Source of the DNA: Spirosoma aerolatum
GTDB taxonomy: Bacteria; Bacteroidota; Bacteroidia; Cytophagales; Spirosomataceae
NCBI RefSeq assembly: GCF_002056795.1
Contig: NZ_CP020104.1
Location: forward strand, 186,001-250,000
Length of the DNA: 64,000 nucleotides
Reading direction: 5' to 3'
Part shown: in pieces, positions 1 through 64,000 of the stretch
How the letters are laid out: the number at the start of each line of letters is the position of its first letter
Position numbering within the stretch: position 1 is the first letter of the stretch
Position numbers and translations under genes: made by a program
Notes under the pieces: model-generated
The model's database searches: none
The model's input: the letters and a program-made list of their open reading frames with translations, nothing else
Told to the model about the DNA's origin: nothing

Positions 1-911
1 CGCAGCACTTCTTTCGTATCATCAATATTCTTATCCAGTTTCCCAAAAAGCTCCTGTACGACTTCCACAATTTTACGCCCGCCCGGATGGAAAATCAGGT
101 GAGAGATTTGTTCGATAGCCAGTTTGTTTTTTTCTAGAAATGGGAAAATAATATCCGAAAAATGGGCGGCTATGGTTTCGGTAACGGACTTGTCGAGAAC
201 CATTTGCAAGCCCGTATTGGTCAGATCGAACCCCATTAGGTGGGTAGCATCGTAAAAATGATACATTTCCTCGGCCAGAATTTCCGGGCCGGGATCGTTG
301 TCATGCGAAGAGAGTAGTACACAGGCTGCGCCATCGCCAAAAATAGCTGCGCTAACGATGTTTGCCATCGAATAATCGTCAAGCTGAAAGGTCGCCGTTG
401 GGGATTCGACAGCCAGCAAAGCGGCTCGCTTTCCCGGATTGGCTTTCAAAAAATTCTTCGCGTAAATAATGCCCGAAATACCAGCCACACAACCCATTTC
501 GGTAACGGGCAATCGCACAATATCCTGCCGCATCTGCATACTGTTGATCAGATACGCGTCGAGCGAGGGAATCATAATGCCTGTACAACTGACCGTTATC
601 AGGAAATCGATGTCGGTAATGACCCAGTCGGTTTTGGCTAATGCATTGGTCAGTGCGGTTTCGGCCAATTTGATGGATTCGCGGGCATAGAGGGCATTTT
701 TTTCTTCAAAGGAAGTTTTTGAAAATACCTCTGTGGGTCCCATAATGGAGTACCGTCGGTCGACAGCCGCGTTTTCAAAGATCTTTTTGACCTTGCGCTG
801 AAACCGCGAATCCTGGCCCGCCAGCCACTGGTCCAGAAAGGGTAAAATATCGGAGGTGTCCCGCCAATTGGATGGTAAGGCTTTTGCTACTGACGTAATT
901 TTTACTGACAT
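1..911 (-). CDS. Type III polyketide synthase (chalcone/stilbene synthase family), 3' end beyond window
   Basis: Only the first ~303 residues are in the window; the gene runs off its left edge. The family builds polyketides by repeated malonyl-CoA condensation on a starter acyl-CoA, working as a cytosolic homodimer. The nucleophile Cys141 lies in EMGCVAGISG, FGDGAA follows in the middle region, and His275 lies in HPGG; the Asn of the catalytic triad would be past the edge. The ATG at 911 overlaps the end of the upstream methyltransferase gene by 10 bases, which implies translational coupling. The starter unit and product cannot be read from the sequence. The family call is firm. Confidence 0.93.
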   Translation of the reverse strand, partial: MSVKITSVAKALPSNWRDTSDILPFLDQWLAGQDSRFQRKVKKIFENAAVDRRYSIMGPTEVFSKTSFEEKNALYARESIKLAETALTNALAKTDWVITDIDFLITVSCTGIMIPSLDAYLINSMQMRQDIVRLPVTEMGCVAGISGIIYAKNFLKANPGKRAALLAVESPTATFQLDDYSMANIVSAAIFGDGAACVLLSSHDNDPGPEILAEEMYHFYDATHLMGFDLTNTGLQMVLDKSVTETIAAHFSDIIFPFLEKNKLAIEQISHLIFHPGGRKIVEVVQELFGKLDKNIDDTKEVL

Positions 912-1621
912 AGGTTTTTAATAATCCATTGATAGCGAAAAGCCCATTTCCAGCGAATACGGTAATTGGCTAGCTGAAGTTGCCGGGAATAATTTTCCAA
1001 CTCGTTTTTTTTAAAACCTCGTAAAATGGAAATGAGTCCATCTTCTCTTGAAAGATCGTTGAGCTGGAAAACGAAGCAAATCAGTTGGAACAATCGATAG
1101 GCCAGCGCACTCCGGTGCAAATCATTTATAACGATACCCAACCGGGCTTTGTTTGCCAGCAAGGCCATTAGTGAGAGAATGTCGGCATCCGAAAAATGAT
1201 GTAACGTCAGGGTACATACGGCAATATCGTATTGGAGGCTGGCGAACCTCTTGTCGAACACATTCTGAACGGCATACGAAATGGTCGGGTAATTTTTGGA
1301 GCAGAGCTGCGCATGAGCAATGGTGTCGGGGTTCGCATCGATGCCCAAGATATTGATTTTCAGCCTTTCATGGTTGGCGTAATCAGCAATGGCCCGGCAC
1401 ATATCCCCGTTGCCACAACCAATGTCGATAATGGTCAGTGGTGTAGTTGAGGGGCAGTATTGACGTAAATAGTGAATACCATCAAGCGTAATTTTATTAC
1501 CGCCCAACCACCGATTGATGACTGCAATTTTATCTAGTGCGTCGCGCAAATCAGTGCCCGCCAGGTCAAAATCGTCCAGCGCTTCTTCCTGACTCGTACG
1601 GTGTGAGGTATCTAAGGGCAT
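902..1621 (-). CDS. Class I SAM-dependent methyltransferase of the type III PKS cluster
   Basis: This 239-residue Rossmann-type methyltransferase has the SAM-binding motif IIDIGCGNG (64-72), the acidic motif-II stretch GIDANP (about 93-98) and LTLHHFSD (138-145) in the motif-IV position. No signal peptide is visible, so it should be cytosolic. It is encoded between the FAD oxidoreductase and the polyketide synthase, overlapping the latter by 10 bases. From this position it probably methylates the polyketide product (inference). The acceptor atom and substrate are unknown. Ubiquinone-type methyltransferases are a distant alternative, but the tight coupling to the synthase argues for a tailoring role. 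Confidence 0.88.
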   Translation of the reverse strand: MPLDTSHRTSQEEALDDFDLAGTDLRDALDKIAVINRWLGGNKITLDGIHYLRQYCPSTTPLTIIDIGCGNGDMCRAIADYANHERLKINILGIDANPDTIAHAQLCSKNYPTISYAVQNVFDKRFASLQYDIAVCTLTLHHFSDADILSLMALLANKARLGIVINDLHRSALAYRLFQLICFVFQLNDLSREDGLISILRGFKKNELENYSRQLQLANYRIRWKWAFRYQWIIKNLCQ

Positions 1622-1627
1622 CTGTTA

Positions 1628-1758
1628 TGAATAATGTAAAATGTAAAATGAATTTCGTGCTGTCAGATGCTTTCATCTGACACAGTGAGGTTTCTCAAAA
1701 CCGACACCATAGCGCCACCATAGTAGCATTATCCATTTTACATTACCCATTATCCATT
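1628..1758. repeat. Nested intergenic inverted repeat
   Basis: Imperfect outer arms (about 1628-1653 and 1728-1758) share AATGTAAAATG with its complement. Inside is a perfect 9-bp hairpin, TGTCAGATG 1661-1669 with CATCTGACA 1674-1682. The right arm overlaps the 3' end of the FAD oxidoreductase gene and supplies its stop codon. Its outer sequence resembles the 45105-45190 element (both carry ATGAATAATG). Confidence 0.65.
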
Positions 1759-2879
1759 AATTTCCCATGGGTTTGTTTAATGATCAATGGCAAAAGGCTG
1801 GGTGTCAGTTGCAGGCTTTTTAGCATAACTGATGTAGCCAGGGGATGTTGCAAAACGGATTGCAAAAGCCGCCCGGCGGTTAATCGATTGGTAAACTCGT
1901 TTCGCCAGGCAAGAGCATAACTTTTTTCCAGAGCTGCTCGGTCTTTTAGTTGCCTATCAAAATAAGCAATAATCCGTTCCGATACCAATTTAGCACTATG
2001 AATTGCCATAGCCATACCGTTGCCGCACAAAGGATGAATAAGCCCGGCGGTATCACCGCACATTAATAGATGAGTGTCGACAGGTTGTTTGGGTGCAAAT
2101 GAAATCTGGCTGATAACCAATGGTTTGTCGAAGGCGAGTTCGGCGTTTGAAAAGAAATGGGCTAAGTGCGGATTCTGCGACAGGACCTGACGTTGAAACG
2201 TGTCGATGTTTTTATGGGATTTAAAACTCTCGTAGGTAGCCAGATAACAGGCATTGACAAGGCCGTTTTCGACCTGACATAGCCCACAGTATCCACCATG
2301 AAAGTTATGCAACGATACCAGTCCTTCCGGGAAATCAGCTTTGTAGTGGGCTTTTACACCCAGCCAGGGCGACTCTTTTTGGATAAAGGCCCGGTTTAAT
2401 TGTTTGTCCAGCAATGACCGCTTCCCATAGGCCCCAATAGCGATTTTGGCCTGGAAAACGTTGCCCGAAGCTGTTTCGATGGTAAATGCATCCGTAGTCT
2501 TCTGAAGAGAAACGCGTTTTACTTCGTCCTGAATGATCGTTACACCCGACTGAATAGCTTTTTGGGCCAGGTGACTATCCAATGCATACCGACTTACCGA
2601 AAAGCCGCCTAAAGGTAAATCGCTCTCAATCGTACTGCCCGATACGGTACTGATTGAAAAATGACTGATTCGTGCCGGATTTAATTCATCCACCGAGATG
2701 CCCAACTGGTGTAGATAAGGTAGTACTTCGTTGGATACGTATTCGCCACAAACCTTATGATGCGGGTATGCCTGTTTCTCAAACAAGATCACACGCAGGT
2801 TATGCCGGGCCAGATGAATGCCCGCTGTCAATCCCGCCAGACCACCACCAATAATCACTATGTCGGCATCGGGTAGCAT
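1743..2879 (-). CDS. FAD-dependent oxidoreductase, geranylgeranyl-reductase/monooxygenase-like
   Basis: The 378-residue protein begins with a Rossmann FAD-binding fold: GGGLAG at 11-16 after hydrophobic IVII, then an acidic residue (Glu34) ending the second strand. A second FAD motif, CGDTAGLIHPLCGNGMA, lies near residues 273-290. This architecture is typical of geranylgeranyl reductases and related flavin hydroxylases. It is first in the minus-strand order oxidoreductase, methyltransferase, type III polyketide synthase, so it likely reduces or hydroxylates the polyketide (inference). The last residues, KLMDNG, and the stop are encoded by the arm of an intergenic repeat, so the C-terminus was probably altered by repeat insertion. 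Family call is good, substrate unknown. Confidence 0.88.
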   Translation of the reverse strand: MLPDADIVIIGGGLAGLTAGIHLARHNLRVILFEKQAYPHHKVCGEYVSNEVLPYLHQLGISVDELNPARISHFSISTVSGSTIESDLPLGGFSVSRYALDSHLAQKAIQSGVTIIQDEVKRVSLQKTTDAFTIETASGNVFQAKIAIGAYGKRSLLDKQLNRAFIQKESPWLGVKAHYKADFPEGLVSLHNFHGGYCGLCQVENGLVNACYLATYESFKSHKNIDTFQRQVLSQNPHLAHFFSNAELAFDKPLVISQISFAPKQPVDTHLLMCGDTAGLIHPLCGNGMAMAIHSAKLVSERIIAYFDRQLKDRAALEKSYALAWRNEFTNRLTAGRLLQSVLQHPLATSVMLKSLQLTPSLLPLIIKQTHGKLMDNG

Positions 2880-2995
2880 GGGGTGAAGTGATTGGGTGAC
2901 GGATTGATTGGTTAACGAGTGGTTGACGGGAGATGTTTGGGGTGGTTGTTCGTAAATAGCTGTTTAAGTTTTCCCTAAAGCTTTTGGTAGGTTGT

Positions 2996-3084
2996 TTTTG
3001 TCATGCTGAGGAACGAAGCATCTTAATGTTCTCAACTCTCAGGTAAGCATTCTTCAAGATGCTTCGTTCCTCAGCATGACAAAA
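2996..3084. repeat. Palindromic repeat with 29-bp perfect arms
   Basis: Arms 2996-3024 and 3056-3084 are perfect reverse complements, with core GTCATGCTGAGGAACGAAGC. The 31-base spacer has no evident structure. It lies between the A2M gene and the FAD oxidoreductase, both minus-strand. Neither arm is followed by a clear T-tract in the reading direction, so it reads as a REP/MITE-like dispersed repeat rather than a plain terminator. Confidence 0.8.
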
Positions 3085-3204
3085 GTCTCCTATTGAAAAT
3101 AGTCCCAAAAGTTTTAACAATTTCTAAGAAACATGGTCACACTCTATCAAAAGCCCCTTCTGAAAACCAGCGGAGGGCCGAGCTGACGCTTGGGTTAGTG
3201 TACA

Positions 3205-6200
3205 TCACTTCACCATCAGTGTACCTGCACCATTGTAGCTGCGGTATTCGCTGTTGTACATGGCATCAGCAGAAACCGGGCCTACTACGAAACGGCCTTT
3301 CGAGACGGCACGGGCTAAGTAATAGAACGTTTGCTCCGTACCCGTAGCCGAAGTATAAAAATTGATACGGTCGTCGCGAAGGTCGAAATAGTCGGGAACG
3401 GAAGGTTTCTGAATCCAGCCCATATCGCGGGGTTCGGTTAAGCGCGGGTTTTCGACTTCCAGACCGGCGGGTAATAGATCGGTAACCACTACGTTATCGA
3501 CCGATAGGCCGTTGGTGCTGGTCAGGGTGATTTTGATAACCACCAGATCATTTTGTCGAATGTCGCCTATGGGTTGCCCATCGCGGCTGAGATATTCCCG
3601 GCGAACGCGTAACCCATTATCCTCTTCCGGGACTTTGCTGCTAGCTGGAATTCCTTCACTCTGCGCAAAATAATACACATTACCCGAGCCACTGGCATTG
3701 ATCTGCAAAGGCGCGTTAGTAGGCACTCGTTTGATGTTTAGCAGCGCGTCGTTTAGGGTTCCCAATGATTTACCTGCGGCTGTTACTGTCGCCGTAGCGC
3801 TACTATTGGCCGTTTGGCGAGCCAGCTTGCCAAGCGATAAAAAGGCAAAAGCCGCTTCCTGCGTGTTTATGTATGGGGTTTGTTTTAGAGCACCCGCGAG
3901 TTGACGGGCCAACGTCGGAATCTGTAGGTTATCCCGGTCGGATTCAACCAGCGCATCCAGCGTTAGGGCCAGGTTCCGGATGGGCGATGCGTAACTATCG
4001 CCGGTTTGTCGACCTATGGTGCTGTCGGTAAATCGTTTTGGTAACAGTGTCGAAAAACTACGGGTATCACCAACGAGGAAGAAGGTTGAGGCTAACAAAT
4101 AGCGGCTATCGGTCGTCAATAAGCCTGCATTCTGTTTGTAATAGTTCATAGCTGACCGATTCGGCTTACCGGCCACCGCTAAGGTATAGAGCGCGTAAAT
4201 ACTGGTGCGGCTAGCCAATTTACGGGTTGTTCGCCCACCCGCTTCGTCATACACAACGACATCCTCGATAGCGGGCGCGTTTGTCAGGGTGGTTAGGTAA
4301 TCCATTGCCGAACTCAGTACCGACGATCGAACTTCGTAACCCGCTTCCTGCGCTTCGGCCAGAAAATGAACGGCATAGGCAGACGCCCAGCTATCGACGG
4401 TCGAGCGTCCCTGCAACGACGGCATTCCGGGCCACATCGTAAACCCTCCCCCCGGTACCTGCTGGCTTTCGACTTTCTGGATCGCTTGCCGAACGTTGGT
4501 TGCCGGATTTAGGTCGCTCTCGCCCGTCCGCACGAAATACACGTTTGCCGAAAGCTGTTTCGCCAGATCGGCAAAGTACAACTGCGGGAATGCTTTTGAA
4601 ATGGTCTGTTCGATACAACCATGCGGATAACCAAGCAGATACGACAATTCGCGCCCATACTGTGCTACCGGCGACCGACTCAACGTGACACTGGCTTTTG
4701 CCGTACCCGGCAGGAAATTACTCGCCAATTGTAACGACTGCGACTTACCCCCGGCTACGGCTCCCGACAGGGTTGTTTTTTGCAAGGATGCGGCCGGGCG
4801 AACGGTAATGTCAGTTTTTTCGGTGAAGGTTTCCCCCAGGCCGTTAGCCGTAATTGTAATGCTGCCCGTCCCGATGACCTGTTTGGCTGAGATGCGGAAA
4901 GTAGTCCGCCCTTCACGTCCGGCTGGGATGGTCAATTTCTGTGTACTGAGGCTATCAGCGGATAAAGGGCCGGTTAAGCTTAGCCGGGCAGTAATCGTAG
5001 CGGGTTTTTGGGTCGTATTGCTCAGATTGACGGGTAGTTCGAGGTTGTCGCCAGGAGTCAGGAACCGGGGAACACCCGTACTGATCACAATGGGGTCGGC
5101 TACTTTCATGTTGGTGTTGGCCGAGCCAAACGCGTTGTCTTTGTAGGCAACCGCCATAACCCGCAAATCGCCCGAAAACTGTGGAATATCAACCGAGAAT
5201 TCGGCTTCGCCATCGAAACCCGTTTCCAGAATGCCACTCCACAAGGCTACCAGTCTAACCCGGCCGTTGCTCAATGGATTCACCCGTTTTTCCAGATCGT
5301 AGCCATCCCCCCCAACGCTGGACGATGATTTTAGCGAAAGTTCGGGGTAGAGTAGGGCGTATAAATCGTGGCTGCTGACTTCGAGGGCGCGTTTCTGGTA
5401 GAAAAATCCATGCGGGTCGGGTGTTTTGAAATTCTTCAGTTGCAGAATCCCTTCGTCCACAACGGCTACAGTTACCTGGGCATTTCGGGCGGTTTTAATC
5501 TTAATGGTTTGCTTCGTTTTTGAACGCGACTGCGTGGCTGCTGTAATTGTCACCGGGAGTTGGGTATCATTATCCTGAACCGTTACCGGAGCAAATCCAT
5601 GAGCAACCGTCAGGGGCAGATTCGTATTGTCCATCGCCCGGATCAGCGTAGCCGTGATATATACGTTCGGCAAATGCTGACTGCCTACCGAAAAGCTCCA
5701 TTCCGCTGATTTATTCTTGGTAGTCAGCCATTGTTGCTCCAGCACGTTGTTTCGTTCTATCGTTACCAGAAGCTTTCCGTCGAACGGTGCTTTGAAGAGT
5801 ACTTTGGCTTTATCGCCGGTTTGGTAAGTTGGCTTGTCGAGCGTCATGAGCACCTGCCCTTCCTGGCTAACTTCAAACGAGGAAGCCGACGTGCTGCCGT
5901 AGCCGTATGCATAGAAGCCCGTAGCCGCATAATTAACACCACCCGGCCGACGCACCCGGATTTCATACTCGCCCGAAACGGTTGGTACATACCGGAAACT
6001 GGCTTTCCCTGCTTTAAACAGAAGCGTGTTGGTATAAACCGATTTCTCGCGTCGTTTGGTGCTGTATTTAATACGAGCCTGGTCACCTTCGCCTTCTTTT
6101 TCGATGACGGTTTGATAATCGTAGCGAACCACTTCCACATTGGCCGAAGCCGATGGTCGAAGCGTTCCTGTTGGGTCGAGAGCTACGAGTTCAGCCGCTA

Positions 6201-8700
6201 CGGGCGCATTGGTGGCCACATAGGTATCCGGCAAGCGAACGCCGTAGAAGGTATCCTGCGTCAGAACGTCCAGCCGGCGGAGTCGGTTTACGGGGCGCCC
6301 ATTTTCATCAAAGACTGTGACGAACAATTTGGCTTCGAGTAGACCAATGTCCTGATAGGCGGCTGAAAGAGGGAATTTTTCGGTGGCCTGTCCATTGGCA
6401 TTGGTGCGCCCCTGGCGAAGTTCCTTCGGAAACGGATCGGCTTTGGTAGCGTTAGTCCCGGTTGATATTTCGCCTGAGGGAATGCTGAAGTCATAATCGC
6501 CGTACCCTTTAGGTGCGAAAGCTTTCCGTTTGAGCTGCAACTCCATTTCATACGCCCGGTCGGAAGCAGGTGGGCCAAACAGGTTCATGGCTGTGGCCGA
6601 AAGCGTAATCGTTTGCCCTGATTTATAGCTTGATTTATCGGTCAGCACATCGATCTTGATCCGGTCGGGAATAAACTCTTCTACGCTAACAGGCTGCGAG
6701 GTAAGCAATACGTTGTTGGCATTGAGTACTTCGATGGTATAGGTGCCCGTAACAGCGGCTGGATTAAGCGGAACATCCGTTGTAACGGCTCCCTGGGCAT
6801 TGGTGGTTTTACGGAACGCGCTCATTTCGCGGCCGTTAGGGGCTAATAAACGAATCAGAACAGGAATTTCACCCACGCTTTGCCAAGTCTGCGACCGGAT
6901 CACCGTATTGAAATGGAGGGTTTCGCCAGGTCGATAAATATCACGGTCGCCATATACGAATGCATCGAAACCTGATTCGTTGTCGTATTTACCTTCGACC
7001 TCAAAACGGGAAGTTTCGACTTCGGTATCGGGTAAAAACAGGAAATTAAAGTCGTCGTCTGTTCGGGCGGTAATGAGTGAAATGTTAAAACCAGGGGCTT
7101 TTTCGGTGATTTTGTCAAATCGGATAAAGCCGCTGCCATCAGTTTTCAGCGTGTATACCGACTGATTGTTGCTACTGACCAGCGTGACTTCAACGCCCTG
7201 AATCGGTTCGGCGGAACGGATGGAATTGGCCCAGATCAGAATCTCGTTTTTGGTCTGATGGGCTACCAAACCAATGTCGGAAACAGAAACCAACTGACTG
7301 GCCTGCAAATAGGCTTCGTCTTTTGAATTGACCGATACCAGATACACTCCCCGAAACGTGTTGTTTTGTTGCGGTAAGGAGAGATTTAAAGCTGAAACGC
7401 CCCGGACTTTTGGCAGGTCGGTGGTCTCGACCGTTTTGTTGACGAGCACATCACTTAAATCGCCCTGTTCATCATCGCTGTAATTAAAGGAACCTGACGG
7501 CCCCCACTCACCATTGGCATTTTCCTTGTATTCTTCGTAGCGGTTGTTGCGGAAGTAATTCAGCAGGTTGTTTTCATACACTTTCGAAATCTTAACCTGC
7601 ACTTTGGGTACGTTCACAATATTCAGCCCCACATTCCGCGCGCCTTTTGAGGATAGATAAAGCGCCTTTTTATTGGCGAACTGAATGCTGGCTGGCATTT
7701 TTCCGAAAAACAAATCCTTGGTTACAGGTTCAGCCAGTTTGGTGCCCAGCACCCCGCGAATCTCGTCGGTAAGCGTGAGGACGTACGTATCGGTTTCGTT
7801 GAAATTGCCCCGTATAATAAAGCCATTTTCGGTCAGTTCGGCGGTGGTTTCGACCTGCGGTTGAATGGTGTAGTATTGAGTCAGATTACCGGGTTGCAGT
7901 TCCTGGGTCGTAATGACCCGCACTACGCCCCGGTTGTTCTCGAAACTGGTCTGCACATCGGCCACATCGACTTTAAAACGCGAGGGTAAGGTGCTGGTTT
8001 CTTCAATAGGCTCTTTACTGACATAAGCCGTATTGGGTACTTTCAGGCCCTTGTCAATTTTCAGCGTCAGCGGCTGTTCATTCTTCTCAGCTGGCGCATT
8101 GGTCAGGTTTAGCGCAACCGAGTTTTGGCCTTCGCTAGGGGTACTCTGAATGGTCAGGGCTTTGTCTTCCGACGTTGCCGATACTTTGCTCGTGACGTCG
8201 GCTGCCGATACAGGGTAGTTAAAATTCAGCCGGGTTTTGGCGAGAGGCTGCCCGGTCTCCCGTGATTTGGTCCACCAGTTTTCGATGCTGGTCAGTTGCA
8301 GATAGGGCGTATGAAAATTAATGTCTTCACCCGATACCTTCAGGTCTTTTGCTTCGGAGCGTTTGAGCAGATCGTCGGTTAGTTCGGCGCGGTAGTCTGT
8401 GGCCGGATCGAAAGCGACGGCTGGCGAAAAGACCAGTTCATTGGGTGCTACCCATTTAAACTTTCCCCGAACGGCCGGAATAAACCGAACATACTGGGTT
8501 GAGTCCCACTCATCGAACTGATTGGTTGGGCCAACGTTTTTATTGAATGTAAAGGTCAGGTTCTGGGTCTGTTGAATTTCATCATCGAAATTACGTCCGA
8601 CAACCGCTACTTCGTTGAACGACAGACGAGAACATTGAAAAAGGAATAGCGATAAACCGATAGCAATGAATAGCGGACGGAGAAAGAGTCGCATTGGCAT
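3205..8700 (-). CDS. Bacterial alpha-2-macroglobulin family lipoprotein
   Basis: This very large protein (about 1,830 residues) is a bacterial alpha-2-macroglobulin, the proteinase-trapping family that guards the periplasm, often paired with penicillin-binding protein 1C. The thioester motif CIEQ in GYPHGCIEQT, near residue 1360, is intact, so covalent trapping is plausible. The N-terminus has a lipoprotein signal with lipobox LFQC (Cys23 from this ATG). The open frame can be extended to a GTG at 8742, but that codon lies inside the terminator hairpin of the upstream gene, so ATG 8700 or ATG 8694 is preferred. The middle carries MG-type beta domains and the C-terminal part the alpha-helical thioester domain. 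pbpC lies upstream on the same strand, separated by other genes. Confidence 0.95.
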   Translation of the reverse strand: MPMRLFLRPLFIAIGLSLFLFQCSRLSFNEVAVVGRNFDDEIQQTQNLTFTFNKNVGPTNQFDEWDSTQYVRFIPAVRGKFKWVAPNELVFSPAVAFDPATDYRAELTDDLLKRSEAKDLKVSGEDINFHTPYLQLTSIENWWTKSRETGQPLAKTRLNFNYPVSAADVTSKVSATSEDKALTIQSTPSEGQNSVALNLTNAPAEKNEQPLTLKIDKGLKVPNTAYVSKEPIEETSTLPSRFKVDVADVQTSFENNRGVVRVITTQELQPGNLTQYYTIQPQVETTAELTENGFIIRGNFNETDTYVLTLTDEIRGVLGTKLAEPVTKDLFFGKMPASIQFANKKALYLSSKGARNVGLNIVNVPKVQVKISKVYENNLLNYFRNNRYEEYKENANGEWGPSGSFNYSDDEQGDLSDVLVNKTVETTDLPKVRGVSALNLSLPQQNNTFRGVYLVSVNSKDEAYLQASQLVSVSDIGLVAHQTKNEILIWANSIRSAEPIQGVEVTLVSSNNQSVYTLKTDGSGFIRFDKITEKAPGFNISLITARTDDDFNFLFLPDTEVETSRFEVEGKYDNESGFDAFVYGDRDIYRPGETLHFNTVIRSQTWQSVGEIPVLIRLLAPNGREMSAFRKTTNAQGAVTTDVPLNPAAVTGTYTIEVLNANNVLLTSQPVSVEEFIPDRIKIDVLTDKSSYKSGQTITLSATAMNLFGPPASDRAYEMELQLKRKAFAPKGYGDYDFSIPSGEISTGTNATKADPFPKELRQGRTNANGQATEKFPLSAAYQDIGLLEAKLFVTVFDENGRPVNRLRRLDVLTQDTFYGVRLPDTYVATNAPVAAELVALDPTGTLRPSASANVEVVRYDYQTVIEKEGEGDQARIKYSTKRREKSVYTNTLLFKAGKASFRYVPTVSGEYEIRVRRPGGVNYAATGFYAYGYGSTSASSFEVSQEGQVLMTLDKPTYQTGDKAKVLFKAPFDGKLLVTIERNNVLEQQWLTTKNKSAEWSFSVGSQHLPNVYITATLIRAMDNTNLPLTVAHGFAPVTVQDNDTQLPVTITAATQSRSKTKQTIKIKTARNAQVTVAVVDEGILQLKNFKTPDPHGFFYQKRALEVSSHDLYALLYPELSLKSSSSVGGDGYDLEKRVNPLSNGRVRLVALWSGILETGFDGEAEFSVDIPQFSGDLRVMAVAYKDNAFGSANTNMKVADPIVISTGVPRFLTPGDNLELPVNLSNTTQKPATITARLSLTGPLSADSLSTQKLTIPAGREGRTTFRISAKQVIGTGSITITANGLGETFTEKTDITVRPAASLQKTTLSGAVAGGKSQSLQLASNFLPGTAKASVTLSRSPVAQYGRELSYLLGYPHGCIEQTISKAFPQLYFADLAKQLSANVYFVRTGESDLNPATNVRQAIQKVESQQVPGGGFTMWPGMPSLQGRSTVDSWASAYAVHFLAEAQEAGYEVRSSVLSSAMDYLTTLTNAPAIEDVVVYDEAGGRTTRKLASRTSIYALYTLAVAGKPNRSAMNYYKQNAGLLTTDSRYLLASTFFLVGDTRSFSTLLPKRFTDSTIGRQTGDSYASPIRNLALTLDALVESDRDNLQIPTLARQLAGALKQTPYINTQEAAFAFLSLGKLARQTANSSATATVTAAGKSLGTLNDALLNIKRVPTNAPLQINASGSGNVYYFAQSEGIPASSKVPEEDNGLRVRREYLSRDGQPIGDIRQNDLVVIKITLTSTNGLSVDNVVVTDLLPAGLEVENPRLTEPRDMGWIQKPSVPDYFDLRDDRINFYTSATGTEQTFYYLARAVSKGRFVVGPVSADAMYNSEYRSYNGAGTLMVK

Positions 8701-8730
8701 GAGGGTAGGAATGAATGGCCGAATATAGAC

Positions 8731-8763
8731 GAAAAAACCCACTCCAAAATTGCGGAGTGGGTT
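8731..8763 (-). terminator. Intrinsic terminator of the DUF4440-type gene
   Basis: A 10-bp perfect stem (8736-8745 with 8754-8763) has an 8-base loop and, read on the minus strand, is followed by a run of six T. It closes the 8794-9231 gene and contains the spurious GTG start of the A2M reading frame. Confidence 0.8.
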
Positions 8764-8793
8764 GATTTTCAGCAGGCGACTTAGTAAGCGGTA

Positions 8794-9231
8794 TCAGCGA
8801 GTGGGGGTAAACTGAATGTTGGATATTTTCCAGCTGCTGCCCTGTTTTACGCACATCACAGAAAAGATTACGGTCGCATCGAAGCCATTTCCCTGAACAG
8901 CCCCTTTGGTTTTCCAGCTTCCGGTAACCACGGCTGCATCGTTGTTATACTGTCGTGTTGCTGCGTTCGAAACAGCGCCCGTTTCGACGACTACATAGCC
9001 ACCACCAACGGCCTGTATAAGCTGGCTACCATCTACGCTGCTGCCGTCGAATGAGATCAGTACGCAATCGTTGGTGAGCAATTTGCCAAGGGTGTTGCCG
9101 TCTTCATCCAGCATAGCTTTGAAAAAAGCGTTACTGGCAGTGGCTGGGTCCTGCGTTGGATCGGTGGCTTGCTGAGCAAAGGAGTAGGTAAGCAGACAAA
9201 AGCTGGCGAATACGGTAAGGATTAATTTCAT
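8794..9231 (-). CDS. Secreted DUF4440/SnoaL-like (NTF2-fold) protein
   Basis: The 145-residue protein has a clean signal peptide (residues 1-19, cut after SFA or at AQ) and a single domain with the pattern of NTF2-like DUF4440 proteins: an N-terminal helix (SNAFFKAMLDEDGNTL), an early-strand stretch (TNDCVLISFDG), and the C-terminal strand SSWKISNIQFTP. Such domains bind small ligands or act as poorly characterised enzymes; no catalytic residues are diagnostic here. It is transcribed toward the A2M gene but ends in its own terminator, so it is likely monocistronic. It is divergent from the YHYH gene. Confidence 0.8.
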   Translation of the reverse strand: MKLILTVFASFCLLTYSFAQQATDPTQDPATASNAFFKAMLDEDGNTLGKLLTNDCVLISFDGSSVDGSQLIQAVGGGYVVVETGAVSNAATRQYNNDAAVVTGSWKTKGAVQGNGFDATVIFSVMCVKQGSSWKISNIQFTPTR

Positions 9232-9346
9232 GGTCGGTTTAGTTTACACCGATAAATTTAGAACAGTTTACTAAAAAACTACCAGAATGCGTAGGAACTA
9301 ATCGTAGTAAGTCGTCTAAGCGGTTGGTGTTAACTTCCAATTCGCT

Positions 9347-10342
9347 ATGTTTTTCGACAAAAAAATTAACTACACTACATTCGGCTTTGCTTACCTGTTG
9401 TTAAGTATGTCGTTGTTTCTGATTACGATAAGCTGTAGTAAAGAAAATGAACCGACAGCAACCTCGTCTGATGAAGTTGTTATTGACGTTGACCCATCGC
9501 TTTTTATTCAGGCAGGGCTGGCTGAGCCGATTACGAAAGTAGCAAGGACTCTTTCTGATGGCACCTCCGCAACCTGTTATAAAATTGTCACCAATAATAC
9601 ACCCACGGAACATGCGGTTGGCCCCTGGTGCCCAACCAACATCACGGATAATGCCAGCAAAGGAGGCATCTGGTTTGAAGGCGGAAAAGTATACGATGTT
9701 GATGGTGCCTTTATTAAAAACCTGGCCAGCTTTTATAACGATGCGGTCTGGAAACTATACAATGCCGATGGCAGTATTAAAGTGACTAACACGAAAGTGG
9801 CTTGTGAAGCCGCAGCCCGGCCCAATGTAGACCCTGCCTACAACAACTATTGTGTCGAATGCCAGCCATCCTATGTATCGGGCTTGAAAAAAACGTTTTA
9901 TATTCCTGTAAAGCCGGTAAAACTAAGTCAATCGGCTTCGATTATGGGCATGGGCACCGTTGTGGGTATAGCATTTAATGGTGTCAATTTTGACCCACCT
10001 GCCCCCACTTCAGCTATTCTTGGCGCACATACGCTGGCCCCTTTGGACGATGCGGGTGGCCACGTCAATACGGCCACTGGCTATCATTACCATGCAGCTA
10101 CCGGCCTAACTAAAAAAGTTGCTCAAAGCGACGGTCATGCCGCCATGATCGGTTATGCTATGGATGGCTATGGCATGTATGAGCGACTGGATGCAAGCGG
10201 AAAAGAACCTACTGACCTTGATGCCAATCGGGGCCATTATGACAGTGTGCGGGGATACCACTACCATGTAGCTTACGCTGGAAATAACAGTTTTATTAGT
10301 GGCTTCAGAGGGGCACAAGGCTCATTTTCGGTGAGTCTCTAA
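9347..10342 (+). CDS. YHYH-domain lipoprotein
   Basis: The 331-residue protein has a lipoprotein signal with Cys30 in LITISCSKE, so it should be anchored in a membrane. The C-terminal half holds two copies of the YHYH signature (about 245-249 in GYHYHAATG and 304-308 in GYHYHVAY) and a glycine-rich DGYGMYE stretch, the hallmark of the YHYH family of unknown function. The clustered histidines suggest metal binding (inference). It lies next to a secreted 207-residue protein on the same strand, possibly co-transcribed. Both interrupt the region between the A2M and pbpC genes. Confidence 0.88.
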   Translation: MFFDKKINYTTFGFAYLLLSMSLFLITISCSKENEPTATSSDEVVIDVDPSLFIQAGLAEPITKVARTLSDGTSATCYKIVTNNTPTEHAVGPWCPTNITDNASKGGIWFEGGKVYDVDGAFIKNLASFYNDAVWKLYNADGSIKVTNTKVACEAAARPNVDPAYNNYCVECQPSYVSGLKKTFYIPVKPVKLSQSASIMGMGTVVGIAFNGVNFDPPAPTSAILGAHTLAPLDDAGGHVNTATGYHYHAATGLTKKVAQSDGHAAMIGYAMDGYGMYERLDASGKEPTDLDANRGHYDSVRGYHYHVAYAGNNSFISGFRGAQGSFSVSL

Positions 10343-10435
10343 GACGGCCGTTACCAGCTAATCGGGTCTTCCTTCAGACGATGAGTCGGTCACGCATTTT
10401 CAGAATGCTCAGCAACTACTAGCCAATAGTGATTT

Positions 10436-11059
10436 ATGAAGAAGGCTTTTTTAATTTCTCTGTTTCTATACATTCCTACTTTTTTATACGCACATAGTCC
10501 GCAGATCTCGACGATTGTGCTGGCTCAAACTAAGGCCGGGCAATGGAATGTGCTTATCGGGTCAAGCTTATCGGCTTTTCAATATTCTTTACAAACGAAG
10601 GGTTTATTGAAAGAGTCGGATACGCTACAGGCGGCAGCGTTTCAAAAGATGATCCTGGAACATCTGCGAGAAAACATCCAGATAAGGGCAAACGGCAATG
10701 GTCCGATAGAGCTTACACATGGAATGGTCATACTGAATCATCAGACAGATGTTCGGTTTGATTTAACTGGAATGCCTCAACAATTACAAACGATTACAAT
10801 CCGACAGGGAAGCTTTGCCAGTCTCCGAAATCATTATTGCATACTCAAAATTTTTCCTGACGGTGGTCGTGTTAGAAGTTTTATTTTGCAGGAAAGCAAC
10901 GATTTTATGATTTCGTTGAAACTCAGCAATAATGATTTAGTTGAGGTCTTTCCTAAGAATTATACGAACTGGGACCCGTGGTTAGGCGGTATTGGGTTCT
11001 TGACGCTACTCGGAGCTTACCTCTTTTTACATCGAAGAAATAAAGTACTTGTCGCTTAG
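10436..11059 (+). CDS. Hypothetical exported protein with C-terminal membrane anchor
   Basis: I do not recognise this 207-residue protein. It has a signal peptide (1-19, ending FLYA before HSPQ), a soluble region of about 150 residues with beta-rich sequence, and a C-terminal hydrophobic helix (about 180-198, GGIGFLTLLGAYLFL) followed by basic HRRNK. That is the topology of an exported domain tethered to the inner membrane with a short cytosolic tail. It begins 93 bases after the YHYH gene on the same strand, so the two may work together (inference). It converges on pbpC with only 36 bases between the stops. Confidence 0.75.
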   Translation: MKKAFLISLFLYIPTFLYAHSPQISTIVLAQTKAGQWNVLIGSSLSAFQYSLQTKGLLKESDTLQAAAFQKMILEHLRENIQIRANGNGPIELTHGMVILNHQTDVRFDLTGMPQQLQTITIRQGSFASLRNHYCILKIFPDGGRVRSFILQESNDFMISLKLSNNDLVEVFPKNYTNWDPWLGGIGFLTLLGAYLFLHRRNKVLVA

Positions 11060-11095
11060 CTAGGAAGCAAATTGTTAGAAAATCCGACCAAACAA

Positions 11096-13549
11096 TCAAA
11101 GTGGTTTTATCAGTATGCGAATATCGCTGCTTCGGCCTTTGTCATCGGCGCAGGAAATTTTGAGGGAGCCTGGTTGGGGTTTGAAAAAGATGGCTTCGGT
11201 TGGTTTGGCCCGGCGGTAGAGCTTATCGTTCAGATACCAGAAGACCGTTTGTACGTCGTTGGCTGCCTGACAACTTAATTCCATTTCGGCCGGTTGTTTG
11301 GGGTTGATGAAGTACTCGCTACCCCCATTAAGGCTGGTAATTTGAGGAACGGCCTGATCCGTATTGCCAAATACACGTTCGCAGGCTGGATTGTGCGGGG
11401 GCGCCACTTCAAACGGAATATGCCGACTCTGGTAAAAGGCCACAACCTCCGGCGTTAGATTGGGATACGATTTCCGAACAAAGCCTGAGTCGGGCAGGCA
11501 ATGCACACAGTAGGAGATAGTACTCGCAGCATTGGTAAAAACAGCTTTCCGGTGCTGACAACGCCGATACCGCGAAACACCCATAATGCAGTAGTCAGTT
11601 ACGGGGTTCTGGCAAAACTCACCCGGAACGTCGCCTGTTTCGGGACAGATGAGCCGCATCGCTAATCGGGTTTCGCCTTTGGGGGGCTGAAACCAACCCG
11701 TGGGTGAGTTGTAATCCAGTACGTTGAAAAGCTGAAACAACAAAGGTGTAGCCGTATTGGCTCCACTCAATTCAGCTACGCCTACCCCCGAAAAGTTGCC
11801 GACCCAAACGCCAATCGTGTAGCGTTGATTATAGCCAATGCTCCAGGCATCGCGCCGACCATACGACGTTCCGGTTTTCCAGGCAATGCGGGGCAGGTGA
11901 TAGCTATTGTCGAAATTATTGGGCAAATCGGGTCGGGTAATCTGCGTGAGTGTATGCGTGACAAGGTACGTGGCTTCGGGCGAGAGGAGGCTGACCTCTT
12001 TTACCTCACCCCCCGGCCCCCTCTCCTTAAAAAGAGGAGAGGGGGAGGTGAGATCGCGTACCTGTCTCCCCTCTCCTGATTTCAGAAGAGGGGCTGGGGC
12101 GGGCCGACGTATCGGTGAGGTAAACGAGGTCAGCTTCAATTCTCCCCAACTTCCGCCATTCGCCAGTCCGGTATATAGGCGGGTCATCTCTTCCAGTGTA
12201 ACCCCACAACCGCCCAAGATCATGGAAAGTCCTAGTTCGTTTTTCTGCTTTTTGATGGCCGAAAAACCCGCTTTCTGGAGCGTTGACACGAGGGCTGGAG
12301 TGCCCACTTCTTTCAGAAGGGCCACCGCCGGAATATTCAGCGAATTGGCCAGCGCGAACTCTGCCGTGACAGAGCCGTTGAACCGACGGTCGAAATTATC
12401 GGGTTGGTAACCGCTGAAATTGGTGGGTACGTCGGCCAGTTTAGTTTTAGGCGTAATCATACCGGCATCGAATGCGAGTCCATACAATAATGGTTTCAGG
12501 GCACTTCCCGGTGATCGCACAGCACGCACGCCATCGACCTGCCCACCATCGAACGTGTTCCTAAAATCGGACGAACCAACATAGGCGACAACTTCTCGGG
12601 TATGGTTATCCACAACCAACACCGCCGAATTGTGGATATTATAGCTTCGAATGCGGTTGGCATATTGCTGAACCAGTCGCTCAACGGTGGTTTGAGTACT
12701 TGGACTAAGCGTCGATTGAATAATCGGGATATTTGGATACTCAGCCCGAAGCCGTCGCGATAGGTGCGGAGCTTGCTGGGGCGCTTCATGGCGATAAACC
12801 TGCAAAGGCTCAGTCTGTGCATCCCGAATGGTTGATTCATCAAAAAGACCAGCCTCCCGAAATCGTCTGAGCCATCGATCCCGCTCCTGCCTGACGAGCG
12901 AATTTCGAACCCCCAGACGAAGGCTGGATGGTCGGTTTGGAATGATGGTTAAGGTCGTAATTTCGGCCAGACTAAGCAAGGCAGGTGGTTTGCCGAAGTA
13001 AAGCAGTGATGCCGATTTCAGTCCCTCGATATTGCTGCCGTAAGGAATCAGATTCAGATAGAGTTGCAGGATTTCGTCTTTTGAATAGTGAAGTTCTAAT
13101 TGTAATGCTCGAAACAACTCGATCAATTTGGCCCCATAGGTTCGCTGGCGGGGTTCGAGTAACCGGACGGTCTGCATTGTGATGGTCGATGCTCCCGATG
13201 TCCGCCGGCCTGTTAGTATATTTCGGAAGGCTGCCCGTAGCAGCGCAATAGGGTTAAAACCCGGATGGTATCGAAAATATTTGTCTTCTTTAAACAGGAT
13301 CGCTTCGCGTAGGGCAGGGGTAATTTCATCCAGTTCCACATACATACGCCACTTATCGTCGCGGCTCAGGAAGGCATGTAAAATAGTGCCATCACGAGCT
13401 GTAACAAGGGTTGAGTACGAAACGTGTGTTCGGAGTGGGAAGAAAAAATCAAGGGCAAAAAAAATCAATAGCATCGCCAGAACGGTTTTAGCTACACCCG
13501 ATTTCCAGAACCGCTGGGCTATCTGTATCCCTTTTTGCCTTAATGACAT
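11096..13549 (-). CDS. pbpC: Penicillin-binding protein 1C, with in-frame repeat insertion
   Basis: This 817-residue bifunctional peptidoglycan synthase has a membrane anchor (about 18-36), a GT51 glycosyltransferase domain (about 55-230, with KEDKYFRYHPG) and a transpeptidase domain with SALK (Ser349, Lys352) and KTGTS (558-562). A C-terminal BiPBP_C domain (about 730-815) is typical of PBP1C. Residues about 472-520 are a Pro/Arg/Lys-rich low-complexity segment encoded by a nested palindromic repeat (11991-12133); it falls between the conserved LYTGLANGG and LLSPEATYLV stretches and is unlikely to belong to the ancestral fold. The active-site motifs are intact, so the enzyme may still work. 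In many bacteria this gene neighbours alpha-2-macroglobulin; that partner lies 2.4 kb further along on the same strand. Confidence 0.95.
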   Translation of the reverse strand: MSLRQKGIQIAQRFWKSGVAKTVLAMLLIFFALDFFFPLRTHVSYSTLVTARDGTILHAFLSRDDKWRMYVELDEITPALREAILFKEDKYFRYHPGFNPIALLRAAFRNILTGRRTSGASTITMQTVRLLEPRQRTYGAKLIELFRALQLELHYSKDEILQLYLNLIPYGSNIEGLKSASLLYFGKPPALLSLAEITTLTIIPNRPSSLRLGVRNSLVRQERDRWLRRFREAGLFDESTIRDAQTEPLQVYRHEAPQQAPHLSRRLRAEYPNIPIIQSTLSPSTQTTVERLVQQYANRIRSYNIHNSAVLVVDNHTREVVAYVGSSDFRNTFDGGQVDGVRAVRSPGSALKPLLYGLAFDAGMITPKTKLADVPTNFSGYQPDNFDRRFNGSVTAEFALANSLNIPAVALLKEVGTPALVSTLQKAGFSAIKKQKNELGLSMILGGCGVTLEEMTRLYTGLANGGSWGELKLTSFTSPIRRPAPAPLLKSGEGRQVRDLTSPSPLFKERGPGGEVKEVSLLSPEATYLVTHTLTQITRPDLPNNFDNSYHLPRIAWKTGTSYGRRDAWSIGYNQRYTIGVWVGNFSGVGVAELSGANTATPLLFQLFNVLDYNSPTGWFQPPKGETRLAMRLICPETGDVPGEFCQNPVTDYCIMGVSRYRRCQHRKAVFTNAASTISYCVHCLPDSGFVRKSYPNLTPEVVAFYQSRHIPFEVAPPHNPACERVFGNTDQAVPQITSLNGGSEYFINPKQPAEMELSCQAANDVQTVFWYLNDKLYRRAKPTEAIFFKPQPGSLKISCADDKGRSSDIRILIKPL
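11991..12133. repeat. Nested palindromic element inside pbpC
   Basis: Outer arms of 20 bp (11991-12010 and 12114-12133) are complementary with one mismatch. Within lie two hairpins: a C/G-rich palindrome with short loop (about 12005-12052) and a second one (about 12066-12106). The base composition (long C and G runs) is unlike the gene around it. The reading frame stays open across it, adding about 48 residues to the transpeptidase domain region. Confidence 0.8.
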
Positions 13550-13717
13550 GACAATTGCCTGAAACTCTCTGTTTATTTGTACGTCTTAGGACGAGTTTGC
13601 AGTATTCGGTTTTTAGGGTAAGGTGTACTGATGAGCTGGCGCGAAAGCCGTCTCCTCTGTCTGCCACCGAAAGCTGTACACTGTAAACCGAAAACTACAC
13701 AAAAATTTACCTAAATC

Positions 13718-15112
13718 ATGACCATTCAATTTTTCGGTGCGGCCCGGACCGTAACCGGCAGTAAACACTTACTCACTACAGTTAATGGCAAACAAATCTT
13801 ACTCGACTGCGGTCTGTTTCAGGGCATCAATACCGACGAACTGAACCAGGAATTTGGGTTTGATCCGAAACAGGTCGATTATATGGTACTCTCGCATGCG
13901 CATATCGATCATACCGGGCTCATTCCCCGATTGGTACGCCAGGGATTCAGCGGACCTATTTACACGACCTCGTCGACCATTGACCTCTGTAAGATTATGC
14001 TGATGGATAGCGCCCGGATTCAGGTGCGGGATCTGGAGCGGGTAAACGAGCGTCGGAAACGGCGCGGTGATCCTGAACTGGAAGCCCTTTACGACGAGGA
14101 CGATGTACAACAGGCACTCGAATTGATGAAGCCGGTTCACTACAATAGCCCGTTCGTGATTTGCGATGAAGTAACAGGGCTGCTAACCGATGCCGGGCAC
14201 TTGCTGGGGAGCGCATCGATCAGTTTGACCATCCGGGAAAATGGTACCGAAAAACATCTGTTTTTTAGTGGCGACATTGGCCGTCCCGATGATAAAATTC
14301 TGCGGTCGCCTGAGCCTTTCCCACAGGCTGACTACATCATCTGTGAATCGACCTATGGGGACCGATTGCACGAAACGGAGCCCGATATGAAAGCACATTT
14401 ACTGACTATTGTCCAGCAAACGTGTGTTCAGAATCGAGGCAAGCTTATTATTCCGGCCTTTGCCGTCGACCGTACGCAGGAGTTGATTTATGCACTCGAT
14501 CAGCTAGCCAGTGAGGGCCGGCTGCCAAAACTGCCCGTTTATATTGATAGCCCCATGGCGGTACAGGCTACGCGGGTCATGCAGGACCATGAAGCGGATT
14601 TTAACCCCGACATTCTGGCGTATATCAAAAAGGATGGCGATGCTTTCGATTTTCCCAATCTGCACTACATCACCGATGTTATGGATTCGAAAGCGATTAA
14701 CGATAGCAAAGAACCGTGCATCATTATCTCGCCATCGGGTATGGCCGAAGCTGGCCGAATCAAGCATCACATCAAAAACAATATTACTAAGCCCAATACA
14801 ACTATTTTGCTGGTGGGTTATGCATCGCCGACTAGTTTGGGAGGAGCGCTGAAACGGGGTGATAAAGAGGTGACTATTTTTGGGGAACGTTATCCAGTTG
14901 TGGCCCGAGTAGCCATAATGGATTCATTTTCGGCACATGGCGATTACAAAGAGATGCTCCATTTTTTAAGCTGTCAGAACCCTGCCAAAGTTAAAGCCGT
15001 ATTTTTGGTACATGGTGAGTACGATAAACAGCTCATCTGGAAAAAACATTTGGAGGAGGCTGGTTTCAGCCATATCGAAATTCCTGAGATGAAGCAGAAA
15101 GTGGTTTTATAG
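13718..15112 (+). CDS. MBL-fold beta-CASP hydrolase (RNA-processing family)
   Basis: The 464-residue protein has the metallo-beta-lactamase signature SHAHIDHTG (His60, His62, Asp64, His65), then a beta-CASP insertion and the C-terminal RMMBL-type segment ending with SAHGDYKEM and LVHGEYDKQ. This order matches the CPSF73/TTHA0252 group of zinc-dependent ribonucleases, cytosolic enzymes in RNA processing. Length is normal for the group. It stands alone, divergent from pbpC across 168 bases. Exact RNA target is unknown. Confidence 0.93.
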   Translation: MTIQFFGAARTVTGSKHLLTTVNGKQILLDCGLFQGINTDELNQEFGFDPKQVDYMVLSHAHIDHTGLIPRLVRQGFSGPIYTTSSTIDLCKIMLMDSARIQVRDLERVNERRKRRGDPELEALYDEDDVQQALELMKPVHYNSPFVICDEVTGLLTDAGHLLGSASISLTIRENGTEKHLFFSGDIGRPDDKILRSPEPFPQADYIICESTYGDRLHETEPDMKAHLLTIVQQTCVQNRGKLIIPAFAVDRTQELIYALDQLASEGRLPKLPVYIDSPMAVQATRVMQDHEADFNPDILAYIKKDGDAFDFPNLHYITDVMDSKAINDSKEPCIIISPSGMAEAGRIKHHIKNNITKPNTTILLVGYASPTSLGGALKRGDKEVTIFGERYPVVARVAIMDSFSAHGDYKEMLHFLSCQNPAKVKAVFLVHGEYDKQLIWKKHLEEAGFSHIEIPEMKQKVVL

Positions 15113-15127
15113 TGTACATAAACCCAT

Positions 15128-15164
15128 AAAAAAACTCCCCCGATTGTTGAGGCCGGGGGAGTTT
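15128..15164 (-). terminator. Intrinsic terminator between convergent genes
   Basis: A perfect 10-bp stem (15132-15141 with 15155-15164) encloses a 13-base loop; read on the minus strand it continues into a run of seven T. It therefore terminates the small minus-strand gene that ends at 15185, and may also slow plus-strand transcripts from the MBL gene. Confidence 0.75.
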
Positions 15165-15184
15165 CTGGTATTTATCTGCTTTCG

Positions 15185-15388
15185 TCAGGTAAATCGTACG
15201 CGTGCTGCCCGCGCAAAACAACGATTTAGTACCGCTCGATACACTTTGCCGAATTGAACGTAACACCAGCGTCTGAGTTGCTTAACTTCCTTTGGAATGA
15301 GCAATTTTATAGCTTTGGCCAATTCTTTTTCAAAGAGAGCTTTATCAAAACTCACCTTCTGAAGGATGGTTTTGATATATTCGAGCAT
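15185..15388 (-). CDS. Small basic hypothetical protein
   Basis: A short gene of 67 codons from the second ATG (MLEYIKTILQ); the frame also permits ATG 15397. The product is highly basic, with a predicted helical N-terminal half (EYIKTILQKVSFDKALFEKEL) and a C-terminal half rich in Arg and aromatic residues. Small proteins of this type are widespread in Cytophagales but I know no function. Support comes from the matched terminator directly after the stop and the coherent composition. The start choice is uncertain. Confidence 0.6.
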   Translation of the reverse strand: MLEYIKTILQKVSFDKALFEKELAKAIKLLIPKEVKQLRRWCYVQFGKVYRAVLNRCFARAARVRFT

Positions 15389-15511
15389 AGAGAGCATAGG
15401 GTATCAGTTTTTTGGTTAGGAAGCTTGTCGAATATAAGAACGAAATAGGCTATCCGGTTCGTTCTTATTCTCGTAACGGCTTTCCATGAAAATTGTTGCT
15501 TCAAAATAACG

Positions 15512-16981
15512 ATGTTACTTGCAATATTCCGTATTATTTTTGTATTATTTTTTCTTAACATTGTGGCCATTTATGGCCAAGTGCCTGATAATGTTGCTTC
15601 TGTTGAATTAAGTGCTTCTACCTTTCCTATTGAACGGCCTTTTACGATATCCGTTATCATTCCGAACAGCGAAAACCGGGTAACTGTCCCTTTTCCCGAC
15701 ATACCAGGATTTATTAAAACAGGTGTCACAACAAGTATGTCGCCCAGTGAAGTTAATGGGAAAACGATTACAAATCAAGTTATTACGCAAACTTATCAGG
15801 CGTTAGCACCTGGCCGATTTCGGATACCTCCGTTTAGCATTGAGATTAATGGAGAAACGGTTCAATCAGTAGGTACTATTTTGGTAGTACAGCCCTCAGC
15901 AAAATCATCAGTTCCACTCAGCACAACCCTGGCTACGGTCGCTACAACCTCAAGTGATGCGGCTTTTCTGGACATTCGAACCTCTAAGTCCAGTGTTTAT
16001 ATGGGCGAAGGACTAGCGCTGACAGTATCGTTTTTTGTAGCAGATAATTACCCTTATGTGCTTGATTTTAAAGGTCTTGACAAGCAGATACAGGCAATTT
16101 CGAAGAAAATTCGCCCAGCCAATTCTTGGGAAGAAAGCGAGCCTATTACTGAACTGAAACCCGTTCCGGTGCTCATCAAAGGGAAAAAATATCGGGAAAT
16201 TCAACTTTATCAGTCTATCTTTTTCCCCTTGTCGAATCAGTCGGTGCAAATACCTTCGGTGGCCATTCAACTGACTCGTACACGGCCCTTTATCGGCCCC
16301 CCGACGGCCCAGCTTGAGCGGGTTTTATTTACTAGTAAGCCACTGACGATAAAGGTCAAAGCCTTGCCAGCCCATCCATTGCGCGGCCGAGTATCGGTGG
16401 GGACATTTCGGTTAGAAGAAGCCCTGGAGCGGCAAGGTATTCATATAGGTCAGAGTGTTCGATACACATTTGCGATCACTGGAGAAGGTAATATTGCCAC
16501 GATTCCGGCTCCTGTGCTCGTTAACGAAGGCCCCGAATTAGACATATTTCCACCGGAAGAAAAGCATGCCATCAGTCATTTTGGTAATCAGATAACGGGG
16601 CATAAAACGTTCTCTTATTTTATTGTTCCGCGCCAAAATGGACAGATTTTGTTGGCAAATCACTTTCAATGGATTTATTTCGACCCCAAAACCGCTCGTT
16701 ACGATACCCTTCGTTCAAAAGTACGACTACAGGTAGGCAGCCATAATACCCAGGATGGGAGCCAGCCTGCAATCTTAGCAGACAATGCAAACGTACGTAG
16801 TGAAACGGGTCAGGTAGCCTCAACTGATCGCTCATTCTACGCCGGTATTACGGCTATGGATAGCACCCGTCAGCCAATCAGTATTTCGGTATTGATTCGG
16901 GCGATTGCCAACGTCCTGATTATCATTATGCTATTGGGAATGGTTTTCGTCTTTTTTAAAAAACAGCATACGGGCCGATAG
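15512..16981 (+). CDS. batD: BatD family protein
   Basis: The 489-residue protein has a signal peptide (about 1-22, ending YGQ), repeated immunoglobulin-like beta domains starting [19 protein letters not shown], and one C-terminal membrane helix (about 460-480) followed by FKKQHTGR. This is the architecture of BatD, the large periplasmic protein of the Bat (aerotolerance-related) operon that normally accompanies BatA, BatB and a MoxR ATPase. No other bat gene is next to it, so this is a stand-alone copy whose partners lie elsewhere or are absent. It is followed after 31 bases by aroC on the same strand, probably without functional linkage. Confidence 0.85.
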
Positions 16982-17012
16982 CATCTGGTTCAGTATCGAT
17001 TACACAACACGC

Positions 17013-18092
17013 ATGAGCAGCACATACGGAAGCTTATTTCGAATTTCTACATTTGGTGAATCACATGGGCCTGGTATTGGGGTTGTGATTGATGGTTGTC
17101 CGGCCGGTTTAGCCTTTGATACGGAGTTTATTCAGCATGAACTGGATCGGCGAAAACCGGGCCAATCCCGTATTACCACGCAACGGCGCGAAGCCGATGA
17201 ATTTGAGGTGTTATCGGGCGTTTTTGAGGGAAAAACCCAGGGCACGCCCATTGCCTTGCTCATTCGCAATACCGATCAGCGCAGTAAAGACTATGGGCAT
17301 ATTTCGGAACAATTCCGCCCCTCTCATGCCGATTATACGTATCAAACCAAATATGGCTCCCGTGATTATCGGGGTGGAGGGCGTTCATCGGCTCGTGAGA
17401 CAGCCGCTCGTGTAGCGGCCGGAGCCGTTGCCAAACTGTTGCTGGCTCAGAAGGGCGTTCAGATCAAGGCGTATGTATCGCAGGTAGGTACATTGAAACT
17501 TCAAAAATCCTATCAGGAGCTAAATCTGGATCTGGCCGAAGACAATGCGGTTCGCTGCCCCGACCCGGAAACGGCCGAGCAAATGTTTCAGTATATTGAT
17601 GAAACCCGCAAACGGGGTGATTCCATTGGTGGTATTGTCGATTGTGTGGTGGCAGGGGTTCCGGCTGGCTGGGGTGAGCCCGTTTTCGATAAGCTTCATG
17701 CCGAACTGGGGAAAGCCATGCTTAGTATTAATGCAGTAAAAGGGTTTGAATACGGTAGTGGTTTCGCTGGTGCAGAACGGTACGGGTCGGAGCACAACGA
17801 TGAATTTTACATGGATGCCAACGGGAACGTTCGTACACGGACCAATCATTCCGGAGGTATTCAGGGAGGAATCAGTAATGGAGAGGATATCTATTTCCGA
17901 ACGGCATTCAAGCCCGTGGCTACCATTATGCAGGACCAGGAGAGTGTGGATGTACACGGGCAATCGGTAACTGTTTCGGGCAAAGGCCGACATGACCCCT
18001 GCGTGGTACCCCGTGCGGTTCCGATTGTTGAAGCAATGGCTGCGTTGGTGCTGGCGGATATGTACCTGCGCAACAAGGCTGCTCAGGTTTAG
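17013..18092 (+). CDS. aroC: Chorismate synthase
   Basis: Chorismate synthase converts 5-enolpyruvylshikimate-3-phosphate to chorismate, the last shared step of aromatic amino-acid synthesis, using reduced FMN. The 359-residue sequence shows the family signatures in order: FGESHGPG near the N-terminus, RPSHADYT around residue 105, and [18 protein letters not shown] around 120-138. Length is normal for the family. The protein is cytosolic. It is followed by a perfect terminator hairpin at 18180-18209. Confidence 0.98.
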
Positions 18093-18145
18093 AATAGCGG
18101 GACTGGTAGTGGCTGACGTTCAGTTTGTTATTTATGGTTTAATTC

Positions 18146-19207
18146 ATGCATAAGTTGCTTGCAGTATACCAATTTTTAGGCCGTTTGTGGATTCACAAAC
18201 GGCTTTTTTACGGGTTAATGGGCTTGCTTCTAACTAGCGGTGTATCGGCGCAAATGCGCTTCAGTTTCCATCGGGGACTCATGGGCACGCAGTTCAATCT
18301 CATTGTTTACGCCCCCGACAGTGTTGTTGCTCAACAGGTAAACGCTGCGGTTTCGGCTCGGATGGATTCGCTGAATCAAATTATGAGCGATTACCTCGAT
18401 GGCTCCGAAATCAATCGACTGTCGGCAACGGCCGGGTCGGGAAAATGGGTGCCTGTATCGACAGACCTGTTTCATGTGTTACAAAAAGCGCAGACCATAG
18501 CCCGGTTGTCGAACGGCCGATTCGATCCGACCATCGGGCCTTTATCGCTACTATGGCGGAGGGCCGTACGGCGGAAGGAGTTTCCATCGGCCAAAGAACG
18601 TCGACGGGCCAGGCAGGCGGTTGGCTATCGATTCATAGAACTCGATAGCCTTCATCGTTCGGTTCGATTGCTAAAGCCAGGTATGCGGCTGGATGTTGGT
18701 GGGATAGGCCAAGGTTTTGCCGTCGATGAAGCCTTAAAAACAGTACACGCTTTAGGTGTTCAAGCCACTTTACTCGACATTGGCGGGGATATTCTCGTTG
18801 GGGCAGCGCCCCCCAAATCGAACGGGTGGCGGGTGGAAATTAGCTCAGGAAAAGTAAACGATCAGGATACGATAACCATACTGCTTCATGATGCCGCCAT
18901 TACAACATCGGGTGATACGTATCGATTCCTGGAACATAAGGGCCGACGGTATTCCCACATTATGAATCCCCGATCAGGACTTGGCTTGCGGCATTTCGTC
19001 CGGGCAACGGTACTGGCACCTACGGGCTATCAGGCCGATGCACTTACTAAAGTATTTAGTGTAGCTGGCTTACGAAAATCTAAGAAATTACTGAAGCGAT
19101 TTCCAGGCGTAGACGTATTGATGGTGGAAAATAAAAACGGCCGACTGCACGTATGGCAATCGGCCGGGTTCCAGCAACTGGAGATTTCCAGGTTAAGAAA
19201 ACGCTAA
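18146..19207 (+). CDS. apbE: FAD:protein FMN transferase (ApbE)
   Basis: ApbE attaches FMN covalently to threonine residues of exported flavoproteins such as NqrB/NqrC. The 353-residue frame carries the FAD/Mg-binding core DVGGIGQGFAVDEAL and later TTSGDTYRFLE and SHIMNPRSG, all family signatures. A hydrophobic stretch ending GVSAQ is a probable export signal. The start is uncertain: ATG 18146 would place a perfect terminator hairpin (18180-18209) within the coding region, so TTG 18185 (giving WIHKRLFYGLMG as signal) or ATG 18218 is possible. The stop is only 4 bases from that of the convergent oxidoreductase gene. Confidence 0.93.
   Translation: MHKLLAVYQFLGRLWIHKRLFYGLMGLLLTSGVSAQMRFSFHRGLMGTQFNLIVYAPDSVVAQQVNAAVSARMDSLNQIMSDYLDGSEINRLSATAGSGKWVPVSTDLFHVLQKAQTIARLSNGRFDPTIGPLSLLWRRAVRRKEFPSAKERRRARQAVGYRFIELDSLHRSVRLLKPGMRLDVGGIGQGFAVDEALKTVHALGVQATLLDIGGDILVGAAPPKSNGWRVEISSGKVNDQDTITILLHDAAITTSGDTYRFLEHKGRRYSHIMNPRSGLGLRHFVRATVLAPTGYQADALTKVFSVAGLRKSKKLLKRFPGVDVLMVENKNGRLHVWQSAGFQQLEISRLRKR
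18180..18209 (+). terminator. Intrinsic terminator of aroC, overlapping the apbE frame
   Basis: A perfect 10-bp stem (18180-18189 with 18194-18203) has a four-base loop and a run of six T. It lies 88 bases after the aroC stop. It also lies within the longest apbE reading frame, which makes the upstream ATG of apbE doubtful. Confidence 0.7.
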
Positions 19208-19211
19208 TGAA

Positions 19212-20579
19212 TTATACAGCAATGGTTTTGCCGGGTACTGCAATCTGGTAGTAGCCGTCTTTATCAGGTAGGCTCTTAGGCATTGCATCCCAAGCCAGGG
19301 TGGTTGGGAACAGGTCGATTTGCGAGTTCAGGGCTTCATCCCATTTTACGGTTTTGCCCGAGTATGATGCCATACGGCCCATAATGGCGGTCATTGTACT
19401 TTTGGCACCATGCTCGGCATCAGCAAATTTGTACTGACCTTTGGCAATAGCATCAAAAAGTTCGTCGTGCTCAATCTGGTACGGGCTTATGTCTGTTTTG
19501 GCGTTGTAGGTGTAAATCGGCTGACCATTGTAACCGACTAAGCTACTGGTTTTCTTTTCCATCCCTTCAATTTTACCTTTTGTGCCAAGGAACAACTCAT
19601 CGACTCGGCTGTAGGTACCTTCGTAGTGGCGACACTGGCTGTTGATGGTGCTTCCGTCGGCGTAAGTAAAATCGATGATGTGGTGGTCGAAAATCTCACC
19701 GTCATCTTTTCCATTTCGTACCTGACGGCCGCCCGTACCCTGGCAGGAAACCGGATAGCCTTTTTTCACCCAGTTGGCTACATCGATGTTGTGGATGTGT
19801 TGCTCGTTGATATGGTCGCCACACAGCCAGTTGAAATAATACCAGTTGCGCATCTGGTAATCCATTTCGGTCTGATTCGGTTTGCGGGGTTTGTGCCACA
19901 CTCCTCCACTTACCCAATATACCTGTCCGCCGATGATATCGCCAATGGCTCCATCGTGGATGCGCTTAATCATTTCACGGTAGCTGGGCTGATAGTGACG
20001 CTGTAAACCCACCACAACGTTCAGTTTTTTCTTCTTCGCTTCTTCGGCGGCTGCCAGCACCCGACGAACACCCGGCGCATCGGTAGCCACTGGTTTTTCC
20101 ATGAAGATTTGCTTGCTCTGGCGAACGGCTTCTTCGAAATGGCTGGGCCGGAAACCCGGCGGGGTAGCCAGAATAACCACATCGGCCAGCGCTATTGCCT
20201 GCTTGTAAGCGTCGAAACCGACAAATTTATGATCTTCAGGGACGTTGAGTTTGGGTGACCCATCGGGCGACTTAATATTTTTGGCCGTCAGGAAATTGCT
20301 GATGTTCTGATACGATTCGTCCAGACGATCGCGGAACGCATCAGCCATGGCTACGATCTGCACATTTTGTTTGGTGCTCAGTGCCTGCTGGGCTGCTCCG
20401 GTGCCGCGTCCACCGCAACCGATAAGCGCTACTTTGATGGTGTCGTTGACCGAGAAGTGATATCCTGGATGCCCACTTGCTTTTGCACTGAAAGGAAGGC
20501 TACCCAGAATAGCTCCTCCGGTAAGCAGGCCCGAAGCTTTTAAAAACTCCCGGCGGTCCTGATTGGATTCGTTTGCCAT
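19212..20579 (-). CDS. Exported Gfo/Idh/MocA family oxidoreductase
   Basis: The 455-residue protein starts with a twin-arginine signal (RREFLKASGLL, Arg9-Arg10), so it should be exported folded with its cofactor. The NAD(P)-binding motif GCGGRGTG follows at 54-61, then EKPVATDAPGVRR, the usual Gfo/Idh/MocA Lys-Pro motif, about residue 141. Members oxidise or isomerise sugars and cyclitols in glycan-using Bacteroidota. The substrate is not evident. It is divergent from the TonB receptor gene at 20790, and the two could share a regulatory region. Confidence 0.93.
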   Translation of the reverse strand: MANESNQDRREFLKASGLLTGGAILGSLPFSAKASGHPGYHFSVNDTIKVALIGCGGRGTGAAQQALSTKQNVQIVAMADAFRDRLDESYQNISNFLTAKNIKSPDGSPKLNVPEDHKFVGFDAYKQAIALADVVILATPPGFRPSHFEEAVRQSKQIFMEKPVATDAPGVRRVLAAAEEAKKKKLNVVVGLQRHYQPSYREMIKRIHDGAIGDIIGGQVYWVSGGVWHKPRKPNQTEMDYQMRNWYYFNWLCGDHINEQHIHNIDVANWVKKGYPVSCQGTGGRQVRNGKDDGEIFDHHIIDFTYADGSTINSQCRHYEGTYSRVDELFLGTKGKIEGMEKKTSSLVGYNGQPIYTYNAKTDISPYQIEHDELFDAIAKGQYKFADAEHGAKSTMTAIMGRMASYSGKTVKWDEALNSQIDLFPTTLAWDAMPKSLPDKDGYYQIAVPGKTIAV

Positions 20580-20708
20580 GTGTACAGAAAATTCGTTTGA
20601 GAAAGTCGCGTTAGAAAAGGCAGCAATACGAAAGATTTACTATTGAATGAGTAAAACAGCCTACGCTAGTAGACACATGACAAAAAATATTTATCAATTT
20701 GGGGAAAA

Positions 20709-20742
20709 TTTTGTACTAAAAGCAGACTTATCGCTAGTTTAG
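20709..20742 (+). promoter_or_regulatory. Candidate promoter of the TonB receptor
   Basis: TTTTG at 20709-20713 and TAGTTTAG at 20735-20742, spaced by 21 bases, match the Bacteroidota -33 (TTTG) and -7 (TAnnTTTG) boxes with one mismatch in the latter. Position is about 48 bases before the preferred ATG. Confidence 0.4.
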
Positions 20743-20789
20743 CGTCAAAGGAATAGAGGTTAATGTCATCCATCTTTTATTGTACACAT

Positions 20790-23700
20790 ATGAGAAGAAT
20801 ACTTACTTATTCGGTTCTCTTTTTGGTTCTGTTCAGCCTGGTAAGTTTTACAGCGCTGGCTCAGACACGGATTTCCGGAAAAGTGACCGATGAAGCCCAG
20901 AAGGGCGCCCTGGCGGGTATTAGCATTGCTATAAAGGGTAAAGTAATTGGGACGATTACCGACCAGAATGGCACTTTTTCACTCACAACAAACACGCCAA
21001 CGCCTTTCGTCATCGCTGTGACAGGGGTTGGATTCCAAACGCAGGAATTTACGATTAATGGAGATCGAACGGATCTGAATGTACAACTAAAAGAGCAGGT
21101 AATGCTCGGTCAGGAAGTAGTTGTGTCGGCCTCGCGGGTTGAAGAGAGTGTATTGAAATCACCTGTGTCGGTTGAACGGCTGGATATCCGAACGTTTCAG
21201 TCGACCCCCAGTGCTACGTTTTATGATGCCTTGCAGAATATCAAAGGCGTCGATATGAGTACGCAGAGTTTGACGTTTAAATCGGTAAACGTGCGCGGGT
21301 TCGGCGCAAACGGGAACACTCGGGTGGTACAATTGCTTGATGGAATGGACAACCAGGCGCCGGGGCTTAACTTCTCGGTAGGCAATATTGCCGGTGTTTC
21401 TGAACTGGACCTGGAGAGTGTTGAATTGTTGCCCGGTGCGGCTTCGGCTTTGTATGGCCCCAATGCCATCAACGGATTGTTGCTGATGACCTCAAAAAGC
21501 CCGTTTCAGTATCAGGGTTTGAGTGCGTACGTGAAAGGTGGCGTGATGAATGCCAGCAACCGTACCACGGCTACGACGCCTTTCTACGATGCGGCTTTCC
21601 GCTATGCCAAAGCCTTCAATAACAAATTTGCTTTTAAAGTAGGTGTGTCGTATCTGTCGGCAAAAGACTGGCAGGCAACGGATTATCGCGATCAGAGCTA
21701 TTCAAACGGCTATACACTCGACAATGGTACGCGAGCCAATAATCCCGGTTATGATGGGGTAAATATTTATGGCGATGCTAGTGCCAACATGTACGCCAGC
21801 CTATTTGGGAATGGACAGCCCGGAACGGGTGCCAATGGCACGTCGCAAGTGTTGGGGTTAATTGCAACGACTCAGCTTGCGCAGGCTGGTAACAGGACGC
21901 TACCCCAGCTAACCGGTCTTTCTCCCCAGCAGATTTTTAATATCCTGATTCCTAATCTGAATATTTCACGGACGGGGTATCTGGAAAGTGACCTGGTTAA
22001 TTACAATGCTACGAACCTGAAGTTGAATGGTGCATTGCATTATCGATTGAATGATAATGTGGAGGCTATTTTACAGGCCAACTGGGGTACAGGAACTACG
22101 GTCTACACAGGAGCCGACCGCTATTACATCAAAGGGTTCAAGTTAGGGCAGTATAAACTCGAACTGCGTGGCTCAAATTTCTTCGTACGGGCTTACACCA
22201 CGCAAGAACGTTCGGGCGATGCCTATGCAACTTCCATATTGGGTCAGGGTATTAACGAAGCCTGGAGTGGTAGTGCATCAACCTGGTTTCCAACTTTCTT
22301 TGGAGCGTATGCCCAAAATGCGCTGCTTGGCTATGCTGGTGCTTACTTAACAGCCTTGGGATCTGGTCAAACGCAGTCGGCGGCATTGGCTGCCGCTCAG
22401 GCCTATGCTTCCAGTCAGCAGGGGACACTGTTAACCAATTCAAGAGATGCTGCGGATAAAGGGCGCTATTTGCCAGGTTCGGCTGAGTTTCAGAATGCGC
22501 TGGATAAGGTAGCAGCAAAACCGATTCCCGGTGATGCAAACGGAGTAGGGGCTCGGTTCCTGGATAAAACGAACCTTTACCATGCCGAATTTATGTATAA
22601 TTTCAGCAAGGCAATTGATCCTAAACTTGTCGAGTTGATTGTAGGGGCCAACTTCCGTCGGTATGCGCTGAATTCTGAAGGTACGCTCTTTGCCCGTGAT
22701 GAAAACGGTAAGGAATATAATATCGACGAATACGGTGCCTATGCGCAGGCTTCGAAAACGATTGCCGATGTGTTGAAACTAACCGGCTCGCTGCGGTACG
22801 ACAAAAACCAGAATTTTAAAGCGCAGGTAAGCCCTCGTCTGTCGGCGGTATTGACGGTAAGCAAGGTGCATAATTTCCGGGCGTCATTCCAGCGCGGTTT
22901 CCGTATTCCAACCACGCAGGATCAGTATATCGATCTGAATACGCCGAGCGCCCGACTGATTGGTGGTTTGCCGCTTTTCAAACAGCGCTACAACTTTAGC
23001 GGTAGTCCGGTCTATACACTTCAATCGGTTCAGGCATTCGGGGCACTTTTGCAGCAAAATGGAGCTTCAGCATTGCCACAGGCGCTGGGCTTGCTGAAAA
23101 CAGCTACCGATCCAGGCTATGATCCTGAACGGGTGGAAACCTACGAAGTGGGCTACAAAGGCCTGATCGGCAATAAGCTTTTCATCGATGCCTATTACTA
23201 CTACAACCGTTTCCTGAATTTCCTGGGTAACCAGATCGTAGTACAGGGTAAAACACCAGTCACCCTAGCTGATCCTGTATCTACCCTTCAACTGGTTAGT
23301 AGTTCGACACGTAATGTTTATACATACCCAGTCAATTCGGCCACTACGGTCAAAAATGCAGGATGGGCTATCGGTGTGGATTATTTATTGCCAGGTAGTT
23401 ACATGATTGGCGGTAACGTCTCTTCGAATTATCTGGTCGACAAAGATCAGATTCCGACCGGTTTCGTAACGCAATTCAATACGCCCAAATACCGCTACAA
23501 CTTCTCGTTCGGGAATCGGAATCTGGCGGGTACAGGTATTGGTTTCAACGTTGTTTTCCGCGCTCAGGAATCATTCCTGTGGGAGTCGAGCTTTGCCAAT
23601 ACAGAAGCTACGGGCCGTCAACAAACGATCATTCCGGCTTATAGCACGCTCGACGCACAGATCAGCAAGAAAATCCCCAGCATCAAGTCCATCCTGAAAG

Positions 23701-23807
23701 TAGGTGGTACCAACCTGACAGGCAAGCTCTATACGCAATCGTGGGGTAACCCAAGTGTCGGTTCGATGTACTACATCAGTCTTACGTTCGACCAGTTGAT
23801 GAACTAA
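20790..23807 (+). CDS. TonB-dependent outer-membrane receptor with carboxypeptidase-like domain
   Basis: About 1,005 residues from the ATG at 20790; an ATG at 20763 adds nine residues but spoils the signal peptide, so the later start is preferred (MRRILTYSVLF, cut near ALAQ). A CarboxypepD_reg-like domain follows (about 25-105), then the plug (SVNVRGFGANGNTRVVQLLDG, PGAASALYGPNAINGLL) and a 22-strand barrel closing near the C-terminus with YYISLTFDQL. It transports a ligand across the outer membrane with TonB energy. No SusD partner is present, which argues for a siderophore, vitamin or small saccharide rather than a Sus-type glycan, but the ligand is unknown. A strong terminator follows. Confidence 0.93.
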   Translation: MRRILTYSVLFLVLFSLVSFTALAQTRISGKVTDEAQKGALAGISIAIKGKVIGTITDQNGTFSLTTNTPTPFVIAVTGVGFQTQEFTINGDRTDLNVQLKEQVMLGQEVVVSASRVEESVLKSPVSVERLDIRTFQSTPSATFYDALQNIKGVDMSTQSLTFKSVNVRGFGANGNTRVVQLLDGMDNQAPGLNFSVGNIAGVSELDLESVELLPGAASALYGPNAINGLLLMTSKSPFQYQGLSAYVKGGVMNASNRTTATTPFYDAAFRYAKAFNNKFAFKVGVSYLSAKDWQATDYRDQSYSNGYTLDNGTRANNPGYDGVNIYGDASANMYASLFGNGQPGTGANGTSQVLGLIATTQLAQAGNRTLPQLTGLSPQQIFNILIPNLNISRTGYLESDLVNYNATNLKLNGALHYRLNDNVEAILQANWGTGTTVYTGADRYYIKGFKLGQYKLELRGSNFFVRAYTTQERSGDAYATSILGQGINEAWSGSASTWFPTFFGAYAQNALLGYAGAYLTALGSGQTQSAALAAAQAYASSQQGTLLTNSRDAADKGRYLPGSAEFQNALDKVAAKPIPGDANGVGARFLDKTNLYHAEFMYNFSKAIDPKLVELIVGANFRRYALNSEGTLFARDENGKEYNIDEYGAYAQASKTIADVLKLTGSLRYDKNQNFKAQVSPRLSAVLTVSKVHNFRASFQRGFRIPTTQDQYIDLNTPSARLIGGLPLFKQRYNFSGSPVYTLQSVQAFGALLQQNGASALPQALGLLKTATDPGYDPERVETYEVGYKGLIGNKLFIDAYYYYNRFLNFLGNQIVVQGKTPVTLADPVSTLQLVSSSTRNVYTYPVNSATTVKNAGWAIGVDYLLPGSYMIGGNVSSNYLVDKDQIPTGFVTQFNTPKYRYNFSFGNRNLAGTGIGFNVVFRAQESFLWESSFANTEATGRQQTIIPAYSTLDAQISKKIPSIKSILKVGGTNLTGKLYTQSWGNPSVGSMYYISLTFDQLMN

Positions 23808-23830
23808 GAAGCGTAGCAGCTCGTGTTTTT

Positions 23831-23868
23831 AAAGCCCTGTACTCGTCGTAATGAGTGCAGGGCTTTTT
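23831..23868 (+). terminator. Intrinsic terminator after the TonB receptor gene
   Basis: The 14-bp stem (23831-23844 with 23853-23866, one G-U pair) has an 8-base loop and runs into T-rich sequence. It is 23 bases past the stop. Confidence 0.85.
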
Positions 23869-23970
23869 ATTGTTATGTCTGACAAAGCTGTGTTGGCGAA
23901 CTTTTAGGGCATTTCCTGCCTTTCTGGAATAGCACCTCGTCTTAACTTAATCTGGCTACCCACTACACGA

Positions 23971-25349
23971 TTGAGCAACGATACATCTACTCCGCACGCT
24001 TCTGATTCAGTCCCAACCGCTTTACCGCGTCGCCTGACGCTGTTGCAGGGTACTGCGTTGAATATGATCGACATGGTTGGCATTGGGCCATTTGTCGTAT
24101 TGCCTCTGATTATCAAAACGATGGGTGGTGGCCTATTTCTTTGGGCCTGGGTATTGGGTGCGGTGGTTTCCTTAATTGATGCCTTTGTCTGGAGCGAATT
24201 GGGGGCCGCCTTTCCGCAGGCTGGCGGTAGCTACAATTTCCTGAAAATTGCGTATGGCGAACAGCGTTGGGGGCGTCTCCTTTCGTTTCTGTATGTTTGG
24301 CAAACGCTGATTCAGGCTCCCCTTGTTGTGGCTTCGGGCGCCATTGGTTTCGCTCAGTATACCACTTATTTAATGCCGCTGGAAGTATGGCAGCAAAAAG
24401 CTGTTTCGGGTGGGGTGGTGCTGGTGATCATTGCACTTTTATATCGGAAAATCGATTCGATTGGCAAAATTGGCCTGGTCATGTGGGGCGCTGTTCTACT
24501 CACGCTTGGGGTAATTATTATTGGGGGCTGAGTAATATTCGGATTCCCATAGGCGACACCTTGCAGGCTATGGGTTCGGGAAGTAGCAGGCTGCTGGCTG
24601 CTGGTTTAGGTCATGCATCCGTCAAGACAATTTACTGTTATTTAGGTTATTACAATGTGTGCCATCTGGGGGGTGAAATTAAGCACCCCACCCGGAATAT
24701 TCCCGCCAGCATGTTTATTTCGATTGTTGGCATCGCTGTGCTGTACCTACTGATGAACGTCAGCGTCGTTAGCGTAGTACCCTGGCGAACGGCTCAGGAA
24801 AGCACCTTTATTGTAAGCACGTTTATCGAAACATTGTACGGAAATCGCGCAGCTCAGTTGGCTACGGTCTTAGTCCTGATGGTAGCGTTTTCATCGTTGT
24901 TTGCCGTTTTATTGGGTTACTCACGGGTGCCTTACGCGGCTGCTGCTGATGGGCAGTTTTTTCGAATTTTCGCCCGATTGCACCCAACGCGCCAATTCCC
25001 CTATGTTTCGCTGCTGTTTTTGGGCGGGCTAGGTTTTCTTTTCAGTCTGCTATTCCGGCTAGGGGATGTGATTACGGCTATTCTGGCTATGCGGATTGTG
25101 ATTCAATTTGTTGGCCAGGCAATTGGGCTGATTTTGCTGCATCGTCGTCGGAAACCCGAGTTCTTTCCATTCCGAATGCCTTTATACCCGTTACCAGTAT
25201 TCCTGGCTATAGCTGTCTGGCTATTTATTTTCTTCTCAACGGGTCTGACGTTTATGCTTTCCGGGCTAACCGTAATTGGCCTAGGTATTATTGGATTTCT
25301 GGTATCAGCAGGTTATCGAAAGCAATGGCCATTTGAGAAACTTAGCTAA
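23971..25349 (+). pseudogene. APC family amino-acid permease split by a single-base frameshift
   Basis: The N-terminal frame (TTG start 23971, stop 24531, 187 residues) begins LTLLQGTALNMIDMVGIGPF, the first membrane helix of an APC-superfamily permease. The C-terminal half continues in the frame shifted by -1 from about 24528 to 25349, with GLGHASVKTIYCYLGYYN and six or so further helices. Adding one G to the G5 tract at 24523-24527 would give IGGLSN and a single protein of about 459 residues, a normal length. The family imports amino acids by proton symport. Either this is a real pseudogene, a slippage-dependent gene, or a homopolymer sequencing error. There is no ATG near the N-terminus, so the TTG start is inferred from family alignment. 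Confidence 0.85.
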
Positions 25350-25357
25350 TGTAACGT

Positions 25358-25421
25358 AACCGCAAGGACGCTAAGGCGCAAAGAATTTATATACTCTTCG
25401 CGCCTTAGCGTCCTTGCGGTT
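25358..25421. repeat. Perfect 22-bp inverted repeat between convergent genes
   Basis: Arms 25358-25379 and 25400-25421 are exact reverse complements (core CGCAAGGACGCTAAGGCGC) with a 20-base spacer. It fills the junction between the permease remnant and the convergent FAD/Fe-S gene and could stop transcription from both sides; it also looks like a dispersed repeat. Confidence 0.8.
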
Positions 25422-25438
25422 TATGTAATAAAGTAAAT

Positions 25439-28400
25439 CTAGCGCAACGCTTCCAGTAAAATTTCGGCAGGATGTTTGGCTTTGCGGGAAGTGCCATCTT
25501 TAATCTGGTGACGGCATGACGTACCCGGTGCGGCTATGATAACTTCCTCAGGCTGCTGCCGAACGGTCGGGAAAAGGACTAACTCACCCACTTTCATCGA
25601 TACGTCGTAATGTTCTGCTTCGTAGCCAAACGAACCAGCCATACCACAGCACCCAGAGGGTATCAGTTGAACCGAATAGTTTTTGGGCAAGGAAAGCGCT
25701 TTTTTACCAGGTACCAGCGACGAGACCGCTTTTTGCTGACAGTGACCGTGCAGTTTAATCACTCGGGTTTCGTCCGTAAACTGATCGGCCCGGATACGTC
25801 CGGCATCAACTTCGCGGGCAATAAATTCTTCAAAAGTCAGGGTGTTTGCGGCCAGTTTTTTGGCATCTTCTACCAACGACTCGTCAACCAGTTCGGGGTA
25901 TTCATCGCGGAACGTCAGAATTGCCGATGGTTCCAGACCAACCAATGGGGTTTCTGACGTAACGACATCTTTTAACAGCCGAATGTTCTTCTCCGCCAGC
26001 GTTTTTGCGTATTTCAGCATCCCTTTCGACAGCGCAGCCCGACCACTTTCACCATGCTCAGGAATAATAACCTGATAGCCTAACCGCTCGAATAATTGAA
26101 TCGCCTTCTGCCCAACTTCGACATCATTGAAATTGGTAAACTCGTCGCAAAAAAGAAGGAGCGAGCGGTTCGACGGGTCGGCGTGAGGAGCAGGGCGTGA
26201 GGAAGGCTGACGCAAGCTATTTTCACTCCTCGCACCTCGTTCCTCAGGCCTATTGCTAAACCATTTTTTTACCGTTGTATTGGCCATTAACGGCATCGTA
26301 CGATCGGGGTGGAAACCAACGAGTCGGTTAGCAACACGCCGGAGAGCCGGGGTGCCCAGCACGCCATTCCAGGCCCAGGGGACAAGTGACGCAATGCCTG
26401 ACAGTTTCGCAAAATTGGCAATGAGCCACGAACGGACCGGAACCCCGTTGGAATCGTAGTAATGCTGCAAAAACTCAGCTTTCAGCTTAGCCACGTCTAC
26501 GTTCGATGGGCACTCATTTTTACAGCCTTTGCAGGATAGGCACAGATCGTAAACGTCTTTAATTTCTTTGTGGTCGAACCGATTTTCTTTCGTTGAATGC
26601 GTTAGCATTTCACGCAGAATGTTGGCCCGTGCCCGCGTTGTATCTTTTTCGTTGCGGGTGGCCATGTAACTGGGGCACATCGTTCCGCCCGATGCCTGCG
26701 TTTTCCGGCAATCGCCCGAACCGTTACATTGCTCGGCATGTTGCAAAACCGTTTGGTCTTTGTACCGGAAATACGTTTGGAAAGTAGGCGTTTGCTGACC
26801 GGCTTCGTACCGAAGAAATGTATCCATCGGTGGCGTTTCAACAATTTTGCCTGGGTTGAAAATGCCTTCCGGATCCCAGGTGTGTTTTAGCTGGCGCATC
26901 AGCTCATAGTTGTGCGCTCCCACCATTTGCGGGATGAACTCGCCCCGAAGCCGCCCGTCGCCATGTTCACCCGAAAGTGAACCGTCGTATTTTTTAACCA
27001 ACGTGGCGATGTCTTCGGCAATTTGCCGATACTGACGATGTCCCTCAGCTGTTTTCAGATTGATGATTGGCCGCAGATGCAACTCCCCCGAACCCGCATG
27101 GGCATAGTACACCGAATGCATATTATGCTTGTGCATGATTTCGTTGAAGTCGCGGATGTAATCGGGTAAGTCGCGTACATCGACGGCGGTATCCTCAATT
27201 ACCGCTACGGCTTTTTCGTCGCCGGGAAGGTTGCCCAGCAAGCCAAGGCCCGCCTTGCGCAACGCCCAGATCTTCTTGGTGTCTTCGCCAAACAGTAGCG
27301 GGTAATGGTAGCCCATGCCTGCCTCCTGCATTTCTGCAATCATGGCAGCTGCTATTGCTTCAACTTCGGCTTTGGTATCGCGCGACAGGTCAACAACCAG
27401 GATAATCGGGAAGTGATCGGTTGGTGTTTTCTGAACAAAGAAGCTGTTTTTCCGCTGTTCAGGGTTGGAGTCTGCCCGTTCGAGAATGATGTCGTCGATC
27501 AGTTCAACAGCGTAGGGTTTATACTTCAGCGCAATCAGCGTAGCTCGTAGCGATTCGTCGATGGAGTGACAATGGACGCATACCAAACCGCTTTCTTTCG
27601 GAGGTAGCGGAACCAGATTAAGCTTGATTTCGGTCAGAAAGCACAGCGTTCCTTCGGAGCCAGCAATAAACTTGGCCAGATTAAACGGCTCCCCACCTTC
27701 TGTGTATGGTTCCATGTCCAACAGCGCATCCAATGCATAGCCCGTATTTCGCCGTTCGATGGTTTTTTTGGGGAAGTTACGCCTGATTTCCTCCTTATTT
27801 TCAGGGTTTGATAGAATCGTGTTCGTTTTGAGCAGAATTTTATCAAGCAGTGTTGCCGACCCATTTTTACGACTTGCTTCACTAACTTGCTTGGTAAGTT
27901 CCCAACCACTCACTGGACCAAACTCAACCTCAGACCCATCGGCCAGCAATGCCTTTACAGCTAGTGTGTGTTCGCGGGTGGCCCGATAAACGACCGAGTT
28001 AGAACCACAGGAATTATTGCCGACCATACCCCCAATCATAGCCCGGTTGGCCGTTGAGGTTTCGGGGCCAAAATAAAGCCCGTATGGTTTTAAAAACAGG
28101 TTCAACTCATCCCTGACCACGCCCGGCTGAACCCGTACCCAACGCTCTTCTGGGTTGACTTCCAATATTTTGGTAAAATGTTTGGAGACGTCAACAACAA
28201 TCCCGTTACCGACTACCTGACCTGCTAATGATGTACCCGCCGTGCGGGGAATTAAGGGTATTTTGTTCTGCCGGGCATACGCAATAAGTGCCTTTAAGTC
28301 CTCAATGGTTTTAGGGACAGCAACGGCTGTAGGCATCTCCCGATAGGCCGAAGCATCCGTAGCATATAAAGTTCTATGCGTAAAGTCATCGAAAAGGTCG

Positions 28401-28444
28401 CCGGTTAGCTGGCTGGCTAGATTTTTGAGAGGTTCGGCACTCAT
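25439..28444 (-). CDS. FAD-binding and Fe-S oxidase (D-2-hydroxyacid dehydrogenase, GlcD-GlcF fusion type)
   Basis: The 1,001-residue protein fuses an FAD-binding domain (PCMH type, about 15-225, with PRTAGTSLAGQ and GMVGNNSCGSNS), an FAD-linked oxidase C-terminal domain (about 250-530, with SGEHGDGRLRGEF), and a GlcF-like part with CLSCKGCKNECP (about 641-652) plus the CCG motif in GCCGMAGSFGYE. Related enzymes oxidise D-lactate, glycolate or D-2-hydroxyglutarate and pass electrons to quinone at the membrane face. Residues about 732-754 are encoded by a palindromic repeat copy (26183-26250) inserted in frame between domains. Substrate cannot be decided. Confidence 0.93.
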   Translation of the reverse strand: MSAEPLKNLASQLTGDLFDDFTHRTLYATDASAYREMPTAVAVPKTIEDLKALIAYARQNKIPLIPRTAGTSLAGQVVGNGIVVDVSKHFTKILEVNPEERWVRVQPGVVRDELNLFLKPYGLYFGPETSTANRAMIGGMVGNNSCGSNSVVYRATREHTLAVKALLADGSEVEFGPVSGWELTKQVSEASRKNGSATLLDKILLKTNTILSNPENKEEIRRNFPKKTIERRNTGYALDALLDMEPYTEGGEPFNLAKFIAGSEGTLCFLTEIKLNLVPLPPKESGLVCVHCHSIDESLRATLIALKYKPYAVELIDDIILERADSNPEQRKNSFFVQKTPTDHFPIILVVDLSRDTKAEVEAIAAAMIAEMQEAGMGYHYPLLFGEDTKKIWALRKAGLGLLGNLPGDEKAVAVIEDTAVDVRDLPDYIRDFNEIMHKHNMHSVYYAHAGSGELHLRPIINLKTAEGHRQYRQIAEDIATLVKKYDGSLSGEHGDGRLRGEFIPQMVGAHNYELMRQLKHTWDPEGIFNPGKIVETPPMDTFLRYEAGQQTPTFQTYFRYKDQTVLQHAEQCNGSGDCRKTQASGGTMCPSYMATRNEKDTTRARANILREMLTHSTKENRFDHKEIKDVYDLCLSCKGCKNECPSNVDVAKLKAEFLQHYYDSNGVPVRSWLIANFAKLSGIASLVPWAWNGVLGTPALRRVANRLVGFHPDRTMPLMANTTVKKWFSNRPEERGARSENSLRQPSSRPAPHADPSNRSLLLFCDEFTNFNDVEVGQKAIQLFERLGYQVIIPEHGESGRAALSKGMLKYAKTLAEKNIRLLKDVVTSETPLVGLEPSAILTFRDEYPELVDESLVEDAKKLAANTLTFEEFIAREVDAGRIRADQFTDETRVIKLHGHCQQKAVSSLVPGKKALSLPKNYSVQLIPSGCCGMAGSFGYEAEHYDVSMKVGELVLFPTVRQQPEEVIIAAPGTSCRHQIKDGTSRKAKHPAEILLEALR
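26183..26250. repeat. Palindromic repeat copy inside the FAD/Fe-S oxidase gene
   Basis: The arms around the centre are imperfectly complementary (GTGAGGAGC-type left, TCCTCGC/CGTTCCTC right). Its centre GACGCAAGCT (26209-26218) plus a following TTTTC matches the centre of the intergenic palindrome at 37300-37366, and the flanking GAGGAGC/ACTCCTCGC sequences agree as well. It therefore appears to be a degenerate copy of that family lying in frame. Confidence 0.65.
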
Positions 28445-28924
28445 AAACGCGTAAAAACTACTTAGAGGAATCAGGCACTAAAAAACTTAGGCAAAATTAA
28501 CTGTAAATAATGCATAATCGGGCCATCGCTTTTAAAAAATATCGACCAGGTATTTGCCGGAAAAAGTAAAATATAACTTCGAATATTCCTTTGCTAACGT
28601 GCTGATTTATAGAAAGTAACTTTAAGTCGACAAGCGCTTTGATGCAGGGAAAGTATAACATGTAATCCTGTGTTTAAGGAATTTTATGATACAATATTGA
28701 CGGCAATCTCCTAAATTTTAACCGGCTACAATTTGTATTTTATGCTTAACCTTATGTAATTCGCCAAATGGTTCAGGTTTAATTCTAAAAAATCCTGCCA
28801 GGTTTCTAAATTTTGCAGAATAAGTATATTTATCTTGTAAATTCGTTACCTTAAGGTAGGCGACATTGTAGAATCTTAACTAAAACCTAATAAATTACCT
28901 ATCTCTAAATTTTACTGTAAACCT
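28445..28924. other. 480-bp intergenic region between divergent genes
   Basis: AT-rich region between the FAD/Fe-S gene (minus) and susC-like gene (plus). Near its left end there is a -7-like TAATTTTG on the minus strand. No open frame or strong hairpin was found in the remainder; it probably holds the SusC promoter and regulator sites, but I could not place a convincing -7 box for it. Confidence 0.5.
28492..28499 (-). promoter_or_regulatory. Candidate -7 box of the FAD/Fe-S oxidase gene
   Basis: Read on the minus strand, TAATTTTG matches TAnnTTTG exactly and lies about 50 bases before the ATG at 28444. No clear -33 TTTG is seen at the right distance. Confidence 0.35.
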
Positions 28925-31900
28925 ATGATGGACAAATCCTACAAAATTAACCGCTTCGGTGAGTACGTAGGTCAGGTTGGGAAACCCCAACCCCAGTTAG
29001 TCAGACAGAATTCCCTGTTGGGGTTTTTGTCGGTGCTGGTAATGCTGCTGCTGTTGGGTAACTCAGCAGCCTGGGCGCAAGGGCGCACCGTAACGGGAAG
29101 AGTTACAGATCCTTCAGGCAGTGGCTTGCCTGGAGTAAGTGTGCAAATTAAAGGCACACAACGTGGTACGAATACGGACGCCGATGGGAAGTATTCGCTG
29201 GCGAACGTGCCTGATAATGCTACGCTCGTGATGAGCTTTATTGGCTATACTAGCCAGGAAGTAGCTGTTGGTGCCCGCTCGACGGTAGACATCAAATTGT
29301 CGGACGACACAAAAGCACTTGAAGAAGTTGTGGTTGTAGGGTATGGTACCGCCAAGCGGAAAGATTTGACGGGTTCTGTTACGCAGGTCACTTCCAAAGA
29401 TTTCAATGCCGGTGTAAACCCCAACCCACTACAGGCTATTCAGGGTAAAGTAGCGGGTTTGGTTATTACATCGCCCTCTGGCGATCCGACCCAGTCACCA
29501 ACGGTTCGTTTGCGTGGTTATACTTCATTGGCTGGTGGTTCCGACCCACTGTATGTAGTGGATGGTATGATTGGGGTTCCCATCACTACCATTTCTCCTG
29601 CCGATATCGAGTCGATGGATGTATTAAAAGATGCCTCTGCTGCTGCTATTTATGGTTCGCGGGCGGCTAACGGCGTCATCCTCATCACCACCAAGCGTGG
29701 GAAGTCGGGTAAAACAACGGTTACGTTCAATAACTATGTAGGTGTATCTACGATTTCGAAAACGTATGACATGCTGGATGCTCAAGGCTATCGGGATGCC
29801 GTTACGCAGATCAAAGGCGCGGCCTCATTAAATGATAAGCAGCGTTTTCCAGATGGAAATTACAATACGAACTGGACGAAGGAAGTTACACAGAATGCAT
29901 TCATTAACAACCACGATCTCGCTATTGCGGGTGGTTCGCCAGCCTTCAGCTATCGGGGTTCGCTCAGCTATATCAATCAGAACGGGATCATCAGAAAAAC
30001 GGGGCTGGATCGCCTAACCGGCCGTATCAATCTCGATCAGAAATCGTTTGACAACCGACTGAACGTCCAGTACAATCTGTCCTATACTGAAACGAACAAG
30101 AATTATGATAATGGCTTCTTTGGCCGTGCCCTAACTTTCCTGCCAACATTGCCGGTTCGCAACCCAGATGGATCTTATTATGAAGTAGGGGGTAGTTTTG
30201 ACCTCTTCAACCCGGTTGCCATGATGGAGAACGTTGTCAACAACGGCGTTCAGCGGTATTTGCAGGGCGGTATGAATTTGCGCTACGAGGTACTGGATGG
30301 ATTAACATTGGGCGTTAGTGGCCAGATCCAGCGGGATAACACCGTCGGTAACTTCTACACAAATCCAGCCATCAAAGCATTTGCCGCTAACAATGGTCGT
30401 GCAGGCCGGTCTTACACCGAGTCAAACACGAAATTGTTGGAACTCACGGCTAACTACACCAAAGGATTTGGCAGTCAGAATAGCAACTACTCGTTATTGG
30501 CAGGTTATTCATACCAGAATTTTGATAACGATGGCTTTCAGGCAGCCAACTCGGGTTTCGTAACGAGCGATATCACGTATAATAACCTGGGCTTAGGCTC
30601 TGGTACGCTGGTTAGTCCTGCTAACAACTATGCTACCTCATACCATAATAACTCGAAATTGATTTCCTTCTTTGGTCGGGCCACGCTGAATATGAATGAC
30701 CGGTACAACCTTACGGCAACTCTTCGTCGGGACGGCAGTTCTAAATTCGGTGCGAACAACAAATGGGGTATGTTTCCTTCGGTGGGTTTAGGCTGGACCA
30801 TTACCAACGAGTCGTTCTTCCCAAAGAGCAACACACTTAACTTCCTGAAACTTCGTGCTGGTTGGGGACAAACAGGTAACTCAGAAGGGGTTGCTGCCTA
30901 TAATTCGATCCAGTTGTATGGTCAGAAAGGTACTTACTATGATGGGAAATTGGGTGATTTTCTGCCAGGCTATGGTATCACACAGAACGCTAACCCAAAC
31001 CTGAAATGGGAAGTACTGACGACAGCAAATGTTGGTTTGGATTTTCAACTAATCGGTGGCCGTTTTTCGGGTACAGTAGAATATTACAATAAGTTAACCA
31101 AAGACATGTTGTACCTCTATTCTGTACCTGCTGATGGTATTACGTATTTTACCAACCAAATTCTGGCCAATGTAGGCTCGATGCGGAACAGTGGGTTTGA
31201 ATTATCGTTTGGGGGCGATATAATCCAGAAAGGTGATTTCTCCTGGAATGCACGGGTTGTAGGTGCCTATAACAAAAACACAGTTGTTTCGCTGTCAAAT
31301 GATCAGTTTAGTACTGGGCTGGTGCGGTTTAACCCCTTTAATGGTCGGGGCCTGTCCGATGTGTTTGCTTCTTATTTGGCACCTGGTCAGCCATTGGGTG
31401 AGTTCAATAACGTACCTACGTTTACAGGGAGCTACTCAGCAGATGGTCAGCCATTATTGAAACCGGCAACTGGCGATACACCAGTGGTGGATTATAAAAA
31501 TTCAGATGCGGCTGCAGCTGTCAATGCTGGAAGTCCATTAATGCAGGGTAATCCACAGCCCTTCCTGAATGCGTCGTATATTAACACATTCCGCTACAAA
31601 GGGTTCGATGTGTATTTCCAATTGCGCGGAACGTTTGGTAACACCATCCTGAATGCTATCCGGTCGAACCTGTTAATTCCAGGGTCAATTCTGGAAACCA
31701 ATATGCTGAAAGGTGTAACGGATCTGCCTAAAAACTACGGTGTAAACGTACTGTCGACCAACTGGCTGGAAAGCGGTTCATTTGTTCGGTTCGATAACTG
31801 GCAGGTTGGCTACAACATTCCGTTGCCTACCAGCAAGTACATTTCAAACGCCCGCATTTATGTTGGTGGTAATAACCTGTTTGTTATTACCAAATACAAA

Positions 31901-32047
31901 GGTGTCGACCCTGAACTACAGGTAAAGGCTGATTTACAAGCGGGATCACAAGCACCTAATACGATTGGTGTAGATGGAGGTGGATATGGTAATACCGTTT
32001 ATCCTAAAACCCGTTCGTTCCAGTTGGGCCTTAATCTGACCTTCTAA
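28925..32047 (+). CDS. SusC/RagA-type TonB-linked outer-membrane protein
   Basis: The 1,040-residue protein is a SusC-type transporter that imports oligosaccharides bound by its SusD partner. It has an unusually long N-terminal extension (about 33 residues) before the hydrophobic export segment, which ends near AWAQ, then a CarboxypepD_reg-like domain starting RTVTGRVTDPSG, the SusC signature VVVVGYGTAKRKDLTGSV (near residue 137), the plug with LYVVDGM and SAAAIYGSRAANGVILI, and a long barrel ending QLGLNLTF. It is the first gene of the locus 28.9-45.1 kb. A hairpin (32064-32095) lies between it and the SusD gene, which may lower expression of the downstream gene. Confidence 0.97.
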   Translation: MMDKSYKINRFGEYVGQVGKPQPQLVRQNSLLGFLSVLVMLLLLGNSAAWAQGRTVTGRVTDPSGSGLPGVSVQIKGTQRGTNTDADGKYSLANVPDNATLVMSFIGYTSQEVAVGARSTVDIKLSDDTKALEEVVVVGYGTAKRKDLTGSVTQVTSKDFNAGVNPNPLQAIQGKVAGLVITSPSGDPTQSPTVRLRGYTSLAGGSDPLYVVDGMIGVPITTISPADIESMDVLKDASAAAIYGSRAANGVILITTKRGKSGKTTVTFNNYVGVSTISKTYDMLDAQGYRDAVTQIKGAASLNDKQRFPDGNYNTNWTKEVTQNAFINNHDLAIAGGSPAFSYRGSLSYINQNGIIRKTGLDRLTGRINLDQKSFDNRLNVQYNLSYTETNKNYDNGFFGRALTFLPTLPVRNPDGSYYEVGGSFDLFNPVAMMENVVNNGVQRYLQGGMNLRYEVLDGLTLGVSGQIQRDNTVGNFYTNPAIKAFAANNGRAGRSYTESNTKLLELTANYTKGFGSQNSNYSLLAGYSYQNFDNDGFQAANSGFVTSDITYNNLGLGSGTLVSPANNYATSYHNNSKLISFFGRATLNMNDRYNLTATLRRDGSSKFGANNKWGMFPSVGLGWTITNESFFPKSNTLNFLKLRAGWGQTGNSEGVAAYNSIQLYGQKGTYYDGKLGDFLPGYGITQNANPNLKWEVLTTANVGLDFQLIGGRFSGTVEYYNKLTKDMLYLYSVPADGITYFTNQILANVGSMRNSGFELSFGGDIIQKGDFSWNARVVGAYNKNTVVSLSNDQFSTGLVRFNPFNGRGLSDVFASYLAPGQPLGEFNNVPTFTGSYSADGQPLLKPATGDTPVVDYKNSDAAAAVNAGSPLMQGNPQPFLNASYINTFRYKGFDVYFQLRGTFGNTILNAIRSNLLIPGSILETNMLKGVTDLPKNYGVNVLSTNWLESGSFVRFDNWQVGYNIPLPTSKYISNARIYVGGNNLFVITKYKGVDPELQVKADLQAGSQAPNTIGVDGGGYGNTVYPKTRSFQLGLNLTF

Positions 32048-32063
32048 ATTGCTTTTGGTTCAC

Positions 32064-32095
32064 AAATCGACTATTCGTCAAAGAATAGTCGATTT
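32064..32095 (+). promoter_or_regulatory. Stem-loop between the SusC and SusD genes
   Basis: A perfect 13-bp stem (32064-32076 with 32083-32095) and 6-base loop sits 17 bases after the SusC stop. A T-rich stretch begins a few bases after it. It could act as a partial terminator or mRNA stability element that sets the ratio of the two proteins. Confidence 0.55.
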
Positions 32096-32174
32096 GGTAA
32101 ATTTTTTAGTTGACAAATCGTTAGAATCACATCCTGTGACTAACACTGTAACTAGTTAATTATCAAAAACTTCG

Positions 32175-33650
32175 ATGAAACAAATAACTATAAAAGTGCT
32201 TTTGGGCTGCTCGGCATTGATGCTGGTAGGACAATCCTGCACAGACCTTAGTGAGACTACCTATGATGTTATCCCAACCAGTGGAAGCTTTGGAAGCACG
32301 GCCGCTCAACAGGCCGCGCTTATTGGGCCACTCTATAATGGTCTGGGTGACTATTATGGGAACATGTCGAACCTGAACACGACCACAGACGAGCAGATTG
32401 TTCCAACCCGGGGTGGCGACTGGAAAGACGGTGACAACTGGAAACGGTTATATCAACACACCTGGGATCCTGTTACAGATAACGGCCAGTTCAATGGACC
32501 CTGGTCCTGGTGTTATAACAACATCACGTCTATCAACCAACAGTTGGGGACAATTACGGATGCTAATACCAAGGCTGAGTTACGGGCTTTGCGGGCGTTC
32601 TTCCACTATCAGGCGATGGATTTGTTTGGGAATGTAATTATCTCTGATGCTGTTACATCGGCTTCACCGAAGCAAAGTACACGGGCTGAAGTGTTCGCCT
32701 GGGTTGAGAAAGAGTTACTGGCTGTATATCCAACCCTGAGCGATGAGCCTCGTGGTTCGTATTATGGCCGTATGAACAAATGGGTAGCCGATATGATTCT
32801 GGCTAAACTGTATCTGAACGCGCAAGTGTATACAGGTACAGCTCGCTGGGCCGACGCGATTACCCGTTGCGATAACATCATCAAATCAGGTAAATTCCAG
32901 ATTGCTGGTGATTACTTCAGCAACTTCGTGACCCAGAATCAAAACTCTACGGAAACCATTCTGGCAACTCCCTTTGACAAATCGAAGCGGACTGGATTTA
33001 ACGTGCAAATGAAGACCCTTCACTACCTGAATCAGTTGACCTATAACCTGGGAACAGCTCCCTGGAATGGTTGGGCAACGGTAACGGAGTTTTATAATTC
33101 ATTTGATGATAAAGACATCCGGAAAAAGCAATGGATTGTTGGTCAGCAGTATGATGCCGCTGGTAAGCCACTAATGGATGATGCACTACCCATGGTATTC
33201 CGTCCGGAAGTTGAATCATTTGTGTTCGATGCAGGCGCAAATGGTCGTCTGGCAGGTGCTCGTAGCCAGAAATACCAGATTCAGGCAAATAATACGTTCA
33301 CCGATCAGGATAATGACTTTGTTATCTACCGTCTGGCTGACGTGTATATGATGCGTGGTGAAGCGAAATTCCGGTTAGGTCAAACGGCCGACGCGCTTGC
33401 CGATTTCAACATCATCCGTGCTCGGGCCGGCATGCCTAACTACACGACGTTGACCCTCGACGAAATTCTGGCTGAACGTGGCCGTGAATTGGCGTGGGAG
33501 CAACACCGTCGCCAGGACCTGATTCGTTTCGGTCAGTTTACGAAGGCATGGCGCTTTAAACCTGCGTCGCAGGATTACCGTCAATTGTTCCCGATTCCAA
33601 AAGATCAGTTGTCGCTGAACCCGAATCTGAAGCAAAATCCAGGGTATTAA
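32175..33650 (+). CDS. SusD/RagB-family nutrient-binding lipoprotein
   Basis: The 491-residue protein has a lipoprotein signal with Cys22 in LMLVGQSCTDL, then the SusD fold: the N-terminal TPR-like helices (RALRAFFHYQAMDLFGNV about residue 137-154) and the C-terminal signature YRLADVYMMRGEAKFRLG with ILAERGRELAWEQHRRQDLIRFG. SusD proteins sit on the cell surface as a lid over SusC and bind the glycan. It is 127 bases downstream of the SusC gene and ends in a terminator. The substrate is unknown; the GH65 enzyme further on hints at an alpha-glucoside (inference). Confidence 0.97.
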   Translation: MKQITIKVLLGCSALMLVGQSCTDLSETTYDVIPTSGSFGSTAAQQAALIGPLYNGLGDYYGNMSNLNTTTDEQIVPTRGGDWKDGDNWKRLYQHTWDPVTDNGQFNGPWSWCYNNITSINQQLGTITDANTKAELRALRAFFHYQAMDLFGNVIISDAVTSASPKQSTRAEVFAWVEKELLAVYPTLSDEPRGSYYGRMNKWVADMILAKLYLNAQVYTGTARWADAITRCDNIIKSGKFQIAGDYFSNFVTQNQNSTETILATPFDKSKRTGFNVQMKTLHYLNQLTYNLGTAPWNGWATVTEFYNSFDDKDIRKKQWIVGQQYDAAGKPLMDDALPMVFRPEVESFVFDAGANGRLAGARSQKYQIQANNTFTDQDNDFVIYRLADVYMMRGEAKFRLGQTADALADFNIIRARAGMPNYTTLTLDEILAERGRELAWEQHRRQDLIRFGQFTKAWRFKPASQDYRQLFPIPKDQLSLNPNLKQNPGY

Positions 33651-33669
33651 TCACTAGTTTGATTGAAAC

Positions 33670-33706
33670 AAAAAAGCAAGCTTTCTGGGCTTGCTTTTTT
33701 GTTTTT
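33670..33706 (+). terminator. Intrinsic terminator after the SusD gene
   Basis: A 12-bp stem (33670-33681 with 33689-33700) with 7-base loop, arms ending in A6/T6, followed by more T. It is 19 bases past the SusD stop. Confidence 0.85.
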
Positions 33707-33766
33707 ATTGACTGATTAAAAGCCTTTTAATTGGGCTTCTATGCTTAATCTACGCACATAATTCGT

Positions 33767-33774
33767 TACATTTG
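33767..33774 (+). promoter_or_regulatory. Candidate -7 box before the first VCBS gene
   Basis: TACATTTG matches TAnnTTTG exactly, 40-50 bases before the likely start codon. No good -33 box was seen. With the terminator upstream it suggests the VCBS genes have their own promoter. Confidence 0.4.
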
Positions 33775-33814
33775 CAGTCCATTTTTAGAGAAGGTTTACC
33801 GTTGTTCATACTTC

Positions 33815-36800
33815 TTGTTTTTGGTAAAAATACGTTCTTTAAATTCCGTGCTTGTGCTAAGTCGCATTAGTCTATTCATCATGGTAGCTGGTCTGTTTGC
33901 CAGTTGCCGTTCAGGTCAGCAAACACCCTCAGATCCGCTCTTTCAAAAGTTGACCGCCGACCAAACGCAGGTCAACTTTGCCAATACAGTTACGGACGAC
34001 AAGGATTTTAACATCTTCAATTACCGCAATTTCTACAATGGCGGGGGCGTGGCGATTGGCGATATAAATAACGATGGCTTTTCAGACGTGTTCCTGATTG
34101 CGAACATGGGTGATAATAAACTGTACCTCAATAAAGGTAACAAGAGCACAGGGGGAATTCAATTTGAGGATGTAACGGCCAAGGCGGGTGTAGCCGGAAA
34201 AAGAGCCTGGAGTACAGGAGCTACCTTTGCCGATGTCAATGGCGACGGCCGCCTGGATCTATACGTATGCAATGCGGGTATCCGCGATGGTGACGACCGG
34301 GCCAACGAACTCTTTATCAACAATGGGAATGATGCGAATGGCGTTCCTACGTTTACGGAGCAAGCCGTTCAGTACGGGTTAGCTGATAAAGGTTTTTCGA
34401 CACACGCGGCCTTTTTCGACTACGATCGCGATGGCGATCTGGATATGTACCTGCTCAACAACAGCTTTATGCCCGTAGGGAAGCTGGCGTATGCAAACCT
34501 GCGGGCACAGCGCGATTCGTTGGGCGGGCACAAGCTATTCAGGAATATGATGGTGGAGCAGGGAGCGCGGAGCACGGAACATGATGTTAACACCTTGCAT
34601 ACTGCCCCCAACTTTATCGATGTTTCCGAGAAGGCGGGTATTTATGGTAGCTTGATTGGTTTTGGGCTGGGAATTACCATTGGTGACGTAAACGATGATA
34701 ACTGGCTGGACATTTATATATCCAACGACTTTTACGAGCGCGATTACCTCTATATCAATAACCACGACGGCACATTTCGGGAGTCGATTAAGGAAACCAT
34801 GCCCCATACGAGCCTGTCCTCAATGGGAGCCGATATTGCCGATGTAAATAACGATGGCAGGCTGGATATTTTCATTACGGATATGCTGCCGGGTAATGAT
34901 CGTCGGCTTAAGAAAACATCGACGTTCGAAGGGCATGATCTGGAACAGATAAAAGTAGGCCGTGATTTCCATTATCAGTTCATGCAAAACATGCTACATC
35001 TGAATCAGGGAAACCAATCTGCCAACAACGGTCTGCCTACGTTCAGTGAAGTGGCCCGGTTTGCGGGCGTTCATGCCACCGACTGGAGCTGGGGCGCTCT
35101 GATTTTCGACATGGACAATGATGGCCTGAAAGATGTGTTTGTCGCTAATGGAATAGCCAAAGACGTAACCGATCAGGATTTCGTCAACTTCCTGGCCGAC
35201 CGCGAAAATATGGCGCAGATTGCCCGGCAACGTGCCTTCAATTTCAAAGATTTTCTGGACAAGGCACCCTCCGAAGCTGTTCCAAACTATGCGTTCCATA
35301 ACGACGGTAATCTGCACTTCACTAATAAAGCCTTCGATTGGGGACTTTCGGAGCCTGATTTTTCGAACGGGGCTGCCTATGGTGATTTGGATAATGACGG
35401 AGATCTGGATCTGATTGTCAATAATGTGAATGCGCCCGTTGCCATCTACCAGAACCTGTCCATTGAAAAACATAAAACCAACTACCTGAAGGTAAAACTG
35501 GAAGGTATAGGATTTAATCGAAATGCCATTGGGACAAGAGTTTATGCGTATCAGGGTGGACAGGAGCAATTGCTGCAACAGATGCCCAACCGGGGCTTTG
35601 AGTCGTCGGTCGATTTGAATATGCTATTTGGATTCGGGAATAAGGACAAGATTGACTCAGTGAAAGTGATTTGGCCAGATGACCGAATGCAGGTTATTCG
35701 CCAGCCAAAGGTTAATCAGTTACTTACCCTTCGTCAGCAGGAGGCTTCTCAAACCTGGAAACCCTCACCGATTACGCCAAATCCTGTTTTCCGAGATAAT
35801 ACAGCCGCTTCAGGCCTGAATTTCGTGCATACTGAAAGCAATTTTGTTGATTATAACCGCGATGCGCTTTTAAAGCAACAGCAGTCGACTCAGGGGCCAG
35901 CTTTAGCCACTGGCGATGTGAACGGTGATGGCCTCGATGATGTTTTTTTGGGCGGGGCTAGTGGACACTCAGCACAATTGTTTCTGCAACAGCCTATTGG
36001 TAAGTTCGTTGATAAAACTCCGGCGGTGATGCGTCAGGATACAACGTATGAGGCTGTCGATGCTGTTTTGTTCGATGCCGATGGAGATAAGGATCTGGAT
36101 TTATACGTAGTGTCGGGCAGTAATGAATTTGACAACGAAGCCGAAGAGTTAGTAGATCGCTTGTATCTAAATGATGGAAAAGGTGGGTTTACACGCTCCG
36201 AATCAGGATTGCCAAATCTGAAAGCCAGTGGTTCCTGCGTAGCCGCAGCCGATTTTGATCAGGATGGTGATATCGATTTGTTTGTCGGCTCCCGGCTAAT
36301 TCCGGGCCAGTATGGACGTGATCCGGCCAGCTATCTACTCACAAACGATGGGACCGGAAATTTCAAAAATTATACAAAACGGTTTTTGCCCGATGCCGAG
36401 CGGTTAGGTATGGTAACCTCGGCTACCTGGGCCGATCTAAATGGCGATAAATATCCCGAGCTGATCGTTGTGGGCGATTGGGAACCGGTTCGGGTTTTTG
36501 AAAACAAACGGGGGAAACTTGCTCAAAATCAGGAGATGGCAATCAAAAATGAGCAGGGAGAGCCGATAAAAACGAATGGATGGTGGAATTGCGTCACCGC
36601 TGGCGATGCCGATGGCGATGGCGACCTGGATCTGGTTGTGGGCAATTTGGGTTTAAACTCCCGCATTAAAGCGACACAAACGACCCCGGCAGAAATTTAC
36701 GTCGGTGATTTCGACCACAACGGAACGCTGGAGCAAATCATCAACTGCGCCGACGAAACCGGCGAGCTATACCCAATGGTGCTTAAGGGCGATTTGCAGA

Positions 36801-37291
36801 AAGAAATGCCTACCATCAAAAAGAAATTTGTGAAGTTTGGCGATTACGCAGGCAAAAAGATAACTGAGATTCTGGATGAAGACCAGTTAAAACAGGCTCT
36901 CGTCAAGCAGGCATTTACGGCCCAAACGATGTTGTTGATCAATGATGGAAAAGGTAAACTTATGGCCCAGGTTTTACCAAACGAAGCGCAGTTTTCGCCT
37001 GTGTGTGGTGTGGTCTTTGCAGACTATGACCATGATGGCCGAACCGATTTAGTGCTAACGGGCAATTTTCTGGACGTACTCCCTGAAATCGGCCGCTATG
37101 ATGCCAACTTTGGTGTGGTATTAAAAAATAAAGGTAAAGCCGCCAACGGGACAATCAGCTACGATTTTATTAATCCGGCCCAATCAGGATTTTTTGTGCG
37201 TGGGCAGGTCCGGCATATGGCCCGACTGACGCAAGGCCAACTCATCCTGGCTAAAAATAACGACCGGGCACAAATATTTTTAATGAAGTAA
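33815..37291 (+). CDS. ASPIC/UnbV VCBS-repeat lipoprotein (CRTAC1-like), copy 1
   Basis: The 1,158-residue protein is built from FG-GAP/VCBS beta-propeller repeats (many D-x-N/D-x-D-G-x-x-D loops such as DINNDGFSDVF and DVNGDGRLDLY) with an ASPIC/UnbV domain at about 555-650 (EGIGFNRNAIGTRV to KVNQLLTL). A lipoprotein signal with Cys31 in GLFASCRSG places it at the cell surface. The start is TTG 33815 or TTG 33821; the first ATG (33881) would leave no usable signal. Such proteins are common beside SusC/SusD in Bacteroidota and probably bind calcium and a ligand, function unproven. Its neighbour at 37386 is a paralogue. Confidence 0.92.
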   Translation: MFLVKIRSLNSVLVLSRISLFIMVAGLFASCRSGQQTPSDPLFQKLTADQTQVNFANTVTDDKDFNIFNYRNFYNGGGVAIGDINNDGFSDVFLIANMGDNKLYLNKGNKSTGGIQFEDVTAKAGVAGKRAWSTGATFADVNGDGRLDLYVCNAGIRDGDDRANELFINNGNDANGVPTFTEQAVQYGLADKGFSTHAAFFDYDRDGDLDMYLLNNSFMPVGKLAYANLRAQRDSLGGHKLFRNMMVEQGARSTEHDVNTLHTAPNFIDVSEKAGIYGSLIGFGLGITIGDVNDDNWLDIYISNDFYERDYLYINNHDGTFRESIKETMPHTSLSSMGADIADVNNDGRLDIFITDMLPGNDRRLKKTSTFEGHDLEQIKVGRDFHYQFMQNMLHLNQGNQSANNGLPTFSEVARFAGVHATDWSWGALIFDMDNDGLKDVFVANGIAKDVTDQDFVNFLADRENMAQIARQRAFNFKDFLDKAPSEAVPNYAFHNDGNLHFTNKAFDWGLSEPDFSNGAAYGDLDNDGDLDLIVNNVNAPVAIYQNLSIEKHKTNYLKVKLEGIGFNRNAIGTRVYAYQGGQEQLLQQMPNRGFESSVDLNMLFGFGNKDKIDSVKVIWPDDRMQVIRQPKVNQLLTLRQQEASQTWKPSPITPNPVFRDNTAASGLNFVHTESNFVDYNRDALLKQQQSTQGPALATGDVNGDGLDDVFLGGASGHSAQLFLQQPIGKFVDKTPAVMRQDTTYEAVDAVLFDADGDKDLDLYVVSGSNEFDNEAEELVDRLYLNDGKGGFTRSESGLPNLKASGSCVAAADFDQDGDIDLFVGSRLIPGQYGRDPASYLLTNDGTGNFKNYTKRFLPDAERLGMVTSATWADLNGDKYPELIVVGDWEPVRVFENKRGKLAQNQEMAIKNEQGEPIKTNGWWNCVTAGDADGDGDLDLVVGNLGLNSRIKATQTTPAEIYVGDFDHNGTLEQIINCADETGELYPMVLKGDLQKEMPTIKKKFVKFGDYAGKKITEILDEDQLKQALVKQAFTAQTMLLINDGKGKLMAQVLPNEAQFSPVCGVVFADYDHDGRTDLVLTGNFLDVLPEIGRYDANFGVVLKNKGKAANGTISYDFINPAQSGFFVRGQVRHMARLTQGQLILAKNNDRAQIFLMK

Positions 37292-37299
37292 TTAGAAGT

Positions 37300-37366
37300 G
37301 AGGAGCGAGGAGTGAGCATGCGGACGCAAGCTTTTTTCGCGTCCGCATGCTCACTCCTCGCTCCTC
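37300..37366. repeat. 28-bp perfect inverted repeat between the VCBS genes
   Basis: Arms 37300-37327 and 37339-37366 are exact reverse complements, with an 11-base AT-rich loop that includes six T. The right arm is extended by repeats of CTCCTCG. An ATG at 37347 in the right arm makes a false long start for the second VCBS gene. A degenerate copy lies in the FAD/Fe-S oxidase gene. Confidence 0.85.
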
Positions 37367-37385
37367 GCTCCTCGCTCCTAACAAG

Positions 37386-40300
37386 ATGAAATGTATAGCT
37401 TTATTTCTGACGGCAGGTGCATTAGCGCTGGCCGGTTGTCATTCCTTTCAATCCGAGAAGACGTTATTTCAATCCCTCGATTCTACGCAAACGGGCGTCG
37501 ACTTTGTCAATCACCTCGTTCCTACGGAGAAGCTCAACATTCTGGATTATCTGTACTTCTACAATGGCGGGGGCGTATCGGCAGGTGATATCAACAACGA
37601 TGGTCTGACCGATCTGTATTTTGTATCCAATCAGGGAAAGAATAAGCTGTATCTGAACAAGGGCAATTTGAAGTTCGAGGATATTACCGAAAAAGCAGGT
37701 GTAGAAGGGTTTTCCGACTGGCAGACGGGCTCGACGATGGCCGATGTGAACGGCGATGGGTTTCTGGATATTTACGTTTGTGCTGTTGGTAATTTCCGTG
37801 GGCTGGAGGGTTCAAACGAACTGTACATCAACAATGGCGATGGTACGTTTACCGAGAAAGCAGCCGATTATGGTCTCGATTTTACGGGTTTTTCGACTCA
37901 GGCAGCTTTCTTTGACTACGACCACGACGGCGACCTGGACTGTTACCTGCTTAACCATGCCGTACATACTTCCCGTAGCTACGACCGTGTATCAGCTCGA
38001 AATCTCCGACACAACGAGTCGGGTGATTACCTGTATAGAAACTTGAGCGTGGAGCAGGGCGCACGGCGCAAGGAGCAAAAAACTGGCGGTGCACCCCGCT
38101 TCATAAACGTAAGTGAGCAGGCGGGTATTTATGGCGCTGCCATGGGCTATGGGCTGGGGATTTCGGTAGCCGACATGAACAACGATGGATGGGAAGATCT
38201 GTATGTTTCCAACGATTTTCACGAAGACGATTATTACTACATCAACAATCAGAACGGTACATTTACTGAAAGCGTTAAAAAGTCGTTTCAGCACGTCAGT
38301 CGGTTTTCGATGGGTAACGACATTGGCGATGTCAACAATGATGGGTTTGCCGATGTGGTAACGCTCGATATGTATCCCGAAGACGAAACCGTCGAAAAAT
38401 CATCTCTGGGCGAAGACCCTATTGATATTTACCTCTATAAACTGGCTTATGGCTACATGAACCAGTACAGCCGGAACTGTTTGCAGCTCAATCTGTCGGG
38501 CAGGAAGTTTATGGAAGTGGGGGCTATGGCTGGTATTGCTGCTACTGATTGGAGCTGGTCGCCATTGCTGGCCGATTACGATAATGATGGCATCAAAGAC
38601 CTATTCATCAGTAATGGGATTGTTCACCGACCCAATAACCTTGATTATGTAAAATTTGCCGCCGACGATTCGCTGCGGTATGCGATGGAAACCTCGCGGT
38701 CGCTGGACGAACGGGCTATCAAACTGATGCCGGACGGTAAGGTGCATAACTACCTGTATCGGGGAACGTCGTCGCTGCGGTTCGATGATAAATCGAAAGA
38801 TTGGGGGTTCGAAGCACCAACCTACTCGAATGGAGCCGCCTATGCCGACCTGGATAACGATGGTGATCTGGATCTGATTACCAATAATATTGATGATCCT
38901 GCCGGAATCTATCGCAACGATGCGAGCACCATTTTCCCGGACAATAAGCATCTGACAGTTCGATTAAAGGGGACTGCTCCAAATACATTCGGGGTTGGTG
39001 GCAAGGTAATTCTGAAATATGGCGGCCAAGCGCACGGCGATACGATCCAGGTACAGCAACTGATGCCAACGCGTGGCTTCGAATCGTCCGTAGCTCCAGA
39101 ACTGCTCTTTGGTGTAGGCAGCCATGATTTGATCGACTCGCTCATTGTGATCTGGCCGAACCAGCAGATGGAAGTGCGAACGAACGTAAAAACCAATCAG
39201 TTACTAACCCTAAACCAGTCGGATGCCCGGCTCGATGGTACTCGCTATCGCTACACAATGTCGGCTACACAGCCTCTTTTTGCCGATATAACGACGGCCG
39301 ATTCCATTCCCTACCAGCATAAAGAAAACAAAGAATATTTCGATTACGTCCGGGAACCATTGATTCCGTTCCAGGTGTCTACCGAAGGCCCTCATCTGGC
39401 CGTTGGGGATGTCAATGGCGATGGGCTGGACGATATTTATGCCGGAGGGGCCAAATGGCAGCCGGGAAGCTTATTGATTCAGCAGCCTAACGGCCGATTC
39501 GTCCCAATGGCACAACCTGATTTCGTTAAAGACTCAACGTACGAAGATGTAGACGCGGCCTTCTTTGATGCCGATGGCGATAAAGACCTGGACCTGTACG
39601 TCGTGTCGGGTGGGAACGAGTTTTACGACAAAATGCCGGAACAGTTCGATCGCTTGTATCTGAATGATGGTCAGGGCCATTTCAGTCGCTCGGTAAATGC
39701 CCTACCTCCCATGTACGATAATAAGAGCTGCGTTCGGCCCTATGATATCGACAAGGATGGTGATCTGGATTTGTTTGTCGGTGGGCGCGTCGTTGGATTT
39801 GGCTATGGAAAATTGCCGAACTCCTATCTGCTCATTAACGATGGCAAAGGCCATTTCTCCGATCAAACCGAACGATTATCGGTCGGGCTCCGTAAAGCCG
39901 GCATGATAACCGATGCAGTTTGGACCGATTACGATGGCGATAAAGATGCCGACCTGATTGTAGCAGGCGACTGGATGCCTGTCCGTATTTTTGCCAATAC
40001 CGATGGCAAGTTTGAGGAGATCAAATCAATTACAGCCGACGAAACCCCGCTAAGTGGTTTTTATCAACGTATTGTAGCGGCTGATTTCGACAAAGATGGG
40101 GATATGGACCTTATCGCTGGCAATCTGGGGACCAATACGAAACTGCAGAAAGCGCCCGAATCACAGCTACGTATGTGGGTAAAGGATGTGGATAATAACC
40201 AAAGTACTGAACAAATCATCGCTTACAACCGGGGCAAAGACTGGTATCCGCTGGCCTTTAAAGACGAGCTTGGTAAGCAGATGCCCAGCATTATCAACAA

Positions 40301-40769
40301 ACGATTTACCGATTACGTATCATTTGCCGGAAAGCCGCTGCATGAAGTGATTACCGATAATGAGTTGAAGGATGCCGATGAGTTTACGGTAAATCAGTTC
40401 GCATCAGTTTATCTGGAAAATCAGAATGGTAAATTTGTTGTTCATCAACTGCCCATGATGGCACAGGTATCCAAGCTGTTTGCTTTTCAGGTAATTGATT
40501 TTGATCAGGACGGTGATCTCGACGTATTGGGAGGGGGTAATTTCTATAGCGTCAGTACGTATCAGGGGCGTTACGACGGCAGTTATGGACTTGTATTACG
40601 CAATGACGGCAAAGGTAATTTTGCCGCTTTGTCGCCGATAGATAGCGGTTTCCTGTTGAACGGCGAGATCCGGGATATTCGCTTGATCCGAACGTCGCAG
40701 GGATCACTCATCGCCGTTGCCCGAAATGGTAACGGAATACAGCTTTTTAAATCGCTGTTGTTAAAATGA
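37386..40769 (+). CDS. ASPIC/UnbV VCBS-repeat lipoprotein (CRTAC1-like), copy 2
   Basis: About 1,127 residues from ATG 37386, which gives a proper lipoprotein signal with Cys18 in ALALAGCHSF. An in-frame ATG at 37347 lies inside the intergenic palindrome and would put 13 repeat-coded residues in front of the signal, so it is rejected. The protein matches its neighbour over its whole length: FG-GAP loops such as DINNDGLTDLY and DYDHDGDLDCY, an ASPIC/UnbV domain (about 521-605), and a second set of repeats in the C-terminal half. The pair arose by tandem duplication. It likely acts at the surface with SusC/SusD, role unproven. Confidence 0.92.
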   Translation: MKCIALFLTAGALALAGCHSFQSEKTLFQSLDSTQTGVDFVNHLVPTEKLNILDYLYFYNGGGVSAGDINNDGLTDLYFVSNQGKNKLYLNKGNLKFEDITEKAGVEGFSDWQTGSTMADVNGDGFLDIYVCAVGNFRGLEGSNELYINNGDGTFTEKAADYGLDFTGFSTQAAFFDYDHDGDLDCYLLNHAVHTSRSYDRVSARNLRHNESGDYLYRNLSVEQGARRKEQKTGGAPRFINVSEQAGIYGAAMGYGLGISVADMNNDGWEDLYVSNDFHEDDYYYINNQNGTFTESVKKSFQHVSRFSMGNDIGDVNNDGFADVVTLDMYPEDETVEKSSLGEDPIDIYLYKLAYGYMNQYSRNCLQLNLSGRKFMEVGAMAGIAATDWSWSPLLADYDNDGIKDLFISNGIVHRPNNLDYVKFAADDSLRYAMETSRSLDERAIKLMPDGKVHNYLYRGTSSLRFDDKSKDWGFEAPTYSNGAAYADLDNDGDLDLITNNIDDPAGIYRNDASTIFPDNKHLTVRLKGTAPNTFGVGGKVILKYGGQAHGDTIQVQQLMPTRGFESSVAPELLFGVGSHDLIDSLIVIWPNQQMEVRTNVKTNQLLTLNQSDARLDGTRYRYTMSATQPLFADITTADSIPYQHKENKEYFDYVREPLIPFQVSTEGPHLAVGDVNGDGLDDIYAGGAKWQPGSLLIQQPNGRFVPMAQPDFVKDSTYEDVDAAFFDADGDKDLDLYVVSGGNEFYDKMPEQFDRLYLNDGQGHFSRSVNALPPMYDNKSCVRPYDIDKDGDLDLFVGGRVVGFGYGKLPNSYLLINDGKGHFSDQTERLSVGLRKAGMITDAVWTDYDGDKDADLIVAGDWMPVRIFANTDGKFEEIKSITADETPLSGFYQRIVAADFDKDGDMDLIAGNLGTNTKLQKAPESQLRMWVKDVDNNQSTEQIIAYNRGKDWYPLAFKDELGKQMPSIINKRFTDYVSFAGKPLHEVITDNELKDADEFTVNQFASVYLENQNGKFVVHQLPMMAQVSKLFAFQVIDFDQDGDLDVLGGGNFYSVSTYQGRYDGSYGLVLRNDGKGNFAALSPIDSGFLLNGEIRDIRLIRTSQGSLIAVARNGNGIQLFKSLLLK

Positions 40770-40782
40770 GACGAATCAGGTA

Positions 40783-40815
40783 TTGTATTTTTCGCCTTAT
40801 TTTCTGTTAATTTTG
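40783..40815 (+). promoter_or_regulatory. Candidate promoter of the haloperoxidase-like gene
   Basis: TAATTTTG at 40808-40815 matches TAnnTTTG exactly; TTG at 40783-40785 lies 22 bases upstream, slightly long for the -33 box. The start codon is 57 bases downstream. Confidence 0.45.
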
Positions 40816-40872
40816 TAGATAAGCATTCGCTGTCAAGAGCGGCTGGTGCTTTTTTAACTTGTTATTTATCCT

Positions 40873-42228
40873 ATGAAATCTCTGTTGAACGTTGGCTGCC
40901 TACTGGTATGTTTACTAGTTGGATTTGCCGGTTGTCAAAAACCTGCTTCGCCAGCCGAATACAATGCCAAAGCCTCAAATGTCGTGTATTACAACTCGGC
41001 GTTGAACAAGTTGACCGAAGTCGTTATTCACGATATTTTTTCGCCCCCGGTTGCCAGCCGAATTTACTCCTACGCCAATCTGGCTGGTTATGAAGCGCTG
41101 GTTCCCTTCGATCCGCATTATGAGTCGCTGGGTGGTCAGTTGAAGCGATTTCAGGCCCCGCCAAAGCCAGAGGCAGGAAAAGAGTATTGCTTTCCACTGG
41201 CCAGCACGCGGGCTTTTCTGACCGTAGCGAGAGCCTTAACGTTTTCGGTCGATTTCTACGATCAATTCGAAAAGGACTTTTACGAGCAGTACAAAAAAGA
41301 CGGTGTACCAGATGATGTGTACGAACGGTCGATGGCCTATGGTGAAGCCGTAGCCAAGCACGTTCTGGATTATGCCGCTAAAGATAGTTACAAGCAAACG
41401 CGGGGTTTCAAGCATACCGTTACAAATGAAGAAGGGAGTTGGGTCCCAACCCCACCGGCTTATATGGATGCGGCTGAGCCTCAGTGGAACAAACTTCGCT
41501 GTTGGGCTATGGATACCTGTAGTCAATTTATGCCTCCCCGTCCATTGCCATACAACCTGACCAAGGGAAGCCCCTACCAAAAAGAGCTTGAAGAGGTTTA
41601 TAAAACTGGTCAAAATCTGGATAAAGAGAAGCAGGATATTGCTTACTTCTGGGACGATAATGCCTTTGTGATGAACGTAGCGGGCCATGTCATGTTTGCC
41701 AGTAAAAAAATGACGCCGGGTGGTCACTGGCTGGCCATTGCCCAAACGGTCGCTAAGCAGAAAAAGCTGAACATGATGCAAACCGTTGAAGCGTATACAC
41801 TGACCTCTTTTGCCGTCAGCGACGGTTTTATTTCATGCTGGGACGAGAAGTACCGGAGCAAAACCGTTCGTCCCGAGACGGTCATCAACAAATACATCGA
41901 CCCTAAATGGACGCCCTTTCTTCAGACTCCACCATTTCCTGAATATCCGAGTGGACACAGCGTTATTTCGACAGCAGCTGCTACCGTTTTGACTAGTCTG
42001 ATGGGCGATCACATTGCTTTTACCGATTCAACAGAATTTCAATACGGCCATGGTGTTCGTTCGTTTTCTTCCATCCGGCAAGCAGCCGATGAAGCCTCAA
42101 TCAGTCGTATGTATGGAGGTATCCATTACCGCGCTGCGTTAGTAAATGGACAGGTCGAAGGCGAAAATGTAGGGAAGTGGGTCATGCAAAAAATTCATAC
42201 CCGTAAGTCTGCCATAGCCAGCCGATGA
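40873..42228 (+). CDS. Vanadium-haloperoxidase-related PAP2 family lipoprotein
   Basis: The 451-residue protein has a lipoprotein signal with Cys21 in LLVGFAGCQKP. The three PAP2/vanadium haloperoxidase motifs are present: K326-x6-R333-P334, PSGH (359-362) and S411-R412-x5-H418. The acidic residue expected four places after that His in classical haloperoxidases is Ala here, so phosphatase or other activity is as likely as halogenation. Proteins of this kind often follow paired VCBS genes near SusC/SusD in Bacteroidota. It ends in a terminator. Function unproven. Confidence 0.88.
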   Translation: MKSLLNVGCLLVCLLVGFAGCQKPASPAEYNAKASNVVYYNSALNKLTEVVIHDIFSPPVASRIYSYANLAGYEALVPFDPHYESLGGQLKRFQAPPKPEAGKEYCFPLASTRAFLTVARALTFSVDFYDQFEKDFYEQYKKDGVPDDVYERSMAYGEAVAKHVLDYAAKDSYKQTRGFKHTVTNEEGSWVPTPPAYMDAAEPQWNKLRCWAMDTCSQFMPPRPLPYNLTKGSPYQKELEEVYKTGQNLDKEKQDIAYFWDDNAFVMNVAGHVMFASKKMTPGGHWLAIAQTVAKQKKLNMMQTVEAYTLTSFAVSDGFISCWDEKYRSKTVRPETVINKYIDPKWTPFLQTPPFPEYPSGHSVISTAAATVLTSLMGDHIAFTDSTEFQYGHGVRSFSSIRQAADEASISRMYGGIHYRAALVNGQVEGENVGKWVMQKIHTRKSAIASR

Positions 42229-42244
42229 CAGTTAAAAGTCTATT

Positions 42245-42280
42245 AAAAAATCCCCGCTTCTGAAAAGTGGGGATTTTTTT
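42245..42280 (+). terminator. Intrinsic terminator after the haloperoxidase-like gene
   Basis: AATCCCCgCTT pairs with AAgTGGGGATT around a short loop and continues into a run of eight T. It starts 17 bases after the stop. Confidence 0.85.
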
Positions 42281-42326
42281 TGGAAATTGGTGATATGTAA
42301 CCGTATTCCTAATCTTTTCGATTCAC

Positions 42327-42983
42327 ATGCTGCGATTTTTATTGTTGATCGTTACCACATTGGGCTTAAGGTCAAATACATTAGCTCAAGCTGACACGAC
42401 ACGAAAGCTATCTACGCCCCTGCAAACTTACCATTCGCTAAGTCGGTCGTCGGAAGATTCGACCCGATCGATTTTCAATTTTAAGGCGGCACCGATCTAC
42501 GTCCGTACCACTCCTTTTTCAATTTATACGGGAGCTGGCAGCCCCAAAGATCGAATCGCACAGAATATTGAAATTGGAAAGTCGTTCAACGTGATTGATT
42601 TAGGTATTGCCTTCGGGAGAAACTCGTTACGCCCCGACACTACACTGTTTCTGGAAGGACGTGTGACGATGGATGTAGCGAACTACGGCATTTTCGCCAA
42701 CGAAATGACCATTGGGGCAGGATGGGTTTTTGACAAACAAGGTAGCCTGATGCTTGAGCTGACCTACAGCATTATTGCTCAGATCGCCCCTAAAGTAGGC
42801 ATTGGCCTTACAACAGGCTATTATGACTTCAGTAACGAACAGACCGACAGTTCGAAAACATTCTATGGGATTTATCTACGATTTGGCTTACTGCGCACCG
42901 ACTCAGGTAGTTTGTTAGGCGGGATTATGCGAGGCCGTAGCCGTCCAGTGCGCGTTGGGCGTCCGCACCGACACGGACGATAA
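42327..42983 (+). CDS. Hypothetical exported beta-barrel-like protein
   Basis: I cannot name a family for this 218-residue protein. It has a signal peptide (1-21, ending NTLAQ), an early stretch rich in Ser/Thr, and alternating hydrophobic strands (FSIYTGAG, FNVIDLGIAFG, TLFLEGRVTMD, LMLELTYSIIAQ, GIGLTTGYYDF, FYGIYLRFGLL) typical of an outer-membrane barrel. The C-terminus is basic, with no aromatic terminal residue. It lies between the haloperoxidase-like and GH65 genes on the same strand. Confidence 0.75.
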   Translation: MLRFLLLIVTTLGLRSNTLAQADTTRKLSTPLQTYHSLSRSSEDSTRSIFNFKAAPIYVRTTPFSIYTGAGSPKDRIAQNIEIGKSFNVIDLGIAFGRNSLRPDTTLFLEGRVTMDVANYGIFANEMTIGAGWVFDKQGSLMLELTYSIIAQIAPKVGIGLTTGYYDFSNEQTDSSKTFYGIYLRFGLLRTDSGSLLGGIMRGRSRPVRVGRPHRHGR

Positions 42984-42989
42984 AAACGG

Positions 42990-43036
42990 ATAAGGGCTAT
43001 TTTGACTCTGTAAATAGTATTATTTTTAGCCCTTAT
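42990..43036 (+). promoter_or_regulatory. Stem-loop before the GH65 gene
   Basis: ATAAGGGCTA (42990-42999) pairs with TAGCCCTTAT (43027-43036) around a 27-base AT-rich loop. It ends 18 bases before the GH65 ATG, so it may terminate the preceding transcript or shape the GH65 leader. Confidence 0.35.
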
Positions 43037-43054
43037 TTCACCTATGATAGACTT

Positions 43055-45100
43055 ATGATTAACAAACAACTACTATTTAGCGCTCTGCTGGCGTCAAGCG
43101 GATTGTTGCCCGTTGTGAAGGCTCAATCCGATCAGGCTGCCTGGCAACTTGTTGGTCAGAACATTAATCCTGCCAATTATTACGGAATCACAGTAGGTAA
43201 TGGTATGATCGGCCTGGTGTCATCGCCCGAACCCATGAAGGTGAAAGATGTGGTGCTGAACGGAGCTTTTGATACGTATGGGCGTGGACGGGTGTCAAAC
43301 ATCCTGAAAGTGTTCAACTTCGCCAACATGAATCTGGATGTGGATGGGCAGCGCCTGACACCCAAAGAGATTGCCAATTATCGGCAGACGCTCGACATGC
43401 AGAAAGCCACTCTCACCACCACCTTCGATTACAAGGATAAAGTCAGTGTACGGCAAACCATGATGGCCCTACGACACCTGCCGTTTTCAGAATTGACAAT
43501 GGTTGAGATAACCGCTAAAAAGGATTGTGAGATTATTCCGATGAGTGTGATCGAAACGCCTGAAAATCTGAAAGAAGTCAAAAATTTCTATTCAGAGATT
43601 GATCGCTCGCACGTTACCATTCGATTACTGACTTCTGTAGCCAAAAGCCCGACCGGACGTCATACGGTAGCTGCTTCTACCAGCTTTATCTTTGAAGAGC
43701 CTCATGGTCAGGAGCCCGACGTAATTCATGAAGATTGGGATTACAACATGCATCTGGCCAAGTTTAAGAAACGGTTGAAAGCGGGCGAAACCTATAAATT
43801 TAGCGTAGTGGGCTCTGTGTCGTCAACAGCCCATACCGCCGATCCGCACAATGAAGCCGAGCGATTGACGCTCTTTGCTGCCCTCGAACGCACCGAACGG
43901 CTACTTATGCGTCATAATGCCGAGTGGGTAAAACTCTGGCAAAGTGATATTGTTATTGAAGGCGATCCTGATGCCCAACGAGCCGTTCGGTCAGCACTTT
44001 ATCATTTGTATTCGTTTGTACGCGAAGGAACAGGCTATAGTCTGTCACCAATGGGTCTTTCCGGGCTGGGTTATAACGGTCACGTGTTCTGGGATACTGA
44101 ACTCTGGATGTACCCGGCTATTCTGGAGTTAAAACCCGAAATCGCCCGGTCGATCCTTGAGTATCGGTTCGAACGGATACCGATGGCCAAACAGAATGCC
44201 TTTAGTCATGGCTATGCCGGGGTTATGTTTCCATGGGAATCGGATGCCGATGGGCAGGAAGCTACACCTGTCTGGGCATTAACAGGCCCGTTCCAGCATC
44301 ACATTACGGGTTGCGTCGGCTGGGCGTTCTGGAAATACTATCAGGTTACGAAGGATAAGGAATGGCTTCGGACACGGGGGTATCCTATGCTCAAAGAAGT
44401 AGCAGATTTCTGGGCCAGCCGGGTAGAGCGGGAAGGACCGGGTAAATACCATATCAACAATGTGATCGGGGCTAATGAATGGCAGGAAAATATCGATGAT
44501 AACGCCTTTACCAACGGCATGGCCCGTACTTCGCTACAGTTTGCCATACAAGCGGCTCAGGATTTGGGGATAACGCCTAATCCTGACTGGAAGCAGGTAG
44601 CTGACAATATCCCGATTCTGAAATTTCCGGATGGTACGACAAAGGAAAATCGGACCTACGATGGGGTGCCGATCAAACAGGCTGACGTGAACCTGCTGGC
44701 CTATCCGCTTACGATTGTCAAAGACGAAGCCGCTATTCGAAAAGATTTAGCGTACTATGAACCTCGGTACTCGCCCGAAGGGCCGGCTATGGGTTGGTCG
44801 GTCTTGTCGACGTTGTACGCTCGCCTGGGCCAACCCGACAAAGCCTATGACTGGTTCGTGAAAAGTTATAAACCCAACGAAGTGCCTCCGTTCGGTGTCC
44901 TGTCCGAAACGGCAGGCGGAACGAACCCTTATTTTGCAACCGGGGCAGGAGGGATGTTACAGGCCGTGCTAAACGGTTTTGGGGGGCTGGATATAACGGA
45001 TGCAGGTATTGTACAGCTCAAGACAAAGCTTCCGAAGAAATGGAAGTCGTTGACCATTAAAGGAGTTGGCCCGCAACTAAAAACAGTACAGGTTCGGTAA
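43055..45100 (+). CDS. GH65 glycoside hydrolase, kojibiose-hydrolase-like
   Basis: The 681-residue protein has a signal peptide (about 1-24, ending VKAQ) and the (alpha/alpha)6 barrel of GH65. The general acid is Glu475 in GANEWQENIDDN. A second glutamate, Glu618 in SETAGGTNPYF, occupies the place where GH65 hydrolases carry a general base and phosphorylases bind phosphate. Length and both residue positions are close to those I recall for a Flavobacterium johnsoniae kojibiose hydrolase (about 472 and 616). I therefore infer hydrolysis of an alpha-glucoside, possibly kojibiose, in the periplasm; phosphorolysis is less likely. It closes the glycan locus. Confidence 0.88.
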   Translation: MINKQLLFSALLASSGLLPVVKAQSDQAAWQLVGQNINPANYYGITVGNGMIGLVSSPEPMKVKDVVLNGAFDTYGRGRVSNILKVFNFANMNLDVDGQRLTPKEIANYRQTLDMQKATLTTTFDYKDKVSVRQTMMALRHLPFSELTMVEITAKKDCEIIPMSVIETPENLKEVKNFYSEIDRSHVTIRLLTSVAKSPTGRHTVAASTSFIFEEPHGQEPDVIHEDWDYNMHLAKFKKRLKAGETYKFSVVGSVSSTAHTADPHNEAERLTLFAALERTERLLMRHNAEWVKLWQSDIVIEGDPDAQRAVRSALYHLYSFVREGTGYSLSPMGLSGLGYNGHVFWDTELWMYPAILELKPEIARSILEYRFERIPMAKQNAFSHGYAGVMFPWESDADGQEATPVWALTGPFQHHITGCVGWAFWKYYQVTKDKEWLRTRGYPMLKEVADFWASRVEREGPGKYHINNVIGANEWQENIDDNAFTNGMARTSLQFAIQAAQDLGITPNPDWKQVADNIPILKFPDGTTKENRTYDGVPIKQADVNLLAYPLTIVKDEAAIRKDLAYYEPRYSPEGPAMGWSVLSTLYARLGQPDKAYDWFVKSYKPNEVPPFGVLSETAGGTNPYFATGAGGMLQAVLNGFGGLDITDAGIVQLKTKLPKKWKSLTIKGVGPQLKTVQVR

Positions 45101-45104
45101 GAAA

Positions 45105-45190
45105 ATGAACAATGAATAATGCAAATTAAATAATGGTATTTTCTCGGTCAGAGCGATAGCATTATTCAATTTGCATTATTCATTGTTCAT
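45105..45190. repeat. Perfect inverted repeat between convergent GH65 and tetR genes
   Basis: Arms of 23 bp (45105-45127 and 45168-45190) are exact reverse complements, and the pairing continues for 7 of the next 8 bases. The spacer contains no frame. It fills the convergent junction and may act as a bidirectional terminator; it shares ATGAATAATG with the 1628-1758 element. Confidence 0.8.
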
Positions 45191-45195
45191 GTTGC

Positions 45196-45888
45196 TTACC
45201 ACTGTGCCATAGGCAGGTGGGACGACTGCAGTTCGAGCTGAACATCTTTTGAACCAATTGCCATTTTATTTAAAGCGATATAGATGGTTTTAACGGCATT
45301 TTCTATACGCTGCCATCCTTCTTCGCTCCGTAAATCGATACTAATCATGGTATTGTCATTCTGCGCCATAATGGTCAGATAGTTCATAGCACCAAGAATA
45401 ACAGCCGAAACGGCCTGAGTATCTGCGCCTTTGACAAAAGACAGTTGACTAACCAGTCGGGTCATTTCTTCATCCTGGGCCCGTGTAGTAGTCGAGGCAA
45501 TTGAGTCATTCTCAATCACGCTGGCTTTCAGAATTTCACGAGCAGCTTTGAAGGTACGAAAGTAACGGTAGGTTTGAATTACTTGACGATACCAGATTCG
45601 AGCAACATCTGATTCATGTAATGGACGGATTTGGTCTAATACAGCAGGGGTAAAGACCGGAAATAGTTTTCCCATCTTTACATAATATTCAAGTAGCCCT
45701 TCCATACCACCAAAATACCGGTAAATTAATACCTTACTGACATTAGCTTTTTCGGCTACCCGATTGACGCCAACGCCTTCTAAACCGTACTCCGCGATAA
45801 CATCCTCTAACGCTTCAACGATGCGCTGAGTTGTTTTGGCGCGGTTCCGTCTAATTTTTTCATCTTTCTCCATAGTATCAGTATTCAT
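45196..45888 (-). CDS. TetR/AcrR family transcriptional regulator
   Basis: The 230-residue protein has an N-terminal TetR helix-turn-helix (about 20-65, with IVEALEDVIAEYGLEGVGV and VSKVLIYRYFGGMEGLLEYY) and a variable all-helical ligand domain. It binds DNA as a dimer and is usually released by a small ligand. The upstream region holds repeated ACTAAA/TTTAGT words that could be its own operator (weak). There is no transporter or enzyme gene divergent from it, so the regulon cannot be guessed. It converges on the GH65 gene. Confidence 0.92.
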   Translation of the reverse strand: MNTDTMEKDEKIRRNRAKTTQRIVEALEDVIAEYGLEGVGVNRVAEKANVSKVLIYRYFGGMEGLLEYYVKMGKLFPVFTPAVLDQIRPLHESDVARIWYRQVIQTYRYFRTFKAAREILKASVIENDSIASTTTRAQDEEMTRLVSQLSFVKGADTQAVSAVILGAMNYLTIMAQNDNTMISIDLRSEEGWQRIENAVKTIYIALNKMAIGSKDVQLELQSSHLPMAQW

Positions 45889-46335
45889 CTGTAATTCACA
45901 TACATGTCACCCCCTTTGACTAAAATCAACTGCGAAAGTCACTTTAGTAAACCAATATCTGCCGATTAATTAGTAAAATATTCAATTTTGCTGACTAAAA
46001 TGGTAAACTAAGACTGTTAAAAGCCTATAATTATGTAATAACTTGGTGTATGGCTTTAAAAATATAGAGCTAATTATTTAAGGTTTTTTCAGTCAGGAAT
46101 AGTCCTTGTTTTCTTTTTCCTTTTCCATATAATTTGGCTGATTATTATAGGATCTTACTTGTTGAAAAATTTATTCAAGCGAAGCTATTTTCAAATATAA
46201 CTAATTATTGATTAATAAATTGTATTATATGGTAACAAATTAGCACAAAATGGCTATAAGATTAGTACTAGTTTGAAATTATTTACCAGTACGGGTTCAT
46301 CAGTGAATTAACAACCCTCGTATACACTCCTCACG
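45889..46335. other. 447-bp AT-rich intergenic region
   Basis: Very AT-rich, between the tetR start and the 3' end of the DoxX gene. It contains ACTAAA at 45919 and 45994 and TTTAGT/TTAGTA at 45943 and 45970, which may be tetR operator half-sites. No convincing gene or hairpin was seen in the remainder. Confidence 0.45.
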
Positions 46336-46683
46336 TCAGGTGTATCGATATGCCCACCAGATCAACACAGCCTGTAAAGGGAGCCGTAGCCAGCGGAGCC
46401 AAGCTGGAAATTTGATAAACTTAGCTGATGTTGCCATATAGACATTCGCTGGAAAAATAGCAATCAATAGGAAAATAAGGCCCCATGCCGATACCGATTG
46501 CGTGGCTCTAAAGAGTAAACCGATCCCCAAAATGATCTCCGCTATACCACTTATAGTAACCATAAACTGATGCGCTGGAATATAAGGAGGCATAATCGCC
46601 AGATACGTTCTGGGGTTCAGAAAATGATTGAGCCCGGCAACAATGTACACTAGGGACTGAGCGTAAAGACTGATGTGATTCAT
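46336..46683 (-). CDS. DoxX family membrane protein
   Basis: About 115 residues from ATG 46683; the open frame extends to a TTG at 46773, but that extension is encoded by a perfect palindrome and is rejected. The protein has four hydrophobic helices, starting SLYAQSLVYIVAGLNHFLNP and including GIAEIILGIGLLF and AWGLIFLLIAIFPANVYM, the topology of small DoxX proteins, which are linked to quinone or redox functions but poorly defined. A candidate -7 box and a 42-bp palindrome precede it. The IS982 pseudogene lies just upstream. Confidence 0.85.
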   Translation of the reverse strand: MNHISLYAQSLVYIVAGLNHFLNPRTYLAIMPPYIPAHQFMVTISGIAEIILGIGLLFRATQSVSAWGLIFLLIAIFPANVYMATSAKFIKFPAWLRWLRLPLQAVLIWWAYRYT

Positions 46684-46722
46684 CCGCTTTTGAGCAGGCA
46701 ATAGTGAATCAGGTATTACTGG

Positions 46723-46764
46723 ACTTCCAGCATTCATACGTACATACGTATGAATGCTGGAAGT
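46723..46764. promoter_or_regulatory. Perfect 42-bp palindrome before the DoxX gene
   Basis: Arms 46723-46742 and 46745-46764 are exact reverse complements, separated by two bases. It starts at about the predicted transcription start (see -7 box at 46771-46778) and ends 39 bases before the ATG. It could be an operator, or a very stable 5' hairpin. No T-tract follows, so it is not a plain terminator. Confidence 0.6.
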
Positions 46765-46770
46765 GGATTT

Positions 46771-46778
46771 CAAATTTA
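46771..46778 (-). promoter_or_regulatory. Candidate -7 box of the DoxX gene
   Basis: Read on the minus strand, TAAATTTG fits TAnnTTTG exactly. It sits immediately before the palindrome, which would then begin at about +1. No good -33 TTTG was seen. Confidence 0.4.
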
Positions 46779-46819
46779 TCTTTAATTGATTCTACGGCCT
46801 AATTAACTTAAGTTGTATG

Positions 46820-47666
46820 TCATAAGCTCGTTTCGAGGGCATACGCTAAGAGGAACAATACGATCTTGATTAGAAAACCGGCTTCCGTAATGGCATGAAT
46901 CTTCTTAGGAATGCGCAGCGTGATCTGACTAAACGCCTGCTCAATCCGCTGGCGAACCCTCTTTTTGTAGCCTGCTTGCCAAGGCTGATCAGCCCGCTTG
47001 TTATTGCTCCTGCGTTGAATTTGAACATAGATATGCTCACACTCCGCATACAAGGCTTCCTGTTCATAATCCGTGTGGCCGGCATCACCAAACACCTCGC
47101 TACCCGTGGGCAACTCCAAATGCATCATTTGCAAAGCTGTTACATCGGCCACCGAACCCGGCAGCAGGAAAAATTGCACCGGTTCTTTATAGAAGGTAAT
47201 AATGAGCTGAACCGCCCGGTGGCCCGGCTGAAAACCAAAAAAGAATCGCCGTTTGGAGGCAATTTTGCCCCGGTACTCTTCTCCCTTTACCAGACGGCAA
47301 CGCCCAATCTGGATGTTGTCACAAACAGCCACCGGCAACGAATCAATCACATACTGGTCCGACACATTCAGGGCTTTGAACAAGTCGGCCAGATAGTAGA
47401 ACAGTATACTCAAGGTATGAGCCAGTCGATGTAGCCGTCGATTGAAAGCAGGCTTTTTTTAGTATTATAAAATCATGACTATCAGATATTTAGAGCATAG
47501 CTGAAGCTTGATTGCCGCCGAAGAAGCGGGTCGATATGATAGCGGTCGTCAGCACAATACTATCGGGTACTTTTGGGCTGGTCTGAGGTTTACAGGAGCC
47601 AGGATGGTTAGTTTCCAGAAAGAACTCATCGAGAAAGTAGTAAATTACCAGTACTTTTTCGGACAT
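46820..47666 (-). pseudogene. IS982 family transposase, degenerate
   Basis: The open part (197 residues from a TTG at 47413) has the IS982 catalytic core: the first Asp in YVIDSLPVAVC, the second in FGDAGHTDYE, and the Glu in RQRIEQAFSQI. The N-terminal part is recoverable upstream from ATG 47666 (MSEKVLVIYYFLDEFF, then VLTTAIISTRFFGGNQAS). Two lesions separate them: an in-frame TAA where Tyr is expected after SAML, and one extra A in a run of seven A just before the FNRRLHRLAHT stretch. The repaired length, about 282 residues, is normal for the family. Terminal inverted repeats were not identified. Confidence 0.85.
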
Positions 47667-47765
47667 AGCAAGAGCAGGTTATTTTGTTTTCGCACTTCAA
47701 AAGTACATTTGCTCGCGACTATGTCTTTTTTGTTTCGTTACATTAAGGTTGCCTCATGCACTTGA

Positions 47766-47936
47766 GTTAAGTATATTAATTTTCCATTCTTTTCAATTGG
47801 TCAAACCATTGATTTAGGTGACATATTTTCTGGAATTGTCACCTTTTTTTCTGCATATTATGTAGCAAAGGTTATTGGCAAACAAACAGACCAAGGATTT
47901 GATGGTTTGGGGTGGTCCAGTTTAGCGGCACACTGA
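47766..47936 (+). pseudogene. Orphan protein fragment without start codon
   Basis: An open frame directly after a stop codon, lacking any ATG/GTG/TTG, reads INFPFFSIGQTIDLGDIF and continues SGIVTFFSAYYVAKVIGKQT, which looks like a membrane-anchored N-terminus. It ends within the edge of the IS3 remnant. The rest of the gene was probably lost to insertions. I do not recognise the family; some phage-defence-like proteins start similarly (weak). Confidence 0.4.
47816..47850 (+). terminator. Possible intrinsic terminator in remnant region
   Basis: An 8-bp perfect stem (47816-47823 with 47837-47844) is followed by a run of T to 47850. It overlaps the orphan coding scrap, so one of the two readings may be accidental. 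Confidence 0.4.
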
Positions 47937-48122
47937 ACTGGCAAGTTTTGTGTAATATTCCTGCTCAAACTGTTCAGGGCTTTGGTAGCCCAGCGATGAA
48001 TGCCTGCGCACTCGATTGTAGTGCATTTCAATATACCGCTCAGGCGGCTCTGTCGAAGATTTCGGTTCGCGCATTATCCACATTCAAGAACGTTCCCCCT
48101 TCTAATAGTTCCGCTTTCAAGC
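47922..48122 (-). pseudogene. IS3 family transposase C-terminal fragment, frameshifted
   Basis: The minus strand encodes YIEMHYNRVRRHSSLGYQSP followed by EQFEQEYY, the well-known end of IS3 OrfB integrases, then stops at 47922. The preceding LKAELLEGGTFLNVDNARTE segment, equally typical, lies in another frame, so a frameshift falls near 48045. Nothing recognisable as the catalytic DDE core is left upstream. Confidence 0.8.
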
Positions 48123-48605
48123 GGCCGCTTCGGCCTTTAGGTTTGATGGCTAGTAAGATCGAGCCTTTTGCGCGAGATAACTCAACGGCCATTTGTTTGA
48201 ATGCCTGGTCAAATACACACGGTCCGCCGTTGCGTTCTTTTCTTCATGAGTACTTTTGGGGTTGTTCCCAAATGTGCCTAAAATCCGTCTCCAGTCAAAT
48301 GTAGCAAGTCCATTGCTTAGTTTACTCACACTATCTTTTTTCACAAGGTTGATCTCTCACTCGAAAACATCCAGCCATTTATTTGGTTATTTAGGGATAA
48401 TTTCTGGCGTTAGCGGGGGGCAGGCTGATATTATTGACTTATAGGCTCTACCAGAGCAGGCGTTTGCGCTTGGTAGACTAAAAATGGCCTAGCCGCAATT
48501 AATACCGATAAGGCTATCACTTCCAGGAAGTTTGGTTGGCTGTGAGCCCGTTAGATTAAATCATTACCTCTACATATGCTAGTGTACTTTTGCGTCAATT
48601 TTTGA

Positions 48606-48613
48606 TATGTTTG
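48606..48613 (+). promoter_or_regulatory. Candidate -7 box of the kai operon
   Basis: TATGTTTG fits TAnnTTTG exactly, 19 bases before the kaiC ATG, giving a very short leader. A TTTTG at 48588-48592 is too close (13 bases) to be a normal -33 box. Confidence 0.45.
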
Positions 48614-48632
48614 TTGTATCTCAACCGTACGA

Positions 48633-50339
48633 ATGAGTTCCTACAACCTCAATACACATCAGCTCCCCCTTCTGCCTAAAGCACCTACAGGTATAATTGG
48701 CCTGGATCAAATCACCCATGGTGGCCTGCCCAAAGGAAGGCCAACCCTGATCTGTGGGGAGGCAGGCTGCGGCAAAACCCTCTTCTCACTGGAGTTTATT
48801 GCTCGGGGAGCGCTGGAATTCAACGAGCCGGGGGTATTCATGGCGTTTGAAGAAAAAGCCGAGGAACTGGCTGCTAACGTGGCTTCCCTGGGCTTCGACC
48901 TTCGCCAGCTTCAGGCAGATCAACTCCTTAAAATTGATCACGTACACATCGACCGGAGCGAAATTGAGGAAACCGGCGAATATGACCTCAACGGCTTATT
49001 CATTCGCTTAGGTTACGCCATCGATACTATTGGGGCTAAACGGGTAGTGCTGGACACCATCGAAAACCTGTTTTCAAACCTGACCAATGAAGGGGTGCTG
49101 CGGAGTGAACTTCGACGGCTCTTCACCTGGCTGAAAGATAAGGGGGTAACTACTATTATTACGGCCGAAAAAGGCAACGGTAAATTAACTCGGCATGGTC
49201 TGGAGGAGTACGTTTCTGACTGCGTTATTCTGTTGGATCACCGGATCGACAATCAGATTTCGACTCGGTTACTACGAATCGTCAAATACCGAGGATCAGT
49301 ACATGGTACCAACGAATATCCCTTTTTGATTGATAGTGATGGAATTTCGGTACTGCCCATTACCTCCCTCACGCTGGATCATCCGGTATCCAGCGAACGG
49401 CTTTCGTCGGGTATACCAGCGTTGGATCAAATGCTGGAAGGCAAAGGGTTTTTCAGAGGAAGCAGCATTCTGATTTCGGGAACGGCCGGAACGGGTAAAA
49501 CCAGCCTGGCAGCCTCCTTCGTTCATGCGGCCTGTCAGCGTGGAGAACGGGCGCTTTATCTGGCCTTTGAAGAGTCGCCCCAGCAGATTTGCCGTAATAT
49601 GCGGTCTATTGGAATGGATCTTCAGGGATATATTGATACGGGTCTATTGACTTTTCAGGCATCGCGTCCCACGCTGAATGGATTGGAAATGCATCTGGTA
49701 ACGATTCATAAACTCGTAACCAGGTTTAAGCCGCAGATCGTTGTACTGGATCCGATCACAAATCTGGTTACGGTTGGCTCCATGCGTGAAGTGAGGGCTA
49801 TGCTGATTCGGTTGATTGATTTCTTACAGGCCGAACAGATTACCGTTGTCTTTACGGCGCTTTCGCTGAACACAGTTATCAACGAACAGACCGACGAGGG
49901 AGTTTCATCGCTGGTAGATGCCTGGTTACTGGTACGGGATATAGAGTCGAACGGCGAGCGGAACCGAGGGCTGTATGTCATGAAATCCAGGGGTATGAAG
50001 CATTCAAATCAGGTGCGCGAGTTTGTCATTACCGACGAGGGACTGACTCTGATCGATGTGTATCTGGGTGCCGAAGGGGTATTGGTGGGATCGGCGCGGG
50101 AAGCGCAGCAGTTGCAGGAAGTTACGGGGGTTGCCCTGCGCGATCATGCGGTTTCGCGAAAAGATCGGGAAATTGAACGAAAACGGCTGGTGCTGGAATC
50201 GAAAATTGCCGGCCTGAAAGAAGAGTTTGAGTCGCTTCAGGAGGAACTCAATAAATCGTTTACGGAGGAGGAACTGCGCAAGGAAATCATGGAGCAGAAC
50301 CGGGAGCAGCTCACCCGTAATCGGCATAGTGGCCAGTAA
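48633..50339 (+). CDS. kaiC: KaiC-type circadian clock ATPase/kinase
   Basis: The 568-residue protein has two RecA-like domains. CI carries P-loop GEAGCGKT (42-49) and catalytic Glu73/Glu74; CII carries GTAGTGKT (283-290) and Glu313/Glu314. The CII autophosphorylation pair aligned with Ser431/Thr432 of Synechococcus KaiC is Ser425/Ser426, and the neighbouring Thr is conserved as Thr420. After about residue 480 the protein departs from the cyanobacterial form: a charged, predicted coiled coil (about 505-560) replaces the A-loop/KaiA-binding tail. KaiC forms hexamers in the cytosol. It heads a kaiC-kaiB-kaiB-kinase operon. Autokinase activity is likely, true rhythm unproven. Confidence 0.96.
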   Translation: MSSYNLNTHQLPLLPKAPTGIIGLDQITHGGLPKGRPTLICGEAGCGKTLFSLEFIARGALEFNEPGVFMAFEEKAEELAANVASLGFDLRQLQADQLLKIDHVHIDRSEIEETGEYDLNGLFIRLGYAIDTIGAKRVVLDTIENLFSNLTNEGVLRSELRRLFTWLKDKGVTTIITAEKGNGKLTRHGLEEYVSDCVILLDHRIDNQISTRLLRIVKYRGSVHGTNEYPFLIDSDGISVLPITSLTLDHPVSSERLSSGIPALDQMLEGKGFFRGSSILISGTAGTGKTSLAASFVHAACQRGERALYLAFEESPQQICRNMRSIGMDLQGYIDTGLLTFQASRPTLNGLEMHLVTIHKLVTRFKPQIVVLDPITNLVTVGSMREVRAMLIRLIDFLQAEQITVVFTALSLNTVINEQTDEGVSSLVDAWLLVRDIESNGERNRGLYVMKSRGMKHSNQVREFVITDEGLTLIDVYLGAEGVLVGSAREAQQLQEVTGVALRDHAVSRKDREIERKRLVLESKIAGLKEEFESLQEELNKSFTEEELRKEIMEQNREQLTRNRHSGQ

Positions 50340-50366
50340 AGCGTATCCTTTAGTCTTACTTAATGA

Positions 50367-50657
50367 ATGGATCAGCCAGAAGATGTTTGGGAATTACGGC
50401 TCTATGTAGCCGGCAAAACGGCTAAATCAGTAACAGCCCTGAACAATTTGAAGAAATACTGCGAAGAACATTTGCCGGGGAAGTATGTTATTGAAGTAAT
50501 CGATCTGTTAGTGCAACCACAGCTAGCTGCTGGCGATCAGATTCTGGCCGTACCTACACTGGTAAAAAAAGTGCCTGAGCCTATCCGAAAGATTATTGGA
50601 GACTTATCCAATGAAGAGAAAGTGCTGGTGGGTTTAGATATTCGCTCGGCGAAGTAA
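50367..50657 (+). CDS. kaiB: KaiB family protein, first copy
   Basis: The 96-residue thioredoxin-like protein follows kaiC by 27 bases. It has the KaiB core [19 protein letters not shown] and the terminal signature [12 protein letters not shown], both conserved from cyanobacteria. In the cyanobacterial clock, fold-switched KaiB binds the CI ring of phosphorylated KaiC and displaces the SasA kinase. Length is typical. A similar role with the KaiC here is expected (inference), and whether it switches fold cannot be seen. Confidence 0.95.
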
Positions 50658-50664
50658 GAAGGCT

Positions 50665-50982
50665 ATGAGTGAACCATCAGAGGCTGCTGATCTTGAGTTG
50701 GAGGATCGCAATGATACGTATCAACTACGTTTGTTTGTCGCTGGCGCATCGAGCCATTCCGTTCGGGCCATTGCCAATATCAAACGCATTTGCGATACGC
50801 ACCTGACAGGCCGATACTCGCTGGAAATAATTGATGTTTATCAGCAAAAACAGTTGGCCGAATCGGTACAATTGATTGCGTTGCCTTTATTGATCAAACA
50901 GGCTCCCTTGCCAGAACGCCGGTTCGTCGGTGATTTGTCTGATGCAGCTAAGGTAATCAAAGGATTAGGTATTATCAGTTGA
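50665..50982 (+). CDS. kaiB: KaiB family protein, second copy
   Basis: This 105-residue paralogue starts 7 bases after the first kaiB. It shares the core YQLRLFVAGASSHSVRAIAN and the end LPERRFVGDLS, but its acidic N-terminus is about ten residues longer and the proline pattern differs (APLPERR instead of VPEPIRK). Its stop overlaps the kinase ATG (TGATG), so it is coupled to the kinase. It may serve as a separate KaiB input or take the role of the KaiB-like N-terminal domain of SasA (inference). Confidence 0.95.
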   Translation: MSEPSEAADLELEDRNDTYQLRLFVAGASSHSVRAIANIKRICDTHLTGRYSLEIIDVYQQKQLAESVQLIALPLLIKQAPLPERRFVGDLSDAAKVIKGLGIIS

Positions 50983-52298
50983 TGAATCCACCCAAAACAT
51001 ACGAGCAATTAGTTGCGGAAAATGATCTGTTGCGTATCCAGCTAGAAGAAGCGATGGAAACGATTCTGGCAATTCGTACGGGGCAGATCGATGCATTGGT
51101 GGTGGAAGGCAGTCAGGGACATGAACTCTACACGCTGAAAACCGCTGATCAGACATACCGGGTGTTCATCGAAACCATGCACGAAGGTGCTGTAACGCTC
51201 GACAGGCAGGGACTCATTCTCTATAGTAATTCTACCTTTGCGGCTATGGTCGGCCAGCCGCTCTCCAGCGTGATCGGGATTCCGTTTATCAACTGCATTG
51301 CTCCCGATTATCTGTCCATGTACAACGATTTTTTTGAGCAGAGCTGGCAAAATTCCACGAAGCAGGAAATGAGTTTGAAGCAGGGCGACAGTGACAGCGA
51401 ACTTATTTGCTTCGTATCTGCCACGCCCCTGGTGCTGGATGAGGGTCCTTGCCTGAGCCTGATTCTGACCGACCTGACGCTCCAGAAACAAATGCAGGCT
51501 CAGCTAAAAATCAGTAATCAGCAACTGGTCAATCTGAATGCAACGCTGGTGTTGGCCAACCAGTCGCTGAATCGATTGAATCTGAACCTTAAACAGTTTA
51601 CTTACATCGCCAGCCACGACTTGCAGGAACCTTTGCGTAAAGTGCAGCAATTTGGCGATCTGTTGAAAGAGCATTATAGCAGCCAGCTAGGCGATGGGGT
51701 AAATTATCTGGATCGGATGCAGTTGGCGGCAAGTCGAATGTCGACGCTGATTAAGGATCTGCTCAGTTATTCGCGTATTTCCACCAAACCAGAAGCCCTC
51801 CAGCCCGTTTCGCTTAACGAAGTAGTTAATCTGGCGTTGACTGATCTGGAGTTACGCATCCAGGAAACCAATGCCCGGATTGAGGTAGGTTCGCTGCCGA
51901 TGGTTGTGGGCGATGCTTCTCAACTGGGGCAGTTATTTATGAATTTGTTGAGCAACGCCTTAAAATTTCGTCAGCCCGATGATGCGGCTGTTCCGCCCTT
52001 AATCCGTTTGGAGGCCAGCCGAATAGCGACTACCGATTTGCCCGCTTCCATAACCCCTACTGGTGTGGCTCAGGCATATTACCGCATTGATGTTTTAGAC
52101 AATGGTATCGGTTTTGACGAAAAATACCTGGACCGCATCTTTCAGGTATTCCAGCGATTGCATGGCCGAAATGAATTTTCTGGAACTGGAATCGGATTGG
52201 CGATTTGTGAAAAGGTAGTGACCAATCATGGAGGAGCCATTACGGCAAGTAGCCAGGTAGGGCAGGGATCGGTATTTAGTGTGTACTTACCAGCCTGA
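50982..52298 (+). CDS. PAS-domain sensor histidine kinase of the kai operon
   Basis: The 438-residue protein has no signal or membrane helix, so it is cytosolic. Domains in order: an N-terminal coiled coil (about 8-40), a PAS domain (about 60-170), a second coiled coil (about 170-205), HisKA with phospho-acceptor His212 in YIASHDLQEPLRK, and HATPase with N box NLLSNALKF and G boxes DNGIGFDEKY and GTGIGLAI. It starts at ATG 50982; TTG 50979 is possible. The gene is coupled to the second kaiB. It has no SasA-type KaiB-like domain, so signal transfer from KaiC/KaiB would need a different contact (inference). No response regulator is adjacent. Confidence 0.94.
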   Translation: MNPPKTYEQLVAENDLLRIQLEEAMETILAIRTGQIDALVVEGSQGHELYTLKTADQTYRVFIETMHEGAVTLDRQGLILYSNSTFAAMVGQPLSSVIGIPFINCIAPDYLSMYNDFFEQSWQNSTKQEMSLKQGDSDSELICFVSATPLVLDEGPCLSLILTDLTLQKQMQAQLKISNQQLVNLNATLVLANQSLNRLNLNLKQFTYIASHDLQEPLRKVQQFGDLLKEHYSSQLGDGVNYLDRMQLAASRMSTLIKDLLSYSRISTKPEALQPVSLNEVVNLALTDLELRIQETNARIEVGSLPMVVGDASQLGQLFMNLLSNALKFRQPDDAAVPPLIRLEASRIATTDLPASITPTGVAQAYYRIDVLDNGIGFDEKYLDRIFQVFQRLHGRNEFSGTGIGLAICEKVVTNHGGAITASSQVGQGSVFSVYLPA

Positions 52299-52632
52299 AC
52301 CATAAAATTAGAAAGGGCTATATATGGTTTGAGTACTCCTTTTGCCGTTTGATGATGCTATCTTTAAGCCTGTACCGAAGACTGGTTTATCAACAAATAA
52401 GCCCCACCGATGTTGATGAGGCTTACTAAGTTAGGTTGGCATTTCGGAAAGCACCTTTGAGTAACTTTCAATCAACAGTACGTGATTGAAGTTCAAAGAG
52501 TTGCGTCGATTATAAATTACAGTGAAAATTGATACTACCTGAAGTAGGTTAGCACCATAAGGCATGAATAGCTCTGCTTGTTGGTAGGTATACAAGCATG
52601 CGGTTCACTAAGTCTGAAAAGGTCCGGCTGGC
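52299..52632. other. 334-bp intergenic region after the kai operon
   Basis: Between convergent genes. A weak hairpin around AAGCCCC/GAGGCTT (about 52400-52430) could end the operon. No other feature was seen. Confidence 0.4.
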
Positions 52633-53022
52633 CTACAACTCCCGACTGATTCGTTCGTTGTATAAATCGAGTTCGGTATCGGTGATGGCGGTTGAGTTGT
52701 GCTCTAATTCCATTAACGCGGCCCATTGTCGATCGCTTGTTGCTGCTGCAAAGGCTTCGAATCGGAGTTCGGTGGCAAGCCAACTTGTTGGAGATGGTTT
52801 ATCGTCGGCTAGAGCAATCGCTACCAGCGAATCATAAATATCCCGGGCCTGAGCCTCGCACGATACCGACGACCAAAGGCTGGTGTAAGCATTACAAACT
52901 TCATCTAATTGGTCTGCACTGGCATTCCAGAAGCAGATAAGTGGCTGGCTGATACAGGCGTAAATTCGGATGGAATTCTGGCTCAGAAGCATATGGGCAT
53001 GATTGTAATACGTATACTTCAC
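52633..53022 (-). CDS. Hypothetical protein
   Basis: I recognise no family for this 129-residue frame. The first 30 residues look unlike the rest, and a later start (Met11) is possible. The remainder is acidic and probably helical (DQLDEVCNAYTSLWSS, RDIYDSLVAIALADD, FEAFAAATSDRQWAALMEL). Plus-strand frames overlapping it have no such coherent composition. It lies beside the kai operon in the opposite direction; any link is speculative. Confidence 0.5.
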   Translation of the reverse strand: MKYTYYNHAHMLLSQNSIRIYACISQPLICFWNASADQLDEVCNAYTSLWSSVSCEAQARDIYDSLVAIALADDKPSPTSWLATELRFEAFAAATSDRQWAALMELEHNSTAITDTELDLYNERISREL

Positions 53023-53340
53023 GAATCATGCCAAACCGTATAAAACGATCTTATGTAAATACTATATATATATATTTATTGGCTTAATCTATTTGGAAGG
53101 TTATTCAGATATAAGATTAAATATGGTTAGGTAATGCATTGTTTATTAGAATTTTAGCTTGTTGAACGAATAAAAAAACGCTGACCCTAGCAGAATCAGC
53201 GTTTTGAACTATATGTCTACTTTACTACACTATTGTTAAAACTTTGTAATTGTTAATATTAAGGACAATAATCATACCAATCAGTAACATTATCGTATTG
53301 ACTATCTGGCTGTTATGGTATTAGCAACACGGTTGATTGA
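53023..53340. other. 318-bp AT-rich intergenic region
   Basis: Contains an alternating TA run near 53065 and the terminator at 53171-53204. Nothing else was recognised. Confidence 0.5.
53171..53204 (-). terminator. Intrinsic terminator downstream of the barrel gene
   Basis: A perfect 10-bp stem (53174-53183 with 53195-53204), 11-base loop, and seven T when read on the minus strand. It is about 140 bases past the stop of the 53341-54234 gene. Confidence 0.65.
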
Positions 53341-54234
53341 TTAGCGGCCACCCAGTGGGAATAAATAACCTACAGATAGCATCGCGTTTTGTGGCTTTGT
53401 CGTGCTACCATCTTCATGGTCGGCCATCAGATAATTATAACGTCCCTCAAGGAGTACTTTGCCAGTACCTGCCTGTATTGCAACGCCAACACCACCAGCT
53501 ACGCCGTAAGAGAACCGTCCCTGGTCGCTCATATCAATGGCCTGCGATTCGCTCTGACCACCCTCCCGAACCGATATAGCTCCGCTTAGTACATACGTAC
53601 CAACTGGCCCTGCATTGACAAAAAACCGCAGGTTAGGTTGGCCAAAGGCTACTTTCAATAACACAGGTACTTCTACCAGATTATATTTCAATTGCAGATA
53701 ATCAGAGCCTAAAGCAAAACGGACGCCATACTGGCTGAACAGCACTTCTGGCTGCACTGAAAAGGTTGGGCCTCCAATATTGAACACAACTCCGCCGTGG
53801 AATCCCATAACACGCGCTAACTGTACGCCCTGGCCTACAGCTGTAGGGTCGGCTCCGCCTATTGTGCTCGAATTGCCGCCAAACCGTAAGCCTACATGAA
53901 AATTACTCTGGCGAGTGTAAGCTGGACGTGCAGGCGCAGCCGCAGCCGTTTCCTGATGACTGGTTACAGGTTGGGCAGAAGCCGGTCTAACTGGCTCTGA
54001 ATACGTTGACTGAACAACAACCGGGGCTGTCGTTTCGGTAGTTGCCGGAGCAGGCGTTGCTTTTGAAGCGGTAATAGGTTTCTTCTCCGTCGGTGCGACT
54101 GTATGCATACCGTTTGGTCGGGTAGCTGTAGTCCGGGAAGCGGAGGCAACCGGCTTACGCACGGCTGGTTTCGGTTGTGCTGACAGACTGAGGGGCAGGA
54201 TAGCCAGAGCGATTATCCAGAAATGATTCTTCAT
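53341..54234 (-). CDS. Outer-membrane beta-barrel protein (PorT-like) with Pro/Ala/Thr-rich linker
   Basis: The 297-residue protein has a signal peptide (1-19), a long low-complexity region rich in Pro, Ala, Thr and Val (about 20-115), and a C-terminal eight-strand-type barrel (HVGLRFGGNSSTI, FHGGVVFNIGG, FSVQPEVLFSQYGVRF, FFVNAGPVGTYVLSG, GVAGGVGVAIQAGTGKVLLE). Barrels of this kind are common in Bacteroidota, function mostly unknown. The linker is suited to spanning the periplasm or binding peptidoglycan (inference). Confidence 0.85.
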   Translation of the reverse strand: MKNHFWIIALAILPLSLSAQPKPAVRKPVASASRTTATRPNGMHTVAPTEKKPITASKATPAPATTETTAPVVVQSTYSEPVRPASAQPVTSHQETAAAAPARPAYTRQSNFHVGLRFGGNSSTIGGADPTAVGQGVQLARVMGFHGGVVFNIGGPTFSVQPEVLFSQYGVRFALGSDYLQLKYNLVEVPVLLKVAFGQPNLRFFVNAGPVGTYVLSGAISVREGGQSESQAIDMSDQGRFSYGVAGGVGVAIQAGTGKVLLEGRYNYLMADHEDGSTTKPQNAMLSVGYLFPLGGR

Positions 54235-54433
54235 CGTTCATTCGTTTTCGTTGTTTTCGATTCGAAATTAGATGATGCTCCCAGATCGCGTACTTACGTC
54301 TCAGGTGAAGTGGTATTTTGACTGGTTCAACTGATTAAAAAGGTGATTGGACCAGCAAGAGGTTTGCAGCCAATAGGTTGAAGTATCCACTTAAGTAGCT
54401 GAAGAAGAAAGAGCAGAGTCTGTTAATAAGGTC

Positions 54434-54853
54434 TCATTTATTCAGAAGGCGGGTTTTCTCTAGGATAAGTCGGGTCAAAACGCCAGTACAAAGGCCAGCA
54501 AACGCACCTACGGCCCCCCAGCCAATATCTTCAAAGCTAAAGAATCGTGTTGGAATTAATAGCTGACCGGCCTCGGCTATTACTACTACAGCGACCAAAA
54601 TAAGCCAGATCATAAACCAGCGGTAGATAGGTCGGGGATGAGACGTTGGTAATATGCCGCCGGTGAAGCCCATAAAAACGAAGGGCACGGCTGTTCGCAG
54701 GTTGCCATTGGCATGGTCATCGGTCCAGCGAGTCAACCAGGCGGGCATGAACCAAAGATGCCTAAAGTCATAATTGGGCTGCCAGCTTAAATATAGAACG
54801 AACACAACCCCTAGAAAGAGTAATAAATAAAGTATACGCATACGTGCTGGCAT
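54434..54853 (-). CDS. VanZ family membrane protein
   Basis: About 139 residues from ATG 54853 (ATG 54841 is also possible; a TTG at 54880 is rejected). Four hydrophobic helices appear, starting ILYLLLFLGVVFVLYLSW, with the VanZ-type motifs AVPFVFMGFTGG and IAEAGQLLIPTRFFSFEDIGW before the last helix. VanZ-like proteins are named from teicoplanin resistance, but most members have no known link to it. It stands alone. Confidence 0.88.
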   Translation of the reverse strand: MPARMRILYLLLFLGVVFVLYLSWQPNYDFRHLWFMPAWLTRWTDDHANGNLRTAVPFVFMGFTGGILPTSHPRPIYRWFMIWLILVAVVVIAEAGQLLIPTRFFSFEDIGWGAVGAFAGLCTGVLTRLILEKTRLLNK

Positions 54854-55180
54854 ATGGAATAAATTAGCTGGTATGACCAAGCTTTGAGTTTACGAGTTTT
54901 CGGTGATTTGGCCAAAGCGCTGAAAAAGAAGCGAAAAATAGGCAATGTTCATAATTATCAATATAGGTAACTTTTTTGTTGACCTTTACTTGATAAAGTA
55001 TATTGTAAGTTACGAATATTGTAAAAGTTCAAAATACGTATAAATTAAAATAGTCAATTATTTTTCATGTAGATACTGTTAATTATGTGACAATTTGCAA
55101 AAAGCATGGTCAAAGGTATATAGTAGAGAATAGTAAAACTACTTATATGGTTTATCTGCTTTTTGACGACTTGTACTTAA
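54854..55180. other. 327-bp AT-rich intergenic region
   Basis: Between the divergent VanZ and TonB receptor genes. It must hold both promoters, but no convincing TAnnTTTG box or hairpin was found. Confidence 0.45.
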
Positions 55181-57598
55181 ATGTTTCGTTTAATCTCAAT
55201 TCTATTTGTATACCTATACAGCCTCTCTGTAACTGCCGAGCCAGCTTACCGACGTATATCAGGCTACGTTTTTGATCAGCAAACGGGAACTCCACTGGCG
55301 GGTGTAAATGTATATGTAGCTGATAATAAGGCAGGTACTGTAACTAATTCTGAAGGCCACTTCGCTATGTCGGTTGCAGCCGAGTCGATTGTATCCCTTA
55401 CTTTCTCGTCGGTTGGCTTTGTGCCGAAAATCCAGACCATCCTACCTAAACAACAGGCAGAGATTACTGTATTTTTGACCTATGGGCAGCAGTTAGCTGA
55501 GCAGGTTGTTAAAGCTACTTCTGGTTCATCGATCAGCAATAATCCACAGATGAGCGCCATCAGTCTTTCGATGGAGCAACTTGGAAAAGTACCAGCATTG
55601 CTTGGCGAGAAAGACGTCATGAAATTACTGCAATTAATGCCTGGTGTACAAAAAGGCTCTGAAGGGAATGCCGGACTTTATGTTCGTGGTGGGGCTCCTG
55701 ACCAAAACCTGATTTTGCTAGACAATGCACCTATTTATAATCCAAACCACTTGCTCGGCTTCTTTTCGGCCTTTAATGGCGATGCTTTAAAATGTGTTGA
55801 TATGACCAAAGGTGGGTTTCCGGCACGATTTGGTGGACGGTTGTCATCGGTAATTGAATTAACCACAAAAGACGGGCAGACGGATCGCTTTCGTGGGGAG
55901 GCTTCTGCAGGGTTAGTAGCCTCAAGATTGACCCTAAGTGCGCCAATCGGTAAGTATGCATCATTTATGGTGGCTGGACGACGTACGTACTTAGATCTGC
56001 TTACGGGCCTTTTAGGCCAAAATACGGCGGATCAACCTGTGCTTAAAACGGCTTTCTTTGATCTCAATGCCAAGTTGACCATCCATGCTGGACCGGCCGA
56101 TAAGGTATATATTAGTGGCTACACCAGTCAGGATAAGTTTACAAATGGCTCGGCCTTACAATCGAACCTACGCTGGACGAATGGAGCCGGAAGTATCCGC
56201 TGGAATCATCAGGGCCGCAAAGGAACGGTATCCGATCTGTCGCTGATCTACAGTCGCTACCAGATGGGTGTGCAGGACCAGAAAGCGCTGGAGCAAAGTA
56301 GCCAGAACACCTTTTATACGCTTAATTATCAGTCGTCCATTCAGGATGTCGGCCTTAAGTATGACCGTACGCATTATCTGAATGCGACTCACCAGATTCG
56401 TTTTGGAGGACAGCTTACCCACCATACATTCAATCCACAAGCTTATGTGAGCCTGAATGTAAACGAGCTGCCTAATCAGACTTCTGACCAGATGGTTACC
56501 GCAGCGGAAGCCGGAGCCTATATTGAACATAGCTGGAGTCCGGCCAATAAGTGGCGCTTTACCAGCGGCCTTCGACTTAGCGCTTATTCCGTTTTGGGCG
56601 GTTCAAGTACGACCGCAGAAACCAAAACGCGTCCCGACTCGTCAGCAACTGCGGTGTACATACGCCCTGAGCCTCGGTTGTCGATTGCCTACCGGGTTAC
56701 GCCTTCGTTCTCGATCAAAGGATCGTATGCCCTGATGAATCAGTACCTGCATCTGCTATCCAGTACGGGTGTAGGTCTTTCTACCGATCTATGGGTACCA
56801 ACGGTTAAGTCGATCAAGCCGCAGCAGTCGCAGCAGGTCGCGTTGGGTATGGCGAAAGATTTTTCGCAGTCGGGTCTGTCGTTGACGATTGAGGGCTACT
56901 ACAAGAAAATGAGCAACCTGCTCAGCTATCGGGAGGGGGCCAGCTTTCTGTCGGCTGATGCACAGGGTAATGTCAATTCTGCGAAGTGGGTCGATAATGT
57001 AACCAGTGGTCAGGGGCGATCCTATGGAGCCGAAATTCTGCTTCAGAAGCAGGCAGGCCGGCTATCAGGCTGGATTGGCTATACACTTTCATGGACTGAC
57101 TGGCAATTTGCTGAACTGAACGGAGGTAAGACATTTCATCCGCGTTATGACCGACGGCACGATGCCTCTATAGTAGGAATGTATGAACTAACGCCTGCTA
57201 TCACTCTGTCGGCTAGCTGGGTATATGGTACCGGCAATTCGCTGACATTGCCCTTGTCCCGTTTTTCAGGATACTATGATCAGAAAGCGGTTGGGAGTCC
57301 GATTACTTCAAATGCCCTGTACGGATCTGGTTCGAATGTAAAGGAATATGGGGAACGGAATAGTTTTCAGTCCGAAGCTTACCATCGTCTTGATCTAAGT
57401 GCGCGTTTCACAAAAAAACGTGCTCGTACCGAGCGGGTGTGGGAGATAAGTGTCTATAATGCCTATAATCGGCACAATCCGTTTTTGTATTCGCTGGAAG
57501 GCAAAGCTCAGGAAAAAGGCCTCCCCTCAAAAACTGTTTTATATAAATATTCGCTCTTTCCGGCAATCCCCTCGTTAAGCTACACGATCCGGTTTTGA
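55181..57598 (+). CDS. TonB-dependent receptor paired with DUF4249 protein
   Basis: The 805-residue protein has a signal peptide (1-19, before PAYRRISG), a CarboxypepD_reg-like domain (about 22-105), a plug (ALLGEKDVMKLLQLMPGVQ, LYVRGGAPDQNLILLDNAPI) and a barrel ending LSYTIRF with the aromatic last residue of outer-membrane barrels. The plug and the adjacent DUF4249 lipoprotein gene (36 bases downstream) mark a TonB-receptor/DUF4249 pair common in Bacteroidota. The ligand is unknown; neither a sigma factor nor an anti-sigma gene is next to it. Confidence 0.95.
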   Translation: MFRLISILFVYLYSLSVTAEPAYRRISGYVFDQQTGTPLAGVNVYVADNKAGTVTNSEGHFAMSVAAESIVSLTFSSVGFVPKIQTILPKQQAEITVFLTYGQQLAEQVVKATSGSSISNNPQMSAISLSMEQLGKVPALLGEKDVMKLLQLMPGVQKGSEGNAGLYVRGGAPDQNLILLDNAPIYNPNHLLGFFSAFNGDALKCVDMTKGGFPARFGGRLSSVIELTTKDGQTDRFRGEASAGLVASRLTLSAPIGKYASFMVAGRRTYLDLLTGLLGQNTADQPVLKTAFFDLNAKLTIHAGPADKVYISGYTSQDKFTNGSALQSNLRWTNGAGSIRWNHQGRKGTVSDLSLIYSRYQMGVQDQKALEQSSQNTFYTLNYQSSIQDVGLKYDRTHYLNATHQIRFGGQLTHHTFNPQAYVSLNVNELPNQTSDQMVTAAEAGAYIEHSWSPANKWRFTSGLRLSAYSVLGGSSTTAETKTRPDSSATAVYIRPEPRLSIAYRVTPSFSIKGSYALMNQYLHLLSSTGVGLSTDLWVPTVKSIKPQQSQQVALGMAKDFSQSGLSLTIEGYYKKMSNLLSYREGASFLSADAQGNVNSAKWVDNVTSGQGRSYGAEILLQKQAGRLSGWIGYTLSWTDWQFAELNGGKTFHPRYDRRHDASIVGMYELTPAITLSASWVYGTGNSLTLPLSRFSGYYDQKAVGSPITSNALYGSGSNVKEYGERNSFQSEAYHRLDLSARFTKKRARTERVWEISVYNAYNRHNPFLYSLEGKAQEKGLPSKTVLYKYSLFPAIPSLSYTIRF

Positions 57599-57634
57599 TA
57601 AACACGTCAGCAACCAGTTAACCTCATTGTACTC

Positions 57635-58519
57635 ATGATTTCTTTTATCAGGAAATGGCTATGGCTGTTTCTGTCAATTGCCTTATTTTCCTGTAATTCG
57701 ATGCGTGAAGAGGTTGTGCCCCAAGAGCTATCCTCGCAGTCGACCAAATTGGTTGTTGACTGTTTTATTTCTCCGCAGGATTCTTTGCTAACGGCAAAAG
57801 TGAGTCGCTCACGCCCAATTCTGGACGATCAGTCGGCAAAAACAGTCGATATCTCTAATGCGACCGTTCTCCTGTCGGACGGAAGCAACTCCGTAAAACT
57901 GGTTTATAATGCACAACAGGGGATTTATAGTATAAAAGCCCAAAAACTGGTTATCCGGGAGGGGGGAACATATACATTAACGGTTTCGACACCCGATGGC
58001 AAACAGGTACTGGCCACAACAACGGTTCCCAAAGCGGTAGCTCTTAAATCGATACAGATTGACTCATCGCTTCAGGCTGGCGCTGTACAGAAAGATTTCC
58101 GGCTAATTGGGAACTGGCAGGCTGGGGCCGACACCTATTTCCGGGTGAAAGGTTCATTCCGGGGCATTCGCTATGGGGCTCCTGTCAATGCATCGTACGA
58201 GAGTCCTCAAATAATCCCCTTTCTGATGGCGACCAATTCCTTAGGTTTGGTCGAATGCCCGGCTAAAGCAGCAAGCTTACTGGCTTCTGCATCATTGGGA
58301 GATGGATCATTTAAAAAGCTGTATCGTTCTACCCAGATTACTATGAATTTACTCCATGTCGATGCGGCTTATTATGCCTATCATGTAAGGCTGGATCAGC
58401 AGTTACAGGCGAATAGTAATCCATTTGCTGAACCAGTTACGATTCCAACCAATATTCAGGGAGGACTTGGGTGTTTCGGTAGCTACAGCCAGACGGCGTT
58501 ATCTATCATGATTAAATAG
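57635..58519 (+). CDS. DUF4249 lipoprotein
   Basis: The 294-residue protein has a lipoprotein signal with Cys20 in ALFSCNSM and the DUF4249 pattern: early LVVDCFISPQDSLLTAKVSR, then NATVLLSDGSNSVKLVY and GGTYTLTVSTPDGKQVLATTTVP, both Ig-like strands, with a C-terminal part containing FGSYSQTALSIMI. It is coupled to the receptor upstream and probably acts as its surface partner, as SusD does for SusC (inference). It ends next to a long inverted repeat. Confidence 0.9.
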   Translation: MISFIRKWLWLFLSIALFSCNSMREEVVPQELSSQSTKLVVDCFISPQDSLLTAKVSRSRPILDDQSAKTVDISNATVLLSDGSNSVKLVYNAQQGIYSIKAQKLVIREGGTYTLTVSTPDGKQVLATTTVPKAVALKSIQIDSSLQAGAVQKDFRLIGNWQAGADTYFRVKGSFRGIRYGAPVNASYESPQIIPFLMATNSLGLVECPAKAASLLASASLGDGSFKKLYRSTQITMNLLHVDAAYYAYHVRLDQQLQANSNPFAEPVTIPTNIQGGLGCFGSYSQTALSIMIK

Positions 58520-58533
58520 AAAGCTAGAAAACA

Positions 58534-58597
58534 GAACGCTGATTTTTATGATACTTATGATCTGTATTAATCATAAGTATCATAAAAATCAGCGTTC
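58534..58597. repeat. 27-bp perfect inverted repeat between convergent genes
   Basis: Arms 58534-58560 and 58571-58597 are exact reverse complements with a 10-base loop. It fills the junction between the DUF4249 gene and the heme protein gene. No long T-tract flanks it, so a dispersed repeat that can also stop transcripts is the best reading. Confidence 0.85.
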
Positions 58598-58609
58598 CAT
58601 GTATTCAGG

Positions 58610-61600
58610 TTAATTCGTCTTTAGCGTTGCCAGAAAGCTCACGACATCCCGGATTTCCCGCTTGGTGAGCAGGTATTTCATATCGGGCATGCTCGATGGT
58701 GCATAGGTAGTTTTAGCGATCCTGTCTTTCTTGATTGTCAGATCAGGTTCATCCCCACTCTTCAGTACCAGTTCCGAATCGGTTTCTTTCTGTACAATGC
58801 CACTGAGCGTTTTGCCGTCCTTCAGTTCAATGGTAGCCGTGCCGAAGCCTGGAGCCAGCCGCGCACTTGGATTGACAACCGCTTCGAGTAACTGCTCCCG
58901 CGTCAGGCGACTAGCTACCCCATTGAGCCGGGGGCCGGCATTCCCACCCAGATCATCGTACGAATGGCAGCGGATACACTGAGCCGTTTGATGTCGGAAG
59001 AATATCCGCCGTCCTTTATCGGGTTCACCACCGTATAAACTACCTTGGTACGAGGCTAAAATAGCATCAGGCGATAGCTTTGCCATAATTGCTTTATGCT
59101 GTGCAATGAGTTGGGGCGATTTGGTTTCGGCAATGGCTTCTTCCAGTTCCAGACTCAGATCGACCGGAAGCTTGCCAGATGATAAGTCCGCTAACAGTTG
59201 ATCGAAAATTGGTTTTGTATTGGCAACGGGTAATTTGCCCAGCGTTACCAGCGCAGCCTGTTTCTCTTCGGTCGAGTGCGTTTGCAGAACATCCTTCAAT
59301 TGGGCTACCATTTGCTCTTTAGGCATGCTCGTTTTACCAATGAGATCCAGGGCCGCAACGCGTACCCGTTTGTCCTTATCGGCCAGAGCCGTTTCGATAG
59401 CGGTGCCGATTTGTTTATCGTTCAGAGCTGCCAGTGCCCGAAGAGCCTCCTCGCGAATCTCAGCATCACCGTCGTTTTTCAAACGATCCAATAGCACCGG
59501 ACTTGCCGTGTTTAACGATAATTTGCTGATAGCCCGAATAGCGCTTTTACGAATAGGAGCGGCTGAATTCGTGGCCATTGCGGTGTATAAACTCGCTGAT
59601 TGGGTCTTCAAAACAGACAGATCACGGGTTATTGGGCCTCTATAGCGACCATCGACTCGGTCGAGCAGCGATGGTTTTGCCCAGGTGCTCAAAGCATCCA
59701 TAGCTTCGGCACGTAAGGCAACAGGGTTTCCTTCGCCATTGGCATAACCAATCAGGTTCTGCATGGCATCGGCCGTTCCGACTCGCAGATTAGCGTTAAT
59801 AGCCCGGCGAATAAGTGGTTCGTTGGAGAACTTCGTTTTGGTCAGTACGTTACCCAATGCCGGTAGTGCCTGCGGAATCGATAGATCGTCATTGATACCA
59901 CGCGCGGCTTCAGTTACGACAAATTCATCGCTGTCGTTCAGGAAGTTGGCGATGCCCGGATTCTGCATTCGGCGTAGGGCTACGACGGCCGCAATACGAA
60001 CCGCTTTCGACGGATGACTCGACAAAGCAATGATTGGTTCGGCCTTACCGATACGGGCCAGCGCCAGACTACCCGCATGGCGGATGTAGGTGTCTTCGTC
60101 TTTGTTGGCTTCGAGCAGTGAAATCAACGGTTGGATGGCTGGTGCATAAGCAATTCGTCCTAGAGCTTCGGCGGCAAAGAAACGTGTACGTGCATTCTCA
60201 TCGTTCAGCATTGGAACCAGTGCCGAACCTGCGGCTGCGTAGCGAATGTCACCCAGCCAGCGAGCAGCCTGCGCCCGAATTTCGGCATCCTCATCTTTCA
60301 GGTACGGCATCAGTCGTTGGGCATATTTGGCATCTTTACGCGCCAGTTGGCTTATGCCCCAAATGCTATGTACCCGCGCCAGTTGATGGTCTTTTTGCTG
60401 AAGCATTTGCCCGAAGGCTGTAGCCCCGGCTTCGCCCCGCTTTACAAGTTCAAACTGAGCTTTCTGCCGAACACGCATATCGGCATTTTTGAGGTAGCCA
60501 CTCAATTCATTTACCGGGGTTTTGCTGAAATTCTGCGCCAGTAATCGTTTGGTCAACGCTCGCTCAGCCCAGTTGGCACCATCTTTATCGTCGAGTTTCC
60601 AGATACGCCCGTAATCTTTGGTATCCCAGCCGTTGATCCAGTCGGCAACGTACATGGCACCATCCGGGCCAAAATCGAGCCCGGTAGCCAGTACATTCCC
60701 CAGAATTTTCTTCGACTTATCCAGTTCGAACGAAGCCCCTTTGGGTTTGAGCGTAAACGAGTGAACACCCGATGCCGCTGGGTTGCCCACAAATTCAGCA
60801 ATGAAAAACGTGTTTTTATACTTTGGGCTCAACGCCGTGCCGGGATTATAAAGCATACCCGCCGGACCGCTCACAAAGTTGGCCAGTGGAGGAAGGATGT
60901 AAGCCGCCTGCCCGTTGAAACGGGGTTTAAACATCTGCTCGTCCATCCATACCTTGTAGGTATTGTTCAACGGATCGCGGTATTTGCCGTATTGCCAGTT
61001 GCTGCGCCAGCCCGTATCTGAGCCGTTGACGATGTAGACTAACCGTTCCTTTTCACCGGGATGGTCGCCATCGTTGTCTTCACTAATTAGGTTGCCGTAT
61101 TCGTCGAATACAAACTCATGGGTGTTCCGAACGCCATAAGCAAAGACTTCAAAATCGCTGCCATCCGGGTTCGATCGTACAACGACACCACTGTTAGGAT
61201 GCGACCATTTTTTACCATCGGGACCAACCCCATTGAACCCAATATCGCCAATCTGCCAGTAGATACGCCCATCGGGACCCATTTCTACGCCCGACAGGCC
61301 GTGGCCGCTGAATCCGATATGAACGCCATAGCCGTGTGAGATCGATTTTTTCTCATCGGCAATTCCATCGCCGTTCTTATCACGAAGCCGCCAGAGGTCG
61401 GGGGCTACGGTTACGTACAGATCGTTGCCATCCGACAAAACGCCACCCATCACATCCGTTGTTTCGTCGTGGAAATCGTTCACAACCATTTTCGACAGGT
61501 CGGCCACGCCGTCGCCGTTGGTATCTTCGAGCCGGAACACCTGCTCACGTTCTACGGTCATATCGCGCCAGTCGTGCGAACCATCGCCGTTTACGTCCTT

Positions 61601-62032
61601 AAGCCATTCGTTTTTCTTACTATTGGCTGGGGATAGAACCTGATGCAGAAATGCTCGTTTGTCCTCAACTGTCTGGAGCCGGTTCGATTCAATTTCCCAA
61701 TCCTGATGCCCCCGGATATCGAATTCCGAATTTTTCTGCCGATTAGTTCGGGTGTAATACAGCCGCCCAAAATCGTCGATGTCGATACCAATGGGATCGG
61801 ATACCAGTGAGTCGACGCCCCAAAGCTTTAGTGTAAGCCCGTCGGCCAGTTGCGGCTTAACCAGGGCTTCAACGGCGTGGGCCATTTCAGCCGCTTTGGC
61901 CGGAGCCAGCTTTTTAATGCGTTGGGTAATCGGATCGTCCATGAATCCGGTAAGACCTAGCCAGGTCGTTAGCCCAACGGCGGCCACTGGAAGCAGCGAT
62001 TGCCGGAGCGAAAAACGGGTTATATTTTTCAT
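58610..62032 (-). CDS. PVC-type heme-binding protein with beta-propeller and HEAT repeats
   Basis: About 1,140 residues from ATG 62032, which gives a proper signal (MKNITRFSLRQSLLPVAAVG); an ATG at 62089 adds 19 unlikely residues. Order of domains: an N-terminal beta-propeller of the membrane-bound dehydrogenase type (about 45-430, with GPDGRIYWQIGDIGFNGVG), many HEAT repeats (about 510-960), and a C-terminal cytochrome c domain with CIRCH (CxxCH) and GPRLNGVASR. Such proteins are periplasmic redox enzymes of unknown substrate, frequent in Planctomycetes and Bacteroidota. No partner gene is adjacent. Confidence 0.92.
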   Translation of the reverse strand: MKNITRFSLRQSLLPVAAVGLTTWLGLTGFMDDPITQRIKKLAPAKAAEMAHAVEALVKPQLADGLTLKLWGVDSLVSDPIGIDIDDFGRLYYTRTNRQKNSEFDIRGHQDWEIESNRLQTVEDKRAFLHQVLSPANSKKNEWLKDVNGDGSHDWRDMTVEREQVFRLEDTNGDGVADLSKMVVNDFHDETTDVMGGVLSDGNDLYVTVAPDLWRLRDKNGDGIADEKKSISHGYGVHIGFSGHGLSGVEMGPDGRIYWQIGDIGFNGVGPDGKKWSHPNSGVVVRSNPDGSDFEVFAYGVRNTHEFVFDEYGNLISEDNDGDHPGEKERLVYIVNGSDTGWRSNWQYGKYRDPLNNTYKVWMDEQMFKPRFNGQAAYILPPLANFVSGPAGMLYNPGTALSPKYKNTFFIAEFVGNPAASGVHSFTLKPKGASFELDKSKKILGNVLATGLDFGPDGAMYVADWINGWDTKDYGRIWKLDDKDGANWAERALTKRLLAQNFSKTPVNELSGYLKNADMRVRQKAQFELVKRGEAGATAFGQMLQQKDHQLARVHSIWGISQLARKDAKYAQRLMPYLKDEDAEIRAQAARWLGDIRYAAAGSALVPMLNDENARTRFFAAEALGRIAYAPAIQPLISLLEANKDEDTYIRHAGSLALARIGKAEPIIALSSHPSKAVRIAAVVALRRMQNPGIANFLNDSDEFVVTEAARGINDDLSIPQALPALGNVLTKTKFSNEPLIRRAINANLRVGTADAMQNLIGYANGEGNPVALRAEAMDALSTWAKPSLLDRVDGRYRGPITRDLSVLKTQSASLYTAMATNSAAPIRKSAIRAISKLSLNTASPVLLDRLKNDGDAEIREEALRALAALNDKQIGTAIETALADKDKRVRVAALDLIGKTSMPKEQMVAQLKDVLQTHSTEEKQAALVTLGKLPVANTKPIFDQLLADLSSGKLPVDLSLELEEAIAETKSPQLIAQHKAIMAKLSPDAILASYQGSLYGGEPDKGRRIFFRHQTAQCIRCHSYDDLGGNAGPRLNGVASRLTREQLLEAVVNPSARLAPGFGTATIELKDGKTLSGIVQKETDSELVLKSGDEPDLTIKKDRIAKTTYAPSSMPDMKYLLTKREIRDVVSFLATLKTN

Positions 62033-62281
62033 GCAAAGGATCGGTGCGTCAGGCAGATTAAATGAGCCAGAGTCAGGTTGTTTACGCATTCCTGACGACC
62101 AATTGAAAAAGTGAATTTGGGTTTGTTTTTAACTTTCCGTAAGGGCAAAACTTTTGGAAAGCTGTTATCGATATCTAAACTTACGTCACGGTTTATTTAT
62201 CAACCCTATGATGTATGTACCCCAATTGAGGAGGTAAGTCGAAGGCTACAGGGTTTTTCAAGTTTAATTCTGCCTGGTTAC

Positions 62282-62569
62282 TTATCGTTTACTGATTCGA
62301 TTGTGCGTTATAGAGCGCTGTTGATCAGACTTGAAGCGTTCACCAACGCCTGCCGACAAAGCCGCGTGTTTGGTGGACCGCCCCTGCACGCGAGCCCGCC
62401 ACCGACGCCAGGAAGCGGGTGTCAAATGTTCGCGCAATAATTTGATGACTGCTGACTCTGGTAAACCAAACTGGGCCTCTATTGCGTCAAAAGGAGTGCG
62501 ATCTTCCCAGGCCATTTCAATCAATCGATCCAGGTCGTTTTCACTCAGTTCATGCGATTGCGGTTTCAT
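62282..62569 (-). CDS. TIGR03643 family protein
   Basis: This 95-residue protein has the family pattern: DLDRLIEMAWEDRTPFDAIE, then AQFGLPESAVIKLLREHL and SWRRWRARVQGRSTKHA. The first half resembles a helix-turn-helix, suggesting nucleic-acid binding (inference). The family has no known function. It is cytosolic, and its C-terminus is rich in Arg and Ser. Confidence 0.88.
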   Translation of the reverse strand: MKPQSHELSENDLDRLIEMAWEDRTPFDAIEAQFGLPESAVIKLLREHLTPASWRRWRARVQGRSTKHAALSAGVGERFKSDQQRSITHNRISKR

Positions 62570-62624
62570 GTGCGTGTAATTCAGTTAACAAACGATAGAG
62601 TACTCTACCGGCAGGTCAATTGTA

Positions 62625-62649
62625 TATCTGGCAACGCAGTTGCCAGATA
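62625..62649. repeat. Short perfect hairpin
   Basis: An 11-bp perfect stem (62625-62635 with 62639-62649) with a three-base loop lies between the barrel gene and the TIGR03643 gene, both minus. There is no T-tract, so its role is unclear. Confidence 0.5.
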
Positions 62650-62665
62650 AGAAGTCTCAAATTGC

Positions 62666-63430
62666 CTAAAGCGTTAGTAATAAGCCCACCGACGCATAGT
62701 TGATCCAGGTAAAATTATACACTTCATCAACGTCTGCTCCGCCTTCGACCACGCGATAACCTGCCTTTATGCCAACTGTTCGATTAATGGCATAAGCGCT
62801 ACCCAAAAAAATATCTTCTGCCCGGCCAAAGCGCGAGCCTAGTGCATCGCCTTCCAACCACAGGCGCCAATGCTCATCTGGCTTGTATACAACGTTGACA
62901 TTAATAAGGGGTACAAATCCCAGATTAGGAAAATTTGTACGGACCGACTCGTTGGCAAACTGGACGTTCGCATCACGAATTTTGGCGGTTAGGCCCACGC
63001 CTGCCTGCCATTTCTCGCGATTGATAAATTCATAGCGATACGTCAGGCGGTAGGAGTTGAACGTATAATCAACATGTAGCGGTCGGTTGGCGGAAAAAAG
63101 CTGGTTGTTGAAATTTACATCCTGGCTTAATTCCCCGTTATAGTGCACGGTCAGGGGAGCGTATAACAGCGACAAGGTATGCCGATTCGCTATTGTATAA
63201 CTCAGTCGGGCCCTATAGAATACCGTTGGTTTTGCTGTTAGGTTGTCAGGCAGATTGACGTAAGTTCCACCCTGATTAGGAATTCTGATTTCATTGTAAG
63301 GAGTTCCCAAAACCAATCCTGATTCCAGATCGATCCGTAGTTGGGCCTGAGTTGAGTGTCCTGCAAGAAATAGTAGACTGGTGCAGAGCCCAATTAAAAT
63401 GACCTCAGGAAAATGTATTTTTCTTTGCAT
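62666..63430 (-). CDS. Hypothetical outer-membrane barrel protein
   Basis: The 254-residue protein has a signal peptide (about 1-30, ending STQAQ) and at least eight amphipathic strands (LRIDLESGLVLG, FYRARLSYTI, HTLSLLYAPLTVHY, YRLTYRYEFI, WQAGVGLTAKIRD, HWRLWLEGDALG, TVGIKAGYRVVEGG, NYASVGLLLTL), typical of a small outer-membrane barrel. I know no specific family function. It is transcribed toward TIGR03643, probably separately. Confidence 0.8.
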   Translation of the reverse strand: MQRKIHFPEVILIGLCTSLLFLAGHSTQAQLRIDLESGLVLGTPYNEIRIPNQGGTYVNLPDNLTAKPTVFYRARLSYTIANRHTLSLLYAPLTVHYNGELSQDVNFNNQLFSANRPLHVDYTFNSYRLTYRYEFINREKWQAGVGLTAKIRDANVQFANESVRTNFPNLGFVPLINVNVVYKPDEHWRLWLEGDALGSRFGRAEDIFLGSAYAINRTVGIKAGYRVVEGGADVDEVYNFTWINYASVGLLLTL

Positions 63431-63594
63431 TATTCCTAAACGATCTTGCCAACAAATGGTTTTCCTCTAAACGCTTAGTAGATTGTGCCCGGCCTATCCG
63501 AAAAAAAGCTGGCTTACTGTAAATAAACGTCAGCGACTGGGCGATTTCTCCAGCATCACCATTCAGACCGATTCAGTTAACGTAATTAAGAACA

Positions 63595-64000
63595 ATGGCA
63601 TCTGGCATTTTTGCAGTTTTAGATGATATAGCCGCTTTAATGGACGACATGGCTTTAGCTACAAAAGTAGCAACGCGAAAGACGGCGGGCATACTGGGAG
63701 ACGATCTGGCTGTCAATGCGGAAAAGGCTACAGGATTCGTGGCAGACAGAGAGTTACCTATACTCTGGGCCATTACTAAAGGTTCTCTACTCAATAAGCT
63801 CATTATTGTTCCGATTGCGCTACTCCTGAACGCCTTCTTTCCGGTTGCCATTCCTATCGTTCTATTGCTGGGCGGCTGTTATCTGGCCTACGAGGGAGCC
63901 GAGAAAATACTAGAATCCATTAGTAAATCGAAAAAGAGTGTCCATCCTGCAACAACGGAAGGCGCTCAGCAACAGTCGGCCGCCGATAATGAAAAAACCA
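63595..64000 (+). CDS. DUF808 family inner-membrane protein, 5' part
   Basis: The first 135 residues are in the window; the gene continues past the right edge. The start MASGIFAVLDDIAALMDDMA, then KTAGILGDDLAVNAEKATGF and KGSLLNKLIIVPIALLLNAF with GGCYLAYEGAEKILE, is the conserved N-terminal part of the DUF808 (YedI-like) family of membrane proteins of unknown function. ATG 63595 is clear because the sequence aligns from the first residue. Confidence 0.92.
   Translation, partial: MASGIFAVLDDIAALMDDMALATKVATRKTAGILGDDLAVNAEKATGFVADRELPILWAITKGSLLNKLIIVPIALLLNAFFPVAIPIVLLLGGCYLAYEGAEKILESISKSKKSVHPATTEGAQQQSAADNEKT

Follow-up and report, generated by a model that had tools for sequence, protein, structure and literature searches.

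KaiC is coupled to output by SasA, through a KaiB-like domain, and by CikA, through a pseudo-receiver, and both KaiA and CikA pair a strand with the beta-2 edge of KaiB. The KaiB of Legionella and KaiBTV-4 are KaiBs that favour the fold-switched state when free. CikA is described as binding fold-switched KaiB, such that a stand-alone KaiB communicating with a kinase is already known (PMC6378743), and kinases adjoining kaiC and kaiB are already in print (PMC3164672, PMC4794148, PMC10931921, PMC5520375). Kinases beside kaiC in kaiB-less genomes are described as possessing a common N-terminal domain (PMC3164672). The phosphosites of R. sphaeroides KaiC are Ser413/Ser414 (PMC10076222), the substitutions I68R, V83D and N84R together raise fold-switched R. 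sphaeroides KaiB from 11% to 86% (PMC10808063), and the KaiB-KaiB contact of Thermosynechococcus involves an Arg23-Glu84 pair and a Lys26 and Asp91 pair (PMC6769508). Neither a KaiB pair divided by fold state nor a common N-terminal module on enzymes adjoining kaiC-kaiB was found in the literature searched, which was mostly non-subscription and in part available as portions of text; the divergence of KaiB paralogues at fold-switch positions and a Kai-specific N-terminal module on the kinase appear to be new here.

Gene content of the kai locus

The window, a 64,000-nucleotide stretch of the Spirosoma aerolatum contig NZ_CP020104.1, contains four co-oriented genes with gaps, from kaiC to the kinase, of 27, 7 and -1 bases, from which we infer co-transcription. 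The features, in window positions, are as follows.

48633..50339, + strand: kaiC, 568 aa, ATG start; KaiC2 type
48756-48779, + strand: KaiC CI Walker A (motif)
48843-48857, + strand: KaiC CI EE motif
49479-49502, + strand: KaiC CII Walker A (motif)
49563-49577, + strand: KaiC CII EE motif
49905..49910, + strand: predicted KaiC phosphosites Ser425-Ser426, aligned to R. sphaeroides Ser413/Ser414
50154..50261, + strand: predicted KaiC C-terminal coiled-coil segment, residues 508-543 (8dba tail alignment and heptad pattern)
50367..50657, + strand: kaiB1, 96 aa; predicted to prefer the ground state (metamorphic)
50665..50982, + strand: kaiB2, 105 aa; Glu84 and Lys99 are positions 68 and 83, Arg34 is position 18
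50982..52298, + strand: PAS-HisKA-HATPase_c histidine kinase, 438 aa from the ATG within TGATG (an alternative TTG start one codon upstream is possible from the ORF reading)
50982..51170, + strand: kinase N-terminal module, residues 1-63, before PAS; no Pfam match
51069-51104, + strand: module signature AIRTGQIDALVV, within kinase residues 1-63
51612-51632, + strand: kinase H-box (motif)
51942-51968, + strand: kinase N-box (motif)
52098-52115, + strand: kinase G1 (motif)
52182-52199, + strand: kinase G2 (motif)

The closest solved relative of the window KaiC is R. sphaeroides KaiC 8dba (646 bits over residues 15-551, tail included), and the protein also matches NCBIfam NF006799 (750 bits; cut-off, 408) and, in two stretches, the Pfam KaiC/ATPase family. 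Judged by these alignments, the protein is of the KaiC2 type, with two RecA-like domains, a Ser-Ser pair in CII and a C-terminal coiled coil. Among the 80 named Bacteroidota loci, the pair reads SS in 77 and AS in one, with two left unread by the pattern. Past the RGMxH motif, the tail is lost in loci L205, L206 and L210 (28, 28 and 22 residues), compared with at least 100 residues in the other loci measured (plasmids left out).

A sequence-only reading of this stretch had described a kaiC-kaiB-kaiB-kinase operon in a non-photosynthetic host, with two diverged KaiBs, no kaiA and a kinase lacking the KaiB domain of SasA, and this description holds. The ORF coordinates agree with the arrangement, and the two KaiBs share the same residue at 42 of the 94 positions aligned. 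The 7.96 Mb genome possesses one double-domain KaiC and two KaiBs and has no match to KaiA, using a search that recovers KaiA in Synechococcus elongatus, or to the photosynthetic reaction-centre family PF00124. The SasA model covers only residues 172-437 of the kinase, with no KaiB-like domain found.

The locus start given in that reading, 48606, lies 27 bases 5' of the KaiC ATG. A TAnnTTTG motif at 48606-48613 resembles the Bacteroidetes -7 element. Of 81 loci, 13 have this pattern ahead of kaiC (shuffle mean, 9.7) and none has a two-box promoter pattern, and the promoter candidate was dropped. A conserved response-regulator partner adjoining the operon was looked for among the 18 largest families listed, of which none outside the operon is present at over 14 of the 132 loci. 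A LuxR-type regulator-like protein, judged from its sequence, is encoded upstream of the operon in 7 of the 132.

Distribution of the gene order

When surveyed, as the sequence-only reading had proposed, the gene order was found in all 80 named Bacteroidota loci (retrieved with KaiC as the only query) and all 35 loci from relatives, a recurrence that places it beyond chance, as well as in 15 of 31 phylum loci and one of nine plasmid loci. This four-gene relative of the cyanobacterial clock is widespread and not peculiar to the S. aerolatum genome; by record names, Dyadobacter, Larkinella and Spirosoma are cultured Bacteroidota with the system. The second KaiB adjoins kaiB1 in all 36 Kai-bearing relatives, three of which have a further single KaiB elsewhere, while two genomes of one genus (L205 and L206) possess kaiC, kaiB1 and the kinase and lack kaiB2. 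The kinase gene is next to kaiB2 in all 80 named loci, and the two lie no more than 10 bases apart in 78 of 81 loci, window included, with spacings from -41 to +14 across the 81 (longest ORFs taken). On four alphaproteobacterial plasmids, a kinase gene follows kaiC and a lone kaiB; in such single-KaiB loci, kaiB overlaps the kinase by 4 bases in Falsirhodobacter, Sinorhizobium and Rhizobium and is separated from it by 5 in Cereibacter.

Divergence of the KaiB paralogues

Both window KaiBs pass the Pfam KaiB cut-off of 27 (KaiB1, 91 bits; KaiB2, 79.2 bits), and both fall under the 145.3 cut-off of the circadian KaiB equivalog TIGR02654 (98.9 and 76 bits). Across 113 distinct pairs the paralogues diverge at two of the three fold-switch positions (R. 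sphaeroides numbering): position 68 is hydrophobic in 113/113 KaiB1 and polar in 95/113 KaiB2, and position 83 is hydrophobic in 113/113 KaiB1 and polar in 101/113 KaiB2 (70 and 56 at position 68, and 70 and 61 at position 83, when thinned to 70 loci). In the window KaiB1 these positions are Ile73 and Val88. The third position of the published trio, 84, is glycine in 94 of the 113 KaiB2, which counts against a split by fold. Of 27 single KaiBs, 2 are likewise polar at both 68 and 83. Six of the 113 KaiB2 are hydrophobic at both positions, including those of L198 and L204, the two tandem KaiB pairs found outside the class within this phylum, and from these exceptions the fold-switch signature may be younger than the kaiB duplication. 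The systematic divergence of the two KaiBs at fold-switch positions makes some division of labour between them likely.

Additionally, positions 18 and 79, which by alignment correspond to Arg23 and Glu84 of the Thermosynechococcus KaiB-KaiB contact, differ between the copies: position 18 is basic in 103/113 KaiB2 versus 5/113 KaiB1, and position 79 is acidic in 113/113 KaiB1 versus 48/113 KaiB2. The Lys26/Asp91 pair (positions 21 and 86) had no such pattern in the 113 pairs (position 21 is basic in 8 KaiB1 and 6 KaiB2, and position 86 acidic in 21 and 5, respectively). Independent kaiB duplications were considered and set aside, as a single clade of all 70 KaiB2 rows (with Pararhizobium) was unrejected (p-AU 0.82) in a weak test of 98 columns with four long-branch rows omitted; the single-clade tree scored 37 log units above the free quick search.

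In AlphaFold2 models with 11 sequences behind each and low mean pLDDT (KaiB1, 59.5; KaiB2, 59.7), the 17 best Foldseek matches of KaiB1 are all ground-state KaiB (TMq 0.77-0.85) and the 11 best of KaiB2 all fold-switched KaiB (TMq 0.64-0.75), with Legionella KaiB 4kun the best of them (TMq 0.75) and the SasA N-domain 1t4y at TMq 0.65. For KaiB2, the residues at 68 and 83 and the model, with a pLDDT of only 59.7, both point to the fold-switched state, the preference predicted for it in solution. That the window KaiB2 is a SasA domain proper was rejected, with 77.9 bits to the KaiB model versus 33.6 to the SasA model (KaiB1 to SasA, 20.1); in sets of 11 KaiB1 and 11 KaiB2, every protein matches both kinds of model, making the scan non-discriminating between the copies.

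A Kai-associated module on the kinase

The window kinase matches PAS, HisKA and HATPase_c in Pfam, a PAS-like sensor match falling under its cut-off, and the scan gave no match to a CikA-type GAF, receiver or pseudo-receiver. Its N-terminal module is present in all 36 relatives that bear Kai genes and in none of the remaining 113. There were 28 strong module matches amongst 395 phylum genomes, every one no more than 300 bases downstream of a kaiB, and none amongst the 358 genomes without a KaiB over the cut-off, though the module is inherited together with the Kai genes in a single operon, and the genome counts are therefore not independent events. The 28 comprise all 20 tandem-KaiB genomes of the 395, with the module protein adjoining, and eight single-KaiB genomes, of which two (L205 and L206) have the orthologous kinase and six an HD_5 enzyme in its stead. 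Among plasmids, all 12 records matching the module at E<=1 are Kai plasmids. The module goes with the Kai operon, with one or two KaiBs alike. Two counts weigh against the main reading below: the module is missing from 9 of the 37 phylum genomes that have a KaiB, and the N-terminal module of the Pararhizobium kinase matches 709 proteins, some of which may lie outside Kai operons.

The module fronts HisKA, hybrid HisKA and HWE kinases as well as HD_5 enzymes, the HWE kinases and HD-domain enzymes occurring in single-KaiB operons, and this retention before unrelated catalytic domains suggests that its partner is a Kai part. The kinase seems, from its sequence, to carry its own Kai reader in residues 1-63. 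The KaiC coil was rejected as the sole docking site for the kinase N-terminal helix, as the KaiCs of L205, L206 and L210 are tail-less and their kinases retain the module.

Proposed mechanism and alternatives

We judge it about an even chance that the operon encodes a KaiBC timer that works without KaiA, is of the KaiC2 kind like the R. sphaeroides hourglass, and comes with its own output kinase and an additional KaiB that has become specialised. KaiC would probably autophosphorylate on the Ser-Ser pair, with the C-terminal coiled coil replacing KaiA, and its state would thereby track the ATP:ADP ratio. KaiB1 would be metamorphic, switching fold slowly, binding the CI ring and promoting ATP hydrolysis and dephosphorylation. 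KaiB2 would be a copy shifted, in most of the class, towards the fold-switched state, able to dock on KaiC without slow refolding as the SasA thioredoxin-like domain does, with no kinase attached. The kinase would then read the Kai complex via its own N-terminal module, the signal running from KaiC to kinase. Legionella KaiB reportedly does not bind its KaiC, which counts against this reading.

The sequence-only reading had instead proposed a trans-acting SasA, in which KaiB2, as adaptor, relays the state of KaiC and contacts the kinase, with KaiB1 as antagonist. Of this, the division between the KaiBs is likely to stand in some form, and the role of KaiB2 as adaptor is improbable. The adjacency of kaiB2 and kinase, the module protein beside the pair in all 20 tandem-KaiB genomes, the higher SasA score of KaiB2 than of KaiB1 and the ability of a kinase to bind fold-switched KaiB, as CikA does (PMC6378743), argue for it. 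Against it, the coupling of kaiB to kinase recurs with a single KaiB, as on the four plasmids, eight of 28 module genomes are single-KaiB, L205 and L206 keep the kinase without kaiB2, the module tracks the operon with one or two KaiBs, and KaiB2 scores far higher as a KaiB than as SasA; the TGATG overlap, taken as a sign of the adaptor, is one of several spacings. KaiB2 may conversely have left the KaiC ring to act independently in signalling or stress as a thioredoxin-fold protein, kept in the operon for co-regulation, a role that has reportedly been proposed for Legionella KaiB, the best match of its model. This too we hold to be unlikely: KaiB2 is the more variable copy, with KaiB2 and single KaiBs making up most of the long terminal branches in the tree, L205 and L206 do without it and its polar changes lie in the C-terminal half, most of the KaiC interface (PMC6378743), but it adjoins kaiB1 in every Kai-bearing relative, largely retains the PxPxRRxxGD(L/M)S segment and, in the window, has a single cysteine and no CxxC, and therefore no classical thioredoxin chemistry.

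Compatible with either role of KaiB2 is that the module is a mere structural PAS cap travelling with the operon, and that the kinase senses a small molecule via PAS as an input to KaiC. A redox input role has been suggested for the R. sphaeroides kinase (PMC5520375, PMC10931921), and the module directly precedes PAS in 15 of 15 proteins scanned. Of the genome's 80 further kinase matches, none reaches residues 1-46, however, and residues 1-63 gave one match only, and the module is kept before HisKA, HWE and HD_5, leaving this explanation doubtful.

Within the KaiA-less timer, a more specific and rather unlikely proposal is that the KaiB pair divides the metamorphic cycle between two genes and, jointly, that a Kai-reader module sits before interchangeable output enzymes. 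KaiB1 would retain the slow fold switch as the delay, and KaiB2, fixed in the fold-switched state, would seed a mixed KaiB1-KaiB2 ring on KaiC, which fits the lateral charge pair at positions 18/79. The module would be a third coupling to KaiC beside the SasA and CikA domains, possibly strand-pairing with the KaiB beta-2 edge like KaiA and CikA.

The KaiB pair and the kinase module make the handover of signal by KaiA-less timers testable. A small Kai-associated module in unrelated output enzymes is a concrete segment for deletion or pull-down and could serve to find Kai outputs in genomes, and natural paralogues differing at known fold-switch positions would separate delay from docking without mutation.

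Comparison with known systems

The window shares KaiC, KaiB and a histidine kinase with the cyanobacterial KaiABC/SasA/CikA system, but has no KaiA, its kinase lacks a KaiB-like domain, pseudo-receiver and GAF, and both KaiBs score under the circadian equivalog cut-off. KaiB of Legionella pneumophila (Lpp1115, PDB 4kun) is the nearest fold to the KaiB2 model and is likewise polar at 68 and 83, though presumably encoded as a single KaiB, unlike the window pair. Plasmid p3 of Pararhizobium qamdonense has the kaiC-kaiB-kaiB-hybrid kinase order, two KaiBs and the N-terminal module, and differs in the receiver domain of its kinase and a second KaiB polar at 83 only. The KaiBC hourglass of R. sphaeroides (Cereibacter) has one KaiB at the locus, where the window has two, and an HWE rather than a HisKA kinase; it shares with the window the KaiC2 type, Ser-Ser phosphosite, coiled-coil tail, kaiC-kaiB-PAS kinase order and N-terminal module on the kinase.

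The operon and its host genome

The four genes are where the sequence-only reading had placed them, co-oriented and with gaps of 27, 7 and −1 bases between the open reading frames (ORFs).

Features of the operon (window positions)
48633-50339, + strand: kaiC, ORF; Pfam KaiC/ATPase, two stretches
50367-50657, + strand: kaiB1, ORF; Pfam KaiB, 91 bits
50665-50982, + strand: kaiB2, ORF; Pfam KaiB, 79.2 bits
50982-52298, + strand: PAS histidine kinase, ORF; Pfam PAS, HisKA and HATPase_c

The host genome, a single contig of 7,959,595 bases, holds one double-domain KaiC and two KaiBs, both in the operon. The reported lack of kaiA extends to the whole genome, where a KaiA search returned no match, as did a search for the photosynthetic reaction centre (PF00124). 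A single rhodopsin-family match (PF01036; G000:C1:1142523-1143239, outside the window) is a possible link between light energy and an ATP:ADP-driven timer. Upstream of the operon lies a transposase-like remnant (window 46823-47413, − strand; DDE_Tnp matches below Pfam cut-offs).

Distribution of the gene order

The operon is real and conserved, on grounds partly other than those first put forward. A survey of gene order, which the sequence-only reading had called for, found kaiC-kaiB-kaiB-kinase in 80/80 loci of the closest relatives, 35/35 loci of KaiB-bearing relatives from a set of 149 genomes, and 15/31 phylum loci. The 80 loci, fetched with KaiC alone as the query (the best 80 of 206 stretches encoding a relative) and all with the genes in the same order on one strand, are uninformative on distant relatives. 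KaiB was above the cut-off in 36 of 149 relatives' genomes, including that of the window; each of the 36 has a tandem pair and three have a further single KaiB elsewhere. In the phylum sample, KaiB was above the cut-off in 37 of 395 genomes, 30 of which supplied the 31 newly fetched loci (five genomes were already covered, and another two, in which KaiB matched only partially, were left out). Besides the four-gene order, these loci comprised kaiC-kaiB-downstream enzyme (n = 8), kaiC-kaiB (n = 3), kaiB between two kinases without kaiC (n = 2), and one each of kaiB-kaiC, kaiB-kaiC-kinase and kaiB alone. Seventeen plasmid records had a KaiB match. Nine were opened (the remaining eight are all Cereibacter sphaeroides), revealing one four-gene order (Pararhizobium), four alphaproteobacterial kaiC-kaiB-kinase loci, two lone kaiB and two other orders. 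Based on this recurrence in relatives, phylum and plasmid loci, the four-gene operon is stable in the class, rather than an oddity of one genome.

Arrangements of kaiC-kaiB followed by a kinase or a GGDEF/EAL protein have been described previously (PMC3164672), as has kaiC-kaiB-PAS kinase in R. palustris (PMC4794148). Several fetched loci (L-numbers) have other neighborhoods: L186 and L213 have a lone kaiB flanked by two kinase-like genes, the downstream one starting receiver-like, and no kaiC in the fetched stretch; the Hymenobacter plasmids L216 and L222 carry a stand-alone kaiB with no kaiC nearby, preceded in L222 by a response regulator and with a large PAS protein on the opposite strand; and the kaiC-kaiB loci L197, L201 and L214 have neither a kinase-like gene nor the signature of the kinase N-terminus (see below) within the fetched stretch.

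The N-terminal module of the kinase and of other enzymes

The kinase retains intact H, N, G1 and G2 boxes. Searched in the host genome, it had 81 matches including itself, and none of the other 80 extended into residues 1–46. Residues 1–63, ahead of the PAS domain (the N-module), matched once in every Kai-bearing relative (36/36) and in 0 of 113 others, with the window's own genus containing both Kai-bearing genomes that have the N-module and Kai-less genomes that lack it. Searched against the 395 phylum genomes, a model built from 18 N-termini, three of them alphaproteobacterial, had 30 matches. The 28 strong ones (E < 1e-23) all lie downstream of a kaiB at a distance of ≤300 bases, and the two weak ones (5e-4) fall in genomes that lack a KaiB match. 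Twenty of the strong-match genomes have tandem KaiBs and eight a single KaiB at the operon, while nine KaiB-bearing phylum genomes lack the N-module.

In 146 of 159 kaiB loci, the last kaiB is followed within 600 bases by the start of a kinase-related protein, a count in which some genomes are present under two names and, the whole kinase being the query, proteins resembling only its front end (six HD_5 enzymes) are included by construction. The signature A[IV][RKH]xGx[VI]DA occurs in 144 of the 146, the exceptions being L186 and L213, whose stretches have no kaiC, and in none of the six frames of the 15 loci outside the 144. The N-module precedes a HisKA kinase in the window, a hybrid HisKA kinase in L198 and L215 (both two KaiBs), an HWE kinase in L217, L218 and L220 (each one KaiB) and, with PAS, an HD_5-domain enzyme in all six of L189-L192, L194 and L203 (each one KaiB); these last loci suggest that a Kai timer may act through an enzyme other than a kinase. 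In L219 (one KaiB) the annotation gives a PAS protein and a separate kinase.

Among 72,556 plasmids, the N-module of a Rhizobium kinase matched 12 records at E ≤ 1 (ten weakly, E 0.4–0.9), all of which also hold kaiB, and missed a Falsirhodobacter plasmid that has the N-module. A second query had four matches, all Kai plasmids, and the Pararhizobium N-module at 1e-5 matched itself alone. In the protein collection, the N-module of the Pararhizobium kinase has 709 matches; the association of the N-module with Kai is shown for Bacteroidota and plasmids only.

Predicted fold state of the two KaiBs

In R. sphaeroides KaiB, I68R, V83D and N84R together raise the fold-switched share from 11% to 86% (PMC10808063). 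Across 113 distinct KaiB pairs, many closely related, from 132 loci, KaiB1 is hydrophobic at positions 68 and 83 in every case, while KaiB2 is polar at 68 in 95 (81 charged) and at 83 in 101 (77 charged); both positions are polar in 0/113 KaiB1 versus 89/113 KaiB2. Thinned to 70 loci, KaiB1 remains hydrophobic in 70/70 at each position and KaiB2 polar in 56/70 at 68 and 61/70 at 83. Position 84 does not split the pair (Gly in 113/113 KaiB1 and 94/113 KaiB2). KaiBs of known fold state fit this residue pattern, with Ile/Val and Val/Ile at 68/83 in the ground-state KaiBs of R. sphaeroides and S. elongatus, and Glu/Ser in Legionella KaiB, crystallised fold-switched. Two of 27 single KaiBs are polar at both positions as well. 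Six of the 113 KaiB2 are hydrophobic at both, including the out-of-class pairs L198 and L204, and the duplication may therefore be older than the switch signature.

AlphaFold2 models used the ten closest sequences to each KaiB, an approach from PMC10808063, drawn from the 80 closest loci. The 17 best PDB matches of the KaiB1 model are all ground-state KaiB (TMq 0.77–0.85; fold-switched ≤0.48), while the 11 best of the KaiB2 model are all fold-switched KaiB (TMq 0.64–0.75), with ground-state KaiB at ≤0.42 among the best 50 matches listed and the SasA N-domain 1t4y at 0.65. Due to mean pLDDT values of 59.5 (KaiB1) and 59.7 (KaiB2), the predicted ground state for KaiB1 and fold-switched state for KaiB2 are a pointer, not proof. 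KaiB1 and KaiB2 complement each other at just one of the two lateral KaiB-KaiB charge pairs.

Proposed reading of the Kai complex by the kinase

KaiB2 had been proposed as a separate adaptor between KaiC and the kinase, a SasA acting in trans. If that role were obligatory, no kinases would be expected in single-KaiB kaiC operons, but they occur on the four alphaproteobacterial plasmids. They also occur in two congeneric genomes, L205 and L206, with one KaiB match each, in which kaiB2 is missing and ~240 bases without a KaiB-like frame separate kaiB1 from the kinase; an obligatory adaptor is thus not supported. Binding of a kinase to stand-alone fold-switched KaiB has a precedent in CikA, which pairs strands with KaiB beta-2 as KaiA does (PMC6378743). 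SasA competes with KaiB for the CI ring, binding without the lateral cooperativity of KaiB (PMC6769508). As the rival explanations are not mutually exclusive, their odds need not add to one.

In the proposed working, ATP:ADP would set the state of KaiC, KaiB1 would slowly switch fold and then bind CI, and KaiB2 would be a ready-folded partner or competitor on CI. The kinase would read the Kai complex through the N-module, presumably by docking, and then phosphorylate some regulator; the 18 largest neighbour families of the 132 loci include no conserved family of regulators.

Comparison with known Kai systems

In window KaiC the two Walker A motifs and the two EE pairs are intact. Among solved structures it is closest to R. 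sphaeroides KaiC, at 646 bits over residues 15–551 with the tail included, compared with 323–380 bits for full-length KaiC chains from organisms other than R. sphaeroides; Ser425-Ser426 align to R. sphaeroides Ser413-Ser414. The R. sphaeroides tail forms a 12-helix bundle that links two hexamers and stands in for KaiA in phosphorylation, twelve fold-switched KaiBs bind CI and increase ATP hydrolysis, and the KaiBC hourglass is reset by the ATP:ADP ratio (PMC10076222). The coil is lost in L205, L206 and L210, which keep the Ser-Ser site and whose kinases retain the N-module, so the KaiC C-terminal coil is not the only possible docking site for the kinase. Schmelling et al. describe one all-Bacteroidetes group with only KaiB2/KaiC2-like proteins (PMC5520375), where KaiB2 is a class name different from the kaiB2 gene of the window. 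Neither the fold-state split of the KaiB pair nor a Kai-associated front end common to different enzymes was found in the literature searched, and the operon is best read as a variation on the known KaiBC timer.
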